From: Fibrobacter sp.
Lineage (GTDB): Bacteria > Fibrobacterota > Fibrobacteria > Fibrobacterales > Fibrobacteraceae
Reading direction: 5' to 3'
Assembly: GCA_024398955.1 (NCBI GenBank)
Contig: JAKSIG010000003.1
Location: 1 to 64,000, forward strand
Length of the DNA: 64,000 nucleotides
In this document: piece after piece, positions 1 to 64,000 of the stretch
Position numbering within the stretch: position 1 is the stretch's first letter
How the letters are laid out: every line of letters begins with the position of its first letter
Position numbers and translations under genes: made by a program
Notes under the pieces: generated by a model
The model's input: the letters and a program-made list of their open reading frames with translations, nothing else
Databases searched by the model: none
Told to the model about the DNA's origin: nothing

Positions 1-215
1 AGGGCCGCCTGCAGGTTCATGCCAAAGCCAAGGCCCACCACGCAACCTTGAAGCAGGTACTTCTGTGTTTTCTTTGCGAACTTGGGGAAGGCGGGACCGC
101 CGAAAATAAAGGCGTAAACGATGCCTGCCAAAAGTGCCATCCAGGAGGCAACGTATGGGCAGCAGGCGGCGAGAATCAAAAGAACGAATGCAATCTTTGC
201 GATCTTTTCTTTCAT
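1..215 (-). CDS. YeiH/UPF0324-type putative sulfate exporter family permease (N-terminal part only)
   Basis: The minus strand reads from an ATG at 215 off the left edge, so only about the first 71 residues are present. They hold two hydrophobic segments (about residues 7-20 and 26-40), the second rich in Gly, Ala and Ile, then a basic stretch (KFAKKTQKY) and a glycine-rich segment ending GLGFGMNLQAA. This order matches the start of the YeiH (Cons_hypoth698) family of inner-membrane proteins, where a short helix pair is followed by a conserved 'GLGFGMNL'-like helix. The substrate of the family is not settled; sulfate or sulfite export is a database name. The gene is divergent from the phosphoesterase at 285. 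The family call is fairly likely, the substrate open. Confidence 0.6.
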   Translation of the reverse strand, partial: MKEKIAKIAFVLLILAACCPYVASWMALLAGIVYAFIFGGPAFPKFAKKTQKYLLQGCVVGLGFGMNLQAA

Positions 216-284
216 GATGATAACCTTTGCAGATGATTTACGTTTGCAAAGGTAAAAAAATCTTTTTTTCAAAAAGGAGTTGCC

Positions 285-1301
285 TTGAATGATTATATTG
301 TTTCTTGTATGTTGAATTCCATAGACTTTATTGGCGACATTCATGGGCACTGCGAATGTCTGATATCCCTGCTGAAAAAGCTGGGCTACGTGGAGTCCGC
401 AGGGGCTTTCCGTTATCCAGGCAATGAGCGTATGGTTGTTTTTCTTGGCGACTATGTGGATCGTGGCCCCAATGTGCGTGCCACATTGAACTTGGTAAAG
501 TCTATGCGGGAGGCTGGTTCTGCTATTGCTCTTATGGGAAACCATGAGTTTAATATGTTAAGTTTTTGGCAGAAGAATGGAACCGCCAACCGCTATATTG
601 AGAAAATTGGTCCTGGCTATTTGCGGGAACATACTTTTAACAAGGTGGCGGTTCATTCTAAGACGGTTGCGGATTTTGTTGGCCGTAAGGATGAATTCCT
701 GGAAATGAGGGAGTTTGCCAAGACTTTGCCATTTTACTTGGAGACAGATTTATTTCGGGCGCAACACGCCAGTTTTCACCCTTTAGCGGTGGCGCAGTTG
801 AAGGCCGCTGGTATCAGCTGCTTTGCCGATGGAAACTTTGACGAACTGATTGCCCGTGCCAACGACGAAGATAATGAATATGGAGACTCTCTGTTCTGGC
901 CAATTGATATGTTGCTGAAGGGCCCTGAAATGGAACTTCCTAACCATCAATTTTTCTTTGACGGTGAGAATGTAAAACGATTTCGGACACGTTTGCGATG
1001 GTGGGTGAATCCTGAGTCTGCCAGCTTGCAGGAACTGAGTCTGCAGCCTGGGGTAACAATGCCTGATGGTTGCGATGTTAATCCGGAGATTCGAAAGCGG
1101 TCCTATTACGGGGAAAATGAACGTCCTGTTTTTTTTGGACATTATTGGTTGACAGGAGAGCCTCGCCTGATTCGCCACAATGTCTGCTGTCTGGATTTTA
1201 GTATTGCACGTTATACTGGTGGCGGTCATCTGGCCTGTTACCGCTTTGACGGGGAGCAAAGTCTTGACGAAAGAAAGTTCGTGTGGGTAAAAGGCCCGTG
1301 A
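285..1301 (+). CDS. Calcineurin-like metallophosphoesterase (Ser/Thr protein phosphatase type)
   Basis: A 338-residue cytoplasmic protein with the three metal-binding blocks of the calcineurin-like phosphoesterase fold: GDIHGH (residues 17-22), GDYVDRGP (55-62) and GNHE (85-88). A further His lies in VFFGHYW in the C-terminal half. The spacing of the first three blocks is that of bacterial PrpA/PrpE-like enzymes, which use two metal ions to hydrolyse phosphoesters. The substrate cannot be read from sequence; phosphoprotein or dinucleotide polyphosphate are the usual options. The ATG is preceded by AAGGAG at a normal distance. Its stop overlaps the GTG of the cytochrome assembly gene by four bases (GTGA), so the two are probably translated together, although no functional link is obvious. 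Confidence 0.85.
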   Translation: MNDYIVSCMLNSIDFIGDIHGHCECLISLLKKLGYVESAGAFRYPGNERMVVFLGDYVDRGPNVRATLNLVKSMREAGSAIALMGNHEFNMLSFWQKNGTANRYIEKIGPGYLREHTFNKVAVHSKTVADFVGRKDEFLEMREFAKTLPFYLETDLFRAQHASFHPLAVAQLKAAGISCFADGNFDELIARANDEDNEYGDSLFWPIDMLLKGPEMELPNHQFFFDGENVKRFRTRLRWWVNPESASLQELSLQPGVTMPDGCDVNPEIRKRSYYGENERPVFFGHYWLTGEPRLIRHNVCCLDFSIARYTGGGHLACYRFDGEQSLDERKFVWVKGP

Positions 1302-3481
1302 CCGCATTTTTGAAAAAATTTGCATCCTTGAAGGTAACCTGCGTGTTGCTGGTCGCTTTTCTGTTGTTGACGTTTTGGGGTGTTCTCGGTCAGGCTGCTG
1401 CGGGTAACGAAGGGGCCGCCCTTGCAACAGATCGCTTTTTTGGAAGTTATTTCCTGTGGGTTCTTGGGGTGATTCCGCTACCCGCTTTTAAATCTCTGGC
1501 TGCAGTGAGCGCACTCCAGTTGATTGCCTCCATGATGTACCGCATGCCGCGAATTTTCTCTCGAGACGACTCGGGCAGGAAACGGCCCTCGGGTTGGCGA
1601 AATCTTGGTCTCTACGGAATGCATGTTGCTTTGCTGGTGCTTCTTGTGGGAAGCCTTGTGGGCAGTGAATTTCGCCAGGAATACAACGGCTTTCGCGGGG
1701 TTCCTGGCGTTGGCGAATTGCAGGATGTTAAGATTCCCCAAAAGATTTCCTTTTACACCGTTGACGACAGCTTGAATACCTCGGCGGTGCAGGTGGGGGA
1801 GGGCTACCCTTACTTTATTTTCTATAAGGGTCAGGTGGATATGTTTGGCGTGAAGGTGGATCTTTACACCGCCACCTACGATCCTTTCAAGTTTGTGCCT
1901 TACTCCTTTATGATTTTGTTCCTGCTGAGCATGATTTTCCACTATGTGGCGAAAGTTCGTGTAATGCAAAAATCGTGGGTAGGATCAAGTACGAAGTTGT
2001 CGACGATGCTGCCTTTGCTGTTGGGTATGGCTGGTGTATTTTGTGTTTCACACGCCAACGCCTCTGAACCTGTGTATTACCCAGATAGCTTGGGGGTTCT
2101 TTCGTCCCCTGACGATCCTGTTGTCGTGAATGGTGTTTTGCGTCCTTATGATTCATTTGCTCGCGGGGTGTTAAATGAATTTAGCGGCAGCACGTATTTT
2201 AAGAGGGGTAATTATCGTTGGTCTGCAACAGAATTGTTCTTTTGGGTTCGAGTAAATCCTTATCAGACTTTGAATTTTCGGCTTTATGAAAAAGGGTATC
2301 CTAGCTACAAAATTTTCAAGGTCCTTCGTAGCGATGTGCAGAATGCTTTAGGCTTGCCCGAAAATGAACGCTATGTAAGCTATGATGATTTGAATAAATC
2401 TCGTTCAAATTTAGAGCTTTACGCCAGCCGCAACGATGACCATCCGGCTACAGCCGAAATGAAACGTTTGCTTGCCAATGTGCAACTTTATGAATCCATC
2501 GAACGAGGTGATTTTAGAAAGGCTACGGCAACTCCGGAACAGACAAAAAAGTTTAAGGCAGAAGTTTTCTACAACCACGCCAATTTCGCCCTTATTGCCT
2601 TTATCCTGGCTTTTCTAGGTTGCCTTTTGGCTTCCGTCAATTCCATTTTCAAGAAACGTGCGCTTGATGTGGCGGCGAACTCCATGGCTGCGGCGACCGC
2701 AGCAACGTTGTCCTTAGCATTTGTCCTGCGTCTTTACATTACGGGCCGTCCGCCACTTTCCAGTTTATATGAAATCGTACTTTTGGTCGCCCTGCTTCTG
2801 GAATCTTTTGAATTCGGAGCCTTCCTTTTCTGCAAGAAACGCACCTTCTCCCTCATCATTCCAGTAACAGCAATGGCCACAGTCCTGTTGTTTTTTGCCA
2901 AGTTTATTCTGGAACCAGGTGATTTATTCCAGCCCATTCCTGCGGTGTTGAATTCCTCGGTGTTTCTGACACTGCATGTGTTTACAATCGCCCTGGGATT
3001 TGCTGGTGTTATTTTGTCTGGAATCGTAGCCCATGTGGCCTTGTTCCGCGAAACCCGCTGCACCAAGAATTCGGAAAAACTTCAGAATATAAACAAACTC
3101 CTTTTCGGCACCCTTGTTTTTGGTGCTGGATTTACCATTGTGGGAACTCTCCTTGGCGGTGTCTGGGCAGATTTTGCCTGGGGGCGTTTCTGGGGCTTTG
3201 ATCCTAAGGAATGTGGTGCACTTTTCGTTTGCCTTTGGACGATGCTTGGGCTGCACCTTCGCGGTGGGCACCTCATCTCGCCAAAGGGTTTCGCACTGTT
3301 CAACTGTTTCAATGTGATTGTCACGTTCCTTTGCTGGTTTGGCATTAACCTGCTGGGAGTCGGACTTCATAGTTACGGCTTCCAAAGCGGAACGGTAATG
3401 TGGCTTTTGATCTTTATTCTCGCTGATTTTGGTGTGATTTTTTTCTTGAATAGTCGTAACCGGGGAACTTTAAAATTATGA
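1298..3481 (+). CDS. Fused ResB-CcsA (CcsBA) cytochrome c biogenesis protein
   Basis: About 727 residues joining the two halves of the system II cytochrome c synthetase. The N-terminal third has ResB-like membrane helices (about residues 10-30, 50-70, 100-125 and 200-225) with a periplasmic domain between them. The C-terminal part is a CcsA/CcmC-type polytopic domain with the haem-handling signature WGRFWGFDPKECGAL at about residue 627 and His residues in flanking loops. The protein exports haem and ligates it to apocytochrome CXXCH motifs on the outer face of the inner membrane. GTG at 1298 is chosen because it forms a GTGA overlap with the upstream stop; an in-frame GTG at 1283 is possible. 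The fusion of both subunits is common in Bacteroidota and epsilonproteobacteria. Confidence 0.88.
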   Translation: MTAFLKKFASLKVTCVLLVAFLLLTFWGVLGQAAAGNEGAALATDRFFGSYFLWVLGVIPLPAFKSLAAVSALQLIASMMYRMPRIFSRDDSGRKRPSGWRNLGLYGMHVALLVLLVGSLVGSEFRQEYNGFRGVPGVGELQDVKIPQKISFYTVDDSLNTSAVQVGEGYPYFIFYKGQVDMFGVKVDLYTATYDPFKFVPYSFMILFLLSMIFHYVAKVRVMQKSWVGSSTKLSTMLPLLLGMAGVFCVSHANASEPVYYPDSLGVLSSPDDPVVVNGVLRPYDSFARGVLNEFSGSTYFKRGNYRWSATELFFWVRVNPYQTLNFRLYEKGYPSYKIFKVLRSDVQNALGLPENERYVSYDDLNKSRSNLELYASRNDDHPATAEMKRLLANVQLYESIERGDFRKATATPEQTKKFKAEVFYNHANFALIAFILAFLGCLLASVNSIFKKRALDVAANSMAAATAATLSLAFVLRLYITGRPPLSSLYEIVLLVALLLESFEFGAFLFCKKRTFSLIIPVTAMATVLLFFAKFILEPGDLFQPIPAVLNSSVFLTLHVFTIALGFAGVILSGIVAHVALFRETRCTKNSEKLQNINKLLFGTLVFGAGFTIVGTLLGGVWADFAWGRFWGFDPKECGALFVCLWTMLGLHLRGGHLISPKGFALFNCFNVIVTFLCWFGINLLGVGLHSYGFQSGTVMWLLIFILADFGVIFFLNSRNRGTLKL

Positions 3482-3494
3482 TTTGTGAATTGCG

Positions 3495-3566
3495 AATTAC
3501 GAAATGGAAAATCTCGTCGTAGCCGACTAATTTACTCTCGTAAATCATAACTCGTACTTCGTAATT
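3495..3566. repeat. Inverted repeat AATTACGAA...TTCGTAATT in an intergenic spacer
   Basis: The 101-bp gap between the ResB-CcsA gene and dgt holds a perfect 9-bp inverted repeat, AATTACGAA at 3495-3503 and TTCGTAATT at 3558-3566, with AT-rich sequence between. The same GAATTACGAA-type word recurs at 25611-25639, so this is probably one member of a dispersed short repeat family. It could fold in RNA, but there is no T-run, so it does not look like a terminator. Confidence 0.6.
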
Positions 3567-3582
3567 TTCTATCTTTAACCTC

Positions 3583-4890
3583 ATGTTACAATGGGACACT
3601 TTGCTTTCTGCGACGCGTTACGGACACCCGGCCGATCCGGATCCGAACCGCTCTGATTTTCATCGCGATTACGACCGTATTGTTTTTTCTACTGCTTTCC
3701 GCCGCCTTGGCCGCAAGACCCAGGTTCATCCTTTCTCTGTGAACGACCATGTACACAGCCGCTTGACCCACAGTTTGGAAGTCAGTAGCGTTGGCCGTAG
3801 TCTTGCCATTACGGTTTACCACTTGATTAAGCAGCATTTGCCTAAGTACGTAAACGAGTATCAGTTCGGTACCATTGTTCAGTCTGCATGCCTTGCTCAT
3901 GATATTGGCAATCCACCTTTTGGTCATGCTGGCGAAGCCGCCATTCGTGAATGGTTCCGCAAGAATCGCAATTCTGCACCCATGCAGGATTTGAAACCGG
4001 ATGAAATTGCGGACTTTGAAAACTTTGACGGCAATGCTCAGGGCCATCGAATCCTGAGTAAGCTTGAATACCATTTCCTTGATGGTGGCATGCGTCTGAC
4101 TTACGCAACCATCGGAGCCATGATCAAGTATCCTCAGCTGGCCAAGTTCGGCACTCCCACCAGCCTGTTCTCTACGGAAGCAGATCTTTATCGCATGACT
4201 GCCTACACCTTGGGCATTCCTGAGCTGGAAACGGGCAAGTGGGCTCGCCATCCTCTGGTTTACCTGATGGAAGCTGCCGATGATATTTGCTATAGCATTT
4301 TGGATGTAGAAGACGCCATCGAATTGGGAATTCTTTCTTTCGGCGATGTGCGTAGCATGTTTAGCTACCTCTGCGGCCCCGACGTGGATATTGACCGGGA
4401 ATATCAGGAAAATGGACAGAACTTCCGCGACTTCCTCAGCAGTATCCGCGGACTAGCTATCCAGAATTTGATTGATGATGTAGCAATCACTTTTGTGAAC
4501 AATTACGAACAGATCATGTCTGGCAAACCGGTGAAGCATCTTACCGACCTATCCCGTTCTGAGGTCATGGAAGGCATCCGTATTGCAAAGCGTCTAGGCG
4601 TAGAACGCATCTATCCGGACCGTCGTAAAACTGAACTTGAAGTGGGTAGCTATACCACATTGAGTACGGTTCTAGACGCTTTTATAAATGGTGTTTACGA
4701 CTTCCGTAAGAATGGCAATAATTCCTATCGTGCCGATCGCATTGTTCGACTGATTGGTCAGGCGAAGATTGGTCAAAGTGTTACTGCTGCCGAAGCGTAT
4801 CACCAAGTATTGGACTTTGTTAGCGGCATGACCGACAATTATGCTACTTACCTGGCCCGTCAGATTGGCGGCCTTGCCATGGGTTACTAG
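3583..4890 (+). CDS. dgt: Deoxyguanosinetriphosphate triphosphohydrolase-like HD protein
   Basis: A 435-residue HD-superfamily enzyme. The N-terminal RYGHPADPDPNRSDFHRDYDR-like opening and FSTAFRRLGRKTQV block are typical of dGTPases. The metal site is visible as the His in HSRLTHSLEV (about residue 59), the HD pair in LAHDIGNPPFGHAGE (about 106) and a distal Asp in MEAADDICYSILDVEDA. The family hydrolyses dGTP (some members any dNTP) to the nucleoside and tripolyphosphate, limiting dNTP pools. The length fits the dGTPase type-2 subfamily. It is followed after 9 bp by a HAD nucleotidase and then a metal transporter permease, all on the same strand, so it may head a small transcription unit. 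The name is secure; the exact nucleotide preference is not. Confidence 0.9.
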   Translation: MLQWDTLLSATRYGHPADPDPNRSDFHRDYDRIVFSTAFRRLGRKTQVHPFSVNDHVHSRLTHSLEVSSVGRSLAITVYHLIKQHLPKYVNEYQFGTIVQSACLAHDIGNPPFGHAGEAAIREWFRKNRNSAPMQDLKPDEIADFENFDGNAQGHRILSKLEYHFLDGGMRLTYATIGAMIKYPQLAKFGTPTSLFSTEADLYRMTAYTLGIPELETGKWARHPLVYLMEAADDICYSILDVEDAIELGILSFGDVRSMFSYLCGPDVDIDREYQENGQNFRDFLSSIRGLAIQNLIDDVAITFVNNYEQIMSGKPVKHLTDLSRSEVMEGIRIAKRLGVERIYPDRRKTELEVGSYTTLSTVLDAFINGVYDFRKNGNNSYRADRIVRLIGQAKIGQSVTAAEAYHQVLDFVSGMTDNYATYLARQIGGLAMGY

Positions 4891-4899
4891 TGAGTTTGT

Positions 4900-5583
4900 A
4901 TGATTTGGCTTTTTGACTATGACCTTACCATTTATGGGGCCGATGAACGTTATGTCATTGATTCCCTGGACCATCGTATTTCCTTGATGGTTCAAAATGC
5001 GACTGGTACTGATTTCGAAACAGCACATCAGATTCGTAAGGATTATTTGCAGCGATTTGGAACCACCTTGGCTGGACTCCAGGCAATGCATGGTGTTGAT
5101 CCTGAAGTTTTTTTTGACTTCATCCACCAACCGGAATATCTAATCTATCCGAAGCCGTCTCCTGCAAAGGCTAATCTCATTACAGGTCTTGCGGGACATC
5201 GTTATGTGTTTACCAATGGTCGCCGTGACTGGAGTGAAGCAGGAATGTCCCACATGGGCGTTCGTCAATGTTTTGAGGATATTTTTGACTTGAAGCAGAT
5301 GGACTGGATTGGAAAGCCCCACGAAAGCGCCTACGAAAAGGCCGAGCATTGGCTCTCTGAAAAAGTTCCGGAAATGTTTTTTGCAAATGGATCCCCGGCG
5401 GATCCGTCCCAAATAGTCTTGTTAGAAGATTCTGTACGAAATTTGGAACCCGCTCATCGTCGAGGCTGGACTACGATTTTGGTAAATCCTGTTCCTGATG
5501 TCCCCAGCTGGGTTGACTTCTATATTCCATCTTTGCTGCACCTGACCAGCATTTTGCCTGATTTGGCGAAGAGAATGAAATAG
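4900..5583 (+). CDS. HAD-superfamily hydrolase, pyrimidine 5'-nucleotidase-like
   Basis: A 227-residue soluble HAD phosphatase. Motif I is FDYDLT (Asp6 nucleophile, Asp8 general acid), motif II is the Thr in VFTNGR near residue 104, a basic residue follows in the K-P-H segment, and motif IV is LLEDSVRN near 173. The alpha-helical cap between motifs I and II and the motif variants resemble the SDT1/PYN group of 5'-nucleotidases, which dephosphorylate UMP or CMP or clear damaged nucleotides. It lies 9 bp after dgt, consistent with a nucleotide-pool role, but the substrate is inferred only from family resemblance and location. Confidence 0.75.
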   Translation: MIWLFDYDLTIYGADERYVIDSLDHRISLMVQNATGTDFETAHQIRKDYLQRFGTTLAGLQAMHGVDPEVFFDFIHQPEYLIYPKPSPAKANLITGLAGHRYVFTNGRRDWSEAGMSHMGVRQCFEDIFDLKQMDWIGKPHESAYEKAEHWLSEKVPEMFFANGSPADPSQIVLLEDSVRNLEPAHRRGWTTILVNPVPDVPSWVDFYIPSLLHLTSILPDLAKRMK

Positions 5584-5585
5584 TT

Positions 5586-6392
5586 ATGCTAGAATTGCTT
5601 TCGATGGAATTTATGCAGAACGCTCTTGTGGCCGCGATCCTTGTTGCGGTTGCATGTGGCGTGATGGGGACTTTTGTTGTGGTGAATCGCCTAACTTCCT
5701 TGTCGGGGGGAGTTGCTCATGCTTCCTTTGGAGGAGTTGGTCTTGCAGCGCTTCTAGGCTTTTCTCCAATGCTCGGATCGCTAAGTTTCGCACTTGCTTG
5801 CGCTTTGCTGATGGGCATCTTGACGTGGCGCGATCGTAAAAACTCGGATACCTTTATTGGTGTGATTTGGGCTGGAGGTATGGCCTTGGGCGTCATTCTT
5901 ACGGATTTGACTCCTGGCTATAATGGCGAAATGATGAGCTTTCTTTTTGGTAGCTTATTGACTGTTCCTACGGAACTTCTCTACTGGATGGGAATTTTAC
6001 TTGTTGTCATTCTTGCTGCAGTAATTGCAAATTTTCGCAAGTTCCTGGCGATATCCTATGATCCTGAATTTGCCCGTGTTCAGGGAATTCCAGTGTTGGC
6101 TTATTACATGGCTTTGATTGCCTTGATTGCTCTTACTGTGGTCATTGCCGTACAGGCTGTGGGCATGATTCTTGTAATTGCCCTTTTGACGATTCCTGCC
6201 TATATTGCTGAATGCTATGCTAAGAGCCTGGCTCAGATGATCGTTTTATCTGTTATAGTTTCGTTGTTTCTGGTAATTGCAGGTCTGCTGCTGGCTTGCC
6301 AATTGAATTTTGTTGTTGGTCCTACCATTATCGCCTGCGGTGTGCTAATTTATGCGCTTCATTTTGCTGTAAAAAAAATGCGTAAGGTGTAA
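5586..6392 (+). CDS. Metal (zinc/manganese-type) ABC transporter permease
   Basis: A 268-residue protein made almost wholly of eight or so hydrophobic helices. The segment VVVNRLTSLSGGVAHASFGG (about residues 31-50) is the characteristic loop of the ABC-3 family (ZnuB, TroC, MntB), and the later helices (GMILVIALLTIPAYIA) carry the family's conserved Pro. These proteins form the inner-membrane channel for divalent metal uptake. The partner ATPase and solute-binding protein are not adjacent: the gene starts 3 bp after the HAD gene and is followed by an unrelated exported protein. Either the other subunits are elsewhere or the transporter is assembled from scattered genes. The metal cannot be decided from sequence. 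Confidence 0.85.
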   Translation: MLELLSMEFMQNALVAAILVAVACGVMGTFVVVNRLTSLSGGVAHASFGGVGLAALLGFSPMLGSLSFALACALLMGILTWRDRKNSDTFIGVIWAGGMALGVILTDLTPGYNGEMMSFLFGSLLTVPTELLYWMGILLVVILAAVIANFRKFLAISYDPEFARVQGIPVLAYYMALIALIALTVVIAVQAVGMILVIALLTIPAYIAECYAKSLAQMIVLSVIVSLFLVIAGLLLACQLNFVVGPTIIACGVLIYALHFAVKKMRKV

Positions 6393-6402
6393 GGAATTCT
6401 AT

Positions 6403-7521
6403 ATGAAAAGGCTTTCTCTGTTTTTTGCTCTGCTGATAATTCATTGCGTGTTGCTTGTTGCCACAGTCGCTGCTTTCCCGGCCCCGGCTTCCAGAAATGG
6501 CTTTAGCAATATGAATGTCAAGACGGAGTATTCCGAACTGCTGCAAGAAAAGAATGCTCGCAATGATTCCCTGCTTCCTGCGCTGGATGGCGATAAGGCT
6601 TTTGCCGAAGTGTTACGTCTGAATCCTAATTTCTGGAGCTTGGGTGGCATGATGGATAAGGAAGCCTCTCTTGTAACAAAGTTAAATGCACGTGTTGTAT
6701 TTATTGATGGTATTCGAGAAGATCCGTACTGTACGCTGGATAAAAATTCTGGAAGCTCTGCCGGAGAATGGAATGTAAATATCGGCGTTGACTTTGTATC
6801 TGGCGGGTCCAATACGGTTCATATCCACGTGCAACAGTGTTTAGACTATGTGCGAGATGAATTGGGCTATGCCATTAAGAAGGGCGACAAGGTTGTGGTG
6901 ATTCCGCCGAAAAAGGTCCTTGATAAAATTAAGGAAAGTGAAATTCCCGATGCCATTGACGTAGACTTACAGCAGACCTTGCTGAAGGCTCATGAGGATG
7001 TAAACCTTTCCGGAAAATGCCCTAAGGACATTGAAGCCTATATCATTCTCATGAATGTTTACAATCAGGTAAAAGATCAGAAGATGGATTACGTTGTTAT
7101 TAATGATCGTCTGAATAAGCAGCGCAATGGCGGTTCTCGTATTCAGTCCTGTTCCTTTAGCCGTGAATGGAACAAGAAGTATCAGGAAAGTGCAAGTTTT
7201 GAATGTGATATTGATAACGACGAATGCCTTTATCGTCAAGAAAACGATGGTGACTCTCGCTGGTCTATCAATTACGAAAAGGATCGTTTTGAATATATCA
7301 ATAAAAAATTTCTTTTCTTTAACCTGAATCCTAAGAGTATTCATAAGGGCGGGACCATGCTGGATTTACGCTTGCTTCGCCTTTCTAGCACCCTGTATCT
7401 AGAGGCATATCTTAACCAGAAGGGTGAGCCTGTAACATTGGGGCTCATCATTACTCCGGGGGAAAAGAGCCTAGAAGATTACGAAGATGACGATGAAGAC
7501 GAGGGCCTGGTGGAGGATTAG
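6403..7521 (+). CDS. Exported protein of unknown function with acidic C-terminus
   Basis: A 372-residue protein with an N-terminal signal peptide (KR followed by a hydrophobic core to about residue 24, cleavage near VAAFPAPA). No known domain was recognised. Visible features are a Cys-containing segment CTLDKNSG, a HIHVQQC stretch, several further cysteines in the middle (CSFS, FECDIDNDECLY) that could form disulfides in the periplasm, and a very acidic tail (DYEDDDEDEG). The start is 10 bp after the permease gene, so it may share its transcript. A role in the envelope is the most that can be inferred. Confidence 0.6.
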   Translation: MKRLSLFFALLIIHCVLLVATVAAFPAPASRNGFSNMNVKTEYSELLQEKNARNDSLLPALDGDKAFAEVLRLNPNFWSLGGMMDKEASLVTKLNARVVFIDGIREDPYCTLDKNSGSSAGEWNVNIGVDFVSGGSNTVHIHVQQCLDYVRDELGYAIKKGDKVVVIPPKKVLDKIKESEIPDAIDVDLQQTLLKAHEDVNLSGKCPKDIEAYIILMNVYNQVKDQKMDYVVINDRLNKQRNGGSRIQSCSFSREWNKKYQESASFECDIDNDECLYRQENDGDSRWSINYEKDRFEYINKKFLFFNLNPKSIHKGGTMLDLRLLRLSSTLYLEAYLNQKGEPVTLGLIITPGEKSLEDYEDDDEDEGLVED

Positions 7522-7634
7522 GACTTTTTAGGGGTTGATATTGGCCAGTAAAGAGGACTTTTGTGTTCCTCGCAGGTAAAGAATTTCAAAAATTATTGTA
7601 TATTACCTAGAGAAAGAATTTCAAGGAGAATTTT

Positions 7635-8453
7635 ATGCAGAAAATCATTAAGGCTTCTTTGTTTGCAGCCGCCTTTGGCATGGCTGCCACTTCTGCCCTG
7701 GCTGAAAATGAGTCCTTTGGCGGTGTTGGCGTTACCATTTACCAGATTAAGGATGGCGTTAAGGTTGTTGAAGTCATTCCGGGTACTCCGGCTGCAGATT
7801 CCAAGTTGCAGGCTGGCGATGTGATTACCGCTGTTGACGGTGTTAGCCTGAAGGGTCAGAACATTGATTTTTCAAAGGACCAGCTTCGTGGCCAGGTAAA
7901 TAAGCCCCTTGAAATTACCTACGTTAGCGAGGGCGAAACTTACACTGCTGTTCTCCGCCGCACCCAGATTACCGTCAAGGATCTTGAAAGCGAAAGTGTA
8001 GAATCCTGGTATGCCGACAAAACTGAATTTGATTCCGAAGAACTTGAAGTTGTTGCCAGTGCCAAGCATCCCGAAAAGCAACTTGTGGCCGTTCTTAAGC
8101 GCGGTTATGTTATCGCTGCTGATGAAAAGGTCAATGCAACCAACTTGAATAGTGTCTACGTAGAAAAGGCTGACGAGTTTGCTCCTAAGGCAAAGCCCAG
8201 CACCGGCAAGGTTGGTTCCGCTTCCTTGAAGGGCTTTACACGTAAGGCAGTGTCCTTCAACGCCAAGTCCGAAGGCGTTGCTAAGATCACAGTCATGAGC
8301 GCAGAAGGCGAAGTCGTTACCTCTATGCAGGAAAGCGTTGCTCCCGGTTTCAACTCGGTGCTGTGGAATGGCGAAAATGCTCCGGCCGGTCGCTATATGG
8401 TGACTATTGAACTGAATGGTTCTGTCAGCGGTAAGAACGCTGTGCTTAAGTAA
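7635..8453 (+). CDS. Exported PDZ-domain protein with FlgD-like C-terminal beta domain
   Basis: A 272-residue protein preceded by AAGGAG. It has a signal peptide (residues 1-23, ending SALA), then a PDZ domain (about 28-105) with the carboxylate-loop region GVGVTIYQI and the typical 'AADSKLQAGDVITAVDGVSL' pattern. After a variable middle, the last 70 residues (KITVMSAEGEVV, then FNSVLWNGENAPAGRYMVTI) resemble the FlgD Ig-like / T9SS sorting-type beta domain. No protease domain is present, so it is likely a periplasmic or surface adaptor. A 12-bp word AAAGAATTTCAA is present twice upstream (about 7577 and 7613). It is monocistronic and ends before a clear terminator. Confidence 0.75.
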   Translation: MQKIIKASLFAAAFGMAATSALAENESFGGVGVTIYQIKDGVKVVEVIPGTPAADSKLQAGDVITAVDGVSLKGQNIDFSKDQLRGQVNKPLEITYVSEGETYTAVLRRTQITVKDLESESVESWYADKTEFDSEELEVVASAKHPEKQLVAVLKRGYVIAADEKVNATNLNSVYVEKADEFAPKAKPSTGKVGSASLKGFTRKAVSFNAKSEGVAKITVMSAEGEVVTSMQESVAPGFNSVLWNGENAPAGRYMVTIELNGSVSGKNAVLK

Positions 8454-8485
8454 TCTAGACTGTTTAGTACAAATTAATTTTATAA

Positions 8486-8517
8486 AAAGTCTGCGTTAGT
8501 TCGCGGACTTTTTTTAT
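8486..8517 (+). terminator. Rho-independent terminator after the PDZ gene
   Basis: Stem AAAGTCTGCG / CGCGGACTTT with a six-base loop (one G-T pair), followed by a T-run at 8511-8515. It lies 33 bp after the stop codon. Confidence 0.85.
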
Positions 8518-8604
8518 CGTGCAAACTATATCGTCTTTTTGAACCCATTATTTTAGATAATTCAATTATACCCTTTAGTTCATTATTCTACATTTCCCGC
8601 CAAC

Positions 8605-11067
8605 GTGATATTATCCGGAACCCATAGGTCTCTTTGGGCTGTTTTTGCATTTTTAGTCGCAGCCTTTGCTCCTAGCCTTTTTGGCCAGGAGTTGACCCGC
8701 TTTGAGCTGGAAGAACGGGAGCAGGTCGAAGAGGATACTACCGAAGTAGAGTGGATGAATGATACCACCGGTACGGATACAGTTGAATATCGCGCCGTGG
8801 ATTTGCAGTATAATGTGGAAACATCCACCTTCAACTTGAACAATAGTGCCCAGCTAAAGTACAGAACGGCTACTCTGGATGCCGATACGATCATGTTCGA
8901 TCAGGAAAATTCTGTGCTAATGGCAAGTGGCGATCCTGTGCTTCGCGAAACAAAGAATCCGTCTTTGTCGGGTATGCGACTAAAGTACAATATGAAGAGC
9001 CGCATTGGCGAAATTTATTACGCAACAACTTACCAGGACAACCAGCAGCTGAATGGTATGGAGGTTCGGCGCCTGCCGGACCAGCGCATTCAAATTGCCC
9101 GAGGCGACTTCAGTACTTGTAATGATTCTACCCATCAGCATTTCTATTTCTATGGACGTCGCATGGTGGTGAAACCGAAGGAAACCATTACTGCAAGGCC
9201 TGTGGTTCTGAATATTGCGGATGTGCCTGTGGCGGTGCTGCCGATGATTGTTGCCCCGTTAAAGAGTGGTCGTAGGTCTGGTTTGCTGACTCCAAAATTC
9301 GGTGGCGACCAAAAACAGGGTTACTACATGAGTAATCTTGGCTTTTACTATGCTCCCAACGATTATTGGGATGCAACGTTGAAAGGTGACATTATTGAAG
9401 GTGAAGAGGCTCGCTTTGAACGCTCTACGGTAACGGGCGAGGTTCGCTATAAAAAACGTTATGTTCTAGATGGAAACGTTTCCTATACAGCCTATCTAGA
9501 GGAATTTGACCTTGGAAACAGTGGCTATGACATTCGCTTTAGTCACAACCAAAACTTGACTCCCGATGGTAAGCATACGTTAAGTGGATCTGGTTCTTTT
9601 GTCAGCAGCCAGAGTGTGCGTAAGGATAATGCCCTAGATGCAGAAACCATCTTGAATCAGCAAGCCAATGCGCAATTGACCTACTCCGGAAAGTTCGGAA
9701 AAAACAAAAGCCTTACGGTCAAGGCCAGCCAGCAGCATAACTTGGTTACAGACCTTATGGAACGCCAAATTCCTGATGTTCAGTATCGCATGAGTGGGCA
9801 GTTGTTTGAGTTTGAAACCGATGAAGATGAAGTTGCTGAAGAAGATGGTTCTTTTCAATCCTATCTAGAAAAATTCAATTACAACTTCAACAATCGCTTT
9901 AACTATTACACTCGTCGCGCTCAAGATACGATTAACGAAGTGGATACGACTGCGCAGTACGTAGGTTACACAGGAACCTACTCCTTGGATTATTCAGGAA
10001 GCTTGTTTGATGTGATAAATCTAACTCCCAGGGCTACATTTACAGGGTACTGGACTGGAACTGGCTGGATCAATCCCGAAGACTCCTTAAAGTATCGCAA
10101 ACGTTATTTGCTGGACCCTGAACATGATGACTATGGTCAGTTTGCCTACAACCATAATTACAGCATTACGGCTGATACCAAACTGTATGGCATCTGGGTT
10201 CCTGAAATTGGACGCTTTACCGGTGTCCGACATGTTCTTTCTCCCAGTGTTTCTTACACTTACGCTCCAGAAATTGATACCGTTAAAAAGTTTGCTCCTC
10301 ATCCTTTGCTAGGGCAGCAACCTTATCAGGTGAAACAGAAAACAGTTGGCTTTGGCCTAAACAATGACTTTGATATTAAGTATCTGAAGGTTGTGGGACA
10401 TGCCGCCGATACTACAAAGGGCGATACTGCAAGGGCTGTTGAAGATCAGTATGGTACGCGACGTCTTTTGACTACGCGTCACAATGTGTCTTACAACTTT
10501 GCTGCCGATTCCCTGAATTTCTCGGACATTACCTCTAGTTTCGGGTTCCAGATACTGCCAGACTATCTGTTTACCATTAATACACGTCATAGTTTCTACC
10601 ATAAGTATACCGAAGAACCGAATAAAGTTCAGGTGCCGGAACTTACTTATTGGGGATACGACTTCTCTAAGCACTTTAGTTGGAGTGGTGAATTTAATGG
10701 GGGCCTTCCGTCTCAAATGCAAAAGTACGAGATGCTAAAGTGGACTTTTGGACTGGATTACAGCTATTCGTTCAGCAGTACGCGAGTTTCAAGGGATCTG
10801 TTCCAGGACAAGGTAACTCACTCTACCGGAATCAATGCAAGCCTCCAGCCAACAAAGAACTGGGAAATGACTTACAGTACGCGTTATAATTATAACGAAG
10901 GACGCTTTGTAACACATAGCTTTACCTTTAATCGAGTACTGCATTGCTGGCAGTTGGACTTTAGCTGGACTCCTACAGGTCCTGCCGCAGGCTGGAGTTT
11001 CTCGATTTATGTACGAGACCTGCCTGATATCAAGTTGAATGCAGGTAGCACAGATACGGATAAGTAA
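8605..11067 (+). CDS. lptD: LptD-like outer-membrane LPS assembly protein
   Basis: An 820-residue exported protein. A signal peptide (about residues 1-27, ending LFGQ) is followed by a periplasmic LptA/OstA-like jellyroll (about 60-170: ATLDADTIMFDQ, VLMASGDPVL, MKSRIGEIYYATTY) and then a long beta-barrel with many short aromatic strands. The block PLKSGRRSGLLTPKFG (about 210-225) is the conserved start of the LptD barrel. LptD with LptE inserts lipopolysaccharide into the outer leaflet. The four cysteines of E. coli LptD are not conserved in pattern here. A GTG at 8605 is the only plausible start that keeps the signal peptide; no good ribosome-binding site is seen. maf follows 21 bp later. 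Confidence 0.85.
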   Translation: MILSGTHRSLWAVFAFLVAAFAPSLFGQELTRFELEEREQVEEDTTEVEWMNDTTGTDTVEYRAVDLQYNVETSTFNLNNSAQLKYRTATLDADTIMFDQENSVLMASGDPVLRETKNPSLSGMRLKYNMKSRIGEIYYATTYQDNQQLNGMEVRRLPDQRIQIARGDFSTCNDSTHQHFYFYGRRMVVKPKETITARPVVLNIADVPVAVLPMIVAPLKSGRRSGLLTPKFGGDQKQGYYMSNLGFYYAPNDYWDATLKGDIIEGEEARFERSTVTGEVRYKKRYVLDGNVSYTAYLEEFDLGNSGYDIRFSHNQNLTPDGKHTLSGSGSFVSSQSVRKDNALDAETILNQQANAQLTYSGKFGKNKSLTVKASQQHNLVTDLMERQIPDVQYRMSGQLFEFETDEDEVAEEDGSFQSYLEKFNYNFNNRFNYYTRRAQDTINEVDTTAQYVGYTGTYSLDYSGSLFDVINLTPRATFTGYWTGTGWINPEDSLKYRKRYLLDPEHDDYGQFAYNHNYSITADTKLYGIWVPEIGRFTGVRHVLSPSVSYTYAPEIDTVKKFAPHPLLGQQPYQVKQKTVGFGLNNDFDIKYLKVVGHAADTTKGDTARAVEDQYGTRRLLTTRHNVSYNFAADSLNFSDITSSFGFQILPDYLFTINTRHSFYHKYTEEPNKVQVPELTYWGYDFSKHFSWSGEFNGGLPSQMQKYEMLKWTFGLDYSYSFSSTRVSRDLFQDKVTHSTGINASLQPTKNWEMTYSTRYNYNEGRFVTHSFTFNRVLHCWQLDFSWTPTGPAAGWSFSIYVRDLPDIKLNAGSTDTDK

Positions 11068-11088
11068 TAAAAACGAAAGAGAATTTGT

Positions 11089-11658
11089 ATGAAATCTCAA
11101 ATTGTTCTTGCGAGCGGATCTCCGCGACGTTCCGAAATTTTGAAACTCATAGGCGTAGATTTTCGTGTGGTAGTTTCTAACGAAGACGAAAATCCGAAAT
11201 CGTCCAACCCACTTGATTTTCCTAGGGAAAATGCTTCGCTAAAGGCGCTGTCTGTATCACGTAAGGAACCTGGTTCGTTTGTACTGGGGTTTGACACTTT
11301 AGTGTTTTTAGATGGAACCCCTCTTGGAAAACCTAAGAGTGAAGCTGACGCCCTAGAGATGCTGCAGCGCTTGAATGGTCGCAGTCATAAGGTCATTACT
11401 GGGGTTGCCGTGGCGAAGGATGGAATCCTTCTTTCGGCATCAGAGGAAGAAACTGAGGTTGTTTTTAGAAATAGTCCCTTACAAGTGCTTCAAGAATATG
11501 TAAATTCTAGGGACCCGATGGACAAAGCTGGTGCCTACGGAATCCAAACTGCAGGTGCTAGGCTTATACAGGGGATTAGAGGTTGTTATTACAATGTTGT
11601 TGGTTTGCCTGTAGCGCGAACTCTGCAACTATTGGAAGATTTGAAGGTTGAGGTGTAA
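11089..11658 (+). CDS. maf: Maf family nucleoside triphosphate pyrophosphatase
   Basis: A 189-residue protein starting with the Maf signature IVLASGSPRRSEILKLIGV, which holds the phosphate-binding SxSPRR motif. Other family blocks are the Asp/Thr in GFDTLVFLDG, the KPKSEADALEML helix, the LNGRSHKVITGVAV block, and DKAGAYGIQ followed by GCYYNVVGLPV. Maf proteins hydrolyse canonical or modified nucleoside triphosphates to the monophosphate and pyrophosphate and have been linked to division arrest. The conserved Arg in SPRR and the Lys/Gln set suit a dTTP/UTP-type enzyme, but that subdivision is an inference. A short spacer leads to the RodZ-like gene. Confidence 0.92.
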   Translation: MKSQIVLASGSPRRSEILKLIGVDFRVVVSNEDENPKSSNPLDFPRENASLKALSVSRKEPGSFVLGFDTLVFLDGTPLGKPKSEADALEMLQRLNGRSHKVITGVAVAKDGILLSASEEETEVVFRNSPLQVLQEYVNSRDPMDKAGAYGIQTAGARLIQGIRGCYYNVVGLPVARTLQLLEDLKVEV

Positions 11659-11665
11659 CGCGTTT

Positions 11666-12661
11666 ATGGCCGTTATCGAAAAAAAGCCCGAAGAACGTCT
11701 GGGCGAATATGTGGCTCGAGTCCGCGAATCCCGCGGTATGTCTGTAGAAGAGCTTTCTGCTGCGACTAAAGTTGCTGTATCCTATATCAAGTCTATTGAA
11801 GCTGGTGACTGGCACGCGTTTCCTGTCGCAGCCTATGTACGAGGCTATTTGAATTCTGTCAGCGTCAAACTGAATCTGGACCTCCAGCAGGTTCTTGCCT
11901 GCTATGCCAAAGAAAGTGGCGCCAAGCTGAACAATGACTTTGAGGATGTTTCTGCGGGCAAGAAGATTGCCCCCATGACGGATTCTGAAACAAAGAAAAA
12001 GAGTAAGGCTGTTCCTGTAACGATTCTCTTGCTCGTACTGGCATTCCTAGTTGCCTCGCATTTTTTGAATCTTGATGAGTTGGCCGAAAAGCAGTTTGCA
12101 TCTCCGGCTTCCGAAACTCCGGTTGTCGTAGCTGAAGATACTTCTTCCGCAGTCCAGGAAATTCCCGATGGTGCCGAAGCAGTTCCTGTCGATTCTGTGC
12201 AGAACGATTCTGCTGCAATAAACGCAGACAAGGGTGTTGTCGAAGGTGCGGTAAGCCAGGCTGTTGTTGATGAAGCTGTCAAGAAATCTGATCTTCCTGC
12301 TTCTGCCACGATTTTCATTTCTTCTGACTCCAAGGCAGATTCCGCAAAGAAAGCCGAGCAAGCTGCTCAAGATGCTCCCACGACCAACAAGACCAGCTTC
12401 TTGCTTATCGGGTCGGGAGAGGCTCGTTCCTGGGTTGGCCTGAAGCGTCGTGATGAAGACAATGCCTTCTTGAAAGAGGGAAACATTGGCAAGGCTGGCG
12501 TAAAGATGGTTTACAATACCAATGATACCCTTTGTGTTACCATTGGCGAACCTCAGGCAATTTCTAAGATGATCCTGAACGGCGTCGAGACTCCGCTTCC
12601 CGAAATGAAGTTTGGCCGAGTGACTCGTTTCCGCGTTTATGGCGGCAAGATTGTCAAGTAA
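11666..12661 (+). CDS. RodZ-like membrane-anchored HTH protein with DUF4115 domain
   Basis: About 331 residues. An N-terminal helix-turn-helix (about residues 8-75: LGEYVARVRESRGMSVEELS, then SYIKSIEAGDW and AYVRGYLNSV) is the HTH_25 form of RodZ. A single membrane helix (about 110-130, VTILLLVLAFLVAS) is followed by a Ser/Ala/Asp-rich linker and a C-terminal DUF4115-like beta domain (about 240-331, RSWVGLKRRDEDNAF). RodZ binds MreB through the HTH and helps maintain rod shape. ATG at 11666 is chosen because GAGGTG lies about 10 bases upstream; an in-frame TTG at 11648 would overlap maf. Neighbouring maf is a common companion of cell-shape genes. Confidence 0.8.
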   Translation: MAVIEKKPEERLGEYVARVRESRGMSVEELSAATKVAVSYIKSIEAGDWHAFPVAAYVRGYLNSVSVKLNLDLQQVLACYAKESGAKLNNDFEDVSAGKKIAPMTDSETKKKSKAVPVTILLLVLAFLVASHFLNLDELAEKQFASPASETPVVVAEDTSSAVQEIPDGAEAVPVDSVQNDSAAINADKGVVEGAVSQAVVDEAVKKSDLPASATIFISSDSKADSAKKAEQAAQDAPTTNKTSFLLIGSGEARSWVGLKRRDEDNAFLKEGNIGKAGVKMVYNTNDTLCVTIGEPQAISKMILNGVETPLPEMKFGRVTRFRVYGGKIVK

Positions 12662-12681
12662 GAACTGTTAAGGATTTTTTT

Positions 12682-13266
12682 ATGCGTACTTCTTCCATTT
12701 CTAGAAAAACAAACGAAACTGACATTGTCCTGTCTTTGAATCTGGATGATTCTACCCACGGTACCATTAACTCTGGTAACGGATTCCTGGACCATATGCT
12801 GAACTTGTTTCAGTGCCATGGCGGTTTTCATTTGGATCTCACCTGCAAGGGCGATGTAGAAGTGGACATGCACCATAGCATGGAAGACATTGCCATCGTG
12901 TTGGGCCAGGCTTTGGTCGAATGCCTTGGCGACAAGAAGGGTATTGAGCGTTACGGCTTTTACTTTGTTCCCATGGATGAGGCTCTTTCTCGCGTATGCA
13001 TTGACTTTAGCAATCGCATTGGCTTTGTCTGGAATGTGAAGCTGCCTGCGGCAACTGCTGGCGGTATTGAATCCAGTATGTTTGAACATTTCTTTAAGAG
13101 CCTTGCAGAAAACGCTCGCATGAACCTTCATGTAGAATTGTTCTATGGCAACGACAATCATCATTGCCTCGAAAGTATTTTTAAGGCCTTTGCTCGTTCT
13201 GTGGCTATGGCGGTTGCTCCCAGCCGCAATGTAAAGGGCGTGCCCAGCAGCAAGGGCGTTCTCTAA
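12682..13266 (+). CDS. hisB: Imidazoleglycerol-phosphate dehydratase
   Basis: A 194-residue single-function HisB. It shows the duplicated metal-binding half-domains: FLDHMLNLFQCHG (about residues 35-47) with DMHHSMEDIAIVLG (about 62-75), and the second set FFKSLAENARMNLHV with FYGNDNHHCLESIFKAFARS (about 153-174). The two HHxxE clusters bind the manganese ions. It dehydrates imidazoleglycerol phosphate to imidazoleacetol phosphate in histidine synthesis. There is no fused histidinol phosphatase. It stands apart from other his genes, with a RodZ-like gene before and an exported protein after. Confidence 0.95.
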   Translation: MRTSSISRKTNETDIVLSLNLDDSTHGTINSGNGFLDHMLNLFQCHGGFHLDLTCKGDVEVDMHHSMEDIAIVLGQALVECLGDKKGIERYGFYFVPMDEALSRVCIDFSNRIGFVWNVKLPAATAGGIESSMFEHFFKSLAENARMNLHVELFYGNDNHHCLESIFKAFARSVAMAVAPSRNVKGVPSSKGVL

Positions 13267-13273
13267 CAGATTC

Positions 13274-14833
13274 ATGCGCTTATTCAGAGCTGTACTCCTT
13301 GCCTTGCTTTGTTGCGCATTCGTTTTGAATGCTGCTCCTAGTGTGCAATTGGGTGCACGAATCTCCGATGCAGAACTTAAGATTCGTCAACAGCAGTTGA
13401 AGAATCTTATGGGGCTTTCTTCCTTGTCTGTCCAGGAAAAGGAACGCCTGCAAGACCTTATGGAACAGGCCGCAGAAATTGCCGAAATGAACGATCGCTG
13501 CGGAACCATTTCGATAACGGAATTGCTGGACGAGGAATGCATGACTTATTACGAGTCTGCGATTCCAAAATTCGAACAGGATTACTTTAAGCTCACTGGA
13601 GAAATCCAGATGAACTCATTTCGTTTTAGCAAGGCGATGAACGACAAGCGCGCAATGATTGATGCGTGTTACGAAGGGTTGCCGTTGTCGCTGTTTTACC
13701 CTTCAGCCTGGCTAGAAGTAGATGGGACTGCGTTGTCTGAACCTCTAGAAAAAGGCTTTGAGCTGGCTTACGATCTTACCTTGAAACCATCGAAGCATGA
13801 TTACTCAAGCTCTGTAAATAACGTGCTGAATGAATGGTATGAAACTTGTGGAGACTTTATTCGTAGCAATACAGATGCTCAAAAGCTGGCGCCTCTTTTT
13901 GTGAGCAAGTTCGAACGTTCCAAGGAAGATGCTTCCGATGAAAATGGAGGCTTGTATTTTAGACTCCAGGGTAAGAATGTCTATGTTGCATCCAAGACGG
14001 GTATTCAGGGTGTATATCGCATTAATGATGAAGATGTTTTTGAATACCTGATTATGCCCGACAAGCCCATCTTTTCTATTGATCTTGAATCGGGACGAGT
14101 CGAAAATTACTTGCAGTCTGGAGCGTGGTCGGGTACGAAGCGTTATCGTCGCGATGACAGGGGGCTGCATGGCATGCTTGTGTGGGATAACGCTTCAAAG
14201 TCTAAAGTCAAGGCTTTTCAACGAGCTGAACGTGACCGCATTGAGGCTATTGAAGAGGAACGTGAGCGAGAACGTAAACGCGAAGAAAAACTCCAGCGAG
14301 AAGAACAGGCGAGATTGCGTGAAGCTCGTGGTGAGGGCTTTAGCCCATACTTTCAGTTACTCTACTCTTTGGGCGTTGGATTGCCCATTCAATTTGCCGA
14401 TGATGAAGTGGAGGCTGTTTCTAAAGAATATGACCTAAAAGACAGTTCCTATCAGGGCCTTACGTATGGCGCTGCCATGTTTTACCTAGAAGCGAACAGT
14501 TCCGTTTCTTTTGGAATTGGTGCTGGCTATGGCTATTCCTGGGCTTATGTGGATCTCTCTGAGGAAAGCTATCATCTGCTTTCTATTGATGCTCCGGTGT
14601 TTGTCGGAGAACTGGCTTCCCATTCCGAAGGCTTTACTATTGGCGTTCGAGGTATGTTCATGAACTCGTCGAAGTATCCGGCATATACCTTGGGCCTCTT
14701 TGCTGATTTGGCTGATCTTGTGGGAATGGAAATGGCCTGGTTCCATACAGAAAAATTTGCCGATTGCTTTTATATCGGCTTCTCGATCCGCTTGATTCCC
14801 CACGGACGTTATATCAAGGATAAAAGTAAATAG
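13274..14833 (+). CDS. Exported protein with charged coiled coil and possible C-terminal beta-barrel
   Basis: A 519-residue protein starting 8 bp after hisB, with a signal peptide (residues 1-20, CCAFVLNAA). Residues about 30-75 are helical and Gln/Glu-rich. A strongly charged coiled coil (about 315-350, repeating E-R-E-R-E-R-K-R) separates the N-terminal domain from a C-terminal region with alternating glycine-aromatic strands (GIGAGYGYSWAYV, FTIGVRGMFM, CFYIGFSIRLIPHG) that looks like a small outer-membrane barrel. No family was recognised. It may link the periplasm or cell wall to the outer membrane, but this is inference. It converges on the lipoprotein gene at 14840 with a 6-bp gap. Confidence 0.6.
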   Translation: MRLFRAVLLALLCCAFVLNAAPSVQLGARISDAELKIRQQQLKNLMGLSSLSVQEKERLQDLMEQAAEIAEMNDRCGTISITELLDEECMTYYESAIPKFEQDYFKLTGEIQMNSFRFSKAMNDKRAMIDACYEGLPLSLFYPSAWLEVDGTALSEPLEKGFELAYDLTLKPSKHDYSSSVNNVLNEWYETCGDFIRSNTDAQKLAPLFVSKFERSKEDASDENGGLYFRLQGKNVYVASKTGIQGVYRINDEDVFEYLIMPDKPIFSIDLESGRVENYLQSGAWSGTKRYRRDDRGLHGMLVWDNASKSKVKAFQRAERDRIEAIEEERERERKREEKLQREEQARLREARGEGFSPYFQLLYSLGVGLPIQFADDEVEAVSKEYDLKDSSYQGLTYGAAMFYLEANSSVSFGIGAGYGYSWAYVDLSEESYHLLSIDAPVFVGELASHSEGFTIGVRGMFMNSSKYPAYTLGLFADLADLVGMEMAWFHTEKFADCFYIGFSIRLIPHGRYIKDKSK

Positions 14834-14839
14834 CGGACT

Positions 14840-15466
14840 TTACAGTCTGGGAACGCGAACCTTGTCGCCTGCGTTTAGGTGCTCAAGTGCGACACCTGCA
14901 TTAACGGATTGCAATGCTGAAAGCACGTAGAAGCGGGGGAGGCCGTTGACTCCTGCACCGTAGGTCTTTTTAAGAAGCTTGAAAAGGTCGTCGCCTTCGT
15001 TTGCCGTAACGGTTTTGTACAGACTGGAGTTTGAGGGGTCTGACTGCAATTTGGAAAGCGCTTCGCTAAACTTGTTTGCGAAATTTTCGGCTCCGCTATC
15101 CTGGGACTTTGCAAAAGCGTTGTTGCCCGACTTTTTGGGAGATCCGAAATTGCCTGTTGGCTGGCTTGAACTTTTCTTTTTGGTTTCTTTTTTGCCTGTG
15201 ACCGATCCAGGAAGTTGAAAAACTGGAGCCTTGAATGTATTCATGGAAATGTTGGCTTCGGCTTCTTTTTTGGGCTTTTCGGGCTCCTGTTTTAGGATTT
15301 CCTCGAGATTTGCGATGTAGGTGCTGTCGGGCCATTCCAGCAGGGGCATCTTCTGGTTTACAACAATAATCTTTGCGACTGGAGCGTCATTTCCGCAAGC
15401 GACCATACTCATGGGTACAAAAACTGCGGAACTAGCCATCAAAATGCCTGTAAAAATTCGTTTCAT
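14840..15466 (-). CDS. Lipoprotein with C-terminal LysM-like domain
   Basis: A protein of 208 residues if started at the ATG at 15466, which gives a clean lipoprotein signal (KR, hydrophobic stretch, lipobox MVAC). A TTG at 15496 is also in frame but would bury the signal peptide. A Lys/Ser-rich linker (GKKETKKKSSSQP) leads to a C-terminal segment of about 55 residues (TVTANEGDDLFKLLKKTYG ... VLSALQSVN ... LNAGDKVRVP) that matches the plan of a LysM peptidoglycan-binding domain. A wall-binding outer-membrane lipoprotein is likely; the enzymatic role, if any, is unknown. Confidence 0.65.
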   Translation of the reverse strand: MKRIFTGILMASSAVFVPMSMVACGNDAPVAKIIVVNQKMPLLEWPDSTYIANLEEILKQEPEKPKKEAEANISMNTFKAPVFQLPGSVTGKKETKKKSSSQPTGNFGSPKKSGNNAFAKSQDSGAENFANKFSEALSKLQSDPSNSSLYKTVTANEGDDLFKLLKKTYGAGVNGLPRFYVLSALQSVNAGVALEHLNAGDKVRVPRL

Positions 15467-15489
15467 GTCCTCAAAAATACTAATTTCCC

Positions 15490-15518
15490 TTGCCAAAATG
15501 GCAGAAATCTTCTAAATT
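15490..15518 (+). promoter_or_regulatory. Candidate sigma-70-type promoter for L31
   Basis: TTGCCA at 15490-15495 and TAAATT at 15113+400 (15513-15518) are separated by 17 bp, 38 bp ahead of the L31 start codon. The -35 matches consensus at five of six bases, the -10 at four of six. The -35 is also one arm of a TTGCCA-AAA-TGGCA inverted repeat. Confidence 0.5.
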
Positions 15519-15556
15519 TAGGTTCTCTAAAACAACTACTTCATAGGAAGTTTACA

Positions 15557-15859
15557 ATGAAAGAAGGTATCCACCCTAACTATCAACCGGTCGTGTTCGT
15601 CGATGCGAATACGGGTAAAGAATATATCACCCGCTCCACGAAGTCTTCCGCCGAAAAGAAGACTATCGATGGTGTAGAGTACAGTGTGATCACGCTTGAA
15701 ATTACTGCTGACACCCATCCGTTCTGGACTGGCAAGCAGCATCGCGTGGATACCGCTGGTCGTATCGATCGCTTCAACAAGCGCTTCGCCGGCAACATTA
15801 CTTCTGCAAAGCGCAAGACTCGCAAGGTCGAAGCTGCTAAGGCAGAAGACGCTGAATAA
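15557..15859 (+). CDS. rpmE2: 50S ribosomal protein L31 type B (zinc-independent)
   Basis: A 100-residue ribosomal protein beginning MKEGIHPNYQPVVFVDANTG, with SxSHPFWTGKQ-like DTHPFWTGKQHRVDTAGRID near residues 53-72. The zinc-binding CXXC pairs of type A L31 are absent, which defines the C-minus type B paralogue. Many bacteria use this form under zinc limitation; whether a type A copy exists elsewhere cannot be seen here. A basic, Ala/Glu-ended tail (KRKTRKVEAAKAEDAE) is longer than usual. A terminator follows 16 bp after the stop. Confidence 0.95.
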   Translation: MKEGIHPNYQPVVFVDANTGKEYITRSTKSSAEKKTIDGVEYSVITLEITADTHPFWTGKQHRVDTAGRIDRFNKRFAGNITSAKRKTRKVEAAKAEDAE

Positions 15860-15874
15860 TTGGACTTGTTCCTC

Positions 15875-15908
15875 AGCCTCCCTTGCCAAAAAGGGAGGCT
15901 TTTTATTT
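15875..15908 (+). terminator. Rho-independent terminator after L31
   Basis: Perfect 10-bp stem AGCCTCCCTT / AAGGGAGGCT with a six-base loop, followed by TTTTATTT. Confidence 0.93.
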
Positions 15909-15935
15909 GTTCCAATAAACTCAACTAGGATTGTT

Positions 15936-16790
15936 ATGAAGAAGCAACTTACTATTTGTGCCGCCGCTCTCATTGCCATGGCTATGACCGGTTGCGAAAA
16001 GTCCGGCACCATTGAAGGTGTGGTCCTTGATCCGTTTACTGGCAAGGCTATTGATATGCCCACCGTTTGGATGGATTCTACCATCTACGGTACTCAGAAC
16101 CCCAAGTATCCGTACAAGGGCGAGCTGAAGGAAGGCAAGTTTAAGTTTGAAAAGGTTCCCGTTGGTGAATACCTGATTAAGGCTCGTCGCTCCAAGTACA
16201 TTCTTGGCCAGCAGCGTATCGCTACCACTAACGAAAACCCCAATACCACTGTTACCCTTTACGAATACAGTGACCAGGTGAAGCCGGGTCTGTACAAGAC
16301 CGGTACTACCGAAGGCCCCGAAAAGATTGAAAACCAGTGGGTTATCTACTCCACTTCTTGTAACGAATCTGTTGCTGGCTACCGCTTGGCTATGCCTATC
16401 GATCCGGATGCTGGCAAGGTTCCTGGCAAGAAGGACAAGAAGAAAAAGAAGAACGAAAAGGTTAAGTATTCTAACTTGCCCGCTCCTCTCGCCATGGGTG
16501 CTGCTCTTGACGTTTACTACGTTAATGCAAGCTCCGTTACTTCTCCGCTGGTTGCAACTTCCTTTGCCGCTGTTGAAGGCAAGGTCGCAGATCATGCAGA
16601 CTGTAAGGGATTCTCTGCCGACGAAAAGAACGGTCTCTTTGTTGACAAGTCCAAGAGCACTGCTCTGACCGTCGAATACAAGGCAGAAAACCTGTTCGAA
16701 GTCAAGGGCAACCTGCCTGCAGGCAAGCAGATCATCCAGCTGTCTCAGGATGGCAAGACTCTGCAGACCTACTACTTCGAGGTGAAGTAA
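15936..16790 (+). CDS. Lipoprotein with carboxypeptidase-regulatory-like N-terminal domain
   Basis: A 284-residue lipoprotein (signal peptide ending with lipobox MTGC, Cys18). Residues about 22-100 (GTIEGVVLDPFTGKAID, then GKFKFEKVPVGEYLIKARR) follow the CarboxypepD_reg / prealbumin-like beta-sandwich pattern common in surface proteins. A very basic stretch GKKDKKKKKNEKVK lies in the middle and the C-terminal region (about 190-284) ends in a beta-rich segment. There are no catalytic motifs. The start is the ATG at 15936, just after AACTAGGATTG, rather than any upstream in-frame codon. It is a monocistronic gene between two terminators; its function is unknown. Confidence 0.65.
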   Translation: MKKQLTICAAALIAMAMTGCEKSGTIEGVVLDPFTGKAIDMPTVWMDSTIYGTQNPKYPYKGELKEGKFKFEKVPVGEYLIKARRSKYILGQQRIATTNENPNTTVTLYEYSDQVKPGLYKTGTTEGPEKIENQWVIYSTSCNESVAGYRLAMPIDPDAGKVPGKKDKKKKKNEKVKYSNLPAPLAMGAALDVYYVNASSVTSPLVATSFAAVEGKVADHADCKGFSADEKNGLFVDKSKSTALTVEYKAENLFEVKGNLPAGKQIIQLSQDGKTLQTYYFEVK

Positions 16791-16808
16791 TCGTAAACCG
16801 AGCGTCGC

Positions 16809-16876
16809 GCGAGCACTTGTGTTCGCATGACCGAGGTGCAGATTACTGCACTCGTAGAGTGCAAGTAGTCTAATCT
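16809..16876 (+). other. Two stem-loops in the 3' region of the lipoprotein gene
   Basis: GCGAGCAC-TT-GTGTTCGC (16809-16826, one G-T pair) is followed by a two-level hairpin: AGATTA (16840-16845) pairs with TAATCT (16871-16876), and inside it TGCACTC-GTA-GAGTGCA (16847-16863) is a perfect 7-bp stem. Together with the two following terminators this makes four hairpins in under 180 bp. It may be a structured 3' UTR or a small RNA. Confidence 0.5.
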
Positions 16877-16884
16877 GACTTTGA

Positions 16885-16917
16885 GCCCTGTAACCGTCTA
16901 GGTTGCAGGGCTTTTTT
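16885..16917 (+). terminator. Rho-independent terminator
   Basis: Stem GCCCTGTAACC / GGTTGCAGGGC (one mismatch) with loop GTCTA, then six T at 16912-16917. Confidence 0.92.
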
Positions 16918-16946
16918 CGTTTCTGAAGAGTCCAGAAAGTTCTAAA

Positions 16947-16972
16947 AAAAGGTGATCTTTAGATCACCTTTT
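16947..16972. terminator. Bidirectional terminator
   Basis: A perfect 12-bp stem AAAAGGTGATCT / AGATCACCTTTT with a TT loop. A/T runs on both sides allow use by the minus-strand gene ending at 16989 and as backup for the plus strand. Confidence 0.8.
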
Positions 16973-16988
16973 CTTTTACATCTTTTTT

Positions 16989-17717
16989 TTAAAGATCGTG
17001 GTACTGAACCAACTTTCGACCGCTGCCTAGGGCTGTGCGAATAAGATGTCTTATGCGGGGGCGCAGTTCAGGAAAATCGCTGGGGTGTAGTGCTATTCGA
17101 GGGACTCTTGCGGGGAACTTTATTATGAATTCGCCAGCGTTAAACATTGGGTTGATTGCGGCTTTGGGTATACCAGCAAAGCTAACTACGGGAGAAACGA
17201 TCTGTCGCCCTTTCTTTGTGGTCAGAGAAAAACGACCTTCATAAAGCATCTTGATGTTGCGAACCTGCATAGGGAGGTACTTGTTGCTCCACCAAGTTGG
17301 GGGCACAAAGGCTGCGGGAACAAATTTTGTTTCGCTGGAATCAGTTTCAAATAGTTTGTTCCATGCTTCTAGGGCGAGTCGTAACAGTCGGCTGGATTCA
17401 TATTCGCTAAGCCCTGCAAATTCAGCTTCTCGGTTGGTGATGTTCATTGCACTAAGTCCGAGGTAGCTTCGTCCTTGGCTGAATTCGGCCTTGTGCTTGA
17501 ATCCGTGCAGGGCTAGCTCGAAGCCTTCTTCGCGTAACTGGGTTAGGGCTGCTTTGAACCCAGAGATTTCATCTTCTGTCGCTTTGGCGGTATCAGGAAT
17601 TACCAAGACGCTAAAAGGGGCTCCTGCAAAATCCTTGAGGTTCTCTAGGATTGGCATAACCGTCTGGTAGTTCCAGACGCTGAAATCATGAAAACAGAGA
17701 AGAAATTGACGACTCAT
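16989..17717 (-). CDS. DUF2334/polysaccharide deacetylase-like protein
   Basis: A protein of 242 residues from the ATG at 17717 (a TTG three codons upstream is less likely). Motifs match the DUF2334 branch of the NodB-like deacetylase fold: FHDFSVWNY at the start (metal-binding Asp/His), ELALHGFKH (two His, about residue 75), FVPPTWWSNKYL (about 150) and IALHPSDFPELRPR near the end. Such proteins remove acetyl groups from amino sugars in polysaccharides, but many DUF2334 members are uncharacterised. There is no signal peptide, so it may act in the cytoplasm. It is divergent from the Asp-rich lipoprotein at 17904. Confidence 0.72.
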   Translation of the reverse strand: MSRQFLLCFHDFSVWNYQTVMPILENLKDFAGAPFSVLVIPDTAKATEDEISGFKAALTQLREEGFELALHGFKHKAEFSQGRSYLGLSAMNITNREAEFAGLSEYESSRLLRLALEAWNKLFETDSSETKFVPAAFVPPTWWSNKYLPMQVRNIKMLYEGRFSLTTKKGRQIVSPVVSFAGIPKAAINPMFNAGEFIIKFPARVPRIALHPSDFPELRPRIRHLIRTALGSGRKLVQYHDL

Positions 17718-17842
17718 GCTGTGCAAAATAACTTTTTGCCAGAAAAAGGGGGACTTTTGAACTGAAGTTTGAGGGAAAATGTGCGAAATTGCAAAAGTTG
17801 GAAAATTTCATCTTATTTATCATCTTATTTATTATGCTAAAC

Positions 17843-17871
17843 TTACAAAAATATCGGTTTAAAGTTATATT
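17843..17871 (+). promoter_or_regulatory. Candidate promoter for the Asp-rich lipoprotein
   Basis: TTACAA (17843-17848), 17-bp spacer, TATATT (17866-17871), 32 bp before the ATG. Only the -10 is a good match. Just upstream the word CATCTTATTTAT is repeated twice in tandem (about 17809-17834). Confidence 0.4.
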
Positions 17872-17903
17872 TAATGCAGATGACAATTCTCAAGGAGTTA
17901 AAT

Positions 17904-19115
17904 ATGCAATTCAAGAAACTTGCTCTCGGTCTTTCTCTAACAGCAGCTTTTGGCCTTATGGCTTGCGGTGACGATTCTAGCAGTAGTCCTACTACAGGAT
18001 CTGTCTTGGACAATTCTTGTAAGGTTTCCGTGTCTGGCAAAACCGCCAGCTATACTCGCGTTTCTCAGGGAATATTTACTTTTACACAGTCTGTTACTGT
18101 TAATGGTGATGGAACTGAAGAATGGAGCGTTAAGGAAACCTATCCCAAGAATACGTTCACAAAAGCAGAACAAGAAGTTTATTGTGAAACGGCTAAACTT
18201 GAAGCTGTGATTGATGATGAGGAAGATGGAAGCGTCCTGAAGGACTTTAAGTGTTCTGATGGAGAAATCTCCGGTACCTGGACTGAATCTACGGATGAGA
18301 AAATTACTGTAGACCAGTATAAGAGCCTTTTTGAATACATCTGTAATCCTTTTGAGAATGAAATGCCTGATTTCATGGGGGATGATGATGACGATGAAGA
18401 TGATGACAAGAAGCAGCCGGGTTCCAGTTCTAAGGAAGATTGTAGCTTTAAGATGGACAGTGACACATGGAGCTATGGCTACTATAACATTGGCTTAGGT
18501 GGTGACATGACCAAGACTTACACCATCTCCGGTAATGAATACAAGATTCTCTACACCTATAAGGGTGAAAGCTTGGATGCCCAGTCTACCTCCGGCAAGT
18601 TTTCTGATTCCTATACTCGTAAGGATATGTTCAATGAAGCTCAGGATCACTGCTTGACGGTGAATGGCCTGAAGGATAGTTCTGACGACGAAGATGATGA
18701 CGACGATTATGAATCCCCTGTAGGTTCCGATGATGACGATGACTATGGATTCGATTCTCCCATAGACAGCCTTCTGAGTGAAGTTGAAAAAATGCCGGAA
18801 TGCACCAAGTCCAACGAAGGTGACAAGACCACCTATTTGGGAATGTCCATGATCTGCAAGGATGGTGAATGGGAACCGGATATGGAAGATTTGGGCATTG
18901 ATCTGGGCAACTGCGACAGTTTCAAAAAGTCCGACGATGTTTGGACCAAGACCATGAATATGATGGGCATGGAAATGACCGAAACCTATAAGTGGATTGA
19001 TGCAACGACGGTGGAATATACCTCTTCTGTGAAGGGTTTGGAAGCCTTCGCTGAAACCGAAACATTGGAAGATCAGAATCGTGATGATCTTTATGATTAC
19101 TTCTGCGAAGAATAA
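17904..19115 (+). CDS. Asp-rich repetitive lipoprotein
   Basis: A 403-residue lipoprotein (lipobox LMAC near residue 19) beginning at an ATG eight bases after AAGGAG. Three related domains, each with a Cys-containing 'C-x-F/D-S...W..' motif, lie at about residues 30-150, 175-255 and 300-403. They are joined by runs of four to six Asp residues (for example DDDDDEDDDKK and SDDEDDDDDYES). The three copies share the pattern W-x-Y/T...TYTI/TETYKW...CEE, suggesting internal duplication. The acid linkers could bind calcium or act as flexible spacers. No family name was recognised; it is probably a surface lipoprotein of the kind common in Fibrobacter. Confidence 0.65.
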   Translation: MQFKKLALGLSLTAAFGLMACGDDSSSSPTTGSVLDNSCKVSVSGKTASYTRVSQGIFTFTQSVTVNGDGTEEWSVKETYPKNTFTKAEQEVYCETAKLEAVIDDEEDGSVLKDFKCSDGEISGTWTESTDEKITVDQYKSLFEYICNPFENEMPDFMGDDDDDEDDDKKQPGSSSKEDCSFKMDSDTWSYGYYNIGLGGDMTKTYTISGNEYKILYTYKGESLDAQSTSGKFSDSYTRKDMFNEAQDHCLTVNGLKDSSDDEDDDDDYESPVGSDDDDDYGFDSPIDSLLSEVEKMPECTKSNEGDKTTYLGMSMICKDGEWEPDMEDLGIDLGNCDSFKKSDDVWTKTMNMMGMEMTETYKWIDATTVEYTSSVKGLEAFAETETLEDQNRDDLYDYFCEE

Positions 19116-19137
19116 TTTTTAGTTTTCCATTGTTGAA

Positions 19138-19166
19138 AGGCCCTGCGGTTCCCGTGGGGCTTTTTA
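19138..19166 (+). terminator. Rho-independent terminator after the Asp-rich lipoprotein
   Basis: Stem GCCCTGCGG / CCGTGGGGC with two wobble pairs, followed by TTTTTATT. Confidence 0.85.
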
Positions 19167-19196
19167 TTGTGAACAAGCTTTTCTATATTTCCAACC

Positions 19197-20048
19197 ATGT
19201 TTGAATCTATCATTTTGGGCCTGTTGCAGGGCCTCGCAGAATTTCTCCCCATTTCCAGTTCCGGTCATCTGGTTCTTGGCGAAAAGCTCTTGAACATGAA
19301 GGAAGCGGGCATGTTCTTCGACATCATGCTCCACGCAGGAACTTTGCTTTCCATCTTCGTCGTGTTCCGCAAGAAACTTGTGGACATGATTGTGGGCTGC
19401 ATCCGCCGCGATCCGGTCCAGCTGAAGGAAGCGGGCTACATCGTGCTGGCCTCCATTCCAACGGCCATCATCGGCATCGGTTTCAAGAAGCCTCTGGAAA
19501 GCCTGTTCGAAAATCCCAAGGCCGTCTGCTGCGCCATGCTGTTTACCGCCACCTTGTTGTTCGTCTCCCAGTGGGGTAAGACCGGCAGCAAGCATCCTGA
19601 ATGCGAAGGCGTCAAGATGAACTGGTGGCGTGCTCTGGTGACGGGCGTGGTGCAGGGTATTGCCTGCATCCCGGGCATTAGCCGTAGCGGTTCTACCATC
19701 AGCGGCATGATCTTTTTAGGCGTTAACCGCAAGTACGCCGGCGAGTTCAGCTTCCTCATGAGCATTCCCGCTGTCGGTGGCGCCGCCCTCCTGGATTGCA
19801 TCAAGTGGATCAAGTGCCAGGATCCCGAAACTGTCGCCCGCTACGCCATCGAAAAGCCCGAAAAGGCCTTGGCCTGCGCCGACGCTTCGGGCTTTACTCC
19901 GGAACTTCTGGTGGGCATGGTTGTTGCCTTCATCTTCGGCATTATCGCCCTGAAGTGGCTCATGGCCTTCGTACAGAAGGGCAAGTTCCATTACTTTAGC
20001 TACTACCTGTGGGTGGCTGGTATTTTGGGATTGATTTTTATTAAATAG
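19197..20048 (+). CDS. uppP: Undecaprenyl-diphosphatase UppP (BacA)
   Basis: A 283-residue polytopic membrane protein with the two BacA signatures: LLQGLAEFLPISSSGHLVLG (residues 8-27, with catalytic Glu and the SSSGH) and IPGISRSGSTISG (about 159-171, with the essential Arg). It dephosphorylates undecaprenyl pyrophosphate on the outer face of the inner membrane, recycling the lipid carrier for peptidoglycan and O-antigen. Length and about eight helices match the family. Resistance to bacitracin is a known effect of overexpression. A terminator lies just upstream, so it probably has its own promoter. Confidence 0.95.
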   Translation: MFESIILGLLQGLAEFLPISSSGHLVLGEKLLNMKEAGMFFDIMLHAGTLLSIFVVFRKKLVDMIVGCIRRDPVQLKEAGYIVLASIPTAIIGIGFKKPLESLFENPKAVCCAMLFTATLLFVSQWGKTGSKHPECEGVKMNWWRALVTGVVQGIACIPGISRSGSTISGMIFLGVNRKYAGEFSFLMSIPAVGGAALLDCIKWIKCQDPETVARYAIEKPEKALACADASGFTPELLVGMVVAFIFGIIALKWLMAFVQKGKFHYFSYYLWVAGILGLIFIK

Positions 20049-20118
20049 TTTTTATAATGATTTTGACGGGGCTGCGCCCTCTGCTCTGCAATAAAACGTT
20101 CCGGACTCTGGATTCGTC

Positions 20119-21162
20119 GTGATAAAACAAAGATTCCTTAATATGGACTTGGTGAGGTACGTGCTGTCTGTGGCAGTCATCGTAGATCACTACAATGTTT
20201 TATCTGGAGCAGAGGTTGATTTCCCGATTAGTAGCGGGACCGCGGTAGGCGTGTTCTTTGGATTAAGCGGCTTCCTCGTTTACGGGAGTTTCCTAAAGCA
20301 CCCTGATTTAATGGGCTATGTAAAGTCCAGGGCTAGGCGAATTCTTCCGCCATACTTGTTTATTGTTTTTTTGTGTGCCTTTGGTTTGGCGGCCCTTTCA
20401 AAACTTTCCCTGGTGGAGTACTTCTCCAGCGGTATGTTTTGGAAGTATCTGTTGTCAAATGCGGTATTCCTTAACTTTATTCAACCCTCGTTGCCGGGAG
20501 TTTTTGAAGAGAGTGCGGCGGTTGCCGTTAATGGTTCCCTCTGGACTCTAAAAGTGGAATGGGCTTTGTACTTGAGTATACCCATATTCTTTTGGGGCGT
20601 TAAGAAATTCAGGTGGAATGTGCCTGTTGCAGTGTTTGTTATTTGCATAGGATCGTTTCTGTATTCCTTTGCAATGAAATATATTTCTGTTGTTTTTAAT
20701 AATCCCTTGTATTATACGTTGTCCTATCAGTTTGTAGGGCAACTGGCTTACTTCTATACAGGAGTGTTAGTATACCACTATCGAGATCATCTGATTAATT
20801 TTAAATGGTGGAATGCCCTGGCTGTTGCTTTGAGCCTGTGCGTTTTCATTGAGATGAATATTTTGGATATTGACTTGACTTACGTTAGTTTTATTTGTCA
20901 GATGCTTCTCGTTTTGGGGGCGTTGTTGTTTAGTTTAAGTCAGCCCGTCAGTCGCCATACATCAAAGCTGGGTAACGTTTCCTACGAAATGTATTTGTTT
21001 CATTTTCCAGTCATTCAATTGGGCTTGTATTGGGGCATAGACAAACATTTGTCTACCCATGCCGCGTTGGCTGTATTCCTGCTTTTGATTGTCGGCTTGT
21101 CCTTTATTTTTCAAAAGGCTTACAACGGGATAATGAATAAGTTGAGCTACGAATCCAAATAG
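20119..21162 (+). CDS. Acyltransferase-3 family membrane protein (OafA/YrhL-like)
   Basis: A 347-residue integral membrane protein with about ten helices. The opening NMDLVRYVLSVAVIVDHYN (residues 8-26, with the essential His) is followed by FFGLSGFLVYGSF (about 49-61) and KSRARRILPPYLF (about 75-87), the three signatures of the acyltransferase-3 family. These enzymes move acetyl or other acyl groups to sugars of O-antigen or exopolysaccharide. The start is GTG at 20119; no strong ribosome-binding site is visible. By eye the gene is richer in A+T and uses more TTT/TTA/ATT codons than its neighbours uppP and htpG, which suggests horizontal acquisition. Confidence 0.85.
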   Translation: MIKQRFLNMDLVRYVLSVAVIVDHYNVLSGAEVDFPISSGTAVGVFFGLSGFLVYGSFLKHPDLMGYVKSRARRILPPYLFIVFLCAFGLAALSKLSLVEYFSSGMFWKYLLSNAVFLNFIQPSLPGVFEESAAVAVNGSLWTLKVEWALYLSIPIFFWGVKKFRWNVPVAVFVICIGSFLYSFAMKYISVVFNNPLYYTLSYQFVGQLAYFYTGVLVYHYRDHLINFKWWNALAVALSLCVFIEMNILDIDLTYVSFICQMLLVLGALLFSLSQPVSRHTSKLGNVSYEMYLFHFPVIQLGLYWGIDKHLSTHAALAVFLLLIVGLSFIFQKAYNGIMNKLSYESK

Positions 21163-21171
21163 AGATTTGTT

Positions 21172-21186
21172 TGGCACAGTTCTTGC
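21172..21186 (+). promoter_or_regulatory. Sigma-54-type -24/-12 promoter candidate for htpG
   Basis: TGGCAC (21172-21177), five bases, TTGC (21183-21186) is an exact match to the core sigma-54 consensus with correct spacing. The predicted start of transcription is near 21198, about 85 bp before the ATG. A competing sigma-70 reading, TTGTTT (21167-21172), 17 bp, TATATA (21190-21195), overlaps it and matches less well. Confidence 0.5.
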
Positions 21187-21192
21187 GTTTAT

Positions 21193-21255
21193 ATAACCGA
21201 AAACAAGGAAAAGTGTCGTTTTGTTTCATTTTGAAACTTTAAAACGAACGGTTAT
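21193..21255 (+). promoter_or_regulatory. Large nested inverted repeat in the htpG leader
   Basis: ATAACCG (21193-21199) pairs with CGGTTAT (21249-21255). Inside are CGTTTT (21217-21222) with AAAACG (21241-21246), and GTTTCA (21223-21228) with TGAAAC (21232-21237) around a TTT loop. All arms are perfect. It could be an RNA structure or operator controlling the heat-shock gene. Confidence 0.55.
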
Positions 21256-21282
21256 GTTTGAAAATTAAACTGGAGATAAAAA

Positions 21283-23166
21283 ATGGCAACTGAAAAAATG
21301 GAGTTCCAGACCGAAGTTCGCGACATGCTGAACCTCATGATCAACTCTCTTTATAGCAACAAGGAAATCTTCCTCCGCGAACTGGTTTCCAACGCTGCTG
21401 ACGCATTGGACAAGCGTCGTTTCCTTTCTCTCTCTAACGCAGATTTGCTGCCCCAGGGCACCCAGCTCCGCATCGATATCGATGTGAACAAGGATCAGAA
21501 GAAGCTGACCATTACCGATAACGGTATCGGTATGAACAAGGAAGACTTGATCAACTGCCTGGGTACCATCGCCCGTTCCGGCACCAAGAATTTCATCAAG
21601 AACCTGAAGGACGCCGACAAGGCAAGCGTGGATCTTATCGGTCAGTTCGGTGTGGGTTTCTACTCCATCTTCATGGTGGCAAAGAAGGTTGAAGTCCTGA
21701 CCCTCAAGGCTGGCGAAACCCAGGGCTACCTGTGGGCTTCCGAAGGCACCGGCGAATTTGAAATTTCTGAATGCCCCCGCAACGAAGTGGGTACCAAGAT
21801 TACCCTGTACCTGAAGGACGACGAGGATTCCGAAGACTTCACCAGCGAATGGCGCATCAAGGATATCATCAAGAAGTACAGCGGTTTCGTGAACTATGGC
21901 ATCTACTTCCATCCGGAGCCCACCAAGAACGACAAGGGCGAATTGGAAGTCAAGGACGAAGAAAAGCTGAACGACAAGACCGCTCTCTGGCGCCAGTCCG
22001 AAAAGGACGTGAAGGAAGAAGAGTACAAGGAATTCTACAACGTGATTTGCCACGACGGTGGCGAACCTGCTTGCTGGAGCCACAGCCACGCCGAAGGTTC
22101 CCTGGAATTCTGGAATCTGGTGTACATTCCTTCCAAGGCTCCCTACAACATTTGGCAGAACGACGCACTGCACGGCCTGAAACTCTATGTGAAGAAGACC
22201 TTCATCATGGATGACTGCAAGGACCTGCTTCCGCCTTGGCTCCGCTTTGTCCGCGGCGTGGTGGAATCCGAAGACTTGCCGCTGAACGTAAGCCGCGAAA
22301 TTCTGCAGTCCAACAAGATTGTGACCAACATCCGTAAGCATGTCATCAAGAAGACTCTGGAAGCCTTGCAGAACATGTCCAAGGATGAAGAAAAGTACAC
22401 TGCCTGGTGGAAGGAACTGGGCATGGTCCTTAAGGAAGGCTTCTACATGAACTGGGAGCATCTTGATGAACTGAAGAAGCTGATCCGCTTCGAAAGCACC
22501 AAGACCGAAGAAGGCAAGTTGGTAAGCCTGGAACAGTATGTGGAACGCATGCCCGAAGGCCAGAAGGAAATCTACTACCTCATTGGCGACAAGAATGCCG
22601 TGAAGTCCAACCCCATGCTGGAAGCCTTCAAGGCCAAGGGCTACGAAGTGCTTCTCATGAGCGATGGCATCGACGAATTCATGATGTCTTCTCTCACCGA
22701 ATTCGGCGACAAGAAGTTCCACGACATCTCCCGCGGTGACGTTGACTTCGAAAAGACCGAAGACGAAAAGAAGGCTGAAGAAGCCAACAAGGGTATCTTC
22801 AAGGGTCTCTGCGAAAACCTCCAGAAGGTTCTGGACGAAGACATCAAGGAAGTCCGCGTGTCCAGCCGCCTGAAGGATAGCCCCTGCTGCCTCGTGACCA
22901 GCGACGACGCCATGAGCGCCCAGATGGAACGTATGATGAAGGCCATGGGCCAGGCCAACGTGCCTAAGTCCAAACGCATTCTCGAAATCAACCCCACGCA
23001 CCCCATCTGCGAAATGCTGAAGGCCAAGGCCGAAGCTAAGGAAGATCTGGGTGACTGGCCCAAGGCTCTCTACGGTCAGGCTCTGCTTGCCGAAGGATCT
23101 CCGCTTCCCAACCCGGCAGAATACGTAGCAGCAATTACAAAGTTGCTGACCGCTGCAGCAAAATAA
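21283..23166 (+). CDS. htpG: HSP90-family chaperone HtpG
   Basis: A 627-residue cytoplasmic ATP-dependent chaperone. The GHKL ATPase domain is at the N-terminus, with LYSNKEIFLRELVSNAADAL (residues 23-42, catalytic Glu and Asn), DNGIGMNKEDL (about 80-90, Asp for adenine) and IGQFGVGFYSIFMVA (about 117-131). The middle domain includes LPLNVSREILQ with the conserved Arg, and the C-terminal dimerisation domain follows. Length fits bacterial HtpG. RBS is TGGAGA. It is monocistronic with a strong terminator downstream and an unusual regulatory region upstream. Confidence 0.97.
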   Translation: MATEKMEFQTEVRDMLNLMINSLYSNKEIFLRELVSNAADALDKRRFLSLSNADLLPQGTQLRIDIDVNKDQKKLTITDNGIGMNKEDLINCLGTIARSGTKNFIKNLKDADKASVDLIGQFGVGFYSIFMVAKKVEVLTLKAGETQGYLWASEGTGEFEISECPRNEVGTKITLYLKDDEDSEDFTSEWRIKDIIKKYSGFVNYGIYFHPEPTKNDKGELEVKDEEKLNDKTALWRQSEKDVKEEEYKEFYNVICHDGGEPACWSHSHAEGSLEFWNLVYIPSKAPYNIWQNDALHGLKLYVKKTFIMDDCKDLLPPWLRFVRGVVESEDLPLNVSREILQSNKIVTNIRKHVIKKTLEALQNMSKDEEKYTAWWKELGMVLKEGFYMNWEHLDELKKLIRFESTKTEEGKLVSLEQYVERMPEGQKEIYYLIGDKNAVKSNPMLEAFKAKGYEVLLMSDGIDEFMMSSLTEFGDKKFHDISRGDVDFEKTEDEKKAEEANKGIFKGLCENLQKVLDEDIKEVRVSSRLKDSPCCLVTSDDAMSAQMERMMKAMGQANVPKSKRILEINPTHPICEMLKAKAEAKEDLGDWPKALYGQALLAEGSPLPNPAEYVAAITKLLTAAAK

Positions 23167-23190
23167 GACCGTTCGGCCCGATGAAATCAA

Positions 23191-23226
23191 AAAAAACTCC
23201 TGCGATGTCCTCGCAGGAGTTTTTTC
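23191..23226 (+). terminator. Rho-independent terminator after htpG
   Basis: Perfect stem AAAAACTCCTGCGA / TCGCAGGAGTTTTT with a five-base loop and terminal T-run. The A-run on the left also suits the minus-strand gene ending at 23264. Confidence 0.93.
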
Positions 23227-23263
23227 ATTACCTTGATCTTGTTCTTTGTCGGTGCGTTTCGTG

Positions 23264-25294
23264 TTACATTTCGGGAATCACGATATCGTAGGATAGCTTA
23301 CGGCCTGCTTCGTCCTTTATCTGGAGTGTAATCGTTTCTCCTGCATCCGGGAGTTTTTCGCCTTCGATAATGATTTCGCGAGGTTCGGAATCGTATTCCG
23401 CTGCAATCCACTTTTTGCCGGCGAGGACTGTGATTGCGTTTCCGTCTTCAACACCGTCGTACTTGAACATCAGGGGGATCTTTAGGGCCGGTTGACGAAC
23501 TCCGCCAACCATCATTGCGTCCCAATAAGGGAATCCCAGAGCGATTGATTCCTGGTTATCGATGCTTGCGATGTCGCGTAGTTCGTTGGTGCTGGCGCAA
23601 CGTCCCTTTCCCTTGGTCTGCTTGCTGAAAATGAACCAGTTACGGCTAGTTTCGCCAAGCCAGTAGAGAGGTGCCGGATTTTCCTTGTTTTCTATACAGA
23701 CGTTCCAGTTCTTCAGTTGCATACCCTTGGGGTGGAATTCAAAAAAGTCTAGGCTGTCGGTGTGTGTGCGAGTTACGGCGAGAACTCGTTTTGTGGTGTC
23801 GTTGGTTATGGGGGCGCCTGTAATCTTTTGGGTAATATTGACATCGCCGATAGAGGTGCTCCAATTAATGTTGGCCTGATTGCCGTTAATTCCGAATACA
23901 GAAATGACTTCGTCAATAGCCTTGCCGTCGCCAGTGGAGGCTGCATCAGCTGTGTAGCGGATTCCTGTCATTTCGGGATAACGTTCAAGGATCTTTCCGA
24001 GCAGAGTCGCCCTGTTCTCTTGTCTGTAGGCGGAACATAGGTTTTCTGCCAGTACGCTTTCGCCCTTGAGAACAGAGAACTTCATGCCGGATTCACAGCG
24101 GAACAGGTCTAGCATGGGGCGGCTGAGGAAGGTGAATACGGGAGAGGTTTGCACCTTGGTTAAGGGGAATGATTTATTGCCTGTGCATTTGTTACGGAAC
24201 GTAAATTTCTTTGTTGTCACGTTGCCGGCAAAGTCTTCAATTTCCAAGGTGTAATTTGAAATCGGGGCGATTTTTGCATTAATGAAGTGCCAATCGCCGG
24301 CGGAGTCTGCTTCTTCGGCCCACAGCAGCTGATTACGGATTTGAAGCATCTTGCTAAAGCGCAGGGTATCTAATCTTTCTTCAAAGATCTTGTCGTCGTA
24401 ACGCCACATGGATATACGTCGAACAGACATGGGATTGTCTTTGGGAGTTCGGCTGTAGTCAACGATTTTGACGGCCAGGTTCACGTTGAACTCATTTCTT
24501 ATCGGGGATACAATGCAACCTTTGTCTATGGCTTCGGCGGAGGTAAGGGACAGTTCGTTGCCCTGCCACAACGCGGCGCCAAGGACTTGCGGTGCGATAG
24601 TGTCTGAAGCGTCGGTGTCAAATATGCGCGGGTTTACAACGCGGTCGTTATCCAGACGTACTTCTAGATGCAGGTGGGGGTTACCGATTCCGCTGCTACC
24701 GGCGTATGTCAAGGTGTCGCCCTTTTTAAAGGCCTTGCCGGGTTTGACTGTAACGTCGTTTTTCTTGGTGGCGTATTGCTGCTTTGCTATGGCGTCATCC
24801 AGGTCGCCAAAGCTACTCTGGTGGGCGAAAACCCATGTTTTACCGCTTTTCCCCTGGTAGAACATGACTTTGCCGTAACCAAAGGGCGAAACTCGCAGTT
24901 CTTTTACCTTGCCGTCTTCGGGTGCGAAGATGGGCCAGCCTTCTTCCATGTCGGTGGAGTAATCAAGGCCTGCGTGGTAACGAGTTCCGCGGTTCTCTCC
25001 AAAGGAGGATGTGAGGAAGGCGTTTTTGCCAAAAGGTTGGTATTTGGGAACAACAACCTTTGCAGCGGCTTCCTGCTCTTCTTTGGCGGCCTTGACTGCA
25101 GCGGTGTTGCCGAAATCTTCGTTGTTAACGGTGCCGCCTTGCTGCTCCTTGAGGCAGTCTTCATAGGCGAATGCGTCCATGGTTGCTTCGTCGCAAACGA
25201 TGTCTGCTGCGGTAGCGAGTGTGGAGAAAATAAGTGTGCTTCCGAGTATGGTCTTTGAAAATTTGCAGAAGAAGTTGCGTTTGATCGTATTCAT
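23264..25294 (-). CDS. Large exported M23 (LytM) peptidase-like protein
   Basis: A 676-residue exported protein with a signal peptide (about residues 1-29, ending ATAA). Residues about 75-225 form an M23/LytM domain: RYHAGLDYS (HxxxD zinc ligands, about 105), a GKVMFYQ strand, WVFAHQSSF and NPHLHLEVR (about 204, HxH). All zinc ligands are present, so endopeptidase activity on peptidoglycan cross-links is plausible. The 450 residues after it are beta-rich with no recognised family and four or more cysteines; they may target the enzyme. A symmetric 15-bp operator-like sequence (TTTTTGT-G-ACAAAAA, 25312-25326) lies just upstream of the start. Confidence 0.8.
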   Translation of the reverse strand: MNTIKRNFFCKFSKTILGSTLIFSTLATAADIVCDEATMDAFAYEDCLKEQQGGTVNNEDFGNTAAVKAAKEEQEAAAKVVVPKYQPFGKNAFLTSSFGENRGTRYHAGLDYSTDMEEGWPIFAPEDGKVKELRVSPFGYGKVMFYQGKSGKTWVFAHQSSFGDLDDAIAKQQYATKKNDVTVKPGKAFKKGDTLTYAGSSGIGNPHLHLEVRLDNDRVVNPRIFDTDASDTIAPQVLGAALWQGNELSLTSAEAIDKGCIVSPIRNEFNVNLAVKIVDYSRTPKDNPMSVRRISMWRYDDKIFEERLDTLRFSKMLQIRNQLLWAEEADSAGDWHFINAKIAPISNYTLEIEDFAGNVTTKKFTFRNKCTGNKSFPLTKVQTSPVFTFLSRPMLDLFRCESGMKFSVLKGESVLAENLCSAYRQENRATLLGKILERYPEMTGIRYTADAASTGDGKAIDEVISVFGINGNQANINWSTSIGDVNITQKITGAPITNDTTKRVLAVTRTHTDSLDFFEFHPKGMQLKNWNVCIENKENPAPLYWLGETSRNWFIFSKQTKGKGRCASTNELRDIASIDNQESIALGFPYWDAMMVGGVRQPALKIPLMFKYDGVEDGNAITVLAGKKWIAAEYDSEPREIIIEGEKLPDAGETITLQIKDEAGRKLSYDIVIPEM

Positions 25295-25430
25295 AATTTC
25301 ATTAACCCCAATTTTTGTGACAAAAATACAAAAAACTTACAGAACGCTCAAGGTTGAGTGGGCTGTGCTTGTAAAGTTGTGTTGTAAAGAAATACACGTC
25401 TTGGGTTTTGGCTGCAAAGTATCTGAATAA

Positions 25431-25460
25431 AAAAAGACCCGCCTTTAAGCGAGTCTTTTT
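25431..25460 (-). terminator. Terminator after tRNA-Ala
   Basis: Read on the minus strand, AAAGACTCGC / GCGGGTCTTT with a short loop is followed by a T-run, immediately downstream of the tRNA. Confidence 0.85.
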
Positions 25461-25462
25461 AG

Positions 25463-25535
25463 TGGAGCTAAGGAGATTCGAACTCCTGACCTCCTGCATG
25501 CCATGCAGGCGCTCTACCAACTGAGCTATAACCCC
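25463..25535 (-). tRNA. tRNA-Ala (anticodon GGC)
   Basis: On the minus strand the sequence folds as a cloverleaf: acceptor GGGGTTA / TAGCTCC (two G-T pairs) with discriminator A, D-arm GCTC-AGTTGGTA-GAGC, anticodon stem CCTGC / GCAGG around loop ATGGCAT, and T-arm with TTCGAAT. The anticodon is GGC, alanine. The CCA end is not encoded. Confidence 0.95.
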
Positions 25536-25610
25536 GAGGGTGACCCAAATATTGAAAATTGTTTGGAATCTGTCAAGGGGGAATGCAAAAAAATCGGGAT
25601 TTTTTTTGCA

Positions 25611-25639
25611 GTTATGAATTATGAATTACGAATTATGAG
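25611..25639. repeat. Short AT-rich tandem repeat (GAATTATGAATTACG type)
   Basis: The word GAATTA occurs three times at about 9-bp spacing in 25611-25639. It shares GAATTACGAA with the inverted repeat at 3495-3566, so the two are probably members of a dispersed intergenic family. Confidence 0.5.
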
Positions 25640-25711
25640 AAAAAACAATAGGTGAACGCGAAAAAAAAACGCAGGTTTTACCCTGCGTCTTTAACCTTTA
25701 TCCTATAACTT

Positions 25712-26257
25712 TTAAGCCTTCTCGATCTTCACGGATTCGATGATCACGTCTTCGTAGGGTGCATCGCGACGGTCGGTCTTTACGTCGGCGATTTCGTCCA
25801 GAACTTCGAAGCCTTCGTAGAGCTGGCCGAACACGGAGTAACCTTCAGCAGGGCCACCGTTTGCCGGATGGTCCAGGAAGTGAACGTCTTCGCCGTGGAC
25901 GATGAAGAACTGGGAACCGATGGAGTGGGGCATCATGGTCTTTGCCCAGCTGAGAGCGCCGCGCATGTGGGTGAGGCACGGATCGTACTTGTCGCCGATG
26001 GTGGTGCCCGGACCGCCTGCAGCGTGGCCACCGGTACCGTTACGGTTGGTGAAGTCGCCGCCCTGGATCATGAAGCCAGAAATGATACGATGGAACGGAG
26101 CGCCATCGTACTTGCCCTGCTTGGCCAGTTCAATGAAGTTGGTTGCGCATTCGCCGACACGTTCTTCGAAAAGACGCAGCTTCATCACGCCGTGGTTGGT
26201 GGTCATAATGGCGATGGTTTCGCCTGCCTGGGGCTTGTCCAGCTGATTAAAAGCCAT
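25712..26257 (-). CDS. Cyclophilin-type peptidyl-prolyl cis-trans isomerase
   Basis: A 181-residue cyclophilin. Family motifs are in order: TTNHGVMKLRLFEE, APFHRIISGFMIQGGDF (about residues 51-67, with the catalytic FHR), the glycine-rich loop GTGGHAAGG, GALSWAK, and GSQFFIVHG (about 118-126). The usual tryptophan of the cyclosporin site is absent, as in many bacterial forms. There is no signal peptide, so it acts in the cytoplasm on proline peptide bonds. The start is ATG 26257, preceded by AGGAG on the minus strand; longer in-frame readings run into the palindromic repeat at 26298 and are not coding. Confidence 0.93.
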   Translation of the reverse strand: MAFNQLDKPQAGETIAIMTTNHGVMKLRLFEERVGECATNFIELAKQGKYDGAPFHRIISGFMIQGGDFTNRNGTGGHAAGGPGTTIGDKYDPCLTHMRGALSWAKTMMPHSIGSQFFIVHGEDVHFLDHPANGGPAEGYSVFGQLYEGFEVLDEIADVKTDRRDAPYEDVIIESVKIEKA

Positions 26258-26297
26258 GGAATATCTCCTGTGGATTATTGTTTTGGAACCCTCAAAC

Positions 26298-26327
26298 GTC
26301 ATTGCGAGCCGCAGGCGCGGCAATCCT
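26298..26327. repeat. REP-like GC-rich palindromic element
   Basis: GTCATTGCGAGCCGCAGGCG continues to GCGGCAATC. ATTGC pairs with GCAAT, and GCCGC-AGGC-GCGGC forms an alternative perfect inner hairpin. The GTCATTGCGAG...CGGCAATC word is widespread as an intergenic repeat in diverse bacteria. It sits upstream of the cyclophilin gene in an otherwise AT-rich spacer. Confidence 0.65.
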
Positions 26328-26448
26328 GACCGAAATTGGGAATTCAAGGTTGTTCTTTATGCAATATAAATAAAAAATTTCGGGAAATTGTTGTGAAATT
26401 GCCGATTTTGCAAAATTCACTTGACATGTTTTTTTTTGTTTATGTTTT

Positions 26449-26722
26449 GCAGTGCCGTTGCGAGACGGTGAACGTGAATGGTACAACCATATACGCGACG
26501 TAAGTTGGGGTGATGGCTTTGATTCATTCGGCTTTTCCGCTCTCCCAGCAGGCTACTACGACGGCATCGAGAAATTCCACCTTTTGGTCTTCTACGGATA
26601 AAGATGGCTACGTCGCCTACCGCTTGAGCCTGGACGTCGTCTACAGCGGCAAGAGCTACGGCGACTACGACAAGGTCATGAACACGAACAGTGGACTTTC
26701 GGTGCGTTGCCTCCGAGACTAG
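26449..26722 (+). pseudogene. Decayed FISUMP-domain gene fragment
   Basis: The C-terminal half of a FISUMP domain is split between two frames. From 26449 one frame reads PLRDGEREWYN..., then DSFGFSALPAGYYDG, the usual core of the domain. Near 26570 this is lost, and the rest (STFWSSTDKDGYVAYRLSL ... GLSVRCLRD, ending 26722) continues in a frame shifted by one base. There is no start codon or signal peptide upstream, so the N-terminal half is gone. The likely parent is an intact FISUMP gene like those at 42773 or 46785. It is probably a recombination or deletion relic. Confidence 0.8.
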
Positions 26723-26782
26723 GCATCCATGGTCGGTGGGTTGCCTAGCCAAGGCTTAGTGAAGCAAAGCCTTGAAACAATC

Positions 26783-26815
26783 GCCCCAGGGTACACAAAC
26801 CTTGGGGTTTTGCTT
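26783..26815 (+). terminator. Terminator-like hairpin after the FISUMP remnant
   Basis: CCCCAGG / CCTTGGGG with one bulge and a nine-base loop, followed by TTTTGCTTTTT. A second inverted repeat (AAGGCTT...AAGCCTT) lies just before it. It may be the surviving terminator of the decayed gene. Confidence 0.6.
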
Positions 26816-26816
26816 T

Positions 26817-27791
26817 TTACAATCCCTTGAGCCACAGGGTGAAAAACTTGTCATAGACAACATACCCTTTGGGGGTGTCCATCACAAATTCCTTGTCTAG
26901 CAAGTGTTCCAAAGCGCGGTTTACGCTGCTTGCTGCCTTGAGCTTGTATTTGCCAATAAATGCACTTGCGTTGATGTTTGCGACGGTTCCTTCTTGAGCG
27001 ATTGCCGTCAGCAAGTGATTTTGGTTTGCCGTAAGTGAACTGAACAAGCGCTGGTAAGAATCCGTTTCGGAGTTGATGATTCGCAAAATGCAGTCGTTGA
27101 TGTGTTTCTGCGAAATTTCCTCTGGACGCATTTCATAGAGCCGGTTTAAAATGCTTTGCATATACCAAGTGTGACCTTCGAGGCGCTCGTATAGGGCAGA
27201 AAAAATCTTACGAGGTAATTTGATTCCGGCTATTTTCATCCAGTGATTTGCGAACTCGTAATAGGCTTCTTCAGTGATTGCGTGAAGGTTGACAATTTCG
27301 GTGCTGCGATAGAACGGATGCTCGACGGAACTGAACATTTCCGACATCAAGTGGTGCTTGCTGCCAGAAAAGATGAAATGCACGTTGGGACAAAATTGAA
27401 TTTTGGAGCGAAGCAATGCTTCTACATTTTCGTCGTCATATTCTGCGATTTGCTGAAATTCGTCAATGGCGATGAAGCATTCCTTGTCTGAATTTTTTAG
27501 GTACGAAAAAATTTCATCTAAAGTGTTTTTGGTTTGCTGAGGCAGGAATTCAAGGGCAGATTGAGGACTCCCTGTAATGGGGTCTGCGGAAACAACAACT
27601 TTGCAACTTTTGAACGCCTGGATTGCCGTGCTCAACGCTTTCTTTCCGAGACTGTCCAACGTTCCTAAAACAGTTTTCCCGAACAGAGCGGTAAATTGCT
27701 CCAGGGACCTTGTCGGAAAAATATCCATATAGAAGCAGGTTGCATTTTTGTTCTGCTCCTTTATTTTGTTGAAAGCGTGTAGGTTACGCAA
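26817..27791 (-). CDS. Archaeal-type ATPase (ATPase_2/STAND-like), lacking its N-terminal P-loop
   Basis: A reading frame of 324 residues with the plan of the ATPase_2 family: a Walker B-like strand CFIAIDEFQQIAEY (about residue 105), a sensor strand VHFIFSGSKHHLMSEMF with the conserved SGS (about 140), an alpha-helical lid and a C-terminal winged helix (about 245-324). Family members begin with about 50 more residues holding the Walker A motif GxRRxGKTS; these are missing. The frame is closed by a stop 28 bp upstream, its only start is TTG at 27791, and an inverted repeat covers that point. The gene is therefore probably truncated and cannot bind ATP in the normal way. No toxin-antitoxin or nuclease partner is obvious. 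Confidence 0.7.
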   Translation of the reverse strand: MRNLHAFNKIKEQNKNATCFYMDIFPTRSLEQFTALFGKTVLGTLDSLGKKALSTAIQAFKSCKVVVSADPITGSPQSALEFLPQQTKNTLDEIFSYLKNSDKECFIAIDEFQQIAEYDDENVEALLRSKIQFCPNVHFIFSGSKHHLMSEMFSSVEHPFYRSTEIVNLHAITEEAYYEFANHWMKIAGIKLPRKIFSALYERLEGHTWYMQSILNRLYEMRPEEISQKHINDCILRIINSETDSYQRLFSSLTANQNHLLTAIAQEGTVANINASAFIGKYKLKAASSVNRALEHLLDKEFVMDTPKGYVVYDKFFTLWLKGL

Positions 27792-27800
27792 AATGCGTAA
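27784..27800. repeat. Perfect palindrome at the truncated end of the ATPase gene
   Basis: TTACGCA-AAA-TGCGTAA covers the only possible start codon of the truncated ATPase gene. It may be the footprint of a deletion or an operator. Confidence 0.5.
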
Positions 27801-27863
27801 CGCAAATTGTGTAAAAATTTAAATTTCTATGTTTTTAGCCCACTTCAGCAAGTTTGGTGACCT

Positions 27864-27900
27864 TAAAAAATCGCCCCCATCAGTTCATTAAGGTGGGGGG
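27864..27900 (-). terminator. Terminator after hipT
   Basis: On the minus strand a CCCCCA / TGGGGG stem is followed by GCGATTTTTTAAGG. It lies about 45 bp downstream of the hipT stop codon. Confidence 0.65.
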
Positions 27901-27943
27901 ATGTTCAATACTTTCTCGTTATCGCGGAACGGTAGCTTTTTTT

Positions 27944-28984
27944 TCACCCCATCTCCAGTGCGTTTGCTCGGTCTCTCACCTGTGCCTTGAACAACGCCTT
28001 ACTTGGCTCGCTTAAATAGCTCCGATCGATCATTGCGTTCATTTCCCTTAAATGGCTGCAAGTTTCTGCAATAAAGCGTTCTGCACGGATTTCCTTGATG
28101 CCAATGCGGCGAGCCAGTTCCATAAAGTCCGGCTTGCCGTAGAATCCGTTGGCCTTGAAAAACTCGGTTTCAAAGTCTGCGCTGGAATCGTCGCGGGAAT
28201 CGTCTGCAGCTGAGTTTTCGCTGAACAGCTCCAATGCGGTTCGGCCAAGTTCCTGAACATGTAGAGATGTGTTCAGTAAATCGTAGGCGGGGGTCAGCTT
28301 GTAAACTCCATCTGCATTTGGAGAATAGATGGAAAAGTTCTTGACATGGGCGTCGCCGTTACAGACCAGATAGTTGAACAGAATCAGCCTGAAGTATTTT
28401 TCCACATCGGTAGGGTAGGTGCTTACGTATTGCTTCATCAGGTCGGCAATTTGCTGGTAGCTGAAATCGTATTTGTAGTTGGAACCTTTTTCGCCTGGGG
28501 TGAGGCCAGCCACCTGGGCAAAGTCTTCCTGGCAGATTCTGTTGCCGTCGGGTAGAACATCGAATCGCTTGGTGATGTAGGCGGGTGTGCCGTCTTTAAG
28601 ATAAACTAGCGCATTGTCTGCTGCGTCAATCTTGAAAATCTGTCGGGCCATTTGCATGGTCAGGTGCTCGTTGGCGGGCATGTCTTTTGTGTTGTCGAAC
28701 AGCCCTTCTACCGCGGGCTTTAAGATGAAGGTACCGCCATTTTCGGTAGGCTCCAGCCGGCCTTCGTTCACCATTAGCGAAAACTTGGGCTGTGCGCCAG
28801 AAATGGAAATCCGACGGATGGAACCTTTGTTGGACTTGATTTCGGGTAAGGAAAAATCCAGCGTGGCGTTAAACTTCTTTACGCCAAAGAGCCGCTTGGC
28901 GCAGGTGGGGCAAAAATCCCGGGTCGTCTCCTTGAGACAGCTGTGGCAACGGTTCTGCATGGTGGGGGAGGTGGCGCCTGTCAT
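27944..28984 (-). CDS. hipT: HipT-type toxin kinase (HipA C-terminal kinase with zinc-ribbon N-terminus)
   Basis: A 346-residue HipA-family Ser/Thr kinase that lacks the usual N-terminal subdomain 1, which is encoded by the next gene upstream. It begins with two CxxC pairs (Cys13/16 and Cys25/28), a zinc-ribbon-like lead-in also seen in Bacteroidota homologues. The Gly-rich phosphate loop reads RRISISGAQPKFSL with an SIS motif at residues 60-62, the position where the autophosphorylated serines of E. coli O127 HipT lie. The catalytic loop is NYLVCNGDAHVKN (about 200-212) and the metal Asp is in LTPAYDLLNT. HipA and HipT inactivate aminoacyl-tRNA synthetases (GltX or TrpS). The start overlaps hipS by ATGA. 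A nucleotide-binding toxin neutralised by HipS and HipB is the probable role. Confidence 0.87.
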   Translation of the reverse strand: MTGATSPTMQNRCHSCLKETTRDFCPTCAKRLFGVKKFNATLDFSLPEIKSNKGSIRRISISGAQPKFSLMVNEGRLEPTENGGTFILKPAVEGLFDNTKDMPANEHLTMQMARQIFKIDAADNALVYLKDGTPAYITKRFDVLPDGNRICQEDFAQVAGLTPGEKGSNYKYDFSYQQIADLMKQYVSTYPTDVEKYFRLILFNYLVCNGDAHVKNFSIYSPNADGVYKLTPAYDLLNTSLHVQELGRTALELFSENSAADDSRDDSSADFETEFFKANGFYGKPDFMELARRIGIKEIRAERFIAETCSHLREMNAMIDRSYLSEPSKALFKAQVRDRANALEMG

Positions 28985-29301
28985 ACGTCCTCCATCACGG
29001 TGATGGCGCCGATGGTTTCCTTTCCCGCAAGTTTCAGCAACAGCCTGTAGGAATCCCTGGGGTCTATCTTCAAGGACATGCAGTAAAGTTTGCGGTTTTC
29101 GCCCTCAGGCAGCAAACCCTCAAAAAACGGGAAAAGCTCTTTGGACTTGTAAGGCTCCTGTCGCTTAGGCAATGTCAGTGCAATGGCAGGGCGCCTGGAC
29201 GCAAGGTAGATTTCGTCGTAAGTGAAAATGAAACTGTCCCTAGTCTTGGTCAAGGCCCCGGCTAGAAAGCCGTTGTAGAAAACCGATGCCTGCTTAACCA
29301 T
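28981..29301 (-). CDS. hipS: HipS-like antitoxin (HipA N-terminal subdomain 1)
   Basis: A 106-residue protein equal to the N-subdomain 1 of HipA: ASVFYNGFLAGALTKT, FIFTYDEIYLA, ALTLPKRQEPYKS, LFPFFEGLLPEGENRKLY and a final DPRDSYRLLLKLAGKETIGAI block. In full-length HipA these are fused to the kinase; here they are separate, as in the HipBST type, where HipS is the neutralising antitoxin. It overlaps hipB by 8 bp and hipT by 4 bp, so the three are translated from one transcript. Which component neutralises the toxin in this organism has to be inferred from the E. coli O127 system. Confidence 0.87.
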   Translation of the reverse strand: MVKQASVFYNGFLAGALTKTRDSFIFTYDEIYLASRRPAIALTLPKRQEPYKSKELFPFFEGLLPEGENRKLYCMSLKIDPRDSYRLLLKLAGKETIGAITVMEDV

Positions 29302-29500
29302 TGACGACTCTCTCTGTTAAGGAAAGTTTCAATCCCAGCTGTTCCGCAAGCTTGCAAAGTACCTCGATGGACGGGTTTGCGCCGCCGTTTTCGATGGCGT
29401 TGATGGTCCGCAGTGAAACTCCGGACATTTCCGAAAGATCCCTTTGGCTTAATCCAAGGGACTCCCGTCGTCTTTGTAGATTTTCAAAAATTTTATCCAT
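29294..29500 (-). CDS. hipB: HipB-like helix-turn-helix antitoxin/repressor
   Basis: A 68-residue XRE-family protein (from ATG 29500; a TTG three codons upstream is also in frame). The helix-turn-helix is at about residues 6-58: LQRRRESLGLSQRDLSEMSG, VSLRTINAIENGGANPSIEV, LCKLAEQLGLKLSL. HipB proteins bind inverted repeats in their own promoter and tether HipA. Here two copies of GTGCAATATRTTGC flank the promoter directly upstream, one overlapping the start of the gene, which fits autorepression. It is the first gene of the hipBST operon. Confidence 0.88.
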   Translation of the reverse strand: MDKIFENLQRRRESLGLSQRDLSEMSGVSLRTINAIENGGANPSIEVLCKLAEQLGLKLSLTERVVNG

Positions 29501-29503
29501 AAA

Positions 29504-29578
29504 GTGCAATATATTGCTTAATTAAGTTGCAAAATATAAAAATGCACTGGCTTTGTCAATGAATGTGCAATATGTTGC
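29504..29578 (-). promoter_or_regulatory. hipBST promoter between two operator repeats
   Basis: On the minus strand a perfect -35 TTGACA (29559-29554) is 17 bp from TATTTT (29536-29531). Two near-identical 14-bp sites flank it: GTGCAATATATTGC at 29504-29517 and GTGCAATATGTTGC at 29565-29578, with their starts 61 bp apart (about six helical turns). GCAATATATTGC is a perfect palindrome. Confidence 0.8.
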
Positions 29579-29712
29579 GTGTTGTTGCGGTTGTGCCGAT
29601 GATAGCTTACTTTCCCAAACATAACCCGCCAAAATCTCCCGAAAATGCTAATTTCATAAAAAAGTAACCTCAAAGCTCAAAGGGAGCGAAGCGACCGGCC
29701 TCGTACCTGTAT

Positions 29713-30270
29713 ATGAAAGACAACTGCAAGATTATTCGTGAACTGCTGTCGGCCCAGGCCATGGAATTTGCCCTGGACGAGATGGCTGCAAAGATCGCAA
29801 AGATCCATCCTTCCGCAAATGACCTGGTCATCCTCGGTATGGCTAGCCGCGGTATCCCTCTGGCAAAGAAACTGAAGGAACGCCTGGACGCAAAGTTCGG
29901 TGGCTCCGTGGAATTCGGAAGTTTGGATGCAACATTCTACCGCGACGATTTCCATTACCGCAAGCACGTTTCCACTGAGATGCGCATTACAGAAATGCCT
30001 GCTTCCGTGGAAGGCAAGACCGTGATTCTGGTGGACGACGTTCTTTATACGGGTCGCTCCACTCTGGCTGCCATGCGCGCTATTTTGGACCTTGGCCGCC
30101 CGGCTGCCATTCGCCTTTGCGTTCTCGTGGACCGCGGTCATCGTGAACTGCCTATTGCACCGGACTGTGTGGGCTTCTCCGTAGAGACCGCCCAGAATCA
30201 GGAAGTCCGCGTGAAGATTGAACCTATTGATCAAGAAAATTCTGTTACTCTCGTAGAAGTGGAGGCTTAA
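29713..30270 (+). CDS. pyrR: PyrR: bifunctional pyr operon regulator / uracil phosphoribosyltransferase
   Basis: A 185-residue type I phosphoribosyltransferase. The PRPP loop is VILVDDVLYTGRS (about residues 104-116), preceded by LVILGMASRGIPLAKKL and followed by RPAAIRLCVLVDRGHRELP, which is characteristic of PyrR. It either binds pyr mRNA to control attenuation in response to UMP or has lost that and acts as UPRTase. No clear PyrR-binding attenuator is seen in the 200 bp upstream. It heads a tight operon with pyrB (1-bp gap). Confidence 0.93.
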   Translation: MKDNCKIIRELLSAQAMEFALDEMAAKIAKIHPSANDLVILGMASRGIPLAKKLKERLDAKFGGSVEFGSLDATFYRDDFHYRKHVSTEMRITEMPASVEGKTVILVDDVLYTGRSTLAAMRAILDLGRPAAIRLCVLVDRGHRELPIAPDCVGFSVETAQNQEVRVKIEPIDQENSVTLVEVEA

Positions 30271-30271
30271 A

Positions 30272-31225
30272 GTGAGCGCTTTGCAAATCAAGCATTTGTT
30301 CGGGCTCCAGGGCGTGTCCAAGCAGGACATCCGCACTATTTTGGACCATGCAAAACAGTTCCGTGAAATTCTGGAACGTCCGGTAAAGAAGGTTCCCAGC
30401 CTTCGCGGCATGACCGTGGTGAACCTGTTCTTCGAAAACAGCACCCGTACCCGCACCAGTTTTGAACTGGCCGAAAAGCGCCTCTCCGCAGACACCGTGA
30501 ACTTCACTACCGCAAGTTCCAGCGTGAAGAAGGGCGAGACTCTGGTGGATACTCTTCGCAACATTGAGTCCATGAAGATTGATATCGTGGTTGTCCGCCA
30601 CAAGGGAACAGGCGTTCCCAAGTTCCTGGCTGAACACAGCAACGCCATCGTGGTAAATGCTGGCGACGGCGCCCACGAACATCCTACCCAGGGTCTCCTG
30701 GATATGCTCACCATCGAAGAAAAGCTTGGCACTCTCGAGGGCAAGAAGGTGGCGATCATCGGTGACATTCGCCATAGCCGCGTGGCCCGCTCTAACATCT
30801 GGGGCATGACCACCATGGGCGCTCACGTGACCCTTTGCGGCCCCAGCACCCTGGTTCCCCGCAATACCGAACTGCTGCAGTATCCCGAACTGGCGGGCTC
30901 CGTCAGCTGGGAAACCGATGTAAAGAAGGCTGTTGCCGACGCCGATGCCGTTATCGCTCTTCGCCTGCAGAACGAACGTATGGACGACGCTCTTCTCCCC
31001 AGCACCCGCGAATACCGCAACTTCTTTGGCATTACCGAAGAGGTGCTCGCTTGCTGCAAGGACAAGGTGATCATCATGCATCCGGGTCCCATCAACCGCG
31101 GCGTGGAACTGGATTCCGATATCGCCGACGGTGAACATTCCGTTATTCTCGATCAGGTGACCAACGGCGTCGCTGTCCGTATGGCTGTTCTCTTCCTTTT
31201 GGCTGGAGGTCGCAACAATGACTAA
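30272..31225 (+). CDS. pyrB: Aspartate carbamoyltransferase catalytic chain
   Basis: A 317-residue ATCase. Carbamoyl-phosphate binding motif FFENSTRTRTSFELAEKRL (about residues 53-71), HEHPTQGLLD (about 133-142), the RHSRVARSN block, and the aspartate-binding LRLQNERM and MHPGPINRGVEL complete the site. It forms carbamoyl aspartate from carbamoyl phosphate and aspartate. GTG start at 30272, two bases after the pyrR stop codon. No pyrI is adjacent; instead the downstream gene is a pseudo-dihydroorotase, as in Pseudomonas, where PyrB and PyrC' form a dodecamer. Confidence 0.95.
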   Translation: MSALQIKHLFGLQGVSKQDIRTILDHAKQFREILERPVKKVPSLRGMTVVNLFFENSTRTRTSFELAEKRLSADTVNFTTASSSVKKGETLVDTLRNIESMKIDIVVVRHKGTGVPKFLAEHSNAIVVNAGDGAHEHPTQGLLDMLTIEEKLGTLEGKKVAIIGDIRHSRVARSNIWGMTTMGAHVTLCGPSTLVPRNTELLQYPELAGSVSWETDVKKAVADADAVIALRLQNERMDDALLPSTREYRNFFGITEEVLACCKDKVIIMHPGPINRGVELDSDIADGEHSVILDQVTNGVAVRMAVLFLLAGGRNND

Positions 31226-32513
31226 GGCATGCGAAAAGAAAATTGAAAATGTTGTTTTGAAGAACGTCCGCGTTTGGGACGGTGCAAAGTTTGTACAGAA
31301 GGCTGCTCTTGCCATTGCTAATGGTTACGAGGTTGAACCGGATTACTTTGCAAAGAATCCCGCCGAACTGGATGCTGAAGTTGACTGCGATGGCGCCCTT
31401 GTGATGCCCGCCCTCTTTGGCTTGGGCGTTGATTTCCGCGAACCCCTTCGCGACGACATCTACACTGTGAAGGATGGTATCAAGGCCATGCGTAAGGGGG
31501 GCTTCTATGGTGCCCTTTACGAAAGCTCTGCAAATCCTGTGGATGACAGCGAAAAGCTTGCTGCCCTTGAAAATCGCCTGGCTGGCCAGAACATGAAGTT
31601 TGCTGTTCTCGGCGCCTACAGCGTTGAATTTGGTAGCGACCGCCTTTCTGAAATGCTTGAACTTGCCGAAGGCAATGAAGACCTGGATGTGAAGGGCGTT
31701 GCCGGTTTCGGTGACGGTAATGCAAGCATCCCGCACAACCGCTTTATCCGTCTTGCCATGGAATACGGCAAGATGACCGGCAAGCGTTTCTTCTTCCAGC
31801 CCATGGACAAGACTCTCCGTAAGAGTGGCTGTGTTCACGAAGGCGCCTACTCCGACATGATGGGCATGAAGGGCATTCCCCGTATTGCAGAAACCATCGC
31901 TGCCTACACGGTTCTTGAAAACGCCCGCTTCCTGCAGGTGCCGGTTCACTTCAAGCAGGTAACCTGCGGCGAAACTCTGGACTTGATCCGCGACGCCCGC
32001 AAGAAGGGTATCGACGTCACTTGCGACGTGGACATGTACCACTTGCTGTTCGATGATTCTGTCTTGACCACCACGGATTCCGCTTTCCACCTGTTGCCGC
32101 CTCTCCGCGCTGCAGCCGACCGCGAGGCCCTGTTGGCTGGCATTGCCGACGGTACCGTAAACGCTATCAGTGTGAACCACACTCCGGTACTCCGTCAGGA
32201 CAAACAAGTTAACTTCGAAGATTCCGTGCCGGGCGCCGTTTCTTTGGAAGTGGCTCTGCCTGCTCTCTGGAAGCTTCTCTCCGAAAAGTTCGGCGAAGCC
32301 AAGGCCATCGAACTTCTGTCTGCCGCTCCTGCAAAGATTGCCGGCGTGGAAGCTGACAGCAAGCTCATGAACGTGGTCGTGCTTTCTGAAAAGTCCCACG
32401 TTGTTGCTGAGTCTGAATTCGCGGGTCATGTCTGCAACTCTCCGCTGGTGGGTACCGAAGTTCCTGCTACTATCGTCGGATCCTACATCGGCGGTGTGTG
32501 GACTAAGGCTTAA
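31218..32513 (+). CDS. Inactive dihydroorotase-like protein (PyrC'/PyrX type), probable PyrB partner
   Basis: A 431-residue amidohydrolase-fold protein with the length and layout of class I dihydroorotase but without the metal ligands. The usual HxH near residue 60 in a 'DMHVHLREPG' motif reads GLGVDFREPL. The DHAPH-like Asp region reads SVNHTPVLRQDK, and the His-containing HVxHVST segment is HFKQVTCGE. The surrounding framework (FRE, DSVPGAVSLE) is kept, so folding is intact. In Pseudomonas such PyrC' proteins are structural partners of PyrB. It overlaps pyrB by 8 bp, supporting that role. An active dihydroorotase must be elsewhere in the genome. Confidence 0.83.
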   Translation: MTKACEKKIENVVLKNVRVWDGAKFVQKAALAIANGYEVEPDYFAKNPAELDAEVDCDGALVMPALFGLGVDFREPLRDDIYTVKDGIKAMRKGGFYGALYESSANPVDDSEKLAALENRLAGQNMKFAVLGAYSVEFGSDRLSEMLELAEGNEDLDVKGVAGFGDGNASIPHNRFIRLAMEYGKMTGKRFFFQPMDKTLRKSGCVHEGAYSDMMGMKGIPRIAETIAAYTVLENARFLQVPVHFKQVTCGETLDLIRDARKKGIDVTCDVDMYHLLFDDSVLTTTDSAFHLLPPLRAAADREALLAGIADGTVNAISVNHTPVLRQDKQVNFEDSVPGAVSLEVALPALWKLLSEKFGEAKAIELLSAAPAKIAGVEADSKLMNVVVLSEKSHVVAESEFAGHVCNSPLVGTEVPATIVGSYIGGVWTKA

Positions 32514-32527
32514 GGAACTGGTTTCGA

Positions 32528-33541
32528 ATGATTGATCCGTTGCAATTAGTCTGGATAGCAATCGTTATAATCTTGCTGCTGATTCTGTTGGTGCTGTTGG
32601 AAATCCATCGTATCAATTATCGCCGAGAAAATGACGAGATCTATGGTTCCGAGAGCTTTGAAGACAAAGTAAAGTCTTTTGCTCTTACGGACAAGGAAAA
32701 GCGTACCCTGGAAAAGATGGTCCGAGCATCATCTTATGAAAACAAGGACGCTGTTCTCAATAGTTCCGGGCTTTTTGAAGGTGCGGTTACAAACTTCTAC
32801 GATTTTCGTGACGTATTTACCATTCGTGACGAAACTCTTGCTGCCGTAGAAAGTATCCGTAAAAAAATGGATTTTTCTGCATCGAATCCGCTGACTCAGA
32901 TTTGCTCTACGCGACAATTCAATGTGGGAGACCGTATAGATCTGTACCTTGAAGGGGGATCTGTCTTTAAGCATTCCGCCATTGTTAGTAGGAACGAAAG
33001 GGAATGGGCTATTTCCTACGATGGAAGTTGCGGTCCTGCGGAGTATTTCGTGGAACGTGACGTTATAGTTCGTTGGACTCGTCCCGATGATGCCGTTTAT
33101 TCTGCAACGTTGAAGGTTCGTTCTTGCATGCCAGGAAGGTTGGTTTTACCACATTCATCCGTATTGGATAAGCGTCAATTGCGTCGTTGGGTTCGAGAAC
33201 TCGTGTCTATTCCAGTAAAGGCGACCTTTGCCGATGGATCTACCTGCCAAGGTATGTTGTTGGATTTATCTGCTGGTGGTATTATGCTTGGGCTCCCTGT
33301 TAGCTGCGAGGAAAATCAGCATATCAGGATCGAATTTGAATTGCCTAGCTTTGGCGAAGAGAATGTTGAAATCGAAGTTAGACGTAATCTGGGTAAAAAA
33401 AATAAGGATTATCCAGACTATTTCTGCTTGACTGCATCCTTTGCTGGAGCGTTTGGTTGGACTCAGGAACGTGTGTTGCAGTATCTTTTTGAGATGAATA
33501 AGGCCAAAAAGGAGGCCCAGAAAGAGGGAAAAGATACGTAA
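32528..33541 (+). CDS. Membrane-anchored PilZ-domain protein (c-di-GMP effector)
   Basis: A 337-residue protein with one N-terminal membrane helix (residues 7-27), a helical linker, a YcgR-N-like beta domain (about 130-210: FNVGDRIDLYLEGG, HSAIVSRNEREWAISYD) and a C-terminal PilZ domain (about 215-320). The c-di-GMP ligands are seen as RRWVRE (RxxxR) about residue 221 and DLSAGG about residue 246. A role as a c-di-GMP receptor tuning motility is supported by its position just ahead of pilMNOPQ. It follows the pyr genes by 14 bp but is probably separate in function. The pil operon has its own promoter beyond its end. Confidence 0.87.
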   Translation: MIDPLQLVWIAIVIILLLILLVLLEIHRINYRRENDEIYGSESFEDKVKSFALTDKEKRTLEKMVRASSYENKDAVLNSSGLFEGAVTNFYDFRDVFTIRDETLAAVESIRKKMDFSASNPLTQICSTRQFNVGDRIDLYLEGGSVFKHSAIVSRNEREWAISYDGSCGPAEYFVERDVIVRWTRPDDAVYSATLKVRSCMPGRLVLPHSSVLDKRQLRRWVRELVSIPVKATFADGSTCQGMLLDLSAGGIMLGLPVSCEENQHIRIEFELPSFGEENVEIEVRRNLGKKNKDYPDYFCLTASFAGAFGWTQERVLQYLFEMNKAKKEAQKEGKDT

Positions 33542-33576
33542 GTGCTTAATTTTCAATGAGTTAGCCCGAAAGCTGC

Positions 33577-33605
33577 TTGACATTTGTCATTTATAAAGGT
33601 AGAAT
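33577..33605 (+). promoter_or_regulatory. Near-consensus promoter of the pilMNOPQ operon
   Basis: TTGACA at 33577-33582, spacer of exactly 17 bp, TAGAAT at 33600-33605. The predicted start near 33612 lies 25 bp before the TTG start of pilM, so the TTG at 33577 cannot be the translation start. Confidence 0.82.
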
Positions 33606-33636
33606 TAAAAGGTATTGTTTCCGATCGGAGTTTATT

Positions 33637-34782
33637 TTGGCTTTAGGATTGATTGCAAAAATTCGCGGAGAGCGTGAAACCGTAGGTATTGATGTTGGAC
33701 ATTACAGCATCAAGTACGTAAAGGTTTTGCATAATTCCCGTGGCGGCAAGATCGTTGTGGATGCCGACCTAGAACGAGTACCGGATGGTGCTATCGTTAA
33801 CGGTGAAATTGTGGCTGCAGACGAAAAATCTGCAGAAGGCGAAGAAAGGGGTGAAAAGAAGGATGGCGCTCTGCTGGTGGGAGATTCCCTGACTAAGTTG
33901 CTGCTTCGACACCCAATAGATGATTCTTGCGACGTTGTTGTTTCCGTGAACTGTGGTGCAGGTGCGGGTGGAATACTGGTAGACCATATGACTGCAAAGG
34001 TTCCAAAGAATGGCAATGAGGCTGCCATTATTCTGCAGACCGCCCAGTCTCGTCCGCCTTTTGATGATCAAGATAACGTGATTGACTATGAAGTCTTTGC
34101 GCGAGAAGGTGATGAAGTTAAAGTCAATGTGGTTGCTGCAAAAAGTGCTTTGTTGGACTCCTGGGCCAAATTTTTTATTCGCAGAGGCGTTAAACTGGCA
34201 GCCATGGATGTAGATACCTTTGGCTTGATGAATGCCTACACTTCTACTGTAGAGTCTGCGGATTTAGAATCCACAGTCGCTATTTTTAATATTGGCGAAA
34301 AGAAGATGAGTGTTGCCTTTGTGCAGGATGGCAAGTTCCATTCAATGCGTTCCATGGTCGGTGGTTCACTGGATATGGTTATCAGCAAGACATGCATGAA
34401 CCTGAATATTGACGCTGCAAAGTGTCACGAAATTTTTGACAAGGGCGATCTGGCTATTGTGGATGGATTCTCCGAAGCTGAAGTGGAAGCTGCCCTGAAG
34501 CTCGCCTACGAAGACCTGATGGCTCAGGTCGAAATTGGTATTCGATATTTCTCTTCCGCAGAAGACTCTAAGCCTTTGAACAAGATTCTTCTTGGCGGAG
34601 GTGGTGCTGCAATTCCGGGCCTTAAGGAATTTATTGCAGAACGTTCAGGCATAGAAACGGATACTGTTAACCCGTTCCGCTTGGCTGAATGCGATGCGAA
34701 GGCCTTTGGTAAAAATGGAATCTCTGTAGCATTGTCTAACATTTATGCCCCGGCACTAGGCTTGGCAATGAGGAAATTCTAA
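33637..34782 (+). CDS. pilM: Type IV pilus assembly protein PilM
   Basis: A 381-residue cytoplasmic actin-like protein. It opens VGIDVGHYSIKYVKV (phosphate-1 motif, about residues 15-29), has the adenosine motif KILLGGGGAAIPGLKEF (about 326-342) and the ATPase-fold blocks between, as in PilM/FtsA-like proteins. It docks on the N-terminus of PilN and links the motors to the alignment subcomplex. The start is TTG at 33637, with GGAG six bases upstream. A promoter match rules out the earlier in-frame TTG at 33577. A Glu/Lys/Gly-rich insert (about 65-80) is unusual. The next gene starts on the stop codon (TAATG). Confidence 0.92.
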   Translation: MALGLIAKIRGERETVGIDVGHYSIKYVKVLHNSRGGKIVVDADLERVPDGAIVNGEIVAADEKSAEGEERGEKKDGALLVGDSLTKLLLRHPIDDSCDVVVSVNCGAGAGGILVDHMTAKVPKNGNEAAIILQTAQSRPPFDDQDNVIDYEVFAREGDEVKVNVVAAKSALLDSWAKFFIRRGVKLAAMDVDTFGLMNAYTSTVESADLESTVAIFNIGEKKMSVAFVQDGKFHSMRSMVGGSLDMVISKTCMNLNIDAAKCHEIFDKGDLAIVDGFSEAEVEAALKLAYEDLMAQVEIGIRYFSSAEDSKPLNKILLGGGGAAIPGLKEFIAERSGIETDTVNPFRLAECDAKAFGKNGISVALSNIYAPALGLAMRKF

Positions 34783-35393
34783 TGGCGTCTAAGAAAAAAG
34801 AACCCACAAGAAATGCCTTAGCCATTTCTATCAACTTGCTTCCTCCAGAATACCGCAAGAAGCAAAAAGACTTTTCCTGGTTTACAGATCGCCGAGTCAT
34901 TTGGCCTTCTGTTGCTCTGATTGTCGTCCTTGTTGGTATGGCTTATGTCTATGTTTTTACTACAGATGTCATAGCCTCTTTGCAAAGTGAGGTAGAGCGG
35001 GTGAAGTCTGAAGTCAATCGCGAACGTCCCTTGCTGACAAAGATTAGTGACCTTGAAAAGAAACAGGGCATTATCAATACAAAGATTAACGCTCTTAAGT
35101 CTATTCAGGTTAGCAAAAAGCGCTGGGTTGTTTTGTTTGAAAACATATCTTCTGTCTTGCCGCCCAATATGTGGGTAACGAGCATCGGACAGATGGGTGA
35201 GTTCGATTTGGAAATGAAGGGCATGACCTATGATTTTTCCGAGGTTGCTGAATACATGGTGAAGTTGGAAAAACAGCCCAGTATCCAGAACGTTTCCCTC
35301 GTGACCATTTCTACCACCAAGGTCGATGGCGAAGAAGCCTACAACTTTACAATCAAGGTTGTTCTGAATAGAGACCTTGGAGGGGAGGGCTAG
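34782..35393 (+). CDS. pilN: Type IV pilus assembly protein PilN
   Basis: A 203-residue bitopic inner-membrane protein. Residues about 17-23 (INLLPPEYRKK) form the conserved INLLPxR-type motif bound by PilM; a single membrane helix (about 41-63) and a coiled coil (about 67-100) precede a ferredoxin-like periplasmic domain (about 110-200). It starts on the pilM stop codon and is followed by pilO one base after its stop. It forms the PilN-PilO heterodimer of the alignment complex. Confidence 0.93.
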   Translation: MASKKKEPTRNALAISINLLPPEYRKKQKDFSWFTDRRVIWPSVALIVVLVGMAYVYVFTTDVIASLQSEVERVKSEVNRERPLLTKISDLEKKQGIINTKINALKSIQVSKKRWVVLFENISSVLPPNMWVTSIGQMGEFDLEMKGMTYDFSEVAEYMVKLEKQPSIQNVSLVTISTTKVDGEEAYNFTIKVVLNRDLGGEG

Positions 35394-35394
35394 T

Positions 35395-35994
35395 ATGGGC
35401 AGCATAGACTTTAAAGACAAAAAGAACATATTCGCCATTGTGATCATCGCCATTATTCTTCTTGGCGGTTACTGTGTGTACGACTACGTTTGGAATCCGT
35501 TCGTAATGGAACGAGAGAGCCTAGAACATGATCTGCAGGCTGCTCAGGCTGAACTCAATAAGATCAATGCCAAGAAGCATCGCATTACTGAGTTGGAAAT
35601 GCAGCTGGTGCAGGCCGAAAAGGACTTTGAAAAGCTGAAGGAAATGTTCCCGGAAGAAGAAAAGGTTCCTCTGCGCTTGCAGGATCTTTATTCCGTTCTT
35701 CGTAGTTCTGGTGTACAAATTCAGAAGTTTAATCCTGAAGGTCGTGCCGAAAGAGAACATTTTATCGAGAACCGTTATTCTATCGCTGTGAATTCTGGTT
35801 ATCATATGCTGGGTTATTTGTTTGCTGAAATTGCAAACTTCAATTATCCTACGGCAATCAGCAATTTAAGACTGAACCGTTACTCCGGAATTGCTGCTGA
35901 AATTCAGAAGGCGGAAACTCATGGCTGGACTCCGATCACTATGTCGGTGTCTTTCAACCTGACCACTTATACATCCAAGAAGGTGGCAAAATGA
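35395..35994 (+). CDS. pilO: Type IV pilus assembly protein PilO
   Basis: A 199-residue protein with one membrane helix (about residues 13-32), a coiled coil (about 45-85) rich in Glu, Lys and Gln, and a C-terminal ferredoxin-like domain. The start is ATG 35395, preceded by GGAGGGGAGGG; an earlier GTG lies inside pilN. It pairs with PilN and contacts PilP. The stop overlaps the start of pilP by ATGA. Confidence 0.92.
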   Translation: MGSIDFKDKKNIFAIVIIAIILLGGYCVYDYVWNPFVMERESLEHDLQAAQAELNKINAKKHRITELEMQLVQAEKDFEKLKEMFPEEEKVPLRLQDLYSVLRSSGVQIQKFNPEGRAEREHFIENRYSIAVNSGYHMLGYLFAEIANFNYPTAISNLRLNRYSGIAAEIQKAETHGWTPITMSVSFNLTTYTSKKVAK

Positions 35995-38024
35995 TGAAGT
36001 TAAAATTCTTTATTTTGTTCCTAATGGTCGCAACGGTTAGCTATGCTGCCCAGATTAAGGATGTTCGTTTTTCTTGTGAGTCTAAAGGCTGCCACATGGT
36101 TTTTGCCTTTGCCTCTGAAAAAGATTTGCCTACGTTCTATCAGAAGTATGATGCTGCCGGAAAGAAGCTGACCTTTGGTTTTTCTGAAACTAGTTTCGCT
36201 CTTGGCGAAGGTTCTTATGATGTGGATGAAAATTCCAAGTTCATTAAGTCCATGAAGGTTTACAAGGAAAATTTCCGCGGAACCAACTTCCTGAAGATTG
36301 AACTTTCTGTGGGTTCTTCAATATCTTCTGACAAGAATGAAATTTCTTTGGACAAGTCTAGCTTCCTTGTGAAGTTCAAGAACAAGGGCGGTAAGTCTTG
36401 GGTTCTTTCTAAGCTGTTTGCCGATCGCAAAAAGGCTGCCGAAAAGCAGGCCGCTCTTGAAAAGAAGGCTGCCGAAAAAACAGCACTCGAAGAAAAGAAA
36501 CGCTTAGCCGAAGAGAAGAAGGCCGCCGAGAAGAAGGCTCTTGAAGAAAAGAAGGCTGCTGAAAAGCAGGCTGCTCTCGACAAGAAAGCTGCTGCCAAGG
36601 CTGCTGCCGAAGAAAAGAAGCGTTTAGCCGAAGAGAAGAAGGCCGCCGAGAAGAAGGCTCTTGAAGAAAAGAAGGCCGCTGAAAAGCAGGCTGCTCTCGA
36701 CAAGAAAGCTGCCGCCAAGGCTGCTGCCGAAGAAAAGAAGCGCTTGGCAGAAGAAAAGAAGGCTGCTGAAAAAGCTGCCCTTGAAGAAAAGAAGCGCTTA
36801 GCCGAAGAAAAGAAGGCCGCCGAGAAGAGGGCTCTTGAAGAAAAGAAGGCTGCCGAAAAGGCTGCCAAGGAACAGGAAAAGCTTTTGGCTGAACAGCAGA
36901 AGCAGCTGGATAAGGCCATTAAGGAAGGTGGAGCAATTTCTGCTCTTCTGCCGGGTATCAAGGAAATGACAGTCTTGATTGGCTACGGCATGGAACAGTT
37001 CCGTCTGGTAACTGATGCTCCCGTTGAAATCAAGAATGTTTCTAGCCCGGACAAGGCTTCTACAATTACTGTGGGCCTTTCTGGTCCCCAGAAGTCTCCT
37101 GTGTTTAAGATTGGTGCTGGATCCATGGTGAAGTCTGTAACCTGGGGTGCTAATGGCGTTAAAATTCAGTTGCATACTGGTGTGAACCCGGTAATGTTGG
37201 TTCAGGATGGAGCGCTGGTTCTTCAGACTTCTGAGGCTGCAATCAAGAAGGATGGATTCATTTTCTGGTCTGCACAACCGAATGGCATCTTTATTCGTGA
37301 CTGGATGAAGGCTGTAGATGAAAAGCCCAACTTTGACGCCTTCGTAAAGAAGATGGAAAAGGATAGCAAGAAAATTGTTTCAGGTTCTCAGACCTTCCAT
37401 CTTCGTCCTGTGGTTCGTGAGTTGATCGTTGTCGCTGACGAAATTGAATTCTTTGCAGCCCCCAACGAAAACTCTCAGGTTTTGCAGCGCCTTGTTTTTG
37501 GAGACCGTCTGGTCAGTCTTGATATGACTGGACTGTTCCGTAAGGTGCAGTATGGTAATAGAATCGGTTATGTGAATCGTCGTGCCGTAAGCTTCTTTGA
37601 CGAACTCTCTGCTGTTCAGGCAGAACGTCTGAAACAGGTGGATAAGGATCGTGGTGCAGAAAACCTTGAATCTGCTGCACCTGCTGCAGGAAGCATGCTG
37701 GATGGCCTCTATGAAGATCGCGTAACCTATAGCTCTTTTGGTCGTCGAGATCCTTTCGTTGAAATCAAGGGCCTGGTTGAGGAAGGCATCAACATTGACC
37801 AAGTTGAACTTGTTGGCATTATCTGGGAATCTGATGTTCCCATGGCCATTCTTGTTGAATCTAAGAATCCGTCTGTGTCTTATACGCTTAAAGAAGGCGA
37901 TAAGATTCTTAATGGTAAAGTCTTGAAAATTACACAATCTGACGTGCTCTTCCTGATTCAGGAATTTGGGGTGAGCCGTCGCTACTCCATGGGTCTTCCC
38001 GATAAGTTTGGGGGTAACAAGTAA
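35991..38024 (+). CDS. pilP: Multidomain PilP-like protein: AMIN domains, long helix, SH3-like and PilP domain
   Basis: A 677-residue exported protein, far longer than PilP (about 180). The order is signal peptide (1-20), a beta domain resembling AMIN (about 20-125), a Lys/Ala/Glu single-helix repeat (about 144-311), a second AMIN-like domain (about 321-418), an SH3b-like domain (about 483-533) and a C-terminal PilP domain (about 583-670, FGRRDPFVEI, VELVGIIWESD, SYTLKEGDKI). It lacks the lipobox of normal PilP. It therefore seems to combine PilP with peptidoglycan or secretin binding functions that PilQ's AMIN domains provide elsewhere. The helical spacer could span the periplasm. It lies at the normal position between pilO and pilQ. 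Confidence 0.85.
   Translation: MMKLKFFILFLMVATVSYAAQIKDVRFSCESKGCHMVFAFASEKDLPTFYQKYDAAGKKLTFGFSETSFALGEGSYDVDENSKFIKSMKVYKENFRGTNFLKIELSVGSSISSDKNEISLDKSSFLVKFKNKGGKSWVLSKLFADRKKAAEKQAALEKKAAEKTALEEKKRLAEEKKAAEKKALEEKKAAEKQAALDKKAAAKAAAEEKKRLAEEKKAAEKKALEEKKAAEKQAALDKKAAAKAAAEEKKRLAEEKKAAEKAALEEKKRLAEEKKAAEKRALEEKKAAEKAAKEQEKLLAEQQKQLDKAIKEGGAISALLPGIKEMTVLIGYGMEQFRLVTDAPVEIKNVSSPDKASTITVGLSGPQKSPVFKIGAGSMVKSVTWGANGVKIQLHTGVNPVMLVQDGALVLQTSEAAIKKDGFIFWSAQPNGIFIRDWMKAVDEKPNFDAFVKKMEKDSKKIVSGSQTFHLRPVVRELIVVADEIEFFAAPNENSQVLQRLVFGDRLVSLDMTGLFRKVQYGNRIGYVNRRAVSFFDELSAVQAERLKQVDKDRGAENLESAAPAAGSMLDGLYEDRVTYSSFGRRDPFVEIKGLVEEGINIDQVELVGIIWESDVPMAILVESKNPSVSYTLKEGDKILNGKVLKITQSDVLFLIQEFGVSRRYSMGLPDKFGGNK
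36487..36846 (+). repeat. 120-bp tandem repeat encoding the Lys/Ala/Glu helix of PilP
   Basis: About three imperfect copies of a 120-bp unit. The first two (starting about 36505 and 36625) are nearly identical; the third is shorter and more diverged. Each encodes 40 residues built from AEEKKAAEKK-like blocks. Slippage or recombination would change the helix length in frame. Confidence 0.85.
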
Positions 38025-39646
38025 TGAAAAAGTTGACAAAAATTCTGACTGTTCTTCTCCTGGTTGCTGGTTTTACTACTTCCTGGAGTGCCCCCGCCGA
38101 GGGTTCTGTAGCTCCGAACAAGAAGTTGTATGACTTCAACTTCGTGGATATGGATTACGAGGCCATTTTCCGTTCTATCTCTGTGATTGCAGGCGTAGAC
38201 GTTCTTCTTGCACCGGATGTTAAGGGTAAGACCAATCTCCGCGTGACCAAGAAAACTTGGCAAGAAACAATGGACATTGTCTGTAGCATGAATGACTTGA
38301 CCTGGGTTATTCAGGACAAGTACATTACCATTCAGCGTTTGGCTACCTATCAGGCAAAGCAAAAGAAGATTGCTGACGAAGAGGCTCAGGCCGAAAATAA
38401 CGCTCCTCTGGTTCGTAAGAACTTCCAGGTGCATCACGCCAAGGCTGATGAACTGGTCAAGGTCCTCGAAAGCATGAAGTCTAGCCGAGGCCGTATTACT
38501 ACTGTGGAACGTACTAACTCCATTATCGTTTACGATACAGAATCCAAGATTGACCAAATGCAGATGGCCTTGGAAGAACTTGATGTGGAAACCCTCCAGA
38601 TCATGATTACAGCAAAGCTTGTTGTGGTTAACAGCGAAAAGGCTCGTGAACTTGGTGTTGACTGGACTGCAACCATGGGCAATACCGCCTTGACTCCGGG
38701 TACCGCAGCTGCTGCAACTGGAAGCGCCGCTGGTGCTTCTCGTACAAGTGCTGTGATTCAGTCTTTCCCCAATGGAACATCTCCTGCAGTTAGTAATAAT
38801 TCTGGCGCAATTACAGCAAGCCTTTTGGATAACAACCTTCAGATTGCAATTAGCAACTTGATGGGTGACGCTTCTACCGAAGTTCTTGCTAGCCCCCAGG
38901 TCTCCACTTTGGATAACACCGAAGCTAAGGTCTTTATGGGTGATAAGGTTTCTATCCGTGTGATCGATGATAGTGGTGAATCTTCTACCCAGATGGTTGA
39001 AACTGGTATTAAGTTGACTGTAACTCCTCACGTTTCTGGTGACAATCGCATTTTGCTGGACCTCCATCCCGAAAACAATTCTTATGACTATGACTCCAAG
39101 GGCGAAATCGTGATTTCTACTCAGGAAGCTCAGACCAAGGTTGTTGTGGCTGATGGTGAAACTGTTGTGATTGGCGGCCTTACTCGTAATGAAACTCAGG
39201 AATCTGAACGCGGTATTCCCTTCCTGAAGGACATTCCTTTGCTGGGTAACCTCTTCAAGTACTCTCGTAAGTCTATTGTGAAGAAGGACCTGGTAATCTT
39301 TGTTACCCCGCGTATTATTCGCAACTATATTGGTGATGTTGATCTTTCTGAAACTTCTGTCGAAAAGTCCGCTGCTGCTCCCGAAGCTCAGCCTGTTGAA
39401 CAGCCTGCTGCAGCCCCTGAAGCAAAGCCTGTCGAGCAGCCTGCTGCTCCTGCTCCTGAAGCAAAGCCCGTCGAACAGCCTGCTGCAGCCCCTGAAGCAA
39501 AGCCTGTCGAACAACCTGCTGCACAGCCTTCTCCCGTTGAAACTGTCGTGGAGGAACCTGTTGCAGAACCTTTGATGGATGAGCCTGCTGCTCCTGCTCC
39601 CGCAGCTCCTGCTCCTGCAACTAGCGAAGATGAAGGATGGGACTGA
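38024..39646 (+). CDS. pilQ: Type IV pilus secretin PilQ with repetitive C-terminal tail
   Basis: A 540-residue exported secretin. Signal peptide (1-22), STN/N0 domain (about 32-105, FVDMDYEAIFRSIS), N1 domain (about 134-195, ADELVKVLESM, RTNSIIVYDT) and the secretin barrel (about 275-432, ASPQVSTLDN, VVVADGETVVIGGL, IPLLGNLFK) are present; N-terminal AMIN domains are missing and appear instead in the upstream PilP-like protein. The last 95 residues are an unusual Pro/Ala/Glu tail of four repeats of an APEAKPVEQP unit and end in an acidic SEDEGWD. It starts on the pilP stop codon. It forms the outer-membrane pore. Confidence 0.93.
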   Translation: MKKLTKILTVLLLVAGFTTSWSAPAEGSVAPNKKLYDFNFVDMDYEAIFRSISVIAGVDVLLAPDVKGKTNLRVTKKTWQETMDIVCSMNDLTWVIQDKYITIQRLATYQAKQKKIADEEAQAENNAPLVRKNFQVHHAKADELVKVLESMKSSRGRITTVERTNSIIVYDTESKIDQMQMALEELDVETLQIMITAKLVVVNSEKARELGVDWTATMGNTALTPGTAAAATGSAAGASRTSAVIQSFPNGTSPAVSNNSGAITASLLDNNLQIAISNLMGDASTEVLASPQVSTLDNTEAKVFMGDKVSIRVIDDSGESSTQMVETGIKLTVTPHVSGDNRILLDLHPENNSYDYDSKGEIVISTQEAQTKVVVADGETVVIGGLTRNETQESERGIPFLKDIPLLGNLFKYSRKSIVKKDLVIFVTPRIIRNYIGDVDLSETSVEKSAAAPEAQPVEQPAAAPEAKPVEQPAAPAPEAKPVEQPAAAPEAKPVEQPAAQPSPVETVVEEPVAEPLMDEPAAPAPAAPAPATSEDEGWD

Positions 39647-39674
39647 TCGAAATCAGTAGAACTTAAAAAAGAAG

Positions 39675-39700
39675 TGCTCCGCGAAAGCGGAGCATTTTTC
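39675..39700 (+). terminator. Terminator of the pil operon
   Basis: TGCTCCGC-GAAA-GCGGAGCA (perfect 8-bp stem, GNRA loop) followed by TTTTT. Confidence 0.93.
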
Positions 39701-39754
39701 TTTAGGTTCTTAAATCAGGCAGCAGAATCCGCTGCTTTTGTTAAGTTGAAAAAA

Positions 39755-40720
39755 TTAGCGGACAACTAGTGCGGCTAAAGCTAGTTCCTGGCTAATGACA
39801 GTCCAGCTGGAACTTTTGAACTCGTAGCTAAGGTCTGCCAGTCTGCGGATTACTCGGCAGAGAAGGGGTTTCCCCCAGCGACGGCAGCATTCTGCGGCGT
39901 TTCCCTGGTTTACAAAAACGTATTCGTTTTTACCGATGGCCTGTGCCGCTTCCGCCTGACTCATTCCCTTGGCGGTCAATGACATGAAGTTGAGTAGGTC
40001 AACGGAGTGTCGGTACAGGGCGTTAACGACCTGGATGGCGTCACCTCCGCCGTACAGGATTTCATGAAGCTTTTTTGTGTAGCCGTTGGCGTCGCGCATG
40101 CCGAAGAAATTCTGCAGCTCGTAGGGCGGAATCTCGCGCTGTGGCATGATCAAAAGCTTAACGAGATCATAGGTAATTTTATTGCAGTCGGGCTGATAAA
40201 GCAGAACCTTTTCCAATTCTTCGCTGACAAGCTTTGTATTGGTGCCTAGGGCGTCTGCCAAATATTGGCTTGCGGCTGGTTCAATATTTTTCTTGAAGTG
40301 GGCGGGCACCATGGTGGCGATCCACTTTTGCATATTGTACTGCTTGGGTTCTTCGTATTTTTCGACTTTAGCCATTTTTGCTAGAACTTTATAAAGTTCT
40401 GTACTAGCCTTGAGTTCGTTAAAGTCCAGAAGCAACTTGCAGTCTGGTGCATCTTTGAGCCAGCGGGAAAGAGCCTTTGTGTCATCGGCTTTCATTGCTT
40501 CGGCATTGCGAACAACTACGGCCTGTTCAGGTGCGAACATCGAAACGGTACCGCAGCTTTCCATAATGACGCCGGCGATAGAGGGGATGTTCGTGTCCGT
40601 GGCAAAAACGACCTGCTTTGACAGCGGGTCATCTTTGCGGTCTCCTAAAGAATCCTGCAGAAACTTGCTGATCTGCTGGTCCTTGGAAAACTGGTCTTTG
40701 CCGATGAGGGCTATAATCAT
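39755..40720 (-). CDS. holA: DNA polymerase III delta subunit
   Basis: A 321-residue clamp-loader subunit. The order fits HolA: an N-terminal region with IALIGKDQFSKDQQI (degenerate Walker A), VFATDTNIPSI, MFAPEQAVVVRNAE, an inactive AAA+ core and the C-terminal helical collar (about 215-321), where AEAAQAIGKNEYVFVNQGNAAE is typical. It opens the beta clamp. It starts 5 bp after greA on the same strand, so the two are cotranscribed. Divergence is high, as usual for this protein. Confidence 0.85.
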   Translation of the reverse strand: MIIALIGKDQFSKDQQISKFLQDSLGDRKDDPLSKQVVFATDTNIPSIAGVIMESCGTVSMFAPEQAVVVRNAEAMKADDTKALSRWLKDAPDCKLLLDFNELKASTELYKVLAKMAKVEKYEEPKQYNMQKWIATMVPAHFKKNIEPAASQYLADALGTNTKLVSEELEKVLLYQPDCNKITYDLVKLLIMPQREIPPYELQNFFGMRDANGYTKKLHEILYGGGDAIQVVNALYRHSVDLLNFMSLTAKGMSQAEAAQAIGKNEYVFVNQGNAAECCRRWGKPLLCRVIRRLADLSYEFKSSSWTVISQELALAALVVR

Positions 40721-40725
40721 AGAAC

Positions 40726-41190
40726 TTACTTGAAGTCGACGATTTCGAACTTGTTCTTACCCTTGGGGGTAACAACTTCTACTATGTCACCCTTCTTTTT
40801 TCCCATGAAGGCGGAACCCATAGGGCTCTTGAAGCTGATTTTGCCATTCATAGGGTCTACGCCTTCGGGACTTACCAGCTGATAGGCGACAACCTTCTTG
40901 GTGGCCAGGTTCTTGGCAGTAACGGTAGCTCCAAAACGGACTGTTTCGGAGTTTGCGTCGAATTCAATGATGACTGCGTCGCCAATCTGCTGTTCCAGTC
41001 TAGGCAGTTCGGCATCGATATGAGCCAGCATTTCCTTGGCGGCGTGATATTCTGCGTTTTCGCTTAAGTCGCCCTGCTTGCGGGCTTCTTCCATTTCGTC
41101 GACAACGCGGGGACGTTCAGTTTTTTTGAGAAAATTATAACGTTCGACCAGCTTGTCGTATGTTTCTTTAGTACAGGGTGTTTTTGCCAT
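40726..41190 (-). CDS. greA: Transcription elongation factor GreA
   Basis: A 154-residue protein with the coiled-coil N-terminus (TKETYDKLVERYNFLKKTER, then the DLSENAEYHAAKE tip with acidic residues that catalyse RNA cleavage, about residues 41-53) and the C-terminal FKBP-like domain (about 80-154: VRFGATVTAKNL, ISFKSPMGSAFMGKKKGDIV). It rescues backtracked RNA polymerase. It is the first gene of a two-gene unit with holA and is divergent from argJ. Confidence 0.95.
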   Translation of the reverse strand: MAKTPCTKETYDKLVERYNFLKKTERPRVVDEMEEARKQGDLSENAEYHAAKEMLAHIDAELPRLEQQIGDAVIIEFDANSETVRFGATVTAKNLATKKVVAYQLVSPEGVDPMNGKISFKSPMGSAFMGKKKGDIVEVVTPKGKNKFEIVDFK

Positions 41191-41290
41191 GACCTTAAAT
41201 TAGAATTTTTTTAAGGTGTAATGCCAGGAATAGTCTAGTTTAGTTGCTTTTTTTGTTGTATATTTAGCGAGTAAAACAATAGGAGACTCT

Positions 41291-42508
41291 ATGTACACTG
41301 TATTGGAAAAAGGCGGCGTATGCTCCCCAAAGGGCTTTACCGCTTCTGGTATTTGCGCTGGCATTAAGGCTAGTGGCAATGCTGATATGGCACTCTTGAA
41401 GAGCGAAAAGGCTGCCCGCTGCTTTGCTGTTTTTACCACCAATAAGGTGAAGGCGGCTCCGGTTCAGTACGATAAGGCTGCTCTGGAACATGCTCATTTT
41501 GCAACAGCTGTTATTGTGAATAGCGGTAACGCAAATGCTTGCACTGGCGAACAGGGCCTGGCTGATGCAGAACGTATGGCAACTCTTACAGAAGAAGCCC
41601 TGAAGCTTACGCCCAAGAGCGTTCTTGTTTGCAGTACCGGTGTGATTGGTCACCTGATGCCTATGGATAAGATCGAAGCAGGTATTCCTCGCTTGGTTGA
41701 AAAGTTGCATGCTGATGCTTCTGAAGAATTTGGTCGCGCCATTTTGACGACCGACCTTGCTCTGAAGAGCCATGCTGTTGAAATCCAGACTGAAAAGGGT
41801 GTGGTTACAATTGGTGGTGCCTGCAAGGGCAGCGGTATGATTCACCCCAATATGGCTACCATGTTGGCCTTCATTACTACTGACTTGGCTTTGCCCATTG
41901 ACTTCTTTGCTGAATTCCGAGCCAACATCGCTGACTCCTTCAACGCTATTACTGTTGATGGCGACACCAGTACTAACGATACTTGCATTCTTCTTGCCAA
42001 TGGCATGAGTGGTCTTAAGTACGAAGATCTTTCCTTGTCTGAACAGGGTGAGTTCCGTGCAGCATTGATGCTGGTGATGAAGGAACTGGCTAAGGATATT
42101 GTTCGCGATGGTGAAGGTGCTACCAAGCTTATTGAACTTTGCATCGAAAAGGCAGAAACTCATGAAGAAGCCTTGAGAATGGCTCGCTTCATTGGTACTA
42201 GCAATTTGGCAAAGTGCGCCATGTTCGGTGAAGATCCTAACTGGGGACGTATCCTCAGCAGTGCTGGTTCCAGTGGCTGCAATATGGTTGCTGAACATAC
42301 CGACTTGTTCTTCGGCGATGTGCAGGTTCTGGATGGTGGCCGCCCTGTGCTCCTTTCCAAGGAAAAACAGGATGCTCTGCATGCTGTTGTTCGCCAGCGC
42401 GAATACAAGGTTACCTTGGTACTGAACATCGGTCATGCTAGCGCAAGTGCATTCACCTGCGACCTAAGCTACGACTATGTGAAGATCAACGCTGAGTATA
42501 CGACGTAA
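41291..42508 (+). CDS. argJ: Bifunctional glutamate N-acetyltransferase / amino-acid acetyltransferase ArgJ
   Basis: A 405-residue Ntn-type enzyme. The self-cleavage site is ATMLAF, with Thr190 as the nucleophile. Other conserved blocks are VNSGNANACTGEQGLADAE, CSTGVIGHLMPMDK, GGACKGSGMIHPNMATMLAF, TVDGDTSTNDT (about 218-228) and GEDPNWGRILSSAG. It recycles the acetyl group from acetylornithine to glutamate in arginine synthesis. It has its own upstream region with GGAGA as ribosome-binding site and is followed by a repeat array and terminator. Other arg genes are not in the window. Confidence 0.95.
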   Translation: MYTVLEKGGVCSPKGFTASGICAGIKASGNADMALLKSEKAARCFAVFTTNKVKAAPVQYDKAALEHAHFATAVIVNSGNANACTGEQGLADAERMATLTEEALKLTPKSVLVCSTGVIGHLMPMDKIEAGIPRLVEKLHADASEEFGRAILTTDLALKSHAVEIQTEKGVVTIGGACKGSGMIHPNMATMLAFITTDLALPIDFFAEFRANIADSFNAITVDGDTSTNDTCILLANGMSGLKYEDLSLSEQGEFRAALMLVMKELAKDIVRDGEGATKLIELCIEKAETHEEALRMARFIGTSNLAKCAMFGEDPNWGRILSSAGSSGCNMVAEHTDLFFGDVQVLDGGRPVLLSKEKQDALHAVVRQREYKVTLVLNIGHASASAFTCDLSYDYVKINAEYTT

Positions 42509-42513
42509 TTTTT

Positions 42514-42690
42514 GTCGTTCGTCGGGAAGAAACTTCCGGTCACAAAAATTACCGTCAAGAAAACAGCGCGTACTTTCGGGAGTTTTGTCGTTCGTCGGAT
42601 AGAATCTTCCGGTCACAAAAATTACCGTCAAGAGAACAGCGCGTACTTTCGGGAATTTTGTCGTTCGTCGGATAGAATCCTCCGATTGCA
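42514..42690 (+). repeat. 73-bp tandem repeat of stem-loops after argJ
   Basis: The unit GTCGTTCGTCGG... starts at 42514, 42587 and 42660, so 2.4 copies with a period of 73 bp. Each unit can fold: TTTTTGT pairs with ACAAAAA, and GGAAG-AAA-CTTCC (GGATAGAATCTTCC in the second) is inside. The third copy has compensating changes (TCCTCCGA). It begins 6 bp after the argJ stop codon. Confidence 0.9.
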
Positions 42691-42707
42691 AAAAAAAATA
42701 CTGTTAG

Positions 42708-42744
42708 AAAAAAGACCACGGTTTTGTTGCCGAGGTCTTTTTTT
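42708..42744. terminator. Bidirectional terminator between argJ and the FISUMP gene
   Basis: AAAGACCACGG / CCGAGGTCTTT with one A-A mismatch, flanked by an A-run and a T-run. Confidence 0.88.
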
Positions 42745-42772
42745 GTGTTATTGAATGTTGCCTGAGGTTGCT

Positions 42773-43702
42773 TTAGTCTTTGATGCAGCGGAGGCTTGCT
42801 CCATGCTCGGGGTTGAACTTCTCGAATTTGGCAAAGTCCTTGTCGTGGAAGAATACCAGGACTTCGCCATTGTCTACCCAGAAGTAGGCTTTTTGCCCTG
42901 CACCCTCAAATTTGCGATTCTTGATTTCAACATTGCTTTTGGCAAAGTGTCCACCACCGGCCTTTGCGCCAAAGCCAAGTTCGTCTTTCCCGTTTCCGAA
43001 ATTTCCGGTACCCTTCAGAGGATCCCAGCCGTAGCCTGCCTTAAGGGCGATGCCGGGCTTGCTTTCGACACTGGCATAAGTCAGCAGGACTTCCCAATCA
43101 TGCTTGGTAGGTATATGGAAACCGTCTAGGCAGGCTTTCTTTGCGTTTTCGAAATCGTAGAGACGTCCCCAGTGATTGCATTGTGCGCAGAGTGAACCGC
43201 TTGCAGTTGCGTAATTCATGTTTTCTGCAGTCCAGAGCTGAGCTCCGATACGAATCCATTCGTAAGCATAACCGTCACGAGGATCCTTGTAGCTTCCGCT
43301 TGTTGCGGGATCTCCGTTTTCGTCAAAGCTTTCGCCGAAGGCAATTTGCTTGTTCTGCTTGTACTGGGCCTTGGAAGCAATTTTCCCGTTCTTGTGGTAA
43401 CGAATGACTTCGCCCTCGATATAGCCGTCTTCATAATTGTATTCGGCCTGAAGATTTCCGTTTTCGTAATACTCCTTAGAGGTTCCCTGGCGGCGATCGT
43501 TAACGTAGTTAGCTTCGCGTTTCAGGTTGCCGTTTTCATAGTATTCTTTTTCGGGACCTTGCTTCTTGTTGTCTACGAAGGTTGTCTCGGAACGGAGTTT
43601 GCCGCTAGGATATTCTTCTCTGCGAATGTCATCGCATGCGGTTAAGGCTAGTGCAAAAAGGCTAGATGTGATTGCTGTAGTGACGAACTTATTAATGTTC
43701 AT
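42773..43702 (-). CDS. FISUMP-domain lipoprotein with MORN/YwqK-like repeats
   Basis: A 309-residue lipoprotein (signal peptide with lipobox LTAC, Cys23). Residues about 27-130 contain five copies of the repeat E-Y-Y-x-N-G-x-L-x-x-E-x-x-Y/F (such as EYYENGNLKREANY), the antitoxin-YwqK/MORN pattern. The second half (about 140-309) is a FISUMP domain: WTAENMNYA, GRLYDFENAKKACLDGFHIPTKHDWEVL, YFWVDNGE, LRCIKD. The FISUMP domain is expanded in Fibrobacter; its function is not known. Repeats of this kind are thought to bind surfaces. It is a monocistronic gene convergent with argJ. Confidence 0.87.
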   Translation of the reverse strand: MNINKFVTTAITSSLFALALTACDDIRREEYPSGKLRSETTFVDNKKQGPEKEYYENGNLKREANYVNDRRQGTSKEYYENGNLQAEYNYEDGYIEGEVIRYHKNGKIASKAQYKQNKQIAFGESFDENGDPATSGSYKDPRDGYAYEWIRIGAQLWTAENMNYATASGSLCAQCNHWGRLYDFENAKKACLDGFHIPTKHDWEVLLTYASVESKPGIALKAGYGWDPLKGTGNFGNGKDELGFGAKAGGGHFAKSNVEIKNRKFEGAGQKAYFWVDNGEVLVFFHDKDFAKFEKFNPEHGASLRCIKD

Positions 43703-43751
43703 TCTAACTCCCGATGGAAATTTGACTTGTTCCCTAATCCAAAATTTTTAA

Positions 43752-44864
43752 CTAAAACGATATTTTACCTGCTGTGGCCAGGAGGCCAATCATGTAGAGC
43801 AGTCCGTCGTAGTAACGCCAAAATCTGTATGGTACAGAAAGCGCAGCAAGATCCTTGACAAAAGGCTTAATTAGAGAATCGCCCGGACTTAGCACTTGTG
43901 TTGCTGCTGCATTCATGGCAATAAGGCCTGGTGTAGCAGGACGTCCTCGTCTTGGATATGGGCCGCCATCGATTGCGTAATCCGACAGATAGGGCCTTCG
44001 GCTTTCAAAGAAGAACAGCTGGCGTTCGCAGATATCTTTTTCGCTCTTGTCCCCATGGAAAAGGGCATAATCCAGGCTCATATTTAGCATTGTTCGCCAG
44101 GCGTCTCCGCTAAAACAGTGAGCCTCCTCGTGCCAGGGCTTTGAAAGGGGGGCACCTTCAAAATCGGTGTAGTCGGCGAAAAGCCCGGTTTCGTAATGTG
44201 CTGCCTTCTTGAGAAACTCTATACTGTTGTTGGCTATGGTGAGCCAGGTCTCGTCGCCCGTAGCTTCGGCAAAGGCTCTGTAGAAGGCCGCCGTATGGTA
44301 GCTAGGATTGGTAAAGTCGTTGCCATCAACGGGAGAGAATCGAATCATCTTTCTTTCGGCGTCGATGATGGTTCCTACGTTTTCGTTGTGAGGCTTGTGA
44401 AGAAGCCAATTGATGAGGCCGATGGCTTCTTGCTTAAGGTCTGGACGTCCAAATTTTTCGGCAGCGATGAGTAAGGAAATGCAGAAATACTCTTCGGCGC
44501 TGGGTGATGATCCTGGGTCGAGCATTCCAAAGTTTGTTGTGGAAATTTGCCAGGAGAAGTAGCCTACATTGGGGCCTTGATCGTTTCTAACGTAACGCTT
44601 TGTAAAATTCCAGAGTTTATCGAACTGCTTTTCGTGACCGGTAAGGGCGGTAATAAACATGCCGTAGCCCATACCTTCGGAGCGAATGTCATCGTGACCG
44701 ATGTCGATGATGTAGCTCATGTCGTCGGAGGCGTCGAAGCAGATTCGCTCGTCAATGGGGTCTCCTTCAAATAGTTTGCTATAGGCGTTTTGGATAAGCT
44801 GCCTAGCGAAATTGGGGCCATAGCCTGCTTCAACAAACATATCTTTGGGCGTAAAACGTTCCAT
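43752..44864 (-). CDS. Glycoside hydrolase family 8 (exo-oligoxylanase-like), cytoplasmic
   Basis: A 370-residue (alpha/alpha)6 enzyme with the GH8 signature SEGMGYGMFITALTG, where Glu63 is the predicted general acid. The base region is probably the Asp in the FADYTDFEGAP segment. Other family patterns are LDPGSSPSAEEYFCISLLIAA and HNENVGTIIDAERKMIRF. There is no signal peptide, which excludes secreted endoglucanase and fits the reducing-end xylose-releasing exo-oligoxylanases (Rex8) that act on imported oligosaccharides. It stands alone, between a FISUMP lipoprotein and a divergent flavoprotein. The family is secure, the substrate probable. Confidence 0.86.
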   Translation of the reverse strand: MERFTPKDMFVEAGYGPNFARQLIQNAYSKLFEGDPIDERICFDASDDMSYIIDIGHDDIRSEGMGYGMFITALTGHEKQFDKLWNFTKRYVRNDQGPNVGYFSWQISTTNFGMLDPGSSPSAEEYFCISLLIAAEKFGRPDLKQEAIGLINWLLHKPHNENVGTIIDAERKMIRFSPVDGNDFTNPSYHTAAFYRAFAEATGDETWLTIANNSIEFLKKAAHYETGLFADYTDFEGAPLSKPWHEEAHCFSGDAWRTMLNMSLDYALFHGDKSEKDICERQLFFFESRRPYLSDYAIDGGPYPRRGRPATPGLIAMNAAATQVLSPGDSLIKPFVKDLAALSVPYRFWRYYDGLLYMIGLLATAGKISF

Positions 44865-44939
44865 TGTCTCTTCCTACAATTTTTTAACTAGTATTATAGT
44901 CTAAAATAAATAAATTGATAGTAAAAAGAGAGGTTTACT

Positions 44940-45803
44940 ATGGCTGATGTGCTGATTTTGGGTTATGGACCGGCGGGAGTGTCCGCCTCTTTGTATGCTT
45001 TGCGCGCTGGGTTAGAGGTTCAACTGGTAGGCAAGGATAATGGTGCCCTAGGCAAGGCTCATATGATTGAAAATTATTATGGCCTAGAAAAGCCTTTAAG
45101 TGGCGAAGATTTAGTTCAGGTTGGAAAAAAGCAGGCCTTGGCGCTTGGTGCGAACATTGCAGAAGATGAAGTTACAGATTTGATGTTTAACGGGGTGGAA
45201 TTTGTAGCTACCGGGTTGAAAGGTGAATATCATGGTAAGGTTTGTGTAATGGCTACAGGTGCAGCTCGTAAGAAGCAGCCGTTGCCGGGTATGGCCGAAA
45301 TGGAAGGCCATGGTGTAAGCTATTGCGCCGTTTGCGATGCCTTTTTTTATAGACAGAAGAATGTTGCTGTCTTAGGAAATGGCGAGTACGCTCTTCACGA
45401 AACTATGGAACTTTTGAATGTTGTGAACTCTGTAACGTTGCTGACCAATGGCGTTCCTTTGACCGCAACCTTTCCTGAAAATGTGAAGATTGAAAATCGC
45501 AAGTTAAAGGGGCTGGTGGGCGAAGGTTCTTTTAAGGGAGTGACTTTCGAAGATGATTCTAGTGCTGAATTTGATGGTCTGTTTGTGGCCATGGGAAGTG
45601 CAAATGCCACCGACCTGGCCCTGAAGGCGGGCGCTGCGTTTGATCAAGGTAAACTGGTGCTTGATGAGGATCTGCAAACAACTATTCCGGGACTCTATGC
45701 TGCAGGAGACTGTACTGGCGGCATTCTGCAGGTTTCTGTTGCTGTGGGTGAGGGCGCCAAGGCTGGCATGGCGGCCATTAAGTATCTTAGGGAACATCGC
45801 TAG
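44940..45803 (+). CDS. Thioredoxin reductase-like FAD/NAD(P) oxidoreductase
   Basis: A 287-residue flavoprotein. GYGPAGVSASLYALRAG (residues 8-24) is the FAD-binding GxGxxG, VLGNGEYALHETMEL (about 143-157) is the NAD(P) site (one Gly altered), and YCAVCDAFFY holds the redox CxxC (about 129-132). The C-terminal TIPGLYAAGDCTGGILQ is the second FAD motif. It is somewhat shorter than TrxB (about 310) and the VGKDNGALGKAHMIENYYG loop is divergent, so it could reduce a special thioredoxin or other partner. It lies 11 bp before a radical SAM gene, so the two are probably cotranscribed. Confidence 0.87.
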   Translation: MADVLILGYGPAGVSASLYALRAGLEVQLVGKDNGALGKAHMIENYYGLEKPLSGEDLVQVGKKQALALGANIAEDEVTDLMFNGVEFVATGLKGEYHGKVCVMATGAARKKQPLPGMAEMEGHGVSYCAVCDAFFYRQKNVAVLGNGEYALHETMELLNVVNSVTLLTNGVPLTATFPENVKIENRKLKGLVGEGSFKGVTFEDDSSAEFDGLFVAMGSANATDLALKAGAAFDQGKLVLDEDLQTTIPGLYAAGDCTGGILQVSVAVGEGAKAGMAAIKYLREHR

Positions 45804-45814
45804 GGAGTCTTGTT

Positions 45815-46720
45815 TTGGGGCTTGTTCGCCGCATCACTTTACTTACGAATCCGGATGTATGCAATCTTTGCTGTCCGTTATGTTTTTTGCACCAGCGGGG
45901 AAGGTCCTTTGGTGACATTACTGGCGTTAATGGTGAGATGGATTTTGATGTTGCCCGAAGGGCTCTTGAAAAATATGGCAGTCTTGTTGACGAAAATGGA
46001 AATCGCATTCTGAGGGAAGTGATTCCCAGTACCATGGGCGAACCGTTACTTTATTCACACTTTAGTGAACTGCTGTCTTTATGCCGTTCCTTATGCGTTC
46101 CAATGAACTTGACAACGAACGGTACATTTCCTGGAGAATGGCTTAGCGACTGTGGCATGAGTAACTTGCTGTCTGCTTGCAGCGACATTAAGGTGAGTAG
46201 CCTCGCTTCTGAATGCTGCTCTGACTGGAAAAAAAATGTTGAGAGACTTTTGGAGGTTCGTAGAAAGCTGGCTGCGGCTGATTCTTGTGCCGGAGGCCGA
46301 ATTCAATCTCTGGCTATGGTTTCTATTCAGGCAACGTTACATCGAAAGAATTTGATGATGATCCCGGAGCTAATTGCATGGGCTACAGCGGTTGGCATTG
46401 AACGGATTAAATGGAATAAGGTTGTTTTTTTAAGCTCCGCGGCGTTAAACCTGAAAGATGAATACGGCCTGGATCGTTCTGAAGGTGAATTGCGGGACTA
46501 TATTCAAAGCTGTAGTAAACTTTGTGGAAGTGACCTTCGGAATGAAGGAAGCCTTTTTATAGAGCAAAAAAAGACTGCTCGCTTCTCGCTGGAAAACGGA
46601 AATTGTCCCTTTGCCGAAGAACTTTGGATAATGCCTGATGGATCTGAACAGCATTGTCCTCACCCTGAAAGGCGCTTTGGAAACGTTAATTCCGTAGAAG
46701 CTCGGTGCTGTTTTATATAA
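45815..46720 (+). CDS. Radical SAM protein
   Basis: A 301-residue protein with the CxxxCxxC cluster motif (Cys16, Cys20, Cys23, with an extra Cys19) in NPDVCNLCCPLC, a GEPLLY (GGE-like) SAM motif (about residue 72) and a TTNGTFP (about 98). The C-terminal part ends with NCPFAEELWIMPDGSEQHCPHPERRFGN, a short SPASM-like Cys set, and a Cys-Cys end. Such proteins modify peptides or act in cofactor synthesis. Start TTG at 45815, with GGGAG eight bases upstream. It follows the flavoprotein by 11 bp, suggesting a supply of electrons or a shared pathway. No short precursor peptide was found next to it. The target is unknown; the C-terminus looks clipped. Confidence 0.78.
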   Translation: MGLVRRITLLTNPDVCNLCCPLCFLHQRGRSFGDITGVNGEMDFDVARRALEKYGSLVDENGNRILREVIPSTMGEPLLYSHFSELLSLCRSLCVPMNLTTNGTFPGEWLSDCGMSNLLSACSDIKVSSLASECCSDWKKNVERLLEVRRKLAAADSCAGGRIQSLAMVSIQATLHRKNLMMIPELIAWATAVGIERIKWNKVVFLSSAALNLKDEYGLDRSEGELRDYIQSCSKLCGSDLRNEGSLFIEQKKTARFSLENGNCPFAEELWIMPDGSEQHCPHPERRFGNVNSVEARCCFI

Positions 46721-46784
46721 AAGAAGTATTATTCATACAGATTGTTATAATAATTTGCTGAACTCTTTTGCATTGGAAAAGAAA

Positions 46785-47387
46785 ATGAAATTTTGGATAA
46801 TTGCTCTTGTGGTGTCGTTCGTTTTTTTGCCCGAAGCATTTGCGGCAAAGGCAAAAAAATCAAACGAAATCAAGGATAAACGCGATAAACAAACTTACCG
46901 AACCGTGACCGTTGATGGTCGTGTGTGGATGGCGGACAACTTGAACTATAATAGCGAGGGAAGCTTTTGCTATAAGGATGAAGATGACCAGTGCATGGCC
47001 TATGGTCGTCTTTATACGTGGGATGCAGCGCAGAAGGCATGCCCTGCGGGATTCCGTTTGCCGTCACATGAGGATTTTGAAAGTCTTTGGACTGCTGCAG
47101 GGGCCGATTTTAATGCTGGCTATTTGTTGAAGACGGATTATGGCTGGAATGGCGATACCAATGGCAATGACTCCCTAAAGTTTAGTGCAATGCCTGCAGG
47201 GAATCGTTTTGATGACGAAACTTATGGCAATATGATGAAATTTGCCTTTTTCTGGAGCAGCGACGATAAGTCGGAAGGCATAACGGCAGGGAATGCCAGA
47301 GTTTGGTACTTGACCAGCAAGTCTATGGCTTTTGGCTACATGAGTAAACCGAAGGAATTTGGATTTTCGGTAAGGTGTGTAAAGTAG
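46785..47387 (+). CDS. Exported FISUMP-domain protein
   Basis: A 200-residue exported protein from ATG 46785 (signal peptide 1-20, ending AFAA). A Lys-rich linker precedes a full FISUMP domain: GRVWMADNLNYNSEGSFCY, GRLYTWDAAQKACPAGFRLPSHEDFESL, LKFSAMPAGNRFDD, FAFFWSSDDK and FSVRCVK. One copy only. It is followed 1 bp later by the two-domain FISUMP gene with a frameshift, so both derive from duplication. The function of the domain is not known; it is often attached to adhesins and enzymes in Fibrobacter. Confidence 0.87.
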   Translation: MKFWIIALVVSFVFLPEAFAAKAKKSNEIKDKRDKQTYRTVTVDGRVWMADNLNYNSEGSFCYKDEDDQCMAYGRLYTWDAAQKACPAGFRLPSHEDFESLWTAAGADFNAGYLLKTDYGWNGDTNGNDSLKFSAMPAGNRFDDETYGNMMKFAFFWSSDDKSEGITAGNARVWYLTSKSMAFGYMSKPKEFGFSVRCVK

Positions 47388-47388
47388 T

Positions 47389-48433
47389 ATGAAGTTTTTG
47401 AAATGGACCGTGTGTTGGTTGGTGTTAATTACATCGATTGCCTGCGCCAAACCCGATGGACTTTATGTAGATAAACGTGACGGCCATGTGTATAAGTTGT
47501 CTCTTGTGGATAGCCTGGTATGGCTTGGGGGGGAACTTGGTGTATCGTCAGGATGTTGATTATATCTGCTTTGACAAGAAAATTGACAATTGCCTTAAAT
47601 ATGGAGCCTTGTACACTTGGTCGGTAGCAAAGGCTGCGTGTCCGACGGGGTTTCGTCTGGCTAATTCAGATGACTTTGGAAGAGTCGCTGTTGCAGAAAA
47701 AATCAAGATGCTTAGAGGCGCTGATTGGCAAGGTTTTGACAAGCTGAATTTTAATGCGGTTCCTAGTGGCTATTGCGATCATGCGGGGTGCTGGAATTTG
47801 GATAAAAGCGCTCATTACTGGACTGGTGAAGATGCTGGAAATTATGGCATTACTCTTGTCTTGACGAATACTTGGGGCCGCAAGATGGTCGATAAGAAGG
47901 ATTATCTGGCTGCACGCTGTGTGGCTACGGATTCCTCGATAATTAGGAGAGCCTTTGCTTACTGGAAACAATCTGTAGACGAACCCAGGAATGGCTATGT
48001 TGAGGATCGTCGCGATGGTCGCAAATATAAGGTGACTGCTGTTGATGGTTTGTATTGGTTTGCCGAAAATCTTGAGTTTAAGATTGGTCAAAGTTTCTGC
48101 TACGAAAATTCAGTGGAAAACTGCAGCCTTTATGGAAGACTGTATTCGTGGGAAACGGCAAAGCATGCCTGTCCTGCGGGATGGGCTTTGCCAAGTGCTG
48201 ATGAGTTGGATAAAATGGTAAATGCTGCTGATAGTCTTTTTGCAGCGCTTCCTGGAGGCGAAAAGACGGATGACGGTTTTTGGGGGAAAGGCAAGTACGG
48301 ATCTTTCTGGAGTTCGTCGGAAGAAGATAAGATGCACGCTTTTTACTGGGAATATAATAAGGCGTGGAAAAAACGCAGTGTTTATAAGGAACACGGGAAG
48401 TCGGTTAGGTGCGTGAGGAGAGTAAAGAAATAG
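47389..48433 (+). pseudogene. Two-domain FISUMP protein gene, frameshifted at a G7 tract
   Basis: The ATG at 47389 opens MKFLKWTVCWLVLITSIACA, a signal peptide with lipobox-like IACA, then DGLYVDKRDGHVYKLSLV. At a run of seven G (47527-47533) the frame is lost and ends at a TGA after about 55 residues. The rest, NLVYRQDVDYICFD and KAACPTGFRLANSDDF, continues in another frame as two full FISUMP domains to 48433. Removing one G restores a single protein of about 347 residues. It may be a sequencing error, a pseudogene, or phase variation by slippage at the G tract. Confidence 0.82.
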
Positions 48434-48463
48434 TCCGCTCACGTGAGTTCAAGTCATTATACC

Positions 48464-48504
48464 AAAAAACAAGAAACCCCTGCGATAGCAGGGGTCTTCT
48501 TGTT
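48464..48504 (-). terminator. Terminator after tRNA-Pro
   Basis: On the minus strand AGACCCCTGC / GCAGGGGTTT with a four-base loop, extended by ACAAGAA / TTCTTGT, then a T-rich tail. It sits 2 bp beyond the tRNA and can also stop the convergent FISUMP gene. Confidence 0.85.
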
Positions 48505-48506
48505 TC

Positions 48507-48580
48507 TCGGAATAGCGAGATTCGAACTCACGACCTCTTGCTCCCGAAGCAAGCGCTCTACCAGACTGAGCTATATTCCG
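48507..48580 (-). tRNA. tRNA-Pro (anticodon CGG)
   Basis: Cloverleaf on the minus strand: acceptor CGGAATA / TATTCCG with discriminator A, D-arm GCTC...GAGC, anticodon stem CTTGC / GCAAG around loop TTCGGGA, T-arm GTGAG-TTCGAAT-CTCGC. Anticodon CGG, proline (codon CCG). CCA is not encoded. Confidence 0.95.
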
Positions 48581-48641
48581 TTTTGTGAGTCCAAATATAG
48601 ATAGTGGTTTGGACTTTTTAAAGGGGTCTAGGGTAAAAAAA

Positions 48642-49121
48642 TCACTTTTTTGCCCTGGGTTTGCCCTTTGAATTGAGTTTTGGGGCTGGTTTTCCTAGCT
48701 TCATGATGCTGGACCCTGCATTGTCGGGTTCAACTTTATAGAGGGTAATGCGATTGCTCCATTCGGTGCGAGCCTTACGGTCGATGATATGCTTTACATT
48801 GCCATATTCGGGGTTTCCGCCTCCGTGGATGACGCGGAGAACGGACAGGCCTGCAATTAGAAGGTCGTCGATGCGACGTTCGACGGCTGCGGCCGCTTCT
48901 TCGGATGTGTAGCCGTGGAGGTCGATTTCGTCTTCGGGAACAGGAAGGTCCCAGCTGGATGGGCTGCGCCCCATTTTTTTGCCTCGAGGACCCCGAGTAC
49001 GAGGACGCGCTGCGGCTTCGATTTTTTCAGCCTGCTGACGCTCCTTGTCCTTGTCTTCCATGTGGTGGTTCATAATCCATTCCATCTGGAAACGTTCTTC
49101 TTCGTTGAGTTCCGTGGCCAT
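48642..49121 (-). CDS. Smr-domain protein (MutS2-like endonuclease domain)
   Basis: A 159-residue protein. A helical N-terminus rich in Glu and Lys (about residues 1-40) leads to an Arg/Gly stretch (RPRTRGPRGKKMGR) and a small MutS-related domain (about 55-140): EIDLHGYTSEEA (the LDxHG motif) and LRVIHGGGNPEYG (the HGxG motif). Such proteins nick or bind branched DNA or act on ribosomes. The start is ATG 49121, five bases after GAGG. A basic tail (KPAPKLNSKGKPRAKK) could bind nucleic acid. Confidence 0.88.
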   Translation of the reverse strand: MATELNEEERFQMEWIMNHHMEDKDKERQQAEKIEAAARPRTRGPRGKKMGRSPSSWDLPVPEDEIDLHGYTSEEAAAAVERRIDDLLIAGLSVLRVIHGGGNPEYGNVKHIIDRKARTEWSNRITLYKVEPDNAGSSIMKLGKPAPKLNSKGKPRAKK

Positions 49122-49221
49122 AAACACCTCGTGAAAATTAATGGCGCAAATCTAGAAAAAAACAGGTGTGGTACAAAGTTTTTCCTATTTTTTCTATAAA
49201 GATTGAGTTTAGGGTGTGCGG

Positions 49222-49608
49222 ATGAAACTGAGAAGAATTTCCTTACTACTATTCCTTTGTAGTCTGCTTTATGCCGGGGAACACGACAATGTCGTAAAAT
49301 TCCTGCGAGATATGATGGAACATTCAAAATTTGAAAACTATGATTTTTTGAACGCCCATTGCTCCGGAGATTTGTTAAAAAAACTGGAAGCGGACTATGA
49401 TTATGAATGTGAAGATGGTCCTTGCTATGCTGTATGGAAATTTAGGGAAGGGGCCAGCGATGTCTTGAAATGGAAAGTTATGGAAGTTAAGCCGATTGGT
49501 GATGGCTGGTATCTTTATACTTTTCAGGAGAACGATGTTGTTTCGAGTCGTCGTGTTCATGTTCGTGTAGAAAATGATTCGGTAATACTTCTTGATTTAA
49601 AACCATAA
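49222..49608 (+). CDS. Small exported protein of unknown function
   Basis: A 128-residue exported protein (signal peptide 1-18, ending LLYA) from ATG 49222 with AGGGTG five bases upstream. The mature part is acidic, with two Cys pairs (HCSGDLL; YECEDGPCYA), a WKFREGASDVLKWKVMEV segment and a C-terminal beta pair (GWYLYTFQENDVVSSRRVHV, VRVENDSVILLDL). The pattern resembles small lipocalin-like or NTF2-like domains, but no family is certain. It ends 84 bp before the start codon of the ABC transporter gene and is not obviously part of it. Confidence 0.6.
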   Translation: MKLRRISLLLFLCSLLYAGEHDNVVKFLRDMMEHSKFENYDFLNAHCSGDLLKKLEADYDYECEDGPCYAVWKFREGASDVLKWKVMEVKPIGDGWYLYTFQENDVVSSRRVHVRVENDSVILLDLKP

Positions 49609-49692
49609 TCAATCATGTTTGTGGGCAAACAGAAAAAATTGTTTGCTGATATACCTATATTTCACAACATGTTTTTCAATAGGAATGGTCGC

Positions 49693-51921
49693 ATGGTTCG
49701 TAATGTTTTTAAGATGGTTGTGACTGCTGCTTTGGCTCTTTCCGCTATGGTCTTTGTGGGTTGCTCTGCAGGTGGTGACGACGCTTTGGTCAATCGCGTG
49801 TTCAAGGTTTCTGACCTGGGCAAGAAGAAGGTTGGTGTGCAGATTGGCAACACCGCCGACATTTATGCTTCTGAATATGGTGGCGATACCGCAAAGATCG
49901 ATGTGGAACGCTACACCAAGTTGGCGGACGCGGTTCAGGCCTTGAAGCAGGGCAAGATTGACGCGGTGCTTTTGGATGACCAGCCGGCAATTTACTTCGT
50001 GAAGCAGAATCCCACGCTGCGAGTTTTGGACGAAGCTTTCGTGGAAGAAACTTATGCAGGTGTGATCGCCAAGGGTAACGAAGGCCTCTTGGATACCTTC
50101 AACCTGGTGCTGAAGGAAATGCACGAGAATGGCATTTTCGATTCCTTGATGAACACTTACATCAACGGCACTGGCTCTTACCATTACGCTCAGAAAGTGA
50201 AGGAAGGACCTCATCTGGTGCTGGCTACCAACGCCCAGTTCCCGCCTTACGAATATCACGAAGGTGAATTTATCGTGGGTCTTGAAATTGAGCTGGCTTA
50301 CTACCTGGCCGATAAGATGGGTCGTGTGCTGGAAATTCAGGATATTGAATTTGACGCTGTGATTAACGCCGTAAGTTCCGGCAAGGCTGACCTTGGCCTT
50401 TCTGGCTTTACCGTTACGGAGGAACGCAAGAAGTCCATCAACTTCACCGACAAGCTGGTGGATAACAAGGTTGTAATCATGGTTCGCGGCGATATTAAAC
50501 CTAGCGAACTAGACAACAAGGTTTTTACTGTTAGCGATCTTGGTCATAAAAAGGTGGGTGTGCAGATTGGCAACACCGCCGACATTTATGCTTCTGAATA
50601 TGGTGGCGATACCGCAAAGATCGATGTGGAACGCTACACCAAGTTGGCGGACGCGGTTCAGGCCTTGAAGCAGGGCAAGATTGACGCGGTGCTTTTGGAT
50701 GACCAGCCGGCAATTTACTTCGTGAAGCAGAATCCCACGCTGCGAGTTTTGGACGAAGCTTTCGTGGAAGAAACTTATGCAGGTGTGATCGCCAAGGGTA
50801 ACGAAGGCCTCTTGGATACCTTCAACCTGGTGCTGAAGGAAATGCACGAGAATGGAATTTTTGATTCCTTGATGAATACCTACATCAACGGCACTGGCTC
50901 TTTCCATTACGCCCAGAAGGTGAAGGAAGGACCTCATCTGGTGCTGGCCACCAACGCTCAGTTCCCGCCTTATGAATATCACGAAGGTGAATTCATCGTG
51001 GGTCTTGAAATCGAGTTGGCTTACTACCTGGCCGACAAGATGGGTCGTGTGCTGGAAATTCAGGATATTGAATTTGACGCTGTGATTAACGCCGTAAGTT
51101 CCGGCAAGGCTGACCTTGGCCTTTCTGGCTTTACCGTTACGGAGGAACGCAAGAAGTCCATCAACTTCACCGACAAGCTGGTGGATAACCGCGTGGTGAT
51201 TTTGGTCCGTACGGGCATGAAGGAAGATTCCGAAGAAACCTTCGTGGAAAAGTTCCAGAAGAATTTCATTAAGGATAACCGTTGGAAGTACATTGCCGAA
51301 GGTCTTCGTAATACCATAATTATTGCGCTTTGCGCTGCATTGCTTGGCATTCTCATTGGCTTCTTGGTGGCCATGGTTCGCGTGAATCATGAGTTCAACG
51401 GAAAGTGCAAGATTGCCAACTGGGTTTGCAAGGCTTACCTGGCGGTAATCCGCGGAACTCCGATGATGGTCCAGCTGTTGATCATCTATTACATCGTTTT
51501 CTCTTCTGTGAACATAAACAAGTTGCTTGTGGCGATTATTGCTTTTGGCATTAACTCCGGCGCCTACGTTTCTGAAATTATCCGCGGAGGCATCAAGGCG
51601 GTGGATCCGGGGCAGATTGAAGCTGGTCGCAGTCTTGGCCTGAAGTTCAGGACGGTGATGCTCCATGTGGTTTATCCTCAGGCTTTCAAGAATTCCTTGC
51701 CGGCGTTGACCAACGAGTTTATTTCTCTCATCAAGGAAACGTCCATTTGCGGCTACATCGGCTTGACTGACTTGACCCGCGGTGGCGACATTATCCGAAG
51801 CTTGACTTACGAGGCCATGTTCCCGTTGATTTCTGTGGCTATTGTCTACTTTATCATTGTGGCAGGGCTTTCCACTTGCGTGGCTCGCCTTGAAAAACGT
51901 TTGAAGAAGAACGAACGCTAG
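49693..51921 (+). CDS. Amino-acid ABC transporter: duplicated, apparently permuted substrate-binding domains fused to permease
   Basis: A 742-residue protein: lipoprotein signal (lipobox VGC, Cys24), two tandem binding modules, then a HisM-like permease (about residues 513-736, with SAYVSEIIRGGIKAVDPGQ-type EAA loop GQIEAGRSLG). Each 241-residue module starts with the C-terminal part of an SBP_bac_3 domain (DLGKKKVGVQIGNTADIY ... LLDDQPAIYF ... GIFDSLMNTYI) and then gives its N-terminal part (LVLATNAQFPPYEYHEG ... GFTVTEERKKSINFTD). So the order is C-N-C-N-permease, unlike the usual N-C. The start is ATG 49693, after AGGAATGG; an ATG at 49615 lacks a site. The ATPase gene follows 12 bp later. 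Either the SBP is circularly permuted, or the halves swap between modules. Polar amino acids are the likely substrate. Confidence 0.85.
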   Translation: MVRNVFKMVVTAALALSAMVFVGCSAGGDDALVNRVFKVSDLGKKKVGVQIGNTADIYASEYGGDTAKIDVERYTKLADAVQALKQGKIDAVLLDDQPAIYFVKQNPTLRVLDEAFVEETYAGVIAKGNEGLLDTFNLVLKEMHENGIFDSLMNTYINGTGSYHYAQKVKEGPHLVLATNAQFPPYEYHEGEFIVGLEIELAYYLADKMGRVLEIQDIEFDAVINAVSSGKADLGLSGFTVTEERKKSINFTDKLVDNKVVIMVRGDIKPSELDNKVFTVSDLGHKKVGVQIGNTADIYASEYGGDTAKIDVERYTKLADAVQALKQGKIDAVLLDDQPAIYFVKQNPTLRVLDEAFVEETYAGVIAKGNEGLLDTFNLVLKEMHENGIFDSLMNTYINGTGSFHYAQKVKEGPHLVLATNAQFPPYEYHEGEFIVGLEIELAYYLADKMGRVLEIQDIEFDAVINAVSSGKADLGLSGFTVTEERKKSINFTDKLVDNRVVILVRTGMKEDSEETFVEKFQKNFIKDNRWKYIAEGLRNTIIIALCAALLGILIGFLVAMVRVNHEFNGKCKIANWVCKAYLAVIRGTPMMVQLLIIYYIVFSSVNINKLLVAIIAFGINSGAYVSEIIRGGIKAVDPGQIEAGRSLGLKFRTVMLHVVYPQAFKNSLPALTNEFISLIKETSICGYIGLTDLTRGGDIIRSLTYEAMFPLISVAIVYFIIVAGLSTCVARLEKRLKKNER
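49836..51190 (+). repeat. 723-bp in-frame tandem duplication inside the ABC transporter gene
   Basis: 49836-50467 and 50559-51190 are almost identical, with starts 723 bp (241 codons) apart. Scattered synonymous differences show the copies have begun to diverge. Recombination between them would delete or add one whole module in frame. Confidence 0.93.
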
Positions 51922-51933
51922 GAGGAAACGGTT

Positions 51934-52674
51934 ATGGCAAAAGAAGTAATGATTCAGGTGAAGAACCTTTGCAAGTCCTACGGCGACAAGCAGATTTTGA
52001 AGAACATTGATGCGGAGTTCCACAAGGGTGACGTGGTTGCCATTATCGGACCTTCGGGTTGCGGTAAATCGACATTCCTTCGCATGTTGAACCTTTTGGA
52101 AAAGCCTACCAGCGGTGACATTTTGCTGGATGGCAAGAGCATTCTGGATAAGAATGTTTCCAAGCCCACAATTCGTGCCCGCGTGGGAATGGTGTTCCAG
52201 CAGTTTAACTTGTTCAAGAACATGACTGCGTTGAAGAACGTGATGTTTGCGCCTGTAAAGCTTGGCCGCATGACCAAGGCCGAAGGCGAAAAGCAGGCCA
52301 TGGAATTGCTGAAGCGAGTGGGCTTGGCTGACCGCGCCGACCATTATCCGGCCCAGCTTTCGGGTGGTCAGCAGCAGCGTGTGGCCATTGCCCGCGCCGC
52401 CGCCATGAATCCTGAGGCAATCTTGTTTGATGAACCTACCAGTGCCTTGGACCCTGAAATGGTGGGCGAAGTCCTGAAGATCATGAAGGACTTGGCTCAG
52501 TCCGGCATGACCATGCTGGTGGTGACCCACGAAATGGGCTTTGCCCGCGAGGTGGCAAACCGCGTGCTGTTCTTTGCCGATGGCGTCATCAAGGAACAGG
52601 GAACTCCTGAGGAAATCTTTGAGCATCCGAAAGATGACCGCCTGAAGGACTTCCTGGCTGCAATCAAGAAGTAA
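51934..52674 (+). CDS. Polar amino-acid ABC transporter ATP-binding protein
   Basis: A 246-residue ABC ATPase of the GlnQ/HisP group. Walker [10 protein letters not shown] (about residues 36-44), Q-loop [12 protein letters not shown], signature [14 protein letters not shown] (about 142-155), Walker [14 protein letters not shown], and the H-loop in [11 protein letters not shown]. It powers the receptor-permease fusion encoded 12 bp upstream; the GGAGG site lies in the gap. A strong terminator follows. Confidence 0.95.
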
Positions 52675-52693
52675 AAAAACGGGTCAAAAAAAC

Positions 52694-52717
52694 GGGTCGC
52701 TGGTGCGGCCCTTTTTT
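52694..52717 (+). terminator. Terminator of the amino-acid transporter operon
   Basis: GGGTCGC-TGGT-GCGGCCC (one T-G pair) followed by six T. The ACGGGTC word is directly repeated just upstream. Confidence 0.88.
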
Positions 52718-52738
52718 AATGTTCTTTGAATTGGTGAA

Positions 52739-54721
52739 TTAACGGATTCGAATGACGGATTGGCGTAGGGCCTTTCCGTTTTTTGTTTCGCGCATTAGGT
52801 AGACGCCGGCTTTTTGGGGGGCAGACTTGAGTATATTTCCATTCATATCAAAATACTGAGTTGTTGTTGTGTGCAATTCCAGAATATTTTGATGCTTCTG
52901 CAAAATAAAGGTTCCCGAATCTGCTGAACTGTCTGGCTTTGTTATGATGGTACTGTCGGATGGTGTTTCAATAGGAGTGTTCGTAGAATCTTTAATTTGC
53001 TCATTAATGGTCGTATCTACAATTGTTATGTTGATGATAAGGCTTGCCTGGTTTTTGCCATAGACGACGGCTTGCTTAATGGTAAATTGGTCTCCTGCAT
53101 TTACCTTATTTGGCATATGCCCAACCTTGGAAGTCATGGTTGACAAATCTACGTTGGAGAATACCACATTGTTCCCGTTGCTGCTCCAGGCGACAACTGC
53201 GCCCTTGGCGTCAAACCAGTGACCAGTACCTTCACCTGTGGTATTGCTGTTTAAAGAACCGTCAGGTTCAATGGCGTAGAAACTTGCCTTTGTTGCAATT
53301 TCACTTTGTTTTACGCCTAGGATTTCTGCAACTTTTGCCCCTTGCAGGTCTACTGTAATGGGGGCGTAGTTATTGCTGATGGGTAACTGCGCCTTTAGAG
53401 CAATCTCTGTGACTGTAAGAGGTTCTGCAGGATTGCCGCTGGAATCTGCAGTTGTTGAACAGTCTCCGCCCAGGCAAAAACTGATACTGTTTCCATTAAC
53501 ACTGACGTCGGTAAAGTTCAGTCCTGTCTTGGCTCCGCTATACCATCGGATAGCGGGGTAGAGATCGTCGGAGAATGCGCTGTAGGAAGCATTAAAGAAG
53601 GCTGACGCACGACTGCCCGGAGACGGCCATTGATCATTTTCAGGATCGCTGGAATTTCCTTTTGAATCGGCGTGAACAATGCGTAAACCGAGTGCATTTG
53701 CAGCAGAATTTGCTCCAATAGAAAAATCATAATGCTGCATTAGGAGACCGCTGCCTTTGAGAGAGGCGTTTCTGCCCTCGTTCTTTACGTAAGACCAAAC
53801 TAAGCCTTCTTTGCTGGGACGGCTGGGATTTTTAAAGCGAAAACATTTTTCACCGGCTGTTGTTGAAATTTTGCCAATGTCGTCTGCGGAAACGTCGACA
53901 AAGGGAATCCAGCCTTGGTCGGCACGATAGAAGTCGTTGATGGCTATGGGATTCCAGTCGTTAGCGCGATTGCCCATGGTGCAGTAATCACCATACCAGT
54001 AAAGGTCGGGCCAGCCAAATACCATGTGTCCATTTTCATGAATGAAAACGTAGATGGAAAATTTTCCTGGCATGTCGGTCATTTGATGTTTTTGCAGAAG
54101 AACGCCGTCGCGCTTTTCGCTTGACCAGCCTGCATGCGGCCACAGTCCCTGTCCCCATGTTAGACCGGGACCTGCGTACACGATATTGATGGCTTCGGTA
54201 ATGCCGTCTTTGTCGTTGTCGTAGCGGGAGTAATCCACTTGGGGATCGAAGTACTCGAATATTTCCTTGACCAAAACATCGGAACCGGAATATCCTTCCA
54301 GCCCTTCGTAATAGGATTTGGGGTGTTTTGCACGGTACCAGCCAAATACTTCATTGGTAAAGTCTAGCTGTCCGTTGGAAACGTCTAGATAGTAATCGCG
54401 AACTGAACCCTTGCAGCCGTCGCGGTTGAATCCTTCCTTGTTCAACCAGTCAGAAATTTCATCGACTGTTACAGGAGCGGGTTGATCAGAAAAATCAACC
54501 AGGAGGGTTAAACCGTAAATTTTTCCTTTGGGTGCAGAATAATGGCTCGTTTCTGTAGCGGGAGCCCTCATCATTTTGGAACCGCGGGTGTTGTCAAACT
54601 TGGTAATGGTCCCTGCAGGCCAAGATTGAACTCGCTTTCCTTGATACACAATATCTGCAAGGGATGTTCCAAACAATGCGAGTACAGAACACCCGAAAAT
54701 CAATTTTTTCAAACAGCGCAT
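52739..54721 (-). CDS. Secreted M6-family zinc metalloprotease with C-terminal sorting-like domain
   Basis: A 660-residue exported protease from ATG 54721 (AGGTGG upstream). Signal peptide about 1-22. An M6/immune-inhibitor-A catalytic domain (about 60-360) has YVFIHENGHMVFGWPDLYWYG (HExxH at about residue 228, third ligand probably the Asp or His nearby) and NDWNPIAINDFYRADQGW. Beta-sandwich repeats follow to about 610. The last 40 residues (YFDMNGNILKSAPQKAGVYL, MRETKN, RQSVIRIR) match the type IX secretion-like C-terminal sorting pattern found in Bacteroidota and Fibrobacter. It probably degrades extracellular proteins. It is divergent from a GH3 gene across operator-like palindromes. Confidence 0.87.
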   Translation of the reverse strand: MRCLKKLIFGCSVLALFGTSLADIVYQGKRVQSWPAGTITKFDNTRGSKMMRAPATETSHYSAPKGKIYGLTLLVDFSDQPAPVTVDEISDWLNKEGFNRDGCKGSVRDYYLDVSNGQLDFTNEVFGWYRAKHPKSYYEGLEGYSGSDVLVKEIFEYFDPQVDYSRYDNDKDGITEAINIVYAGPGLTWGQGLWPHAGWSSEKRDGVLLQKHQMTDMPGKFSIYVFIHENGHMVFGWPDLYWYGDYCTMGNRANDWNPIAINDFYRADQGWIPFVDVSADDIGKISTTAGEKCFRFKNPSRPSKEGLVWSYVKNEGRNASLKGSGLLMQHYDFSIGANSAANALGLRIVHADSKGNSSDPENDQWPSPGSRASAFFNASYSAFSDDLYPAIRWYSGAKTGLNFTDVSVNGNSISFCLGGDCSTTADSSGNPAEPLTVTEIALKAQLPISNNYAPITVDLQGAKVAEILGVKQSEIATKASFYAIEPDGSLNSNTTGEGTGHWFDAKGAVVAWSSNGNNVVFSNVDLSTMTSKVGHMPNKVNAGDQFTIKQAVVYGKNQASLIINITIVDTTINEQIKDSTNTPIETPSDSTIITKPDSSADSGTFILQKHQNILELHTTTTQYFDMNGNILKSAPQKAGVYLMRETKNGKALRQSVIRIR

Positions 54722-54814
54722 ACATTCCACCTTTTGCGTGAAATATATGTTAAAATAAGGGACTTTGTATACAGTTTTGGGGTGTTTTCTTTTGTACACT
54801 CTAATATGCGTGTA

Positions 54815-54836
54815 AAAAACGTTTTTAAAACGTTTT
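54815..54836. promoter_or_regulatory. Tandem AAAACGTTTT palindromes between the protease and GH3 genes
   Basis: AAAAACGTTTTT (12 bp, perfect) is followed at once by AAAACGTTTT (10 bp, perfect). They lie 19-40 bp before the GH3 start codon. The central CG with A/T arms is like LacI-family operators. Confidence 0.6.
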
Positions 54837-54855
54837 TTGCTTAAATTTAGAACGT

Positions 54856-56919
54856 ATGAAAAAGATTAAAAATTACAAGTTTGTTTCTGCAGCCGTGGTC
54901 ACGATTTTGACTATGGCCGCTTCTAGTTTGGCAGCTGTAAAAGGGAACGTCCTTGACGAAGTTGGAAATCCTATTAAGAATGCAGTGGTCTCTGTAAAGA
55001 CTTTGCCAAACTTGCTTCCTGATGCCCGAGGACTTTCCAATTCCAAAGGAACTTTCAGTTTAAAAACAAAAATTGCTGATCCTCAGGTGCTGATTGTAAA
55101 AAAGGCTGGTTTCTTGCCCGAGACTTTAAGTGTGGCGGCGCTGGATTCTGTAAAAGCAGCTGTAGGTTCTGCTAAGATTATTTTGAAACGTGATCCTCTA
55201 GAAGATCGAATCGATTCTTTGATGAGCGGCATGACAATGGACGATCTTGTCGCTCAGATGACCGAAGCCTTGGTACCTAACGTAAATTGTGGTGGAGGCG
55301 TTTGTGGTTCGGCTTTGCAGGGTGGTGGTGCTTATGCCGCTGATTTTTATAAGAATGCGTGGGCTCAGAAAATTCCCGTAAGTTACGGAAAAGATTGCGT
55401 TCATGGCGTTGCAGATGTGATTAATGCAACTGTGTTTCCACACAATATAGGTTTAGGGGCGACTCGAGATTCTGCTCTTGTTCGTAAGATCGGGCAAGCT
55501 GTAGCTGAAGAAATGTGGGCCTCGCATATAGACTATAATTTTGCTCCTGCGTTGAGCGTTCCTCAGGATGAACGCTGGGGCCGCACTTATGAAGGTTTCG
55601 GTGAAACTCCGAATTTAGCGGTAGATTTGGGTTCCGCTTTTATTCGTGGTATGCAAGGAGACCATTTCGATGCGGAATGGCGAGTGACTGGAACCGTCAA
55701 GCATTTTATTGGCGATGGAGGAACTGATAAAGGCTGGGATCGCGGTGATGTAAAAATGTCCGACGCACAAATTCGCAAGTTGCTATTGCCCCCTTATGTT
55801 GCTGCAGTGGAACAGGGCGCACAAAGTGTCATGGCCAGCTTTAATACAATCCGGGGAGTCCATCAGCATGTGGATTCTTTACGTATGACAGGCTGGTTAA
55901 AAACGGAAATGGGTTTTGATGGTTTTGTGATTGCAGATTGGGAAGGTATTCAGCATTCCACAACGCCAGGAAGTGCTGGTGATTATTCTGGCAAAAAGAC
56001 GAATGTTTCTAGCGAAGAAGCGATTCGCCGTTCTATAAACGCAGGACTTGACCTGGCGATGGTTCCGTCTTCTGCAGAAGCCTTTATGAGCACCCTTAAA
56101 AAGCTGGTTGCCGAAGGCAAGGTTTCTGAAGATCGAGTCAAGGATGCCGTTCGTCGCATTCTTCGAGTAAAGATTCGTGCTGGTCGCCTAGATAAACCTA
56201 TGGGTCCCGAAAAGTATGTGGGTGTTTCTGCTAATATAGGTAGTACAGAACATCGCGCTATCGCTCGTGAGGCTGTACAGAAAAGTCTTGTAATTTTAAA
56301 GAACGAGAGCGTTTTGCCGCTGGTAAAAAATGCGCCTGTATTTGTGACAGGATCTCATGCAGATAATACTGGACTTCAGTGCGGAGCATGGACTCTTGGC
56401 TGGCAGGGAACAATGCATGAGGTGCCGGGGGCAACATCAATTCTGGCTGGCTTTGACCAGGTGGCTGCAGGAACCCGTGTTGACTCTGTAGAGATTGCAA
56501 ATACGGTAGTGTACGTTATTGGAGAAGGGCCTTACGCAGAATGGTTTGGTGACTATCGTGGAAAAAGTTTTGATGATCAAATCTTGATGGGCGACAGACC
56601 TCGTCAGCTTCAGTTTGAAAGTCTTGCTCCAAGCATTGAGCAAGTGAAGGCGTGGAAGGCTGTTGGCAAGAAGGTTGTGGTAGTTCTTGTGGCGGGTCGT
56701 CCTTTGCCGGTAACGAATTTGATAAATGTTGCCGATGCCTTTGTAATGGCGTGGCTTCCGGGAAGCGAAGGTGCGGGTGTTGCGGACGTACTCTTTGGCG
56801 ATGTGAAGCCTACAGGAATGTTGCCTCATACCTGGCCTAAAAATGCAAAGCAAATCCCCATTAACGAGGGCGATGGCAAAAAGGGACTTTTCCCTTACGG
56901 CTTTGGCTTGACTTATTAG
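54856..56919 (+). CDS. Exported GH3 beta-glucosidase with N-terminal carboxypeptidase-regulatory-like domain
   Basis: A 687-residue exported enzyme. Signal peptide (1-26), then a carboxypeptidase-regulatory-like beta-sandwich (about 28-110), then a GH3 (beta/alpha)8 domain (about 115-465) and an (alpha/beta)6 sandwich (about 475-685). Asp361 in GFVIADWEGI is the predicted nucleophile, and Glu562 in GEGPYAEWFGD the acid/base, as in barley ExoI. Sugar-binding blocks DERWGRTYEGFGE and VTGTVKHFIGDGGTDKGWDRG are present. It ends right after the sandwich, so no fibronectin-like domain is added. It probably cleaves cello- or beta-glucan oligosaccharides in the periplasm or at the surface. Confidence 0.93.
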   Translation: MKKIKNYKFVSAAVVTILTMAASSLAAVKGNVLDEVGNPIKNAVVSVKTLPNLLPDARGLSNSKGTFSLKTKIADPQVLIVKKAGFLPETLSVAALDSVKAAVGSAKIILKRDPLEDRIDSLMSGMTMDDLVAQMTEALVPNVNCGGGVCGSALQGGGAYAADFYKNAWAQKIPVSYGKDCVHGVADVINATVFPHNIGLGATRDSALVRKIGQAVAEEMWASHIDYNFAPALSVPQDERWGRTYEGFGETPNLAVDLGSAFIRGMQGDHFDAEWRVTGTVKHFIGDGGTDKGWDRGDVKMSDAQIRKLLLPPYVAAVEQGAQSVMASFNTIRGVHQHVDSLRMTGWLKTEMGFDGFVIADWEGIQHSTTPGSAGDYSGKKTNVSSEEAIRRSINAGLDLAMVPSSAEAFMSTLKKLVAEGKVSEDRVKDAVRRILRVKIRAGRLDKPMGPEKYVGVSANIGSTEHRAIAREAVQKSLVILKNESVLPLVKNAPVFVTGSHADNTGLQCGAWTLGWQGTMHEVPGATSILAGFDQVAAGTRVDSVEIANTVVYVIGEGPYAEWFGDYRGKSFDDQILMGDRPRQLQFESLAPSIEQVKAWKAVGKKVVVVLVAGRPLPVTNLINVADAFVMAWLPGSEGAGVADVLFGDVKPTGMLPHTWPKNAKQIPINEGDGKKGLFPYGFGLTY

Positions 56920-56930
56920 ATAAGCCAGGG

Positions 56931-57905
56931 CTAGGCACGAAAATTTCCGTGGTAATTCCAGCTCCATTCCGATGGATGTTCAGAAATCCAGTTTTCAATT
57001 TCTTTAGCGATACAATCTGCAAGGGTTGTACCGCATTCTTTATAAAAACTATTGTGGCTGTTCTGCTCGTTGAATTTCGCTGGATAGAAAGTTTCAAAAC
57101 GGATGACGATTTCTGTTTTATACCTGGATTTGTTTTGTGCGGGGCGAGTAAATGTTCGGAAAGTGACAATGCCTGCACCCATCTGGTTTACCATTTCGGG
57201 AAGCCGCAGGTATAACGTACTTGGCTGCCCGAAGAGCGTAACCTTTTTGCCCTTGGTGTGACGGCCTTGATCAATGACCATGGCTAGGATTGCATTTCTT
57301 TTCTTGCCGATTATTGATGGACTGGTAAATAGATTTCTCAGTAGCTGGCTGAGTTCATCGGGATGGTACTCTGTCAGGTGCGGATCACTACGTAAATTTT
57401 TAAGCAGTAGACGAGTTGCGTTGTCGCCTACAGAATCCGTAATGAGATGGACGTTGTCGCTGAACTGGCAGAGGCTGCGGTGTAATAACTCAAATGGCCC
57501 CTGATGAATGCTGATGGCCGCAATGGGCGAGGGGTTTCCGTCGGCGGTTCTGCTGCAGGACATTGCATGTTGGAGAACTTCTTCGTTTTCGAATACGATT
57601 CTGTCTGTTACGCAGGGTCGGCGCATAAGCCCTCGGTAGGAATCTATGGCGTTCCAGTAGATGCCCTTGAATACGTCATCTGCAGAACAGTTCCTTAGAT
57701 TTGCTGGATTGTATGCAGAACGTTCTACGATGGTGGCGTTGGTAAACGAAACTGCATTTTGCAAATGGGTGACCGTGCGGCCATAGGCTTTTTTTTGGTG
57801 TAGAACTTTATAAATCGGTAAGGCAATCCTAAAAAGAACTGCGAATAACCAGTTCGGCATTCGCAGTAAAAAATAGAGCGTGATTTTGTATAAAGTCAGC
57901 TTCAC
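56931..57905 (-). CDS. LpxL/HtrB-like lipid A acyltransferase
   Basis: A 324-residue protein with an N-terminal membrane helix (about residues 8-30). The HxxxxE motif is in SIHQGPFELLHRSL (His134, Glu139), and the second block is IDQGRHTKGKKVTLFGQPSTLY with the conserved substrate-site LRLPEMVNQMGAGIVTFRTF. This is the pattern of late acyltransferases that add lauroyl or myristoyl chains to lipid A or related lipids. It follows the UDP-sugar pyrophosphorylase by 6 bp and is the last gene of a three-gene minus-strand unit. Its acceptor is not certain. Confidence 0.8.
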   Translation of the reverse strand: MKLTLYKITLYFLLRMPNWLFAVLFRIALPIYKVLHQKKAYGRTVTHLQNAVSFTNATIVERSAYNPANLRNCSADDVFKGIYWNAIDSYRGLMRRPCVTDRIVFENEEVLQHAMSCSRTADGNPSPIAAISIHQGPFELLHRSLCQFSDNVHLITDSVGDNATRLLLKNLRSDPHLTEYHPDELSQLLRNLFTSPSIIGKKRNAILAMVIDQGRHTKGKKVTLFGQPSTLYLRLPEMVNQMGAGIVTFRTFTRPAQNKSRYKTEIVIRFETFYPAKFNEQNSHNSFYKECGTTLADCIAKEIENWISEHPSEWSWNYHGNFRA

Positions 57906-57911
57906 CTTGAC

Positions 57912-59258
57912 TTATTCGGCATCAAATTCAAGAATGCTCTTGCCCAGTTCTCGTTCGAAAACGCGGCGAGATAGGCCTTCGCCGGCGTAGCTTAAAGTGG
58001 GGGAGATTTCGTAAAGCTTGTCTGCCTTCACTTCGCAGTGCGCCTTTTGCAGCCATTCCTTGTGGAGTGTGCCAATCATAATGCGTGCTGTTTTAGGGCT
58101 GTCGTTTCCTTCTGCATTTTTAACAGGGCTGAATTCCTCTTCGCGAATGACGCCGAAGGGCAGCATGGAGCCTAGCTGCGGGAAGGAATCAAAAAGGAAC
58201 TGCTCGAACTTCCAGCACTTTTCGATGTTGCATACAGTTTTGCGAGCGGTGTGCCAAGGCAGCTTGCTGGTTTGCAGCTTGCGAAGTCCTTCTACCTTAA
58301 AGAGGTGCACCGCAATGTTGCCGCCATCAAAAGTCAGGCTTCCGTCGGCGTTTCTCATGTCGCGATATTCTTCAGGAAGGTCGCTATACTCTACAACGCC
58401 AGGCTTCTTGTTCTGGAATGCAAAAATGCCGACTTTTTCGTTGGGGCCGGCCTTGGGCACGACCTTGGAAGCGCTCATGCTACGGCCTTCGTTGGCCAAT
58501 GCGCCAATAAAGGCTGGGTCGCAAATACGGCAGAGTGCATTGTCGACGCTGTACAGGAATACGTAGCGAACTCCTCGTTCAATGAGCCATGCCAGAGTTC
58601 CGCTTTGGGCCAGAGCGCGGAAGCAGCCCCCGTTTCCATCGGGTACTAGGGCCAGGTGGTCTTCGCCATCAAGAACAGCCTTGCCATCAGGAGTAAGAGC
58701 GCAGATGGTACCCTGTTCGAAGAAACGGATATTCTGACGGTCCATGCCGAAGAAGTTATGTTCGGTAAAGAAGTTGACTGTGGCCTCGTGATTCAGCGGG
58801 CTGGTCATGATGCACCAGGGAATGGGGTGGCCGACCTGGGCTGCCAGATTCTGCAATCTTTCTGCCTGCAGTTGGAAAAGGCTCTTGTGGCTGGGGAGAC
58901 CGATGTCGAACATTCCCTTAGGCCCCTCGAACCCTAGGCGGGAACCTTGTCCACCAGCAACTAGGAATGCGGCGACCTGGCCTTTGCCCAGAAGAATCTC
59001 GCCAGATTCTTTCCAAAAATCATAACGGAGATCGTCTGCTGCAATCTTGAAGGGCATGGGCTGCAGGTCTGCTGAAACGTTGTCGCTTAGGCTTGCGGTA
59101 GATTTTTCGGCATGGAGCGCTGCGAGTTCTGCCCAGTCCTGACTAGCGATGTCTCGTTCTAGATGGGCGCGGGCTTCGCCGCTTAAACTTTCCAGGTGTG
59201 CAGCCAGGTCTGCTTGTCCATTATTTTTCAGGACGTCTATCAAATTTTCGTTTGCCAT
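57912..59258 (-). CDS. Eukaryotic-type UDP-sugar (UDP-GlcNAc) pyrophosphorylase
   Basis: A 448-residue UDPGP-family enzyme. The UTP-binding motif is LVAGGQGSRLGFEGPKGMF (about residues 99-117), followed by SHKSLFQLQAERLQNL, IPWCIMTSPLNHEATVNFF, PDGNGGCFRALAQSG (uridine-binding GNGG), NALCRICDPAFIG and KVVPKAGPNEKVG. The length and motifs match UAP1/AGX, which makes UDP-GlcNAc and UDP-GalNAc, rather than bacterial GlmU. Some bacteria carry both. Here it lies between MraY and an LpxL-like gene, supporting a role in wall or LPS precursor supply. Confidence 0.87.
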   Translation of the reverse strand: MANENLIDVLKNNGQADLAAHLESLSGEARAHLERDIASQDWAELAALHAEKSTASLSDNVSADLQPMPFKIAADDLRYDFWKESGEILLGKGQVAAFLVAGGQGSRLGFEGPKGMFDIGLPSHKSLFQLQAERLQNLAAQVGHPIPWCIMTSPLNHEATVNFFTEHNFFGMDRQNIRFFEQGTICALTPDGKAVLDGEDHLALVPDGNGGCFRALAQSGTLAWLIERGVRYVFLYSVDNALCRICDPAFIGALANEGRSMSASKVVPKAGPNEKVGIFAFQNKKPGVVEYSDLPEEYRDMRNADGSLTFDGGNIAVHLFKVEGLRKLQTSKLPWHTARKTVCNIEKCWKFEQFLFDSFPQLGSMLPFGVIREEEFSPVKNAEGNDSPKTARIMIGTLHKEWLQKAHCEVKADKLYEISPTLSYAGEGLSRRVFERELGKSILEFDAE

Positions 59259-59275
59259 AAAATGAATCCTTGAAC

Positions 59276-60424
59276 CTACCTAATTCCGAAGAAGATCACC
59301 ATTGATACAATCAAGGCGAAAATGCTAATCAAGTGCATTCTCCATACAATCTTGGAATTCATCAAGGGCTTGCTGGGGAAGCGTCCTTCCCATTTCTTCT
59401 GGAAGTGGTGGTGTAGCGGTGCGCAAAGGAAAATTCGGCGACCTTCGCCAAAGGCCTTCTTGGTTATCTTGAACCATACAATCTGCAACAGCACGGAGCA
59501 GGCTTCGGCAATGATGATGATGCAGACGATGGGGTAGAATAGGCCGGCTTGCACCAGAATGAACATAATGCCGATGGCTGCTCCGAATCCCACAGATCCT
59601 GCGTCGCCCATATAGATTTCTGCAGGAGGACTGTTGAACCACAGGTAGGCGAGGAGGGCTCCTGCTATAGACATTGCCAAGGGAAACAGCTCGTCGCAGC
59701 CCGGCAGATAGGGAACACTCAGGTAATGGCTAAAGATGAAGTTGCCGCTGACGTAAGCTACCAGGCCGACAAAGATCATGCTGGAAAGAATGGGCACAGA
59801 AACAAGGCTGTCTAGACCATCTGTAAAGTTGGTACCGTTGGCTGATGCCGCAATCACAAAAGTCATAAAGGCTACAAAAATCCAATTGGGCAGATGAATC
59901 TGGAAAATGTCATGAGGGAAGAACGGAACTGTCAGGTCTCCCTTCAGTTCGGGAATGAACTTGTAGCAGAATATGGCGACTACCAGGCTGAACAGGAAGT
60001 AAAGGAATAAACGTAATGAACTGGAAATGCCATCAGCCTTGTCCATGTAATCGGCGGCCTTCAGTTTACCTAGCTTGATTAAACGCTTGGCGCGGACTTT
60101 GGCAATGTCGTCGATGGCACCCACGGCAGAAAACGCTGCCAACACTACTAGGGTAGAAATCGTGTAACCGTTCATCTTGCAAACAAGGAGGGATACGATT
60201 TCTACTACTACTACCAGCAGGAGACCGCCCATAATAGGAGGCGATTTTGTTTTGCCATCCTTGTCAAAGTCGCTGGTTGCATCCAGAGATTGGAGCTTAC
60301 GAATGTAGATGGGCATGAAACTCAGTACCATGATGATGGAAAGAAGTGCTGCAACGCCTGCACGGAACAGACGACCGTCAAAAAGATCAATGCTGGTAAA
60401 ATGATAAAGCCACTGGCAAAGCAT
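59276..60424 (-). CDS. mraY: MraY: phospho-N-acetylmuramoyl-pentapeptide transferase
   Basis: A 382-residue polytopic protein with ten or so helices. The catalytic features are GAIDDIAKVRAKRL (DD near residue 104), TNFTDGLDSLVSVP (about 196-209, Asp), EIYMGDAGSVGFGAAIG and APLHHHFQKKWEG (HHH near 336). It transfers phospho-MurNAc-pentapeptide to undecaprenyl phosphate, forming lipid I. It lies outside a mur-fts cluster and starts an operon with UAP-like and LpxL-like genes. Divergence in the DGLDSL and DAGSVGF motifs is modest, so activity is likely. Confidence 0.92.
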   Translation of the reverse strand: MLCQWLYHFTSIDLFDGRLFRAGVAALLSIIMVLSFMPIYIRKLQSLDATSDFDKDGKTKSPPIMGGLLLVVVVEIVSLLVCKMNGYTISTLVVLAAFSAVGAIDDIAKVRAKRLIKLGKLKAADYMDKADGISSSLRLFLYFLFSLVVAIFCYKFIPELKGDLTVPFFPHDIFQIHLPNWIFVAFMTFVIAASANGTNFTDGLDSLVSVPILSSMIFVGLVAYVSGNFIFSHYLSVPYLPGCDELFPLAMSIAGALLAYLWFNSPPAEIYMGDAGSVGFGAAIGIMFILVQAGLFYPIVCIIIIAEACSVLLQIVWFKITKKAFGEGRRIFLCAPLHHHFQKKWEGRFPSKPLMNSKIVWRMHLISIFALIVSMVIFFGIR

Positions 60425-60565
60425 ATTTTAGCTCAGAGTCTATAAAATTTGAAGTTTAATTCTATGTTTTCAATCAAAAAATACAGGAGTCCACAAACAC
60501 AAACAATAGGTGGTTCAAATTTAGAAAACATTTACGGAGAATGTTATTTTTCTAAATTGTATTGT

Positions 60566-60994
60566 ATGAGTAATTTGCATATAGATTGCCCCCATTGTGG
60601 AGCCTCCTTCGACGTGGAACTTCAGGGTGAAACTGCCAACATGATGGTGTTTTGCTGCGCCAAGTGCAAGACTCCTTTAATGTATTGCCATGGGGAAGTG
60701 GGTGAATTGGATCGCGAAGAATTTGCAAACCTGCGAAAGAAACTGACTCGTGCCATAGATGCTGCCGTGAGTCGCGATGGTTCCCTTGCAGGTGTGGCTG
60801 ATGCCTTGCGTCAGATGGTTGAAACTTCCAATGCGTTGGCCGAAGAACGTTCTGAAGAACAAGTTGATGACCATTGTGAACAGTCGGAGTCCCAAGATCG
60901 TACTGCAAAGCCCTGCTTAAACGATGATACGTTGGCAGCCCTTCAAAAAGACTTAGACGAAATGGACGCCGAAAGCTTTTTGGACCAGCTTTAG
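60566..60994 (+). CDS. Small zinc-ribbon protein
   Basis: A 142-residue protein from ATG 60566; a longer reading from 60449 has no family support. The N-terminal domain carries Cys8/Cys11 (DCPHCGASF) and Cys31/Cys34 (FCCAKCKTPL), a zinc ribbon of the transcription-factor type. The rest is helical and acidic, ending DEMDAESFLDQL. No known partner is adjacent; it lies between divergent mraY and a HAD phosphatase. Function unknown, possibly regulatory. Confidence 0.65.
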   Translation: MSNLHIDCPHCGASFDVELQGETANMMVFCCAKCKTPLMYCHGEVGELDREEFANLRKKLTRAIDAAVSRDGSLAGVADALRQMVETSNALAEERSEEQVDDHCEQSESQDRTAKPCLNDDTLAALQKDLDEMDAESFLDQL

Positions 60995-61008
60995 CCTAGG
61001 TTGCTCCG

Positions 61009-61875
61009 ATGAAAATCTTATTCTCTGATCTAGATGGCACCTTGCTGACCGATGAAAAGCTTATCCTGGACGAGGATATGGCTGCCATTCAGCAAATGCT
61101 GGATTTAGGCAATAAGTTTTTGATTACAACGGGGCGTCCTTTGACCAGCGCTAAGAAAATGGCAAAAAAGTATGGATTTTTCAAGCCCGGATTCTACTTG
61201 GTCAGTTTTAATGGAGGGCTGATTTATGACTGCGCTACAGATCAGTCTATATTGACCCGGCATATTCCTGTAGAGTCTGTCAAGTTCATTATGGATGAGG
61301 CTCATGCCCGCGGAATGCATGCCCATACTTACGCCGGAGACTTTGTTGTTTCTGAATATGAAACGGAACAGTTGAAAAATTACTGCAATACCATGCAGAT
61401 GGATTATCTCATTGTAGATAACGTAGTAGACTATTTCAAGAGTATTGAAAAGGATCTTGCGCAAAAGGCCCCAAATGTTCCCATCAATGTGGTGATTAAG
61501 CCTGCCCCAATCAAGGTCAATGTTATTACGCCATACGATCACTGCAGTCTAGAAGAATTTCGCACAGAAATGCGTAAAACCACCGAAGGCAAGCTCTTTG
61601 ATGTTTTCAGCAAACCTGAAATGCTGGAATTTTCAAACATGAAGTCCAATAAGGGTGATGCGGTTCGCTTTATGGCGGATTTCTACAAGGTTCCGCTTTC
61701 GCAGACTATAGCTTGCGGGGATGAAGAAAATGATTGCCCCATGATCGAAGCCGCCGGATTGGGTGTGGCCATGGCTAATGGTTCCGAGGCGGCAAAGGCC
61801 AAGGCAGACTACATTACCGAAAAGGACAATAATCACGGTGGAATTGCCGAGGTTATCCGCAAGTTTGTTCTTTAA
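61009..61875 (+). CDS. Cof-type HAD phosphatase (YidA-like)
   Basis: A 288-residue HAD subfamily IIB enzyme. Motif I FSDLDGTLL (Asp7, Asp9), motif II TTGRPL (about residue 41), a C2 cap (about 80-190), and motifs III/IV in NKGDAVRFMADFY and IACGDEENDCPMIEAAGLGVAMAN (about 240-263). The family dephosphorylates sugar phosphates and cofactors such as flavin mononucleotide or pyridoxal phosphate. It follows the zinc-ribbon gene by 14 bp. Confidence 0.92.
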   Translation: MKILFSDLDGTLLTDEKLILDEDMAAIQQMLDLGNKFLITTGRPLTSAKKMAKKYGFFKPGFYLVSFNGGLIYDCATDQSILTRHIPVESVKFIMDEAHARGMHAHTYAGDFVVSEYETEQLKNYCNTMQMDYLIVDNVVDYFKSIEKDLAQKAPNVPINVVIKPAPIKVNVITPYDHCSLEEFRTEMRKTTEGKLFDVFSKPEMLEFSNMKSNKGDAVRFMADFYKVPLSQTIACGDEENDCPMIEAAGLGVAMANGSEAAKAKADYITEKDNNHGGIAEVIRKFVL

Positions 61876-61905
61876 CGTATTTTAATGTTTTCTAAATTTG
61901 GAACC

Positions 61906-64000
61906 ATGAAAAATTGGCTCGCCAAACTTAATTTAGGAAAGAAGGAAGCGGGAATTGCCGCCTTGACGCTGGTCGTTCTTGTTGTTGCCTTTCTAATTTT
62001 TAACAATCTGACGGTTCCCTTTGCAAGACGCTGGGATATTGAATGGGGGTATTACTCCATTTTGTCCACCTTTGTCCTGCTTGTGGTGGGTGTGATTGTT
62101 AATATACCCTCCATTGCCAAGCATATCAGCGAATTCCTTCCCTCGGGGAAGGCTACCTGCGGTCTTGTGGTGGTGGCGTTGGTGTTTTCTGTTTTCATGT
62201 TCGGAAACATCGGGAACTCCCACCGCGTTCTCAGCGACGAAACTAGCTGGGAGTCTATGGGACTTCAGATGTACTTTCAGCATACTGGCGGTATCTGCAA
62301 TGAAGGCATCTGGGAAAATGGCGTTCTTGATTGCACCAATGAGGTAAATAACTTTAAGGGAAAGGCTCTTGGCTTTGTCTATTCTCTTGTGTTTAATTTT
62401 GCTGAACCGAACCGCGATACTGCCTTGTTGGTCAATTATCCGTTCTATTTGTTCAGTCTGCTGTTTTTCTTTTTGGCGTTGTCCAAGTGGTTTAAGAATG
62501 AATGGACTGCCTTAGCGGCGACAGCCTTCTTGGGGGGCATGCCTATATACCTGTTGCAGGCTCGCTCCGCTTCCACAGAAGTCCTATACATCTTCTTGCT
62601 AGCAGTTTTGATGGCGTGGTATGCCTTCGTTCCTGCCAAGAAGGTGTGCTGGAAACATTTCCTTTTAACCGTTCCCCTGCTGGGATTTTTTGCGCAGACT
62701 CGTCAGGAAACCGTTTTTGCCTTTATTCCCTTTGCGCTTTATTATCACAAGTATTTTCTAGAAAAGGTCCATCGATTGCCGTTATTTGTATTGTCGGTGA
62801 TTGTGGTCAGCTGGCCTTCTGTAAATACCATGGCCGCTTACCGCGGTTATGATTTTCAGGGTGGGGAACATGCAGCTCATTCCTTTGAAAATCTGTGGTT
62901 TAACTTAAAGACCAATATTGAAATTATGCTGAACCTGACGCCGGATTCTGCTTTCGGCGGCATCATGATGAACCCGTTCTATACCACCTTTACCATCATC
63001 TTGCTGGTTTCTACGGTCTGGCTTCTGGTTCGTTCCATCTTTTTCAGGCGCTATCGTAAGGGGCTTTTGCTAGGCTTGGCCTTCTGCGTGCAGATCTTTG
63101 TTATCCTCCTGAATGTTTCAGGAACATTTACCATCGATATTAACCAACGCTATGTTTTGGTGGCCTTGCCCCTGTTTGCCTTGATTATGGCGCTTGGGCT
63201 TTTCGATGTTCTTCAGTTTGCAACAAAGATGCGGTTGGACGCTGCCGGAAAAATTATTGCACTTGTTGCCTGCGTGTTGTCTGTTGGATTGATGCTCTAT
63301 CATGGTAACAGCTATCGCAATAACATGCTTTATTACAAGAACAAATTGTTAGGCGAAGAAGATTACCTGGATCGAGCTCTTGAAAGCTATCCTGAAAATT
63401 CCATCTTTATTTATTCTCGCCCCTGGCAGATGCTTGCATCTGGACACAGCGCCTTTAGCGAAAGAACCTTCATGGGCTGGGATACAGAAACCTTCGCCAA
63501 GTGGTACCAGGCTTCTGGAGGCAACATCTATATGGTTCGTGGTCAAGATGGTTATGGCGAACTGAACCGTAAGAGTCGTGTTGTTGGCTTTAAGACCACG
63601 GACCAGGTGGATGAAATTCTCGGAGATTATAAGAATGAACGAGTGCTGATGGAGCCTAAACTTTTTGGCTATCCTCTTGCCATTTACAAGATTTTAGCCA
63701 AGAAGGGTATTTCCGCCTACCAGCAGAACTTCTTTGTCTCGGACATGGAGAACAATAGCCTTGTGGCAAACAAGATGTTCCCCGAAGCCATCACCTGCCT
63801 GTATAGCCTGAATGGAGAACTGCAGGAAGATCTGGTAATCACTCAAAATTCTGACACCCTGTTGCTGGACTCTTCTAAAATTTGGGAAGGAATGAACCGT
63901 GTGACCTTGGAATGTGTAATGCCTGATAATGACACTTTGCATGTGGTCAAGGATTTCTTTGTTAATGCGCCGGGCGTGCTGCTACTGTCTGATCTCAAAA
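61906..64000 (+). CDS. Large polytopic membrane protein, GT-C glycosyltransferase-like (3' end outside window)
   Basis: An open frame of about 698 residues to the window edge, from ATG 61906 (ATG 61885 is also in frame). Residues 1-500 contain about ten membrane helices. After helix 3 the loop carries SDETSWESMGLQMYFQ, a DE-type motif where GT-C enzymes have their catalytic Asp, and a later loop RQETVFAFIP. The C-terminal part (about 500 on) is soluble, with YSRPWQMLASGHSAF and FMGWDTE, probably facing the periplasm. It resembles ArnT/PMT-type sugar transferases or O-antigen related enzymes, but the family could not be fixed. Confidence 0.6.
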   Translation, partial: MKNWLAKLNLGKKEAGIAALTLVVLVVAFLIFNNLTVPFARRWDIEWGYYSILSTFVLLVVGVIVNIPSIAKHISEFLPSGKATCGLVVVALVFSVFMFGNIGNSHRVLSDETSWESMGLQMYFQHTGGICNEGIWENGVLDCTNEVNNFKGKALGFVYSLVFNFAEPNRDTALLVNYPFYLFSLLFFFLALSKWFKNEWTALAATAFLGGMPIYLLQARSASTEVLYIFLLAVLMAWYAFVPAKKVCWKHFLLTVPLLGFFAQTRQETVFAFIPFALYYHKYFLEKVHRLPLFVLSVIVVSWPSVNTMAAYRGYDFQGGEHAAHSFENLWFNLKTNIEIMLNLTPDSAFGGIMMNPFYTTFTIILLVSTVWLLVRSIFFRRYRKGLLLGLAFCVQIFVILLNVSGTFTIDINQRYVLVALPLFALIMALGLFDVLQFATKMRLDAAGKIIALVACVLSVGLMLYHGNSYRNNMLYYKNKLLGEEDYLDRALESYPENSIFIYSRPWQMLASGHSAFSERTFMGWDTETFAKWYQASGGNIYMVRGQDGYGELNRKSRVVGFKTTDQVDEILGDYKNERVLMEPKLFGYPLAIYKILAKKGISAYQQNFFVSDMENNSLVANKMFPEAITCLYSLNGELQEDLVITQNSDTLLLDSSKIWEGMNRVTLECVMPDNDTLHVVKDFFVNAPGVLLLSDLK

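Follow-up and report, generated by a model that had tools for sequence, protein, structure and literature searches.

Order of the receptor halves in the receptor-permease gene

The known GlnPQ transporters carry tandem canonical receptors on their permease, and a gene at positions 49693-51921 (+ strand) of a 64,000-nucleotide stretch of Fibrobacter sp. DNA (hereafter the window) raises the question of whether such receptors can also be built with their two halves in reverse order. The initial annotation read the 742-amino acid product by eye as lipobox, C-part, N-part, C-part, N-part and permease. Profiles built from relatives of the gene's own family recovered the same succession of blocks, C1, N1, C2, N2 and permease, at residues ~34-159, 175-265, 275-400, 416-506 and 526-742, respectively, counted from the start at 49693. 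The frame is already open from an upstream ATG at 49615, and the ATG at 49693 is the start that yields a lipoprotein signal.

The product begins with a lipoprotein signal peptide (49693-49764) extending to the lipobox cysteine Cys24 (FVGC). This is followed by C1 (49792-50169), which by profile match and structure superposition corresponds to the canonical C-terminal half, i.e., lobe 2 and the return helices of lobe 1. A joining loop (50170-50214), recognized by the 14-21 residues that the C-to-N step occupies throughout the permuted set, would represent the permutation junction between the old C-terminus and the old N-terminus. N1 (50215-50487), assigned by profile match and GlnH-equivalent residues, is the canonical N-terminal half from the start of lobe 1 to hinge 1 and contains the arginine of the TEER motif. 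An inter-module linker (50488-50514), delimited by comparison of linker lengths, leads to C2 (50515-50892), a profile match and near-identical repeat of C1 with the equivalent of GlnH D157 present, and a second joining loop (50893-50937), recognized in the same way as the first, leads to N2 (50938-51210), likewise a profile match and a near-identical repeat of N1. Finally, a linker running from the hinge-1 strand of N2 (51211-51267; median of 19 amino acids in C-N-permease relatives) reaches the permease domain (51268-51918). A lipobox-like cysteine just ahead of the first C-part is present in most of the permuted relatives listed, and the canonical N-C-permease fusions of Fibrobacterota are mostly without one.

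The canonical N-to-C order of SBP_bac_3 halves is absent from the gene, and the profile calls give C-N in its place; the receptor modules are a permuted variant of SBP_bac_3 rather than ordinary members of the family. The control for the order caller, a canonical tandem GlnP-type protein from Enterococcus faecalis (722 amino acids), was read as N-C-N-C-P by the same profiles, so the caller reports the usual order when it is present, and the annotation was also right that each GlnP receptor runs N-C. Pfam assigns SBP_bac_3 to the window gene in two stretches, together with BPD_transp_1. SBP_bac_3 (PF00497) scored 188.6 bits against a cut-off of 26.4, and its best stretch covers residues 201-425 of the longer reading frame from 49615, i.e., it runs across the inner N1-C2. 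Profile matches in the PDB to ordinary amino-acid receptors are split over two separate stretches of the chain, and among the 60 matches listed a whole C-N unit is covered by just one, the tandem GlnPQ structure 6h30.

Three further features were observed in the neighborhood. A small open reading frame with a possible signal peptide and no Pfam match (49216-49608) lies directly 5' of the receptor-permease gene, a protein with Fib_succ_major domains and two similar halves is encoded at 47477-48433, and the opposite strand (52739-54799) encodes a large protein that looks secreted and carries a DUF4859 domain together with a HENGH motif that suggests a metallopeptidase.

Pairing of the halves and predicted fold

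In a mirror-tree test, pairwise identities of C-parts and N-parts were compared for 11 multi-module proteins with diverged modules. The similarities of the two halves correlated at 0.94 when paired inside a C-N module and at 0.42 when paired across the N-to-C boundary, a result that partly reflects duplication of C-N units as units. Both halves of the second module of one protein (L060) have the same nearest relatives, namely the lone modules of single-form proteins. Judged from these sequence comparisons, C-N is the unit of inheritance, and the correlation of the halves also supports, without proving, the structural pairing of C with N.

A lone module (49771-50505), modelled by AlphaFold2 from a 26-row alignment, was predicted as a confident two-lobe fold (mean pLDDT 90.9, pTM 0.85), the outcome that the initial annotation had named as support for permutation. 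In this model, 123 residues of the C-part can be overlaid on 4ymx (residues 135-260) at 1.4 A, and the N-part overlays domain 1 of TmArgBP, so that each half fits the matching part of an ordinary receptor. Ordinary receptors taken whole fitted mostly at ~3.3-3.5 A over ~175 residues, as expected when a permuted chain is aligned sequentially. For the whole module, the best structural match was OpuAC (2b4l; Z 13.6, 205 residues, 4.1 A, 16% identity); the receptors among the matches listed are type II-like, and the sequence homology is to SBP_bac_3. The full-length model was weaker (pLDDT 71.2, pTM 0.43), and its alignment held single-form rows, which favor pairing within a module. OpuAC fits residues 28-270 (C1-N1) and TmArgBP fits residues 273-511 (C2-N2) of this model, and 4ymx could be superposed on residues 173-400 (N1-C2) only at 14.7 A; therefore, this model does not pack N1 against C2 to make one receptor. 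The predicted fold of the permuted modules is thus one in which C1-N1 and C2-N2 behave as units.

The strongest competing explanation, although an improbable one, is that N1 and C2 together form one canonical receptor, with C1 and N2 pairing around it or staying unpaired. N1-C2 has the canonical order and aligns by sequence to ordinary receptors over its whole length, and an inner canonical pair is sterically possible because the N1-C2 linker is only 7-8 residues long in the window gene's clade. However, the N-to-C step, which spans 0-5 residues in canonical proteins (the hinge crossing), spans a variable 7-36 residues between permuted modules, i.e., the chain between modules exceeds a real hinge crossing in both length and variability. 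Moreover, single C-N-permease proteins and free-standing C-N proteins contain no inner pair, and their C and N halves have no other partner within the chain. The correlation across the N-to-C boundary, well below that within modules, and the unformed N1-C2 unit of the full-length model also count against this explanation.

Slightly less probable still is domain swapping between chains, in which the C-part of one subunit would pair with the N-part of its partner. The permease family of such transporters works as a dimer, and a swap within the permease dimer would produce the same sequence order. Nevertheless, the prediction for the lone module packs its two halves on each other with confidence (pTM 0.85), C-N lipoproteins exist free-standing without a permease, and a C-N loop held constant at 14-21 amino acids fits a closed domain.

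Distribution of the permuted order

In a search of the genus, the double form was recovered from ten whole-genome assemblies, including the window's own, and the single form from ~26 other genomes, which encode a protein of ~500 amino acids aligning to the second module and the permease. The order is C-N-P in all single-form loci that were read. With this many occurrences, the arrangement is not due to chance. More distant relatives comprise C-N-C-N-P proteins, free-standing C-N lipoproteins (~285 amino acids) and free-standing C-N-C-N proteins (~567 amino acids). Free-standing C-N lipoproteins occur in another Fibrobacterota family as well (f7, L106-L112), and ordinary N-C proteins and N-C-permease fusions are found elsewhere in the phylum. 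Two genomes encode triple permuted receptors, C-N-C-N-C-N-permease (L055, 1035 amino acids, and L117, 1018 amino acids), and one protein, encoded by a minus-strand open reading frame (L063), has the reversed arrangement P-C-N, with the permease ahead of the permuted receptor. The permuted order suspected from the window alone therefore recurs in other Fibrobacter genomes, both in fusions with one, two or three modules and in free-standing proteins. Profile matches were obtained in 122 of 168 genomes of the phylum, a figure that is not a count of permuted proteins, as canonical proteins match in part. A tblastn search of plasmids with a free-standing permuted receptor returned one record with at least 80% query cover, a canonical tandem GlnP-type protein, and a fold search among viral proteins gave no informative match.

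The possibility that a true N-C-N-C-permease gene was mis-assembled around the near-identical repeat, or that an upstream N-part was lost through an assembly error, is negligible and, as regards the order of the parts, refuted: the gene copies are near-identical over ~300 nt and the source genome is fragmented (109 contigs, 88% complete), but ten genome assemblies agree in order and size, some copies are only 84-88% identical and hence easy to assemble, and single forms share the order, one of them in a one-contig genome (G144). Across the Fibrobacter family, the reversed domain occurs widely, and a normal fold is predicted for it; it is therefore a natural rewiring of a common receptor, not a sequencing error.

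Duplication and gene conversion of the modules

The DNA repeat in the window gene recurs every 723 nt; the copies share an uninterrupted identical run of 299 nt (49834-50132), and the first ~50 nt and the ends have diverged. The copies within a genome are 84-97% identical, with identical tracts that sit differently from genome to genome (L001, L023-L031), and the same copy position is 82-96% identical between genomes. The first 60 nt of the copies (~20 codons) are always diverged (63-85% identical). The within-genome and between-genome identities, together with the shifting tracts, therefore form a pattern of gene conversion, by which the copies are homogenized while their first ~20 codons stay distinct. 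A simple recent duplication was rejected in favor of duplication plus gene conversion on the basis of the tract pattern and the distinct first ~20 codons. Synonymous differences exceed amino-acid differences between the copies in every double, so that selection acts on both copies.

In the permease tree, one clade (support 96/98) unites the permuted fusions and a separate one (100/99) the canonical N-C-permease fusions of the phylum; because of long branches, the positions of some single rows are uncertain. Within the permuted clade, doubles turn up at three distinct places, and the starred branches require the double label to change at least four times, whether by gain or by loss. When the tree is built from the last C-N-permease, the horse-gut doubles constitute one clade (100/100) among singles. 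The initial annotation had proposed that a permuted C-N receptor was fused to a permease and duplicated afterwards. The wide occurrence of singles and the nesting of the horse-gut doubles among them support this sequence of events, in which the single form came first, although the duplication cannot be read as a simple recent event given the homogenization of the copies. A single-module protein from UBA1765 (L006 / L119) also falls inside the horse-gut double clade; this form may reflect module loss or reversion, or an assembly collapse.

Permease, ATPase and ligand site

The permease domain is of the polar amino acid type (HEQRo_perm_3TM / BPD_transp_1 by Pfam; TIGR01726, type HEQRo, 72.4 bits against a cut-off of 42.2), and in the model it resembles 4yms_C, an amino-acid ABC permease (Z 17.0, 203 residues, 3.5 A). 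The gene of a GlnQ-like ABC ATPase, assigned to the same transporter, begins 12 nt downstream (51934-52674, + strand; ABC_tran by Pfam), and its best NCBIfam model is GlnQ (E 6.6e-101, 336.7 bits, under the equivalog cut-off of 379). A relative of this ATPase adjoins the 3' side of most single and double orthologues. These assignments suggest that the gene product is the subunit of a polar amino-acid (PAAT) ABC importer in which receptor and permease are joined.

Both modules of the window protein retain the equivalents of GlnH F13, F50, G68, T70, R75 and D157, of which R75 and D157 bind the ligand backbone, and carry N, Q and L in place of D10, K115 and H156, respectively. The ligand is likely to be an amino acid because the backbone and cleft residues of GlnH are kept. 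A recurrent module type elsewhere (L057, L058, L060, L062) has the carboxylate-binding arginine replaced (R75 to F), and the ligand of this type is probably not an ordinary amino acid.

Proposed mechanism and comparison with known systems

The checks put forward in the initial annotation all favored permutation. Taken together, we consider it very likely that the window gene encodes a PAAT importer subunit with circularly permuted C-N receptors, in which a single C-N-permease form was ancestral and was later duplicated. Each C-N module would be a type II binding domain whose chain has been cut at hinge 1, the first crossing from lobe 1 to lobe 2, and whose old chain ends, both on lobe 1, have been joined through the 14-21-residue loop. 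Lipidation of Cys24 would hold the start of the chain in the membrane, and the chain would then run through two complete permuted receptors and pass from the hinge-1 strand of the second one into the permease. Two such subunits and two ATPases would give a transporter whose four receptors bind an amino acid and deliver it to one shared pathway, as in GlnPQ; GlnPQ-type importers are the model for the double tethering by lipid and transmembrane segments, the four-receptor stoichiometry and the transport cycle proposed here. The horse-gut lineage would have gained the second module when the C-N unit duplicated in tandem, with gene conversion keeping the two modules similar.

More speculatively, the cut at hinge 1 places the lipid-side and permease-side tethers at the hinge strand, where lobe closure around the ligand could pull directly on the link to the permease, much as in the link from S1 to the channel of glutamate receptors. 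A receptor and transporter coupled mechanically in this way, rather than acting as a flexible relay, seems unlikely at present.

Among the closest known systems is GlnP of GlnPQ (Lactococcus and Enterococcus), which likewise has two tandem amino-acid receptors ahead of a PAAT-type permease and an adjacent GlnQ-type ATPase gene, but its order is N-C-N-C-permease rather than C-N-C-N-permease, and its receptors join the permease from the end of lobe 1 rather than from hinge 1. Canonical N-C-permease fusions from deeper families of Fibrobacterota (L127-L132) share the parts, the phylum and the adjacent ATPase gene, and differ in their canonical order, their mostly unseen lipobox and their own permease clade.

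The initial annotation knew of no report of this arrangement, and this holds in part. No literature report of permuted SBP_bac_3 receptors or of permuted tandem receptors on a permease was found in a search that covered few subscription papers, but permuted binding proteins in general are on record. OpuAC (2b4l) belongs to the permuted group found by CPSARST, which reported it as a circular permutation of other binding proteins (PMC2395249); this two-lobe receptor gave the best whole-module match, at 4.1 A, but it binds another class of ligand (glycine betaine) and its sequence identity is low. TpMglB-2 (Tp0684) of Treponema pallidum, a permuted lipid-tethered receptor designated 'Type Ic', binds glucose and changes shape (PMC4990184). 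It too is a natural circular permutation of a lipid-tethered binding protein, but it has a Type I sugar-binding fold, is not fused to a permease and is present in a single copy.

These findings also indicate how domain databases hide permutations, by scoring the halves separately or across the wrong boundary; in the window protein, both PF00497 and TIGR01096 give the inner N1-C2 as the best 'domain'. The permuted receptors of Fibrobacter represent a natural experiment, a rewired version of a widely used receptor fold. Fibrobacterota contain canonical N-C-permease fusions, permuted fusions with one, two or three receptors, and permuted receptors that stand alone, so the effects of chain order and of receptor number on transport are testable in close relatives.
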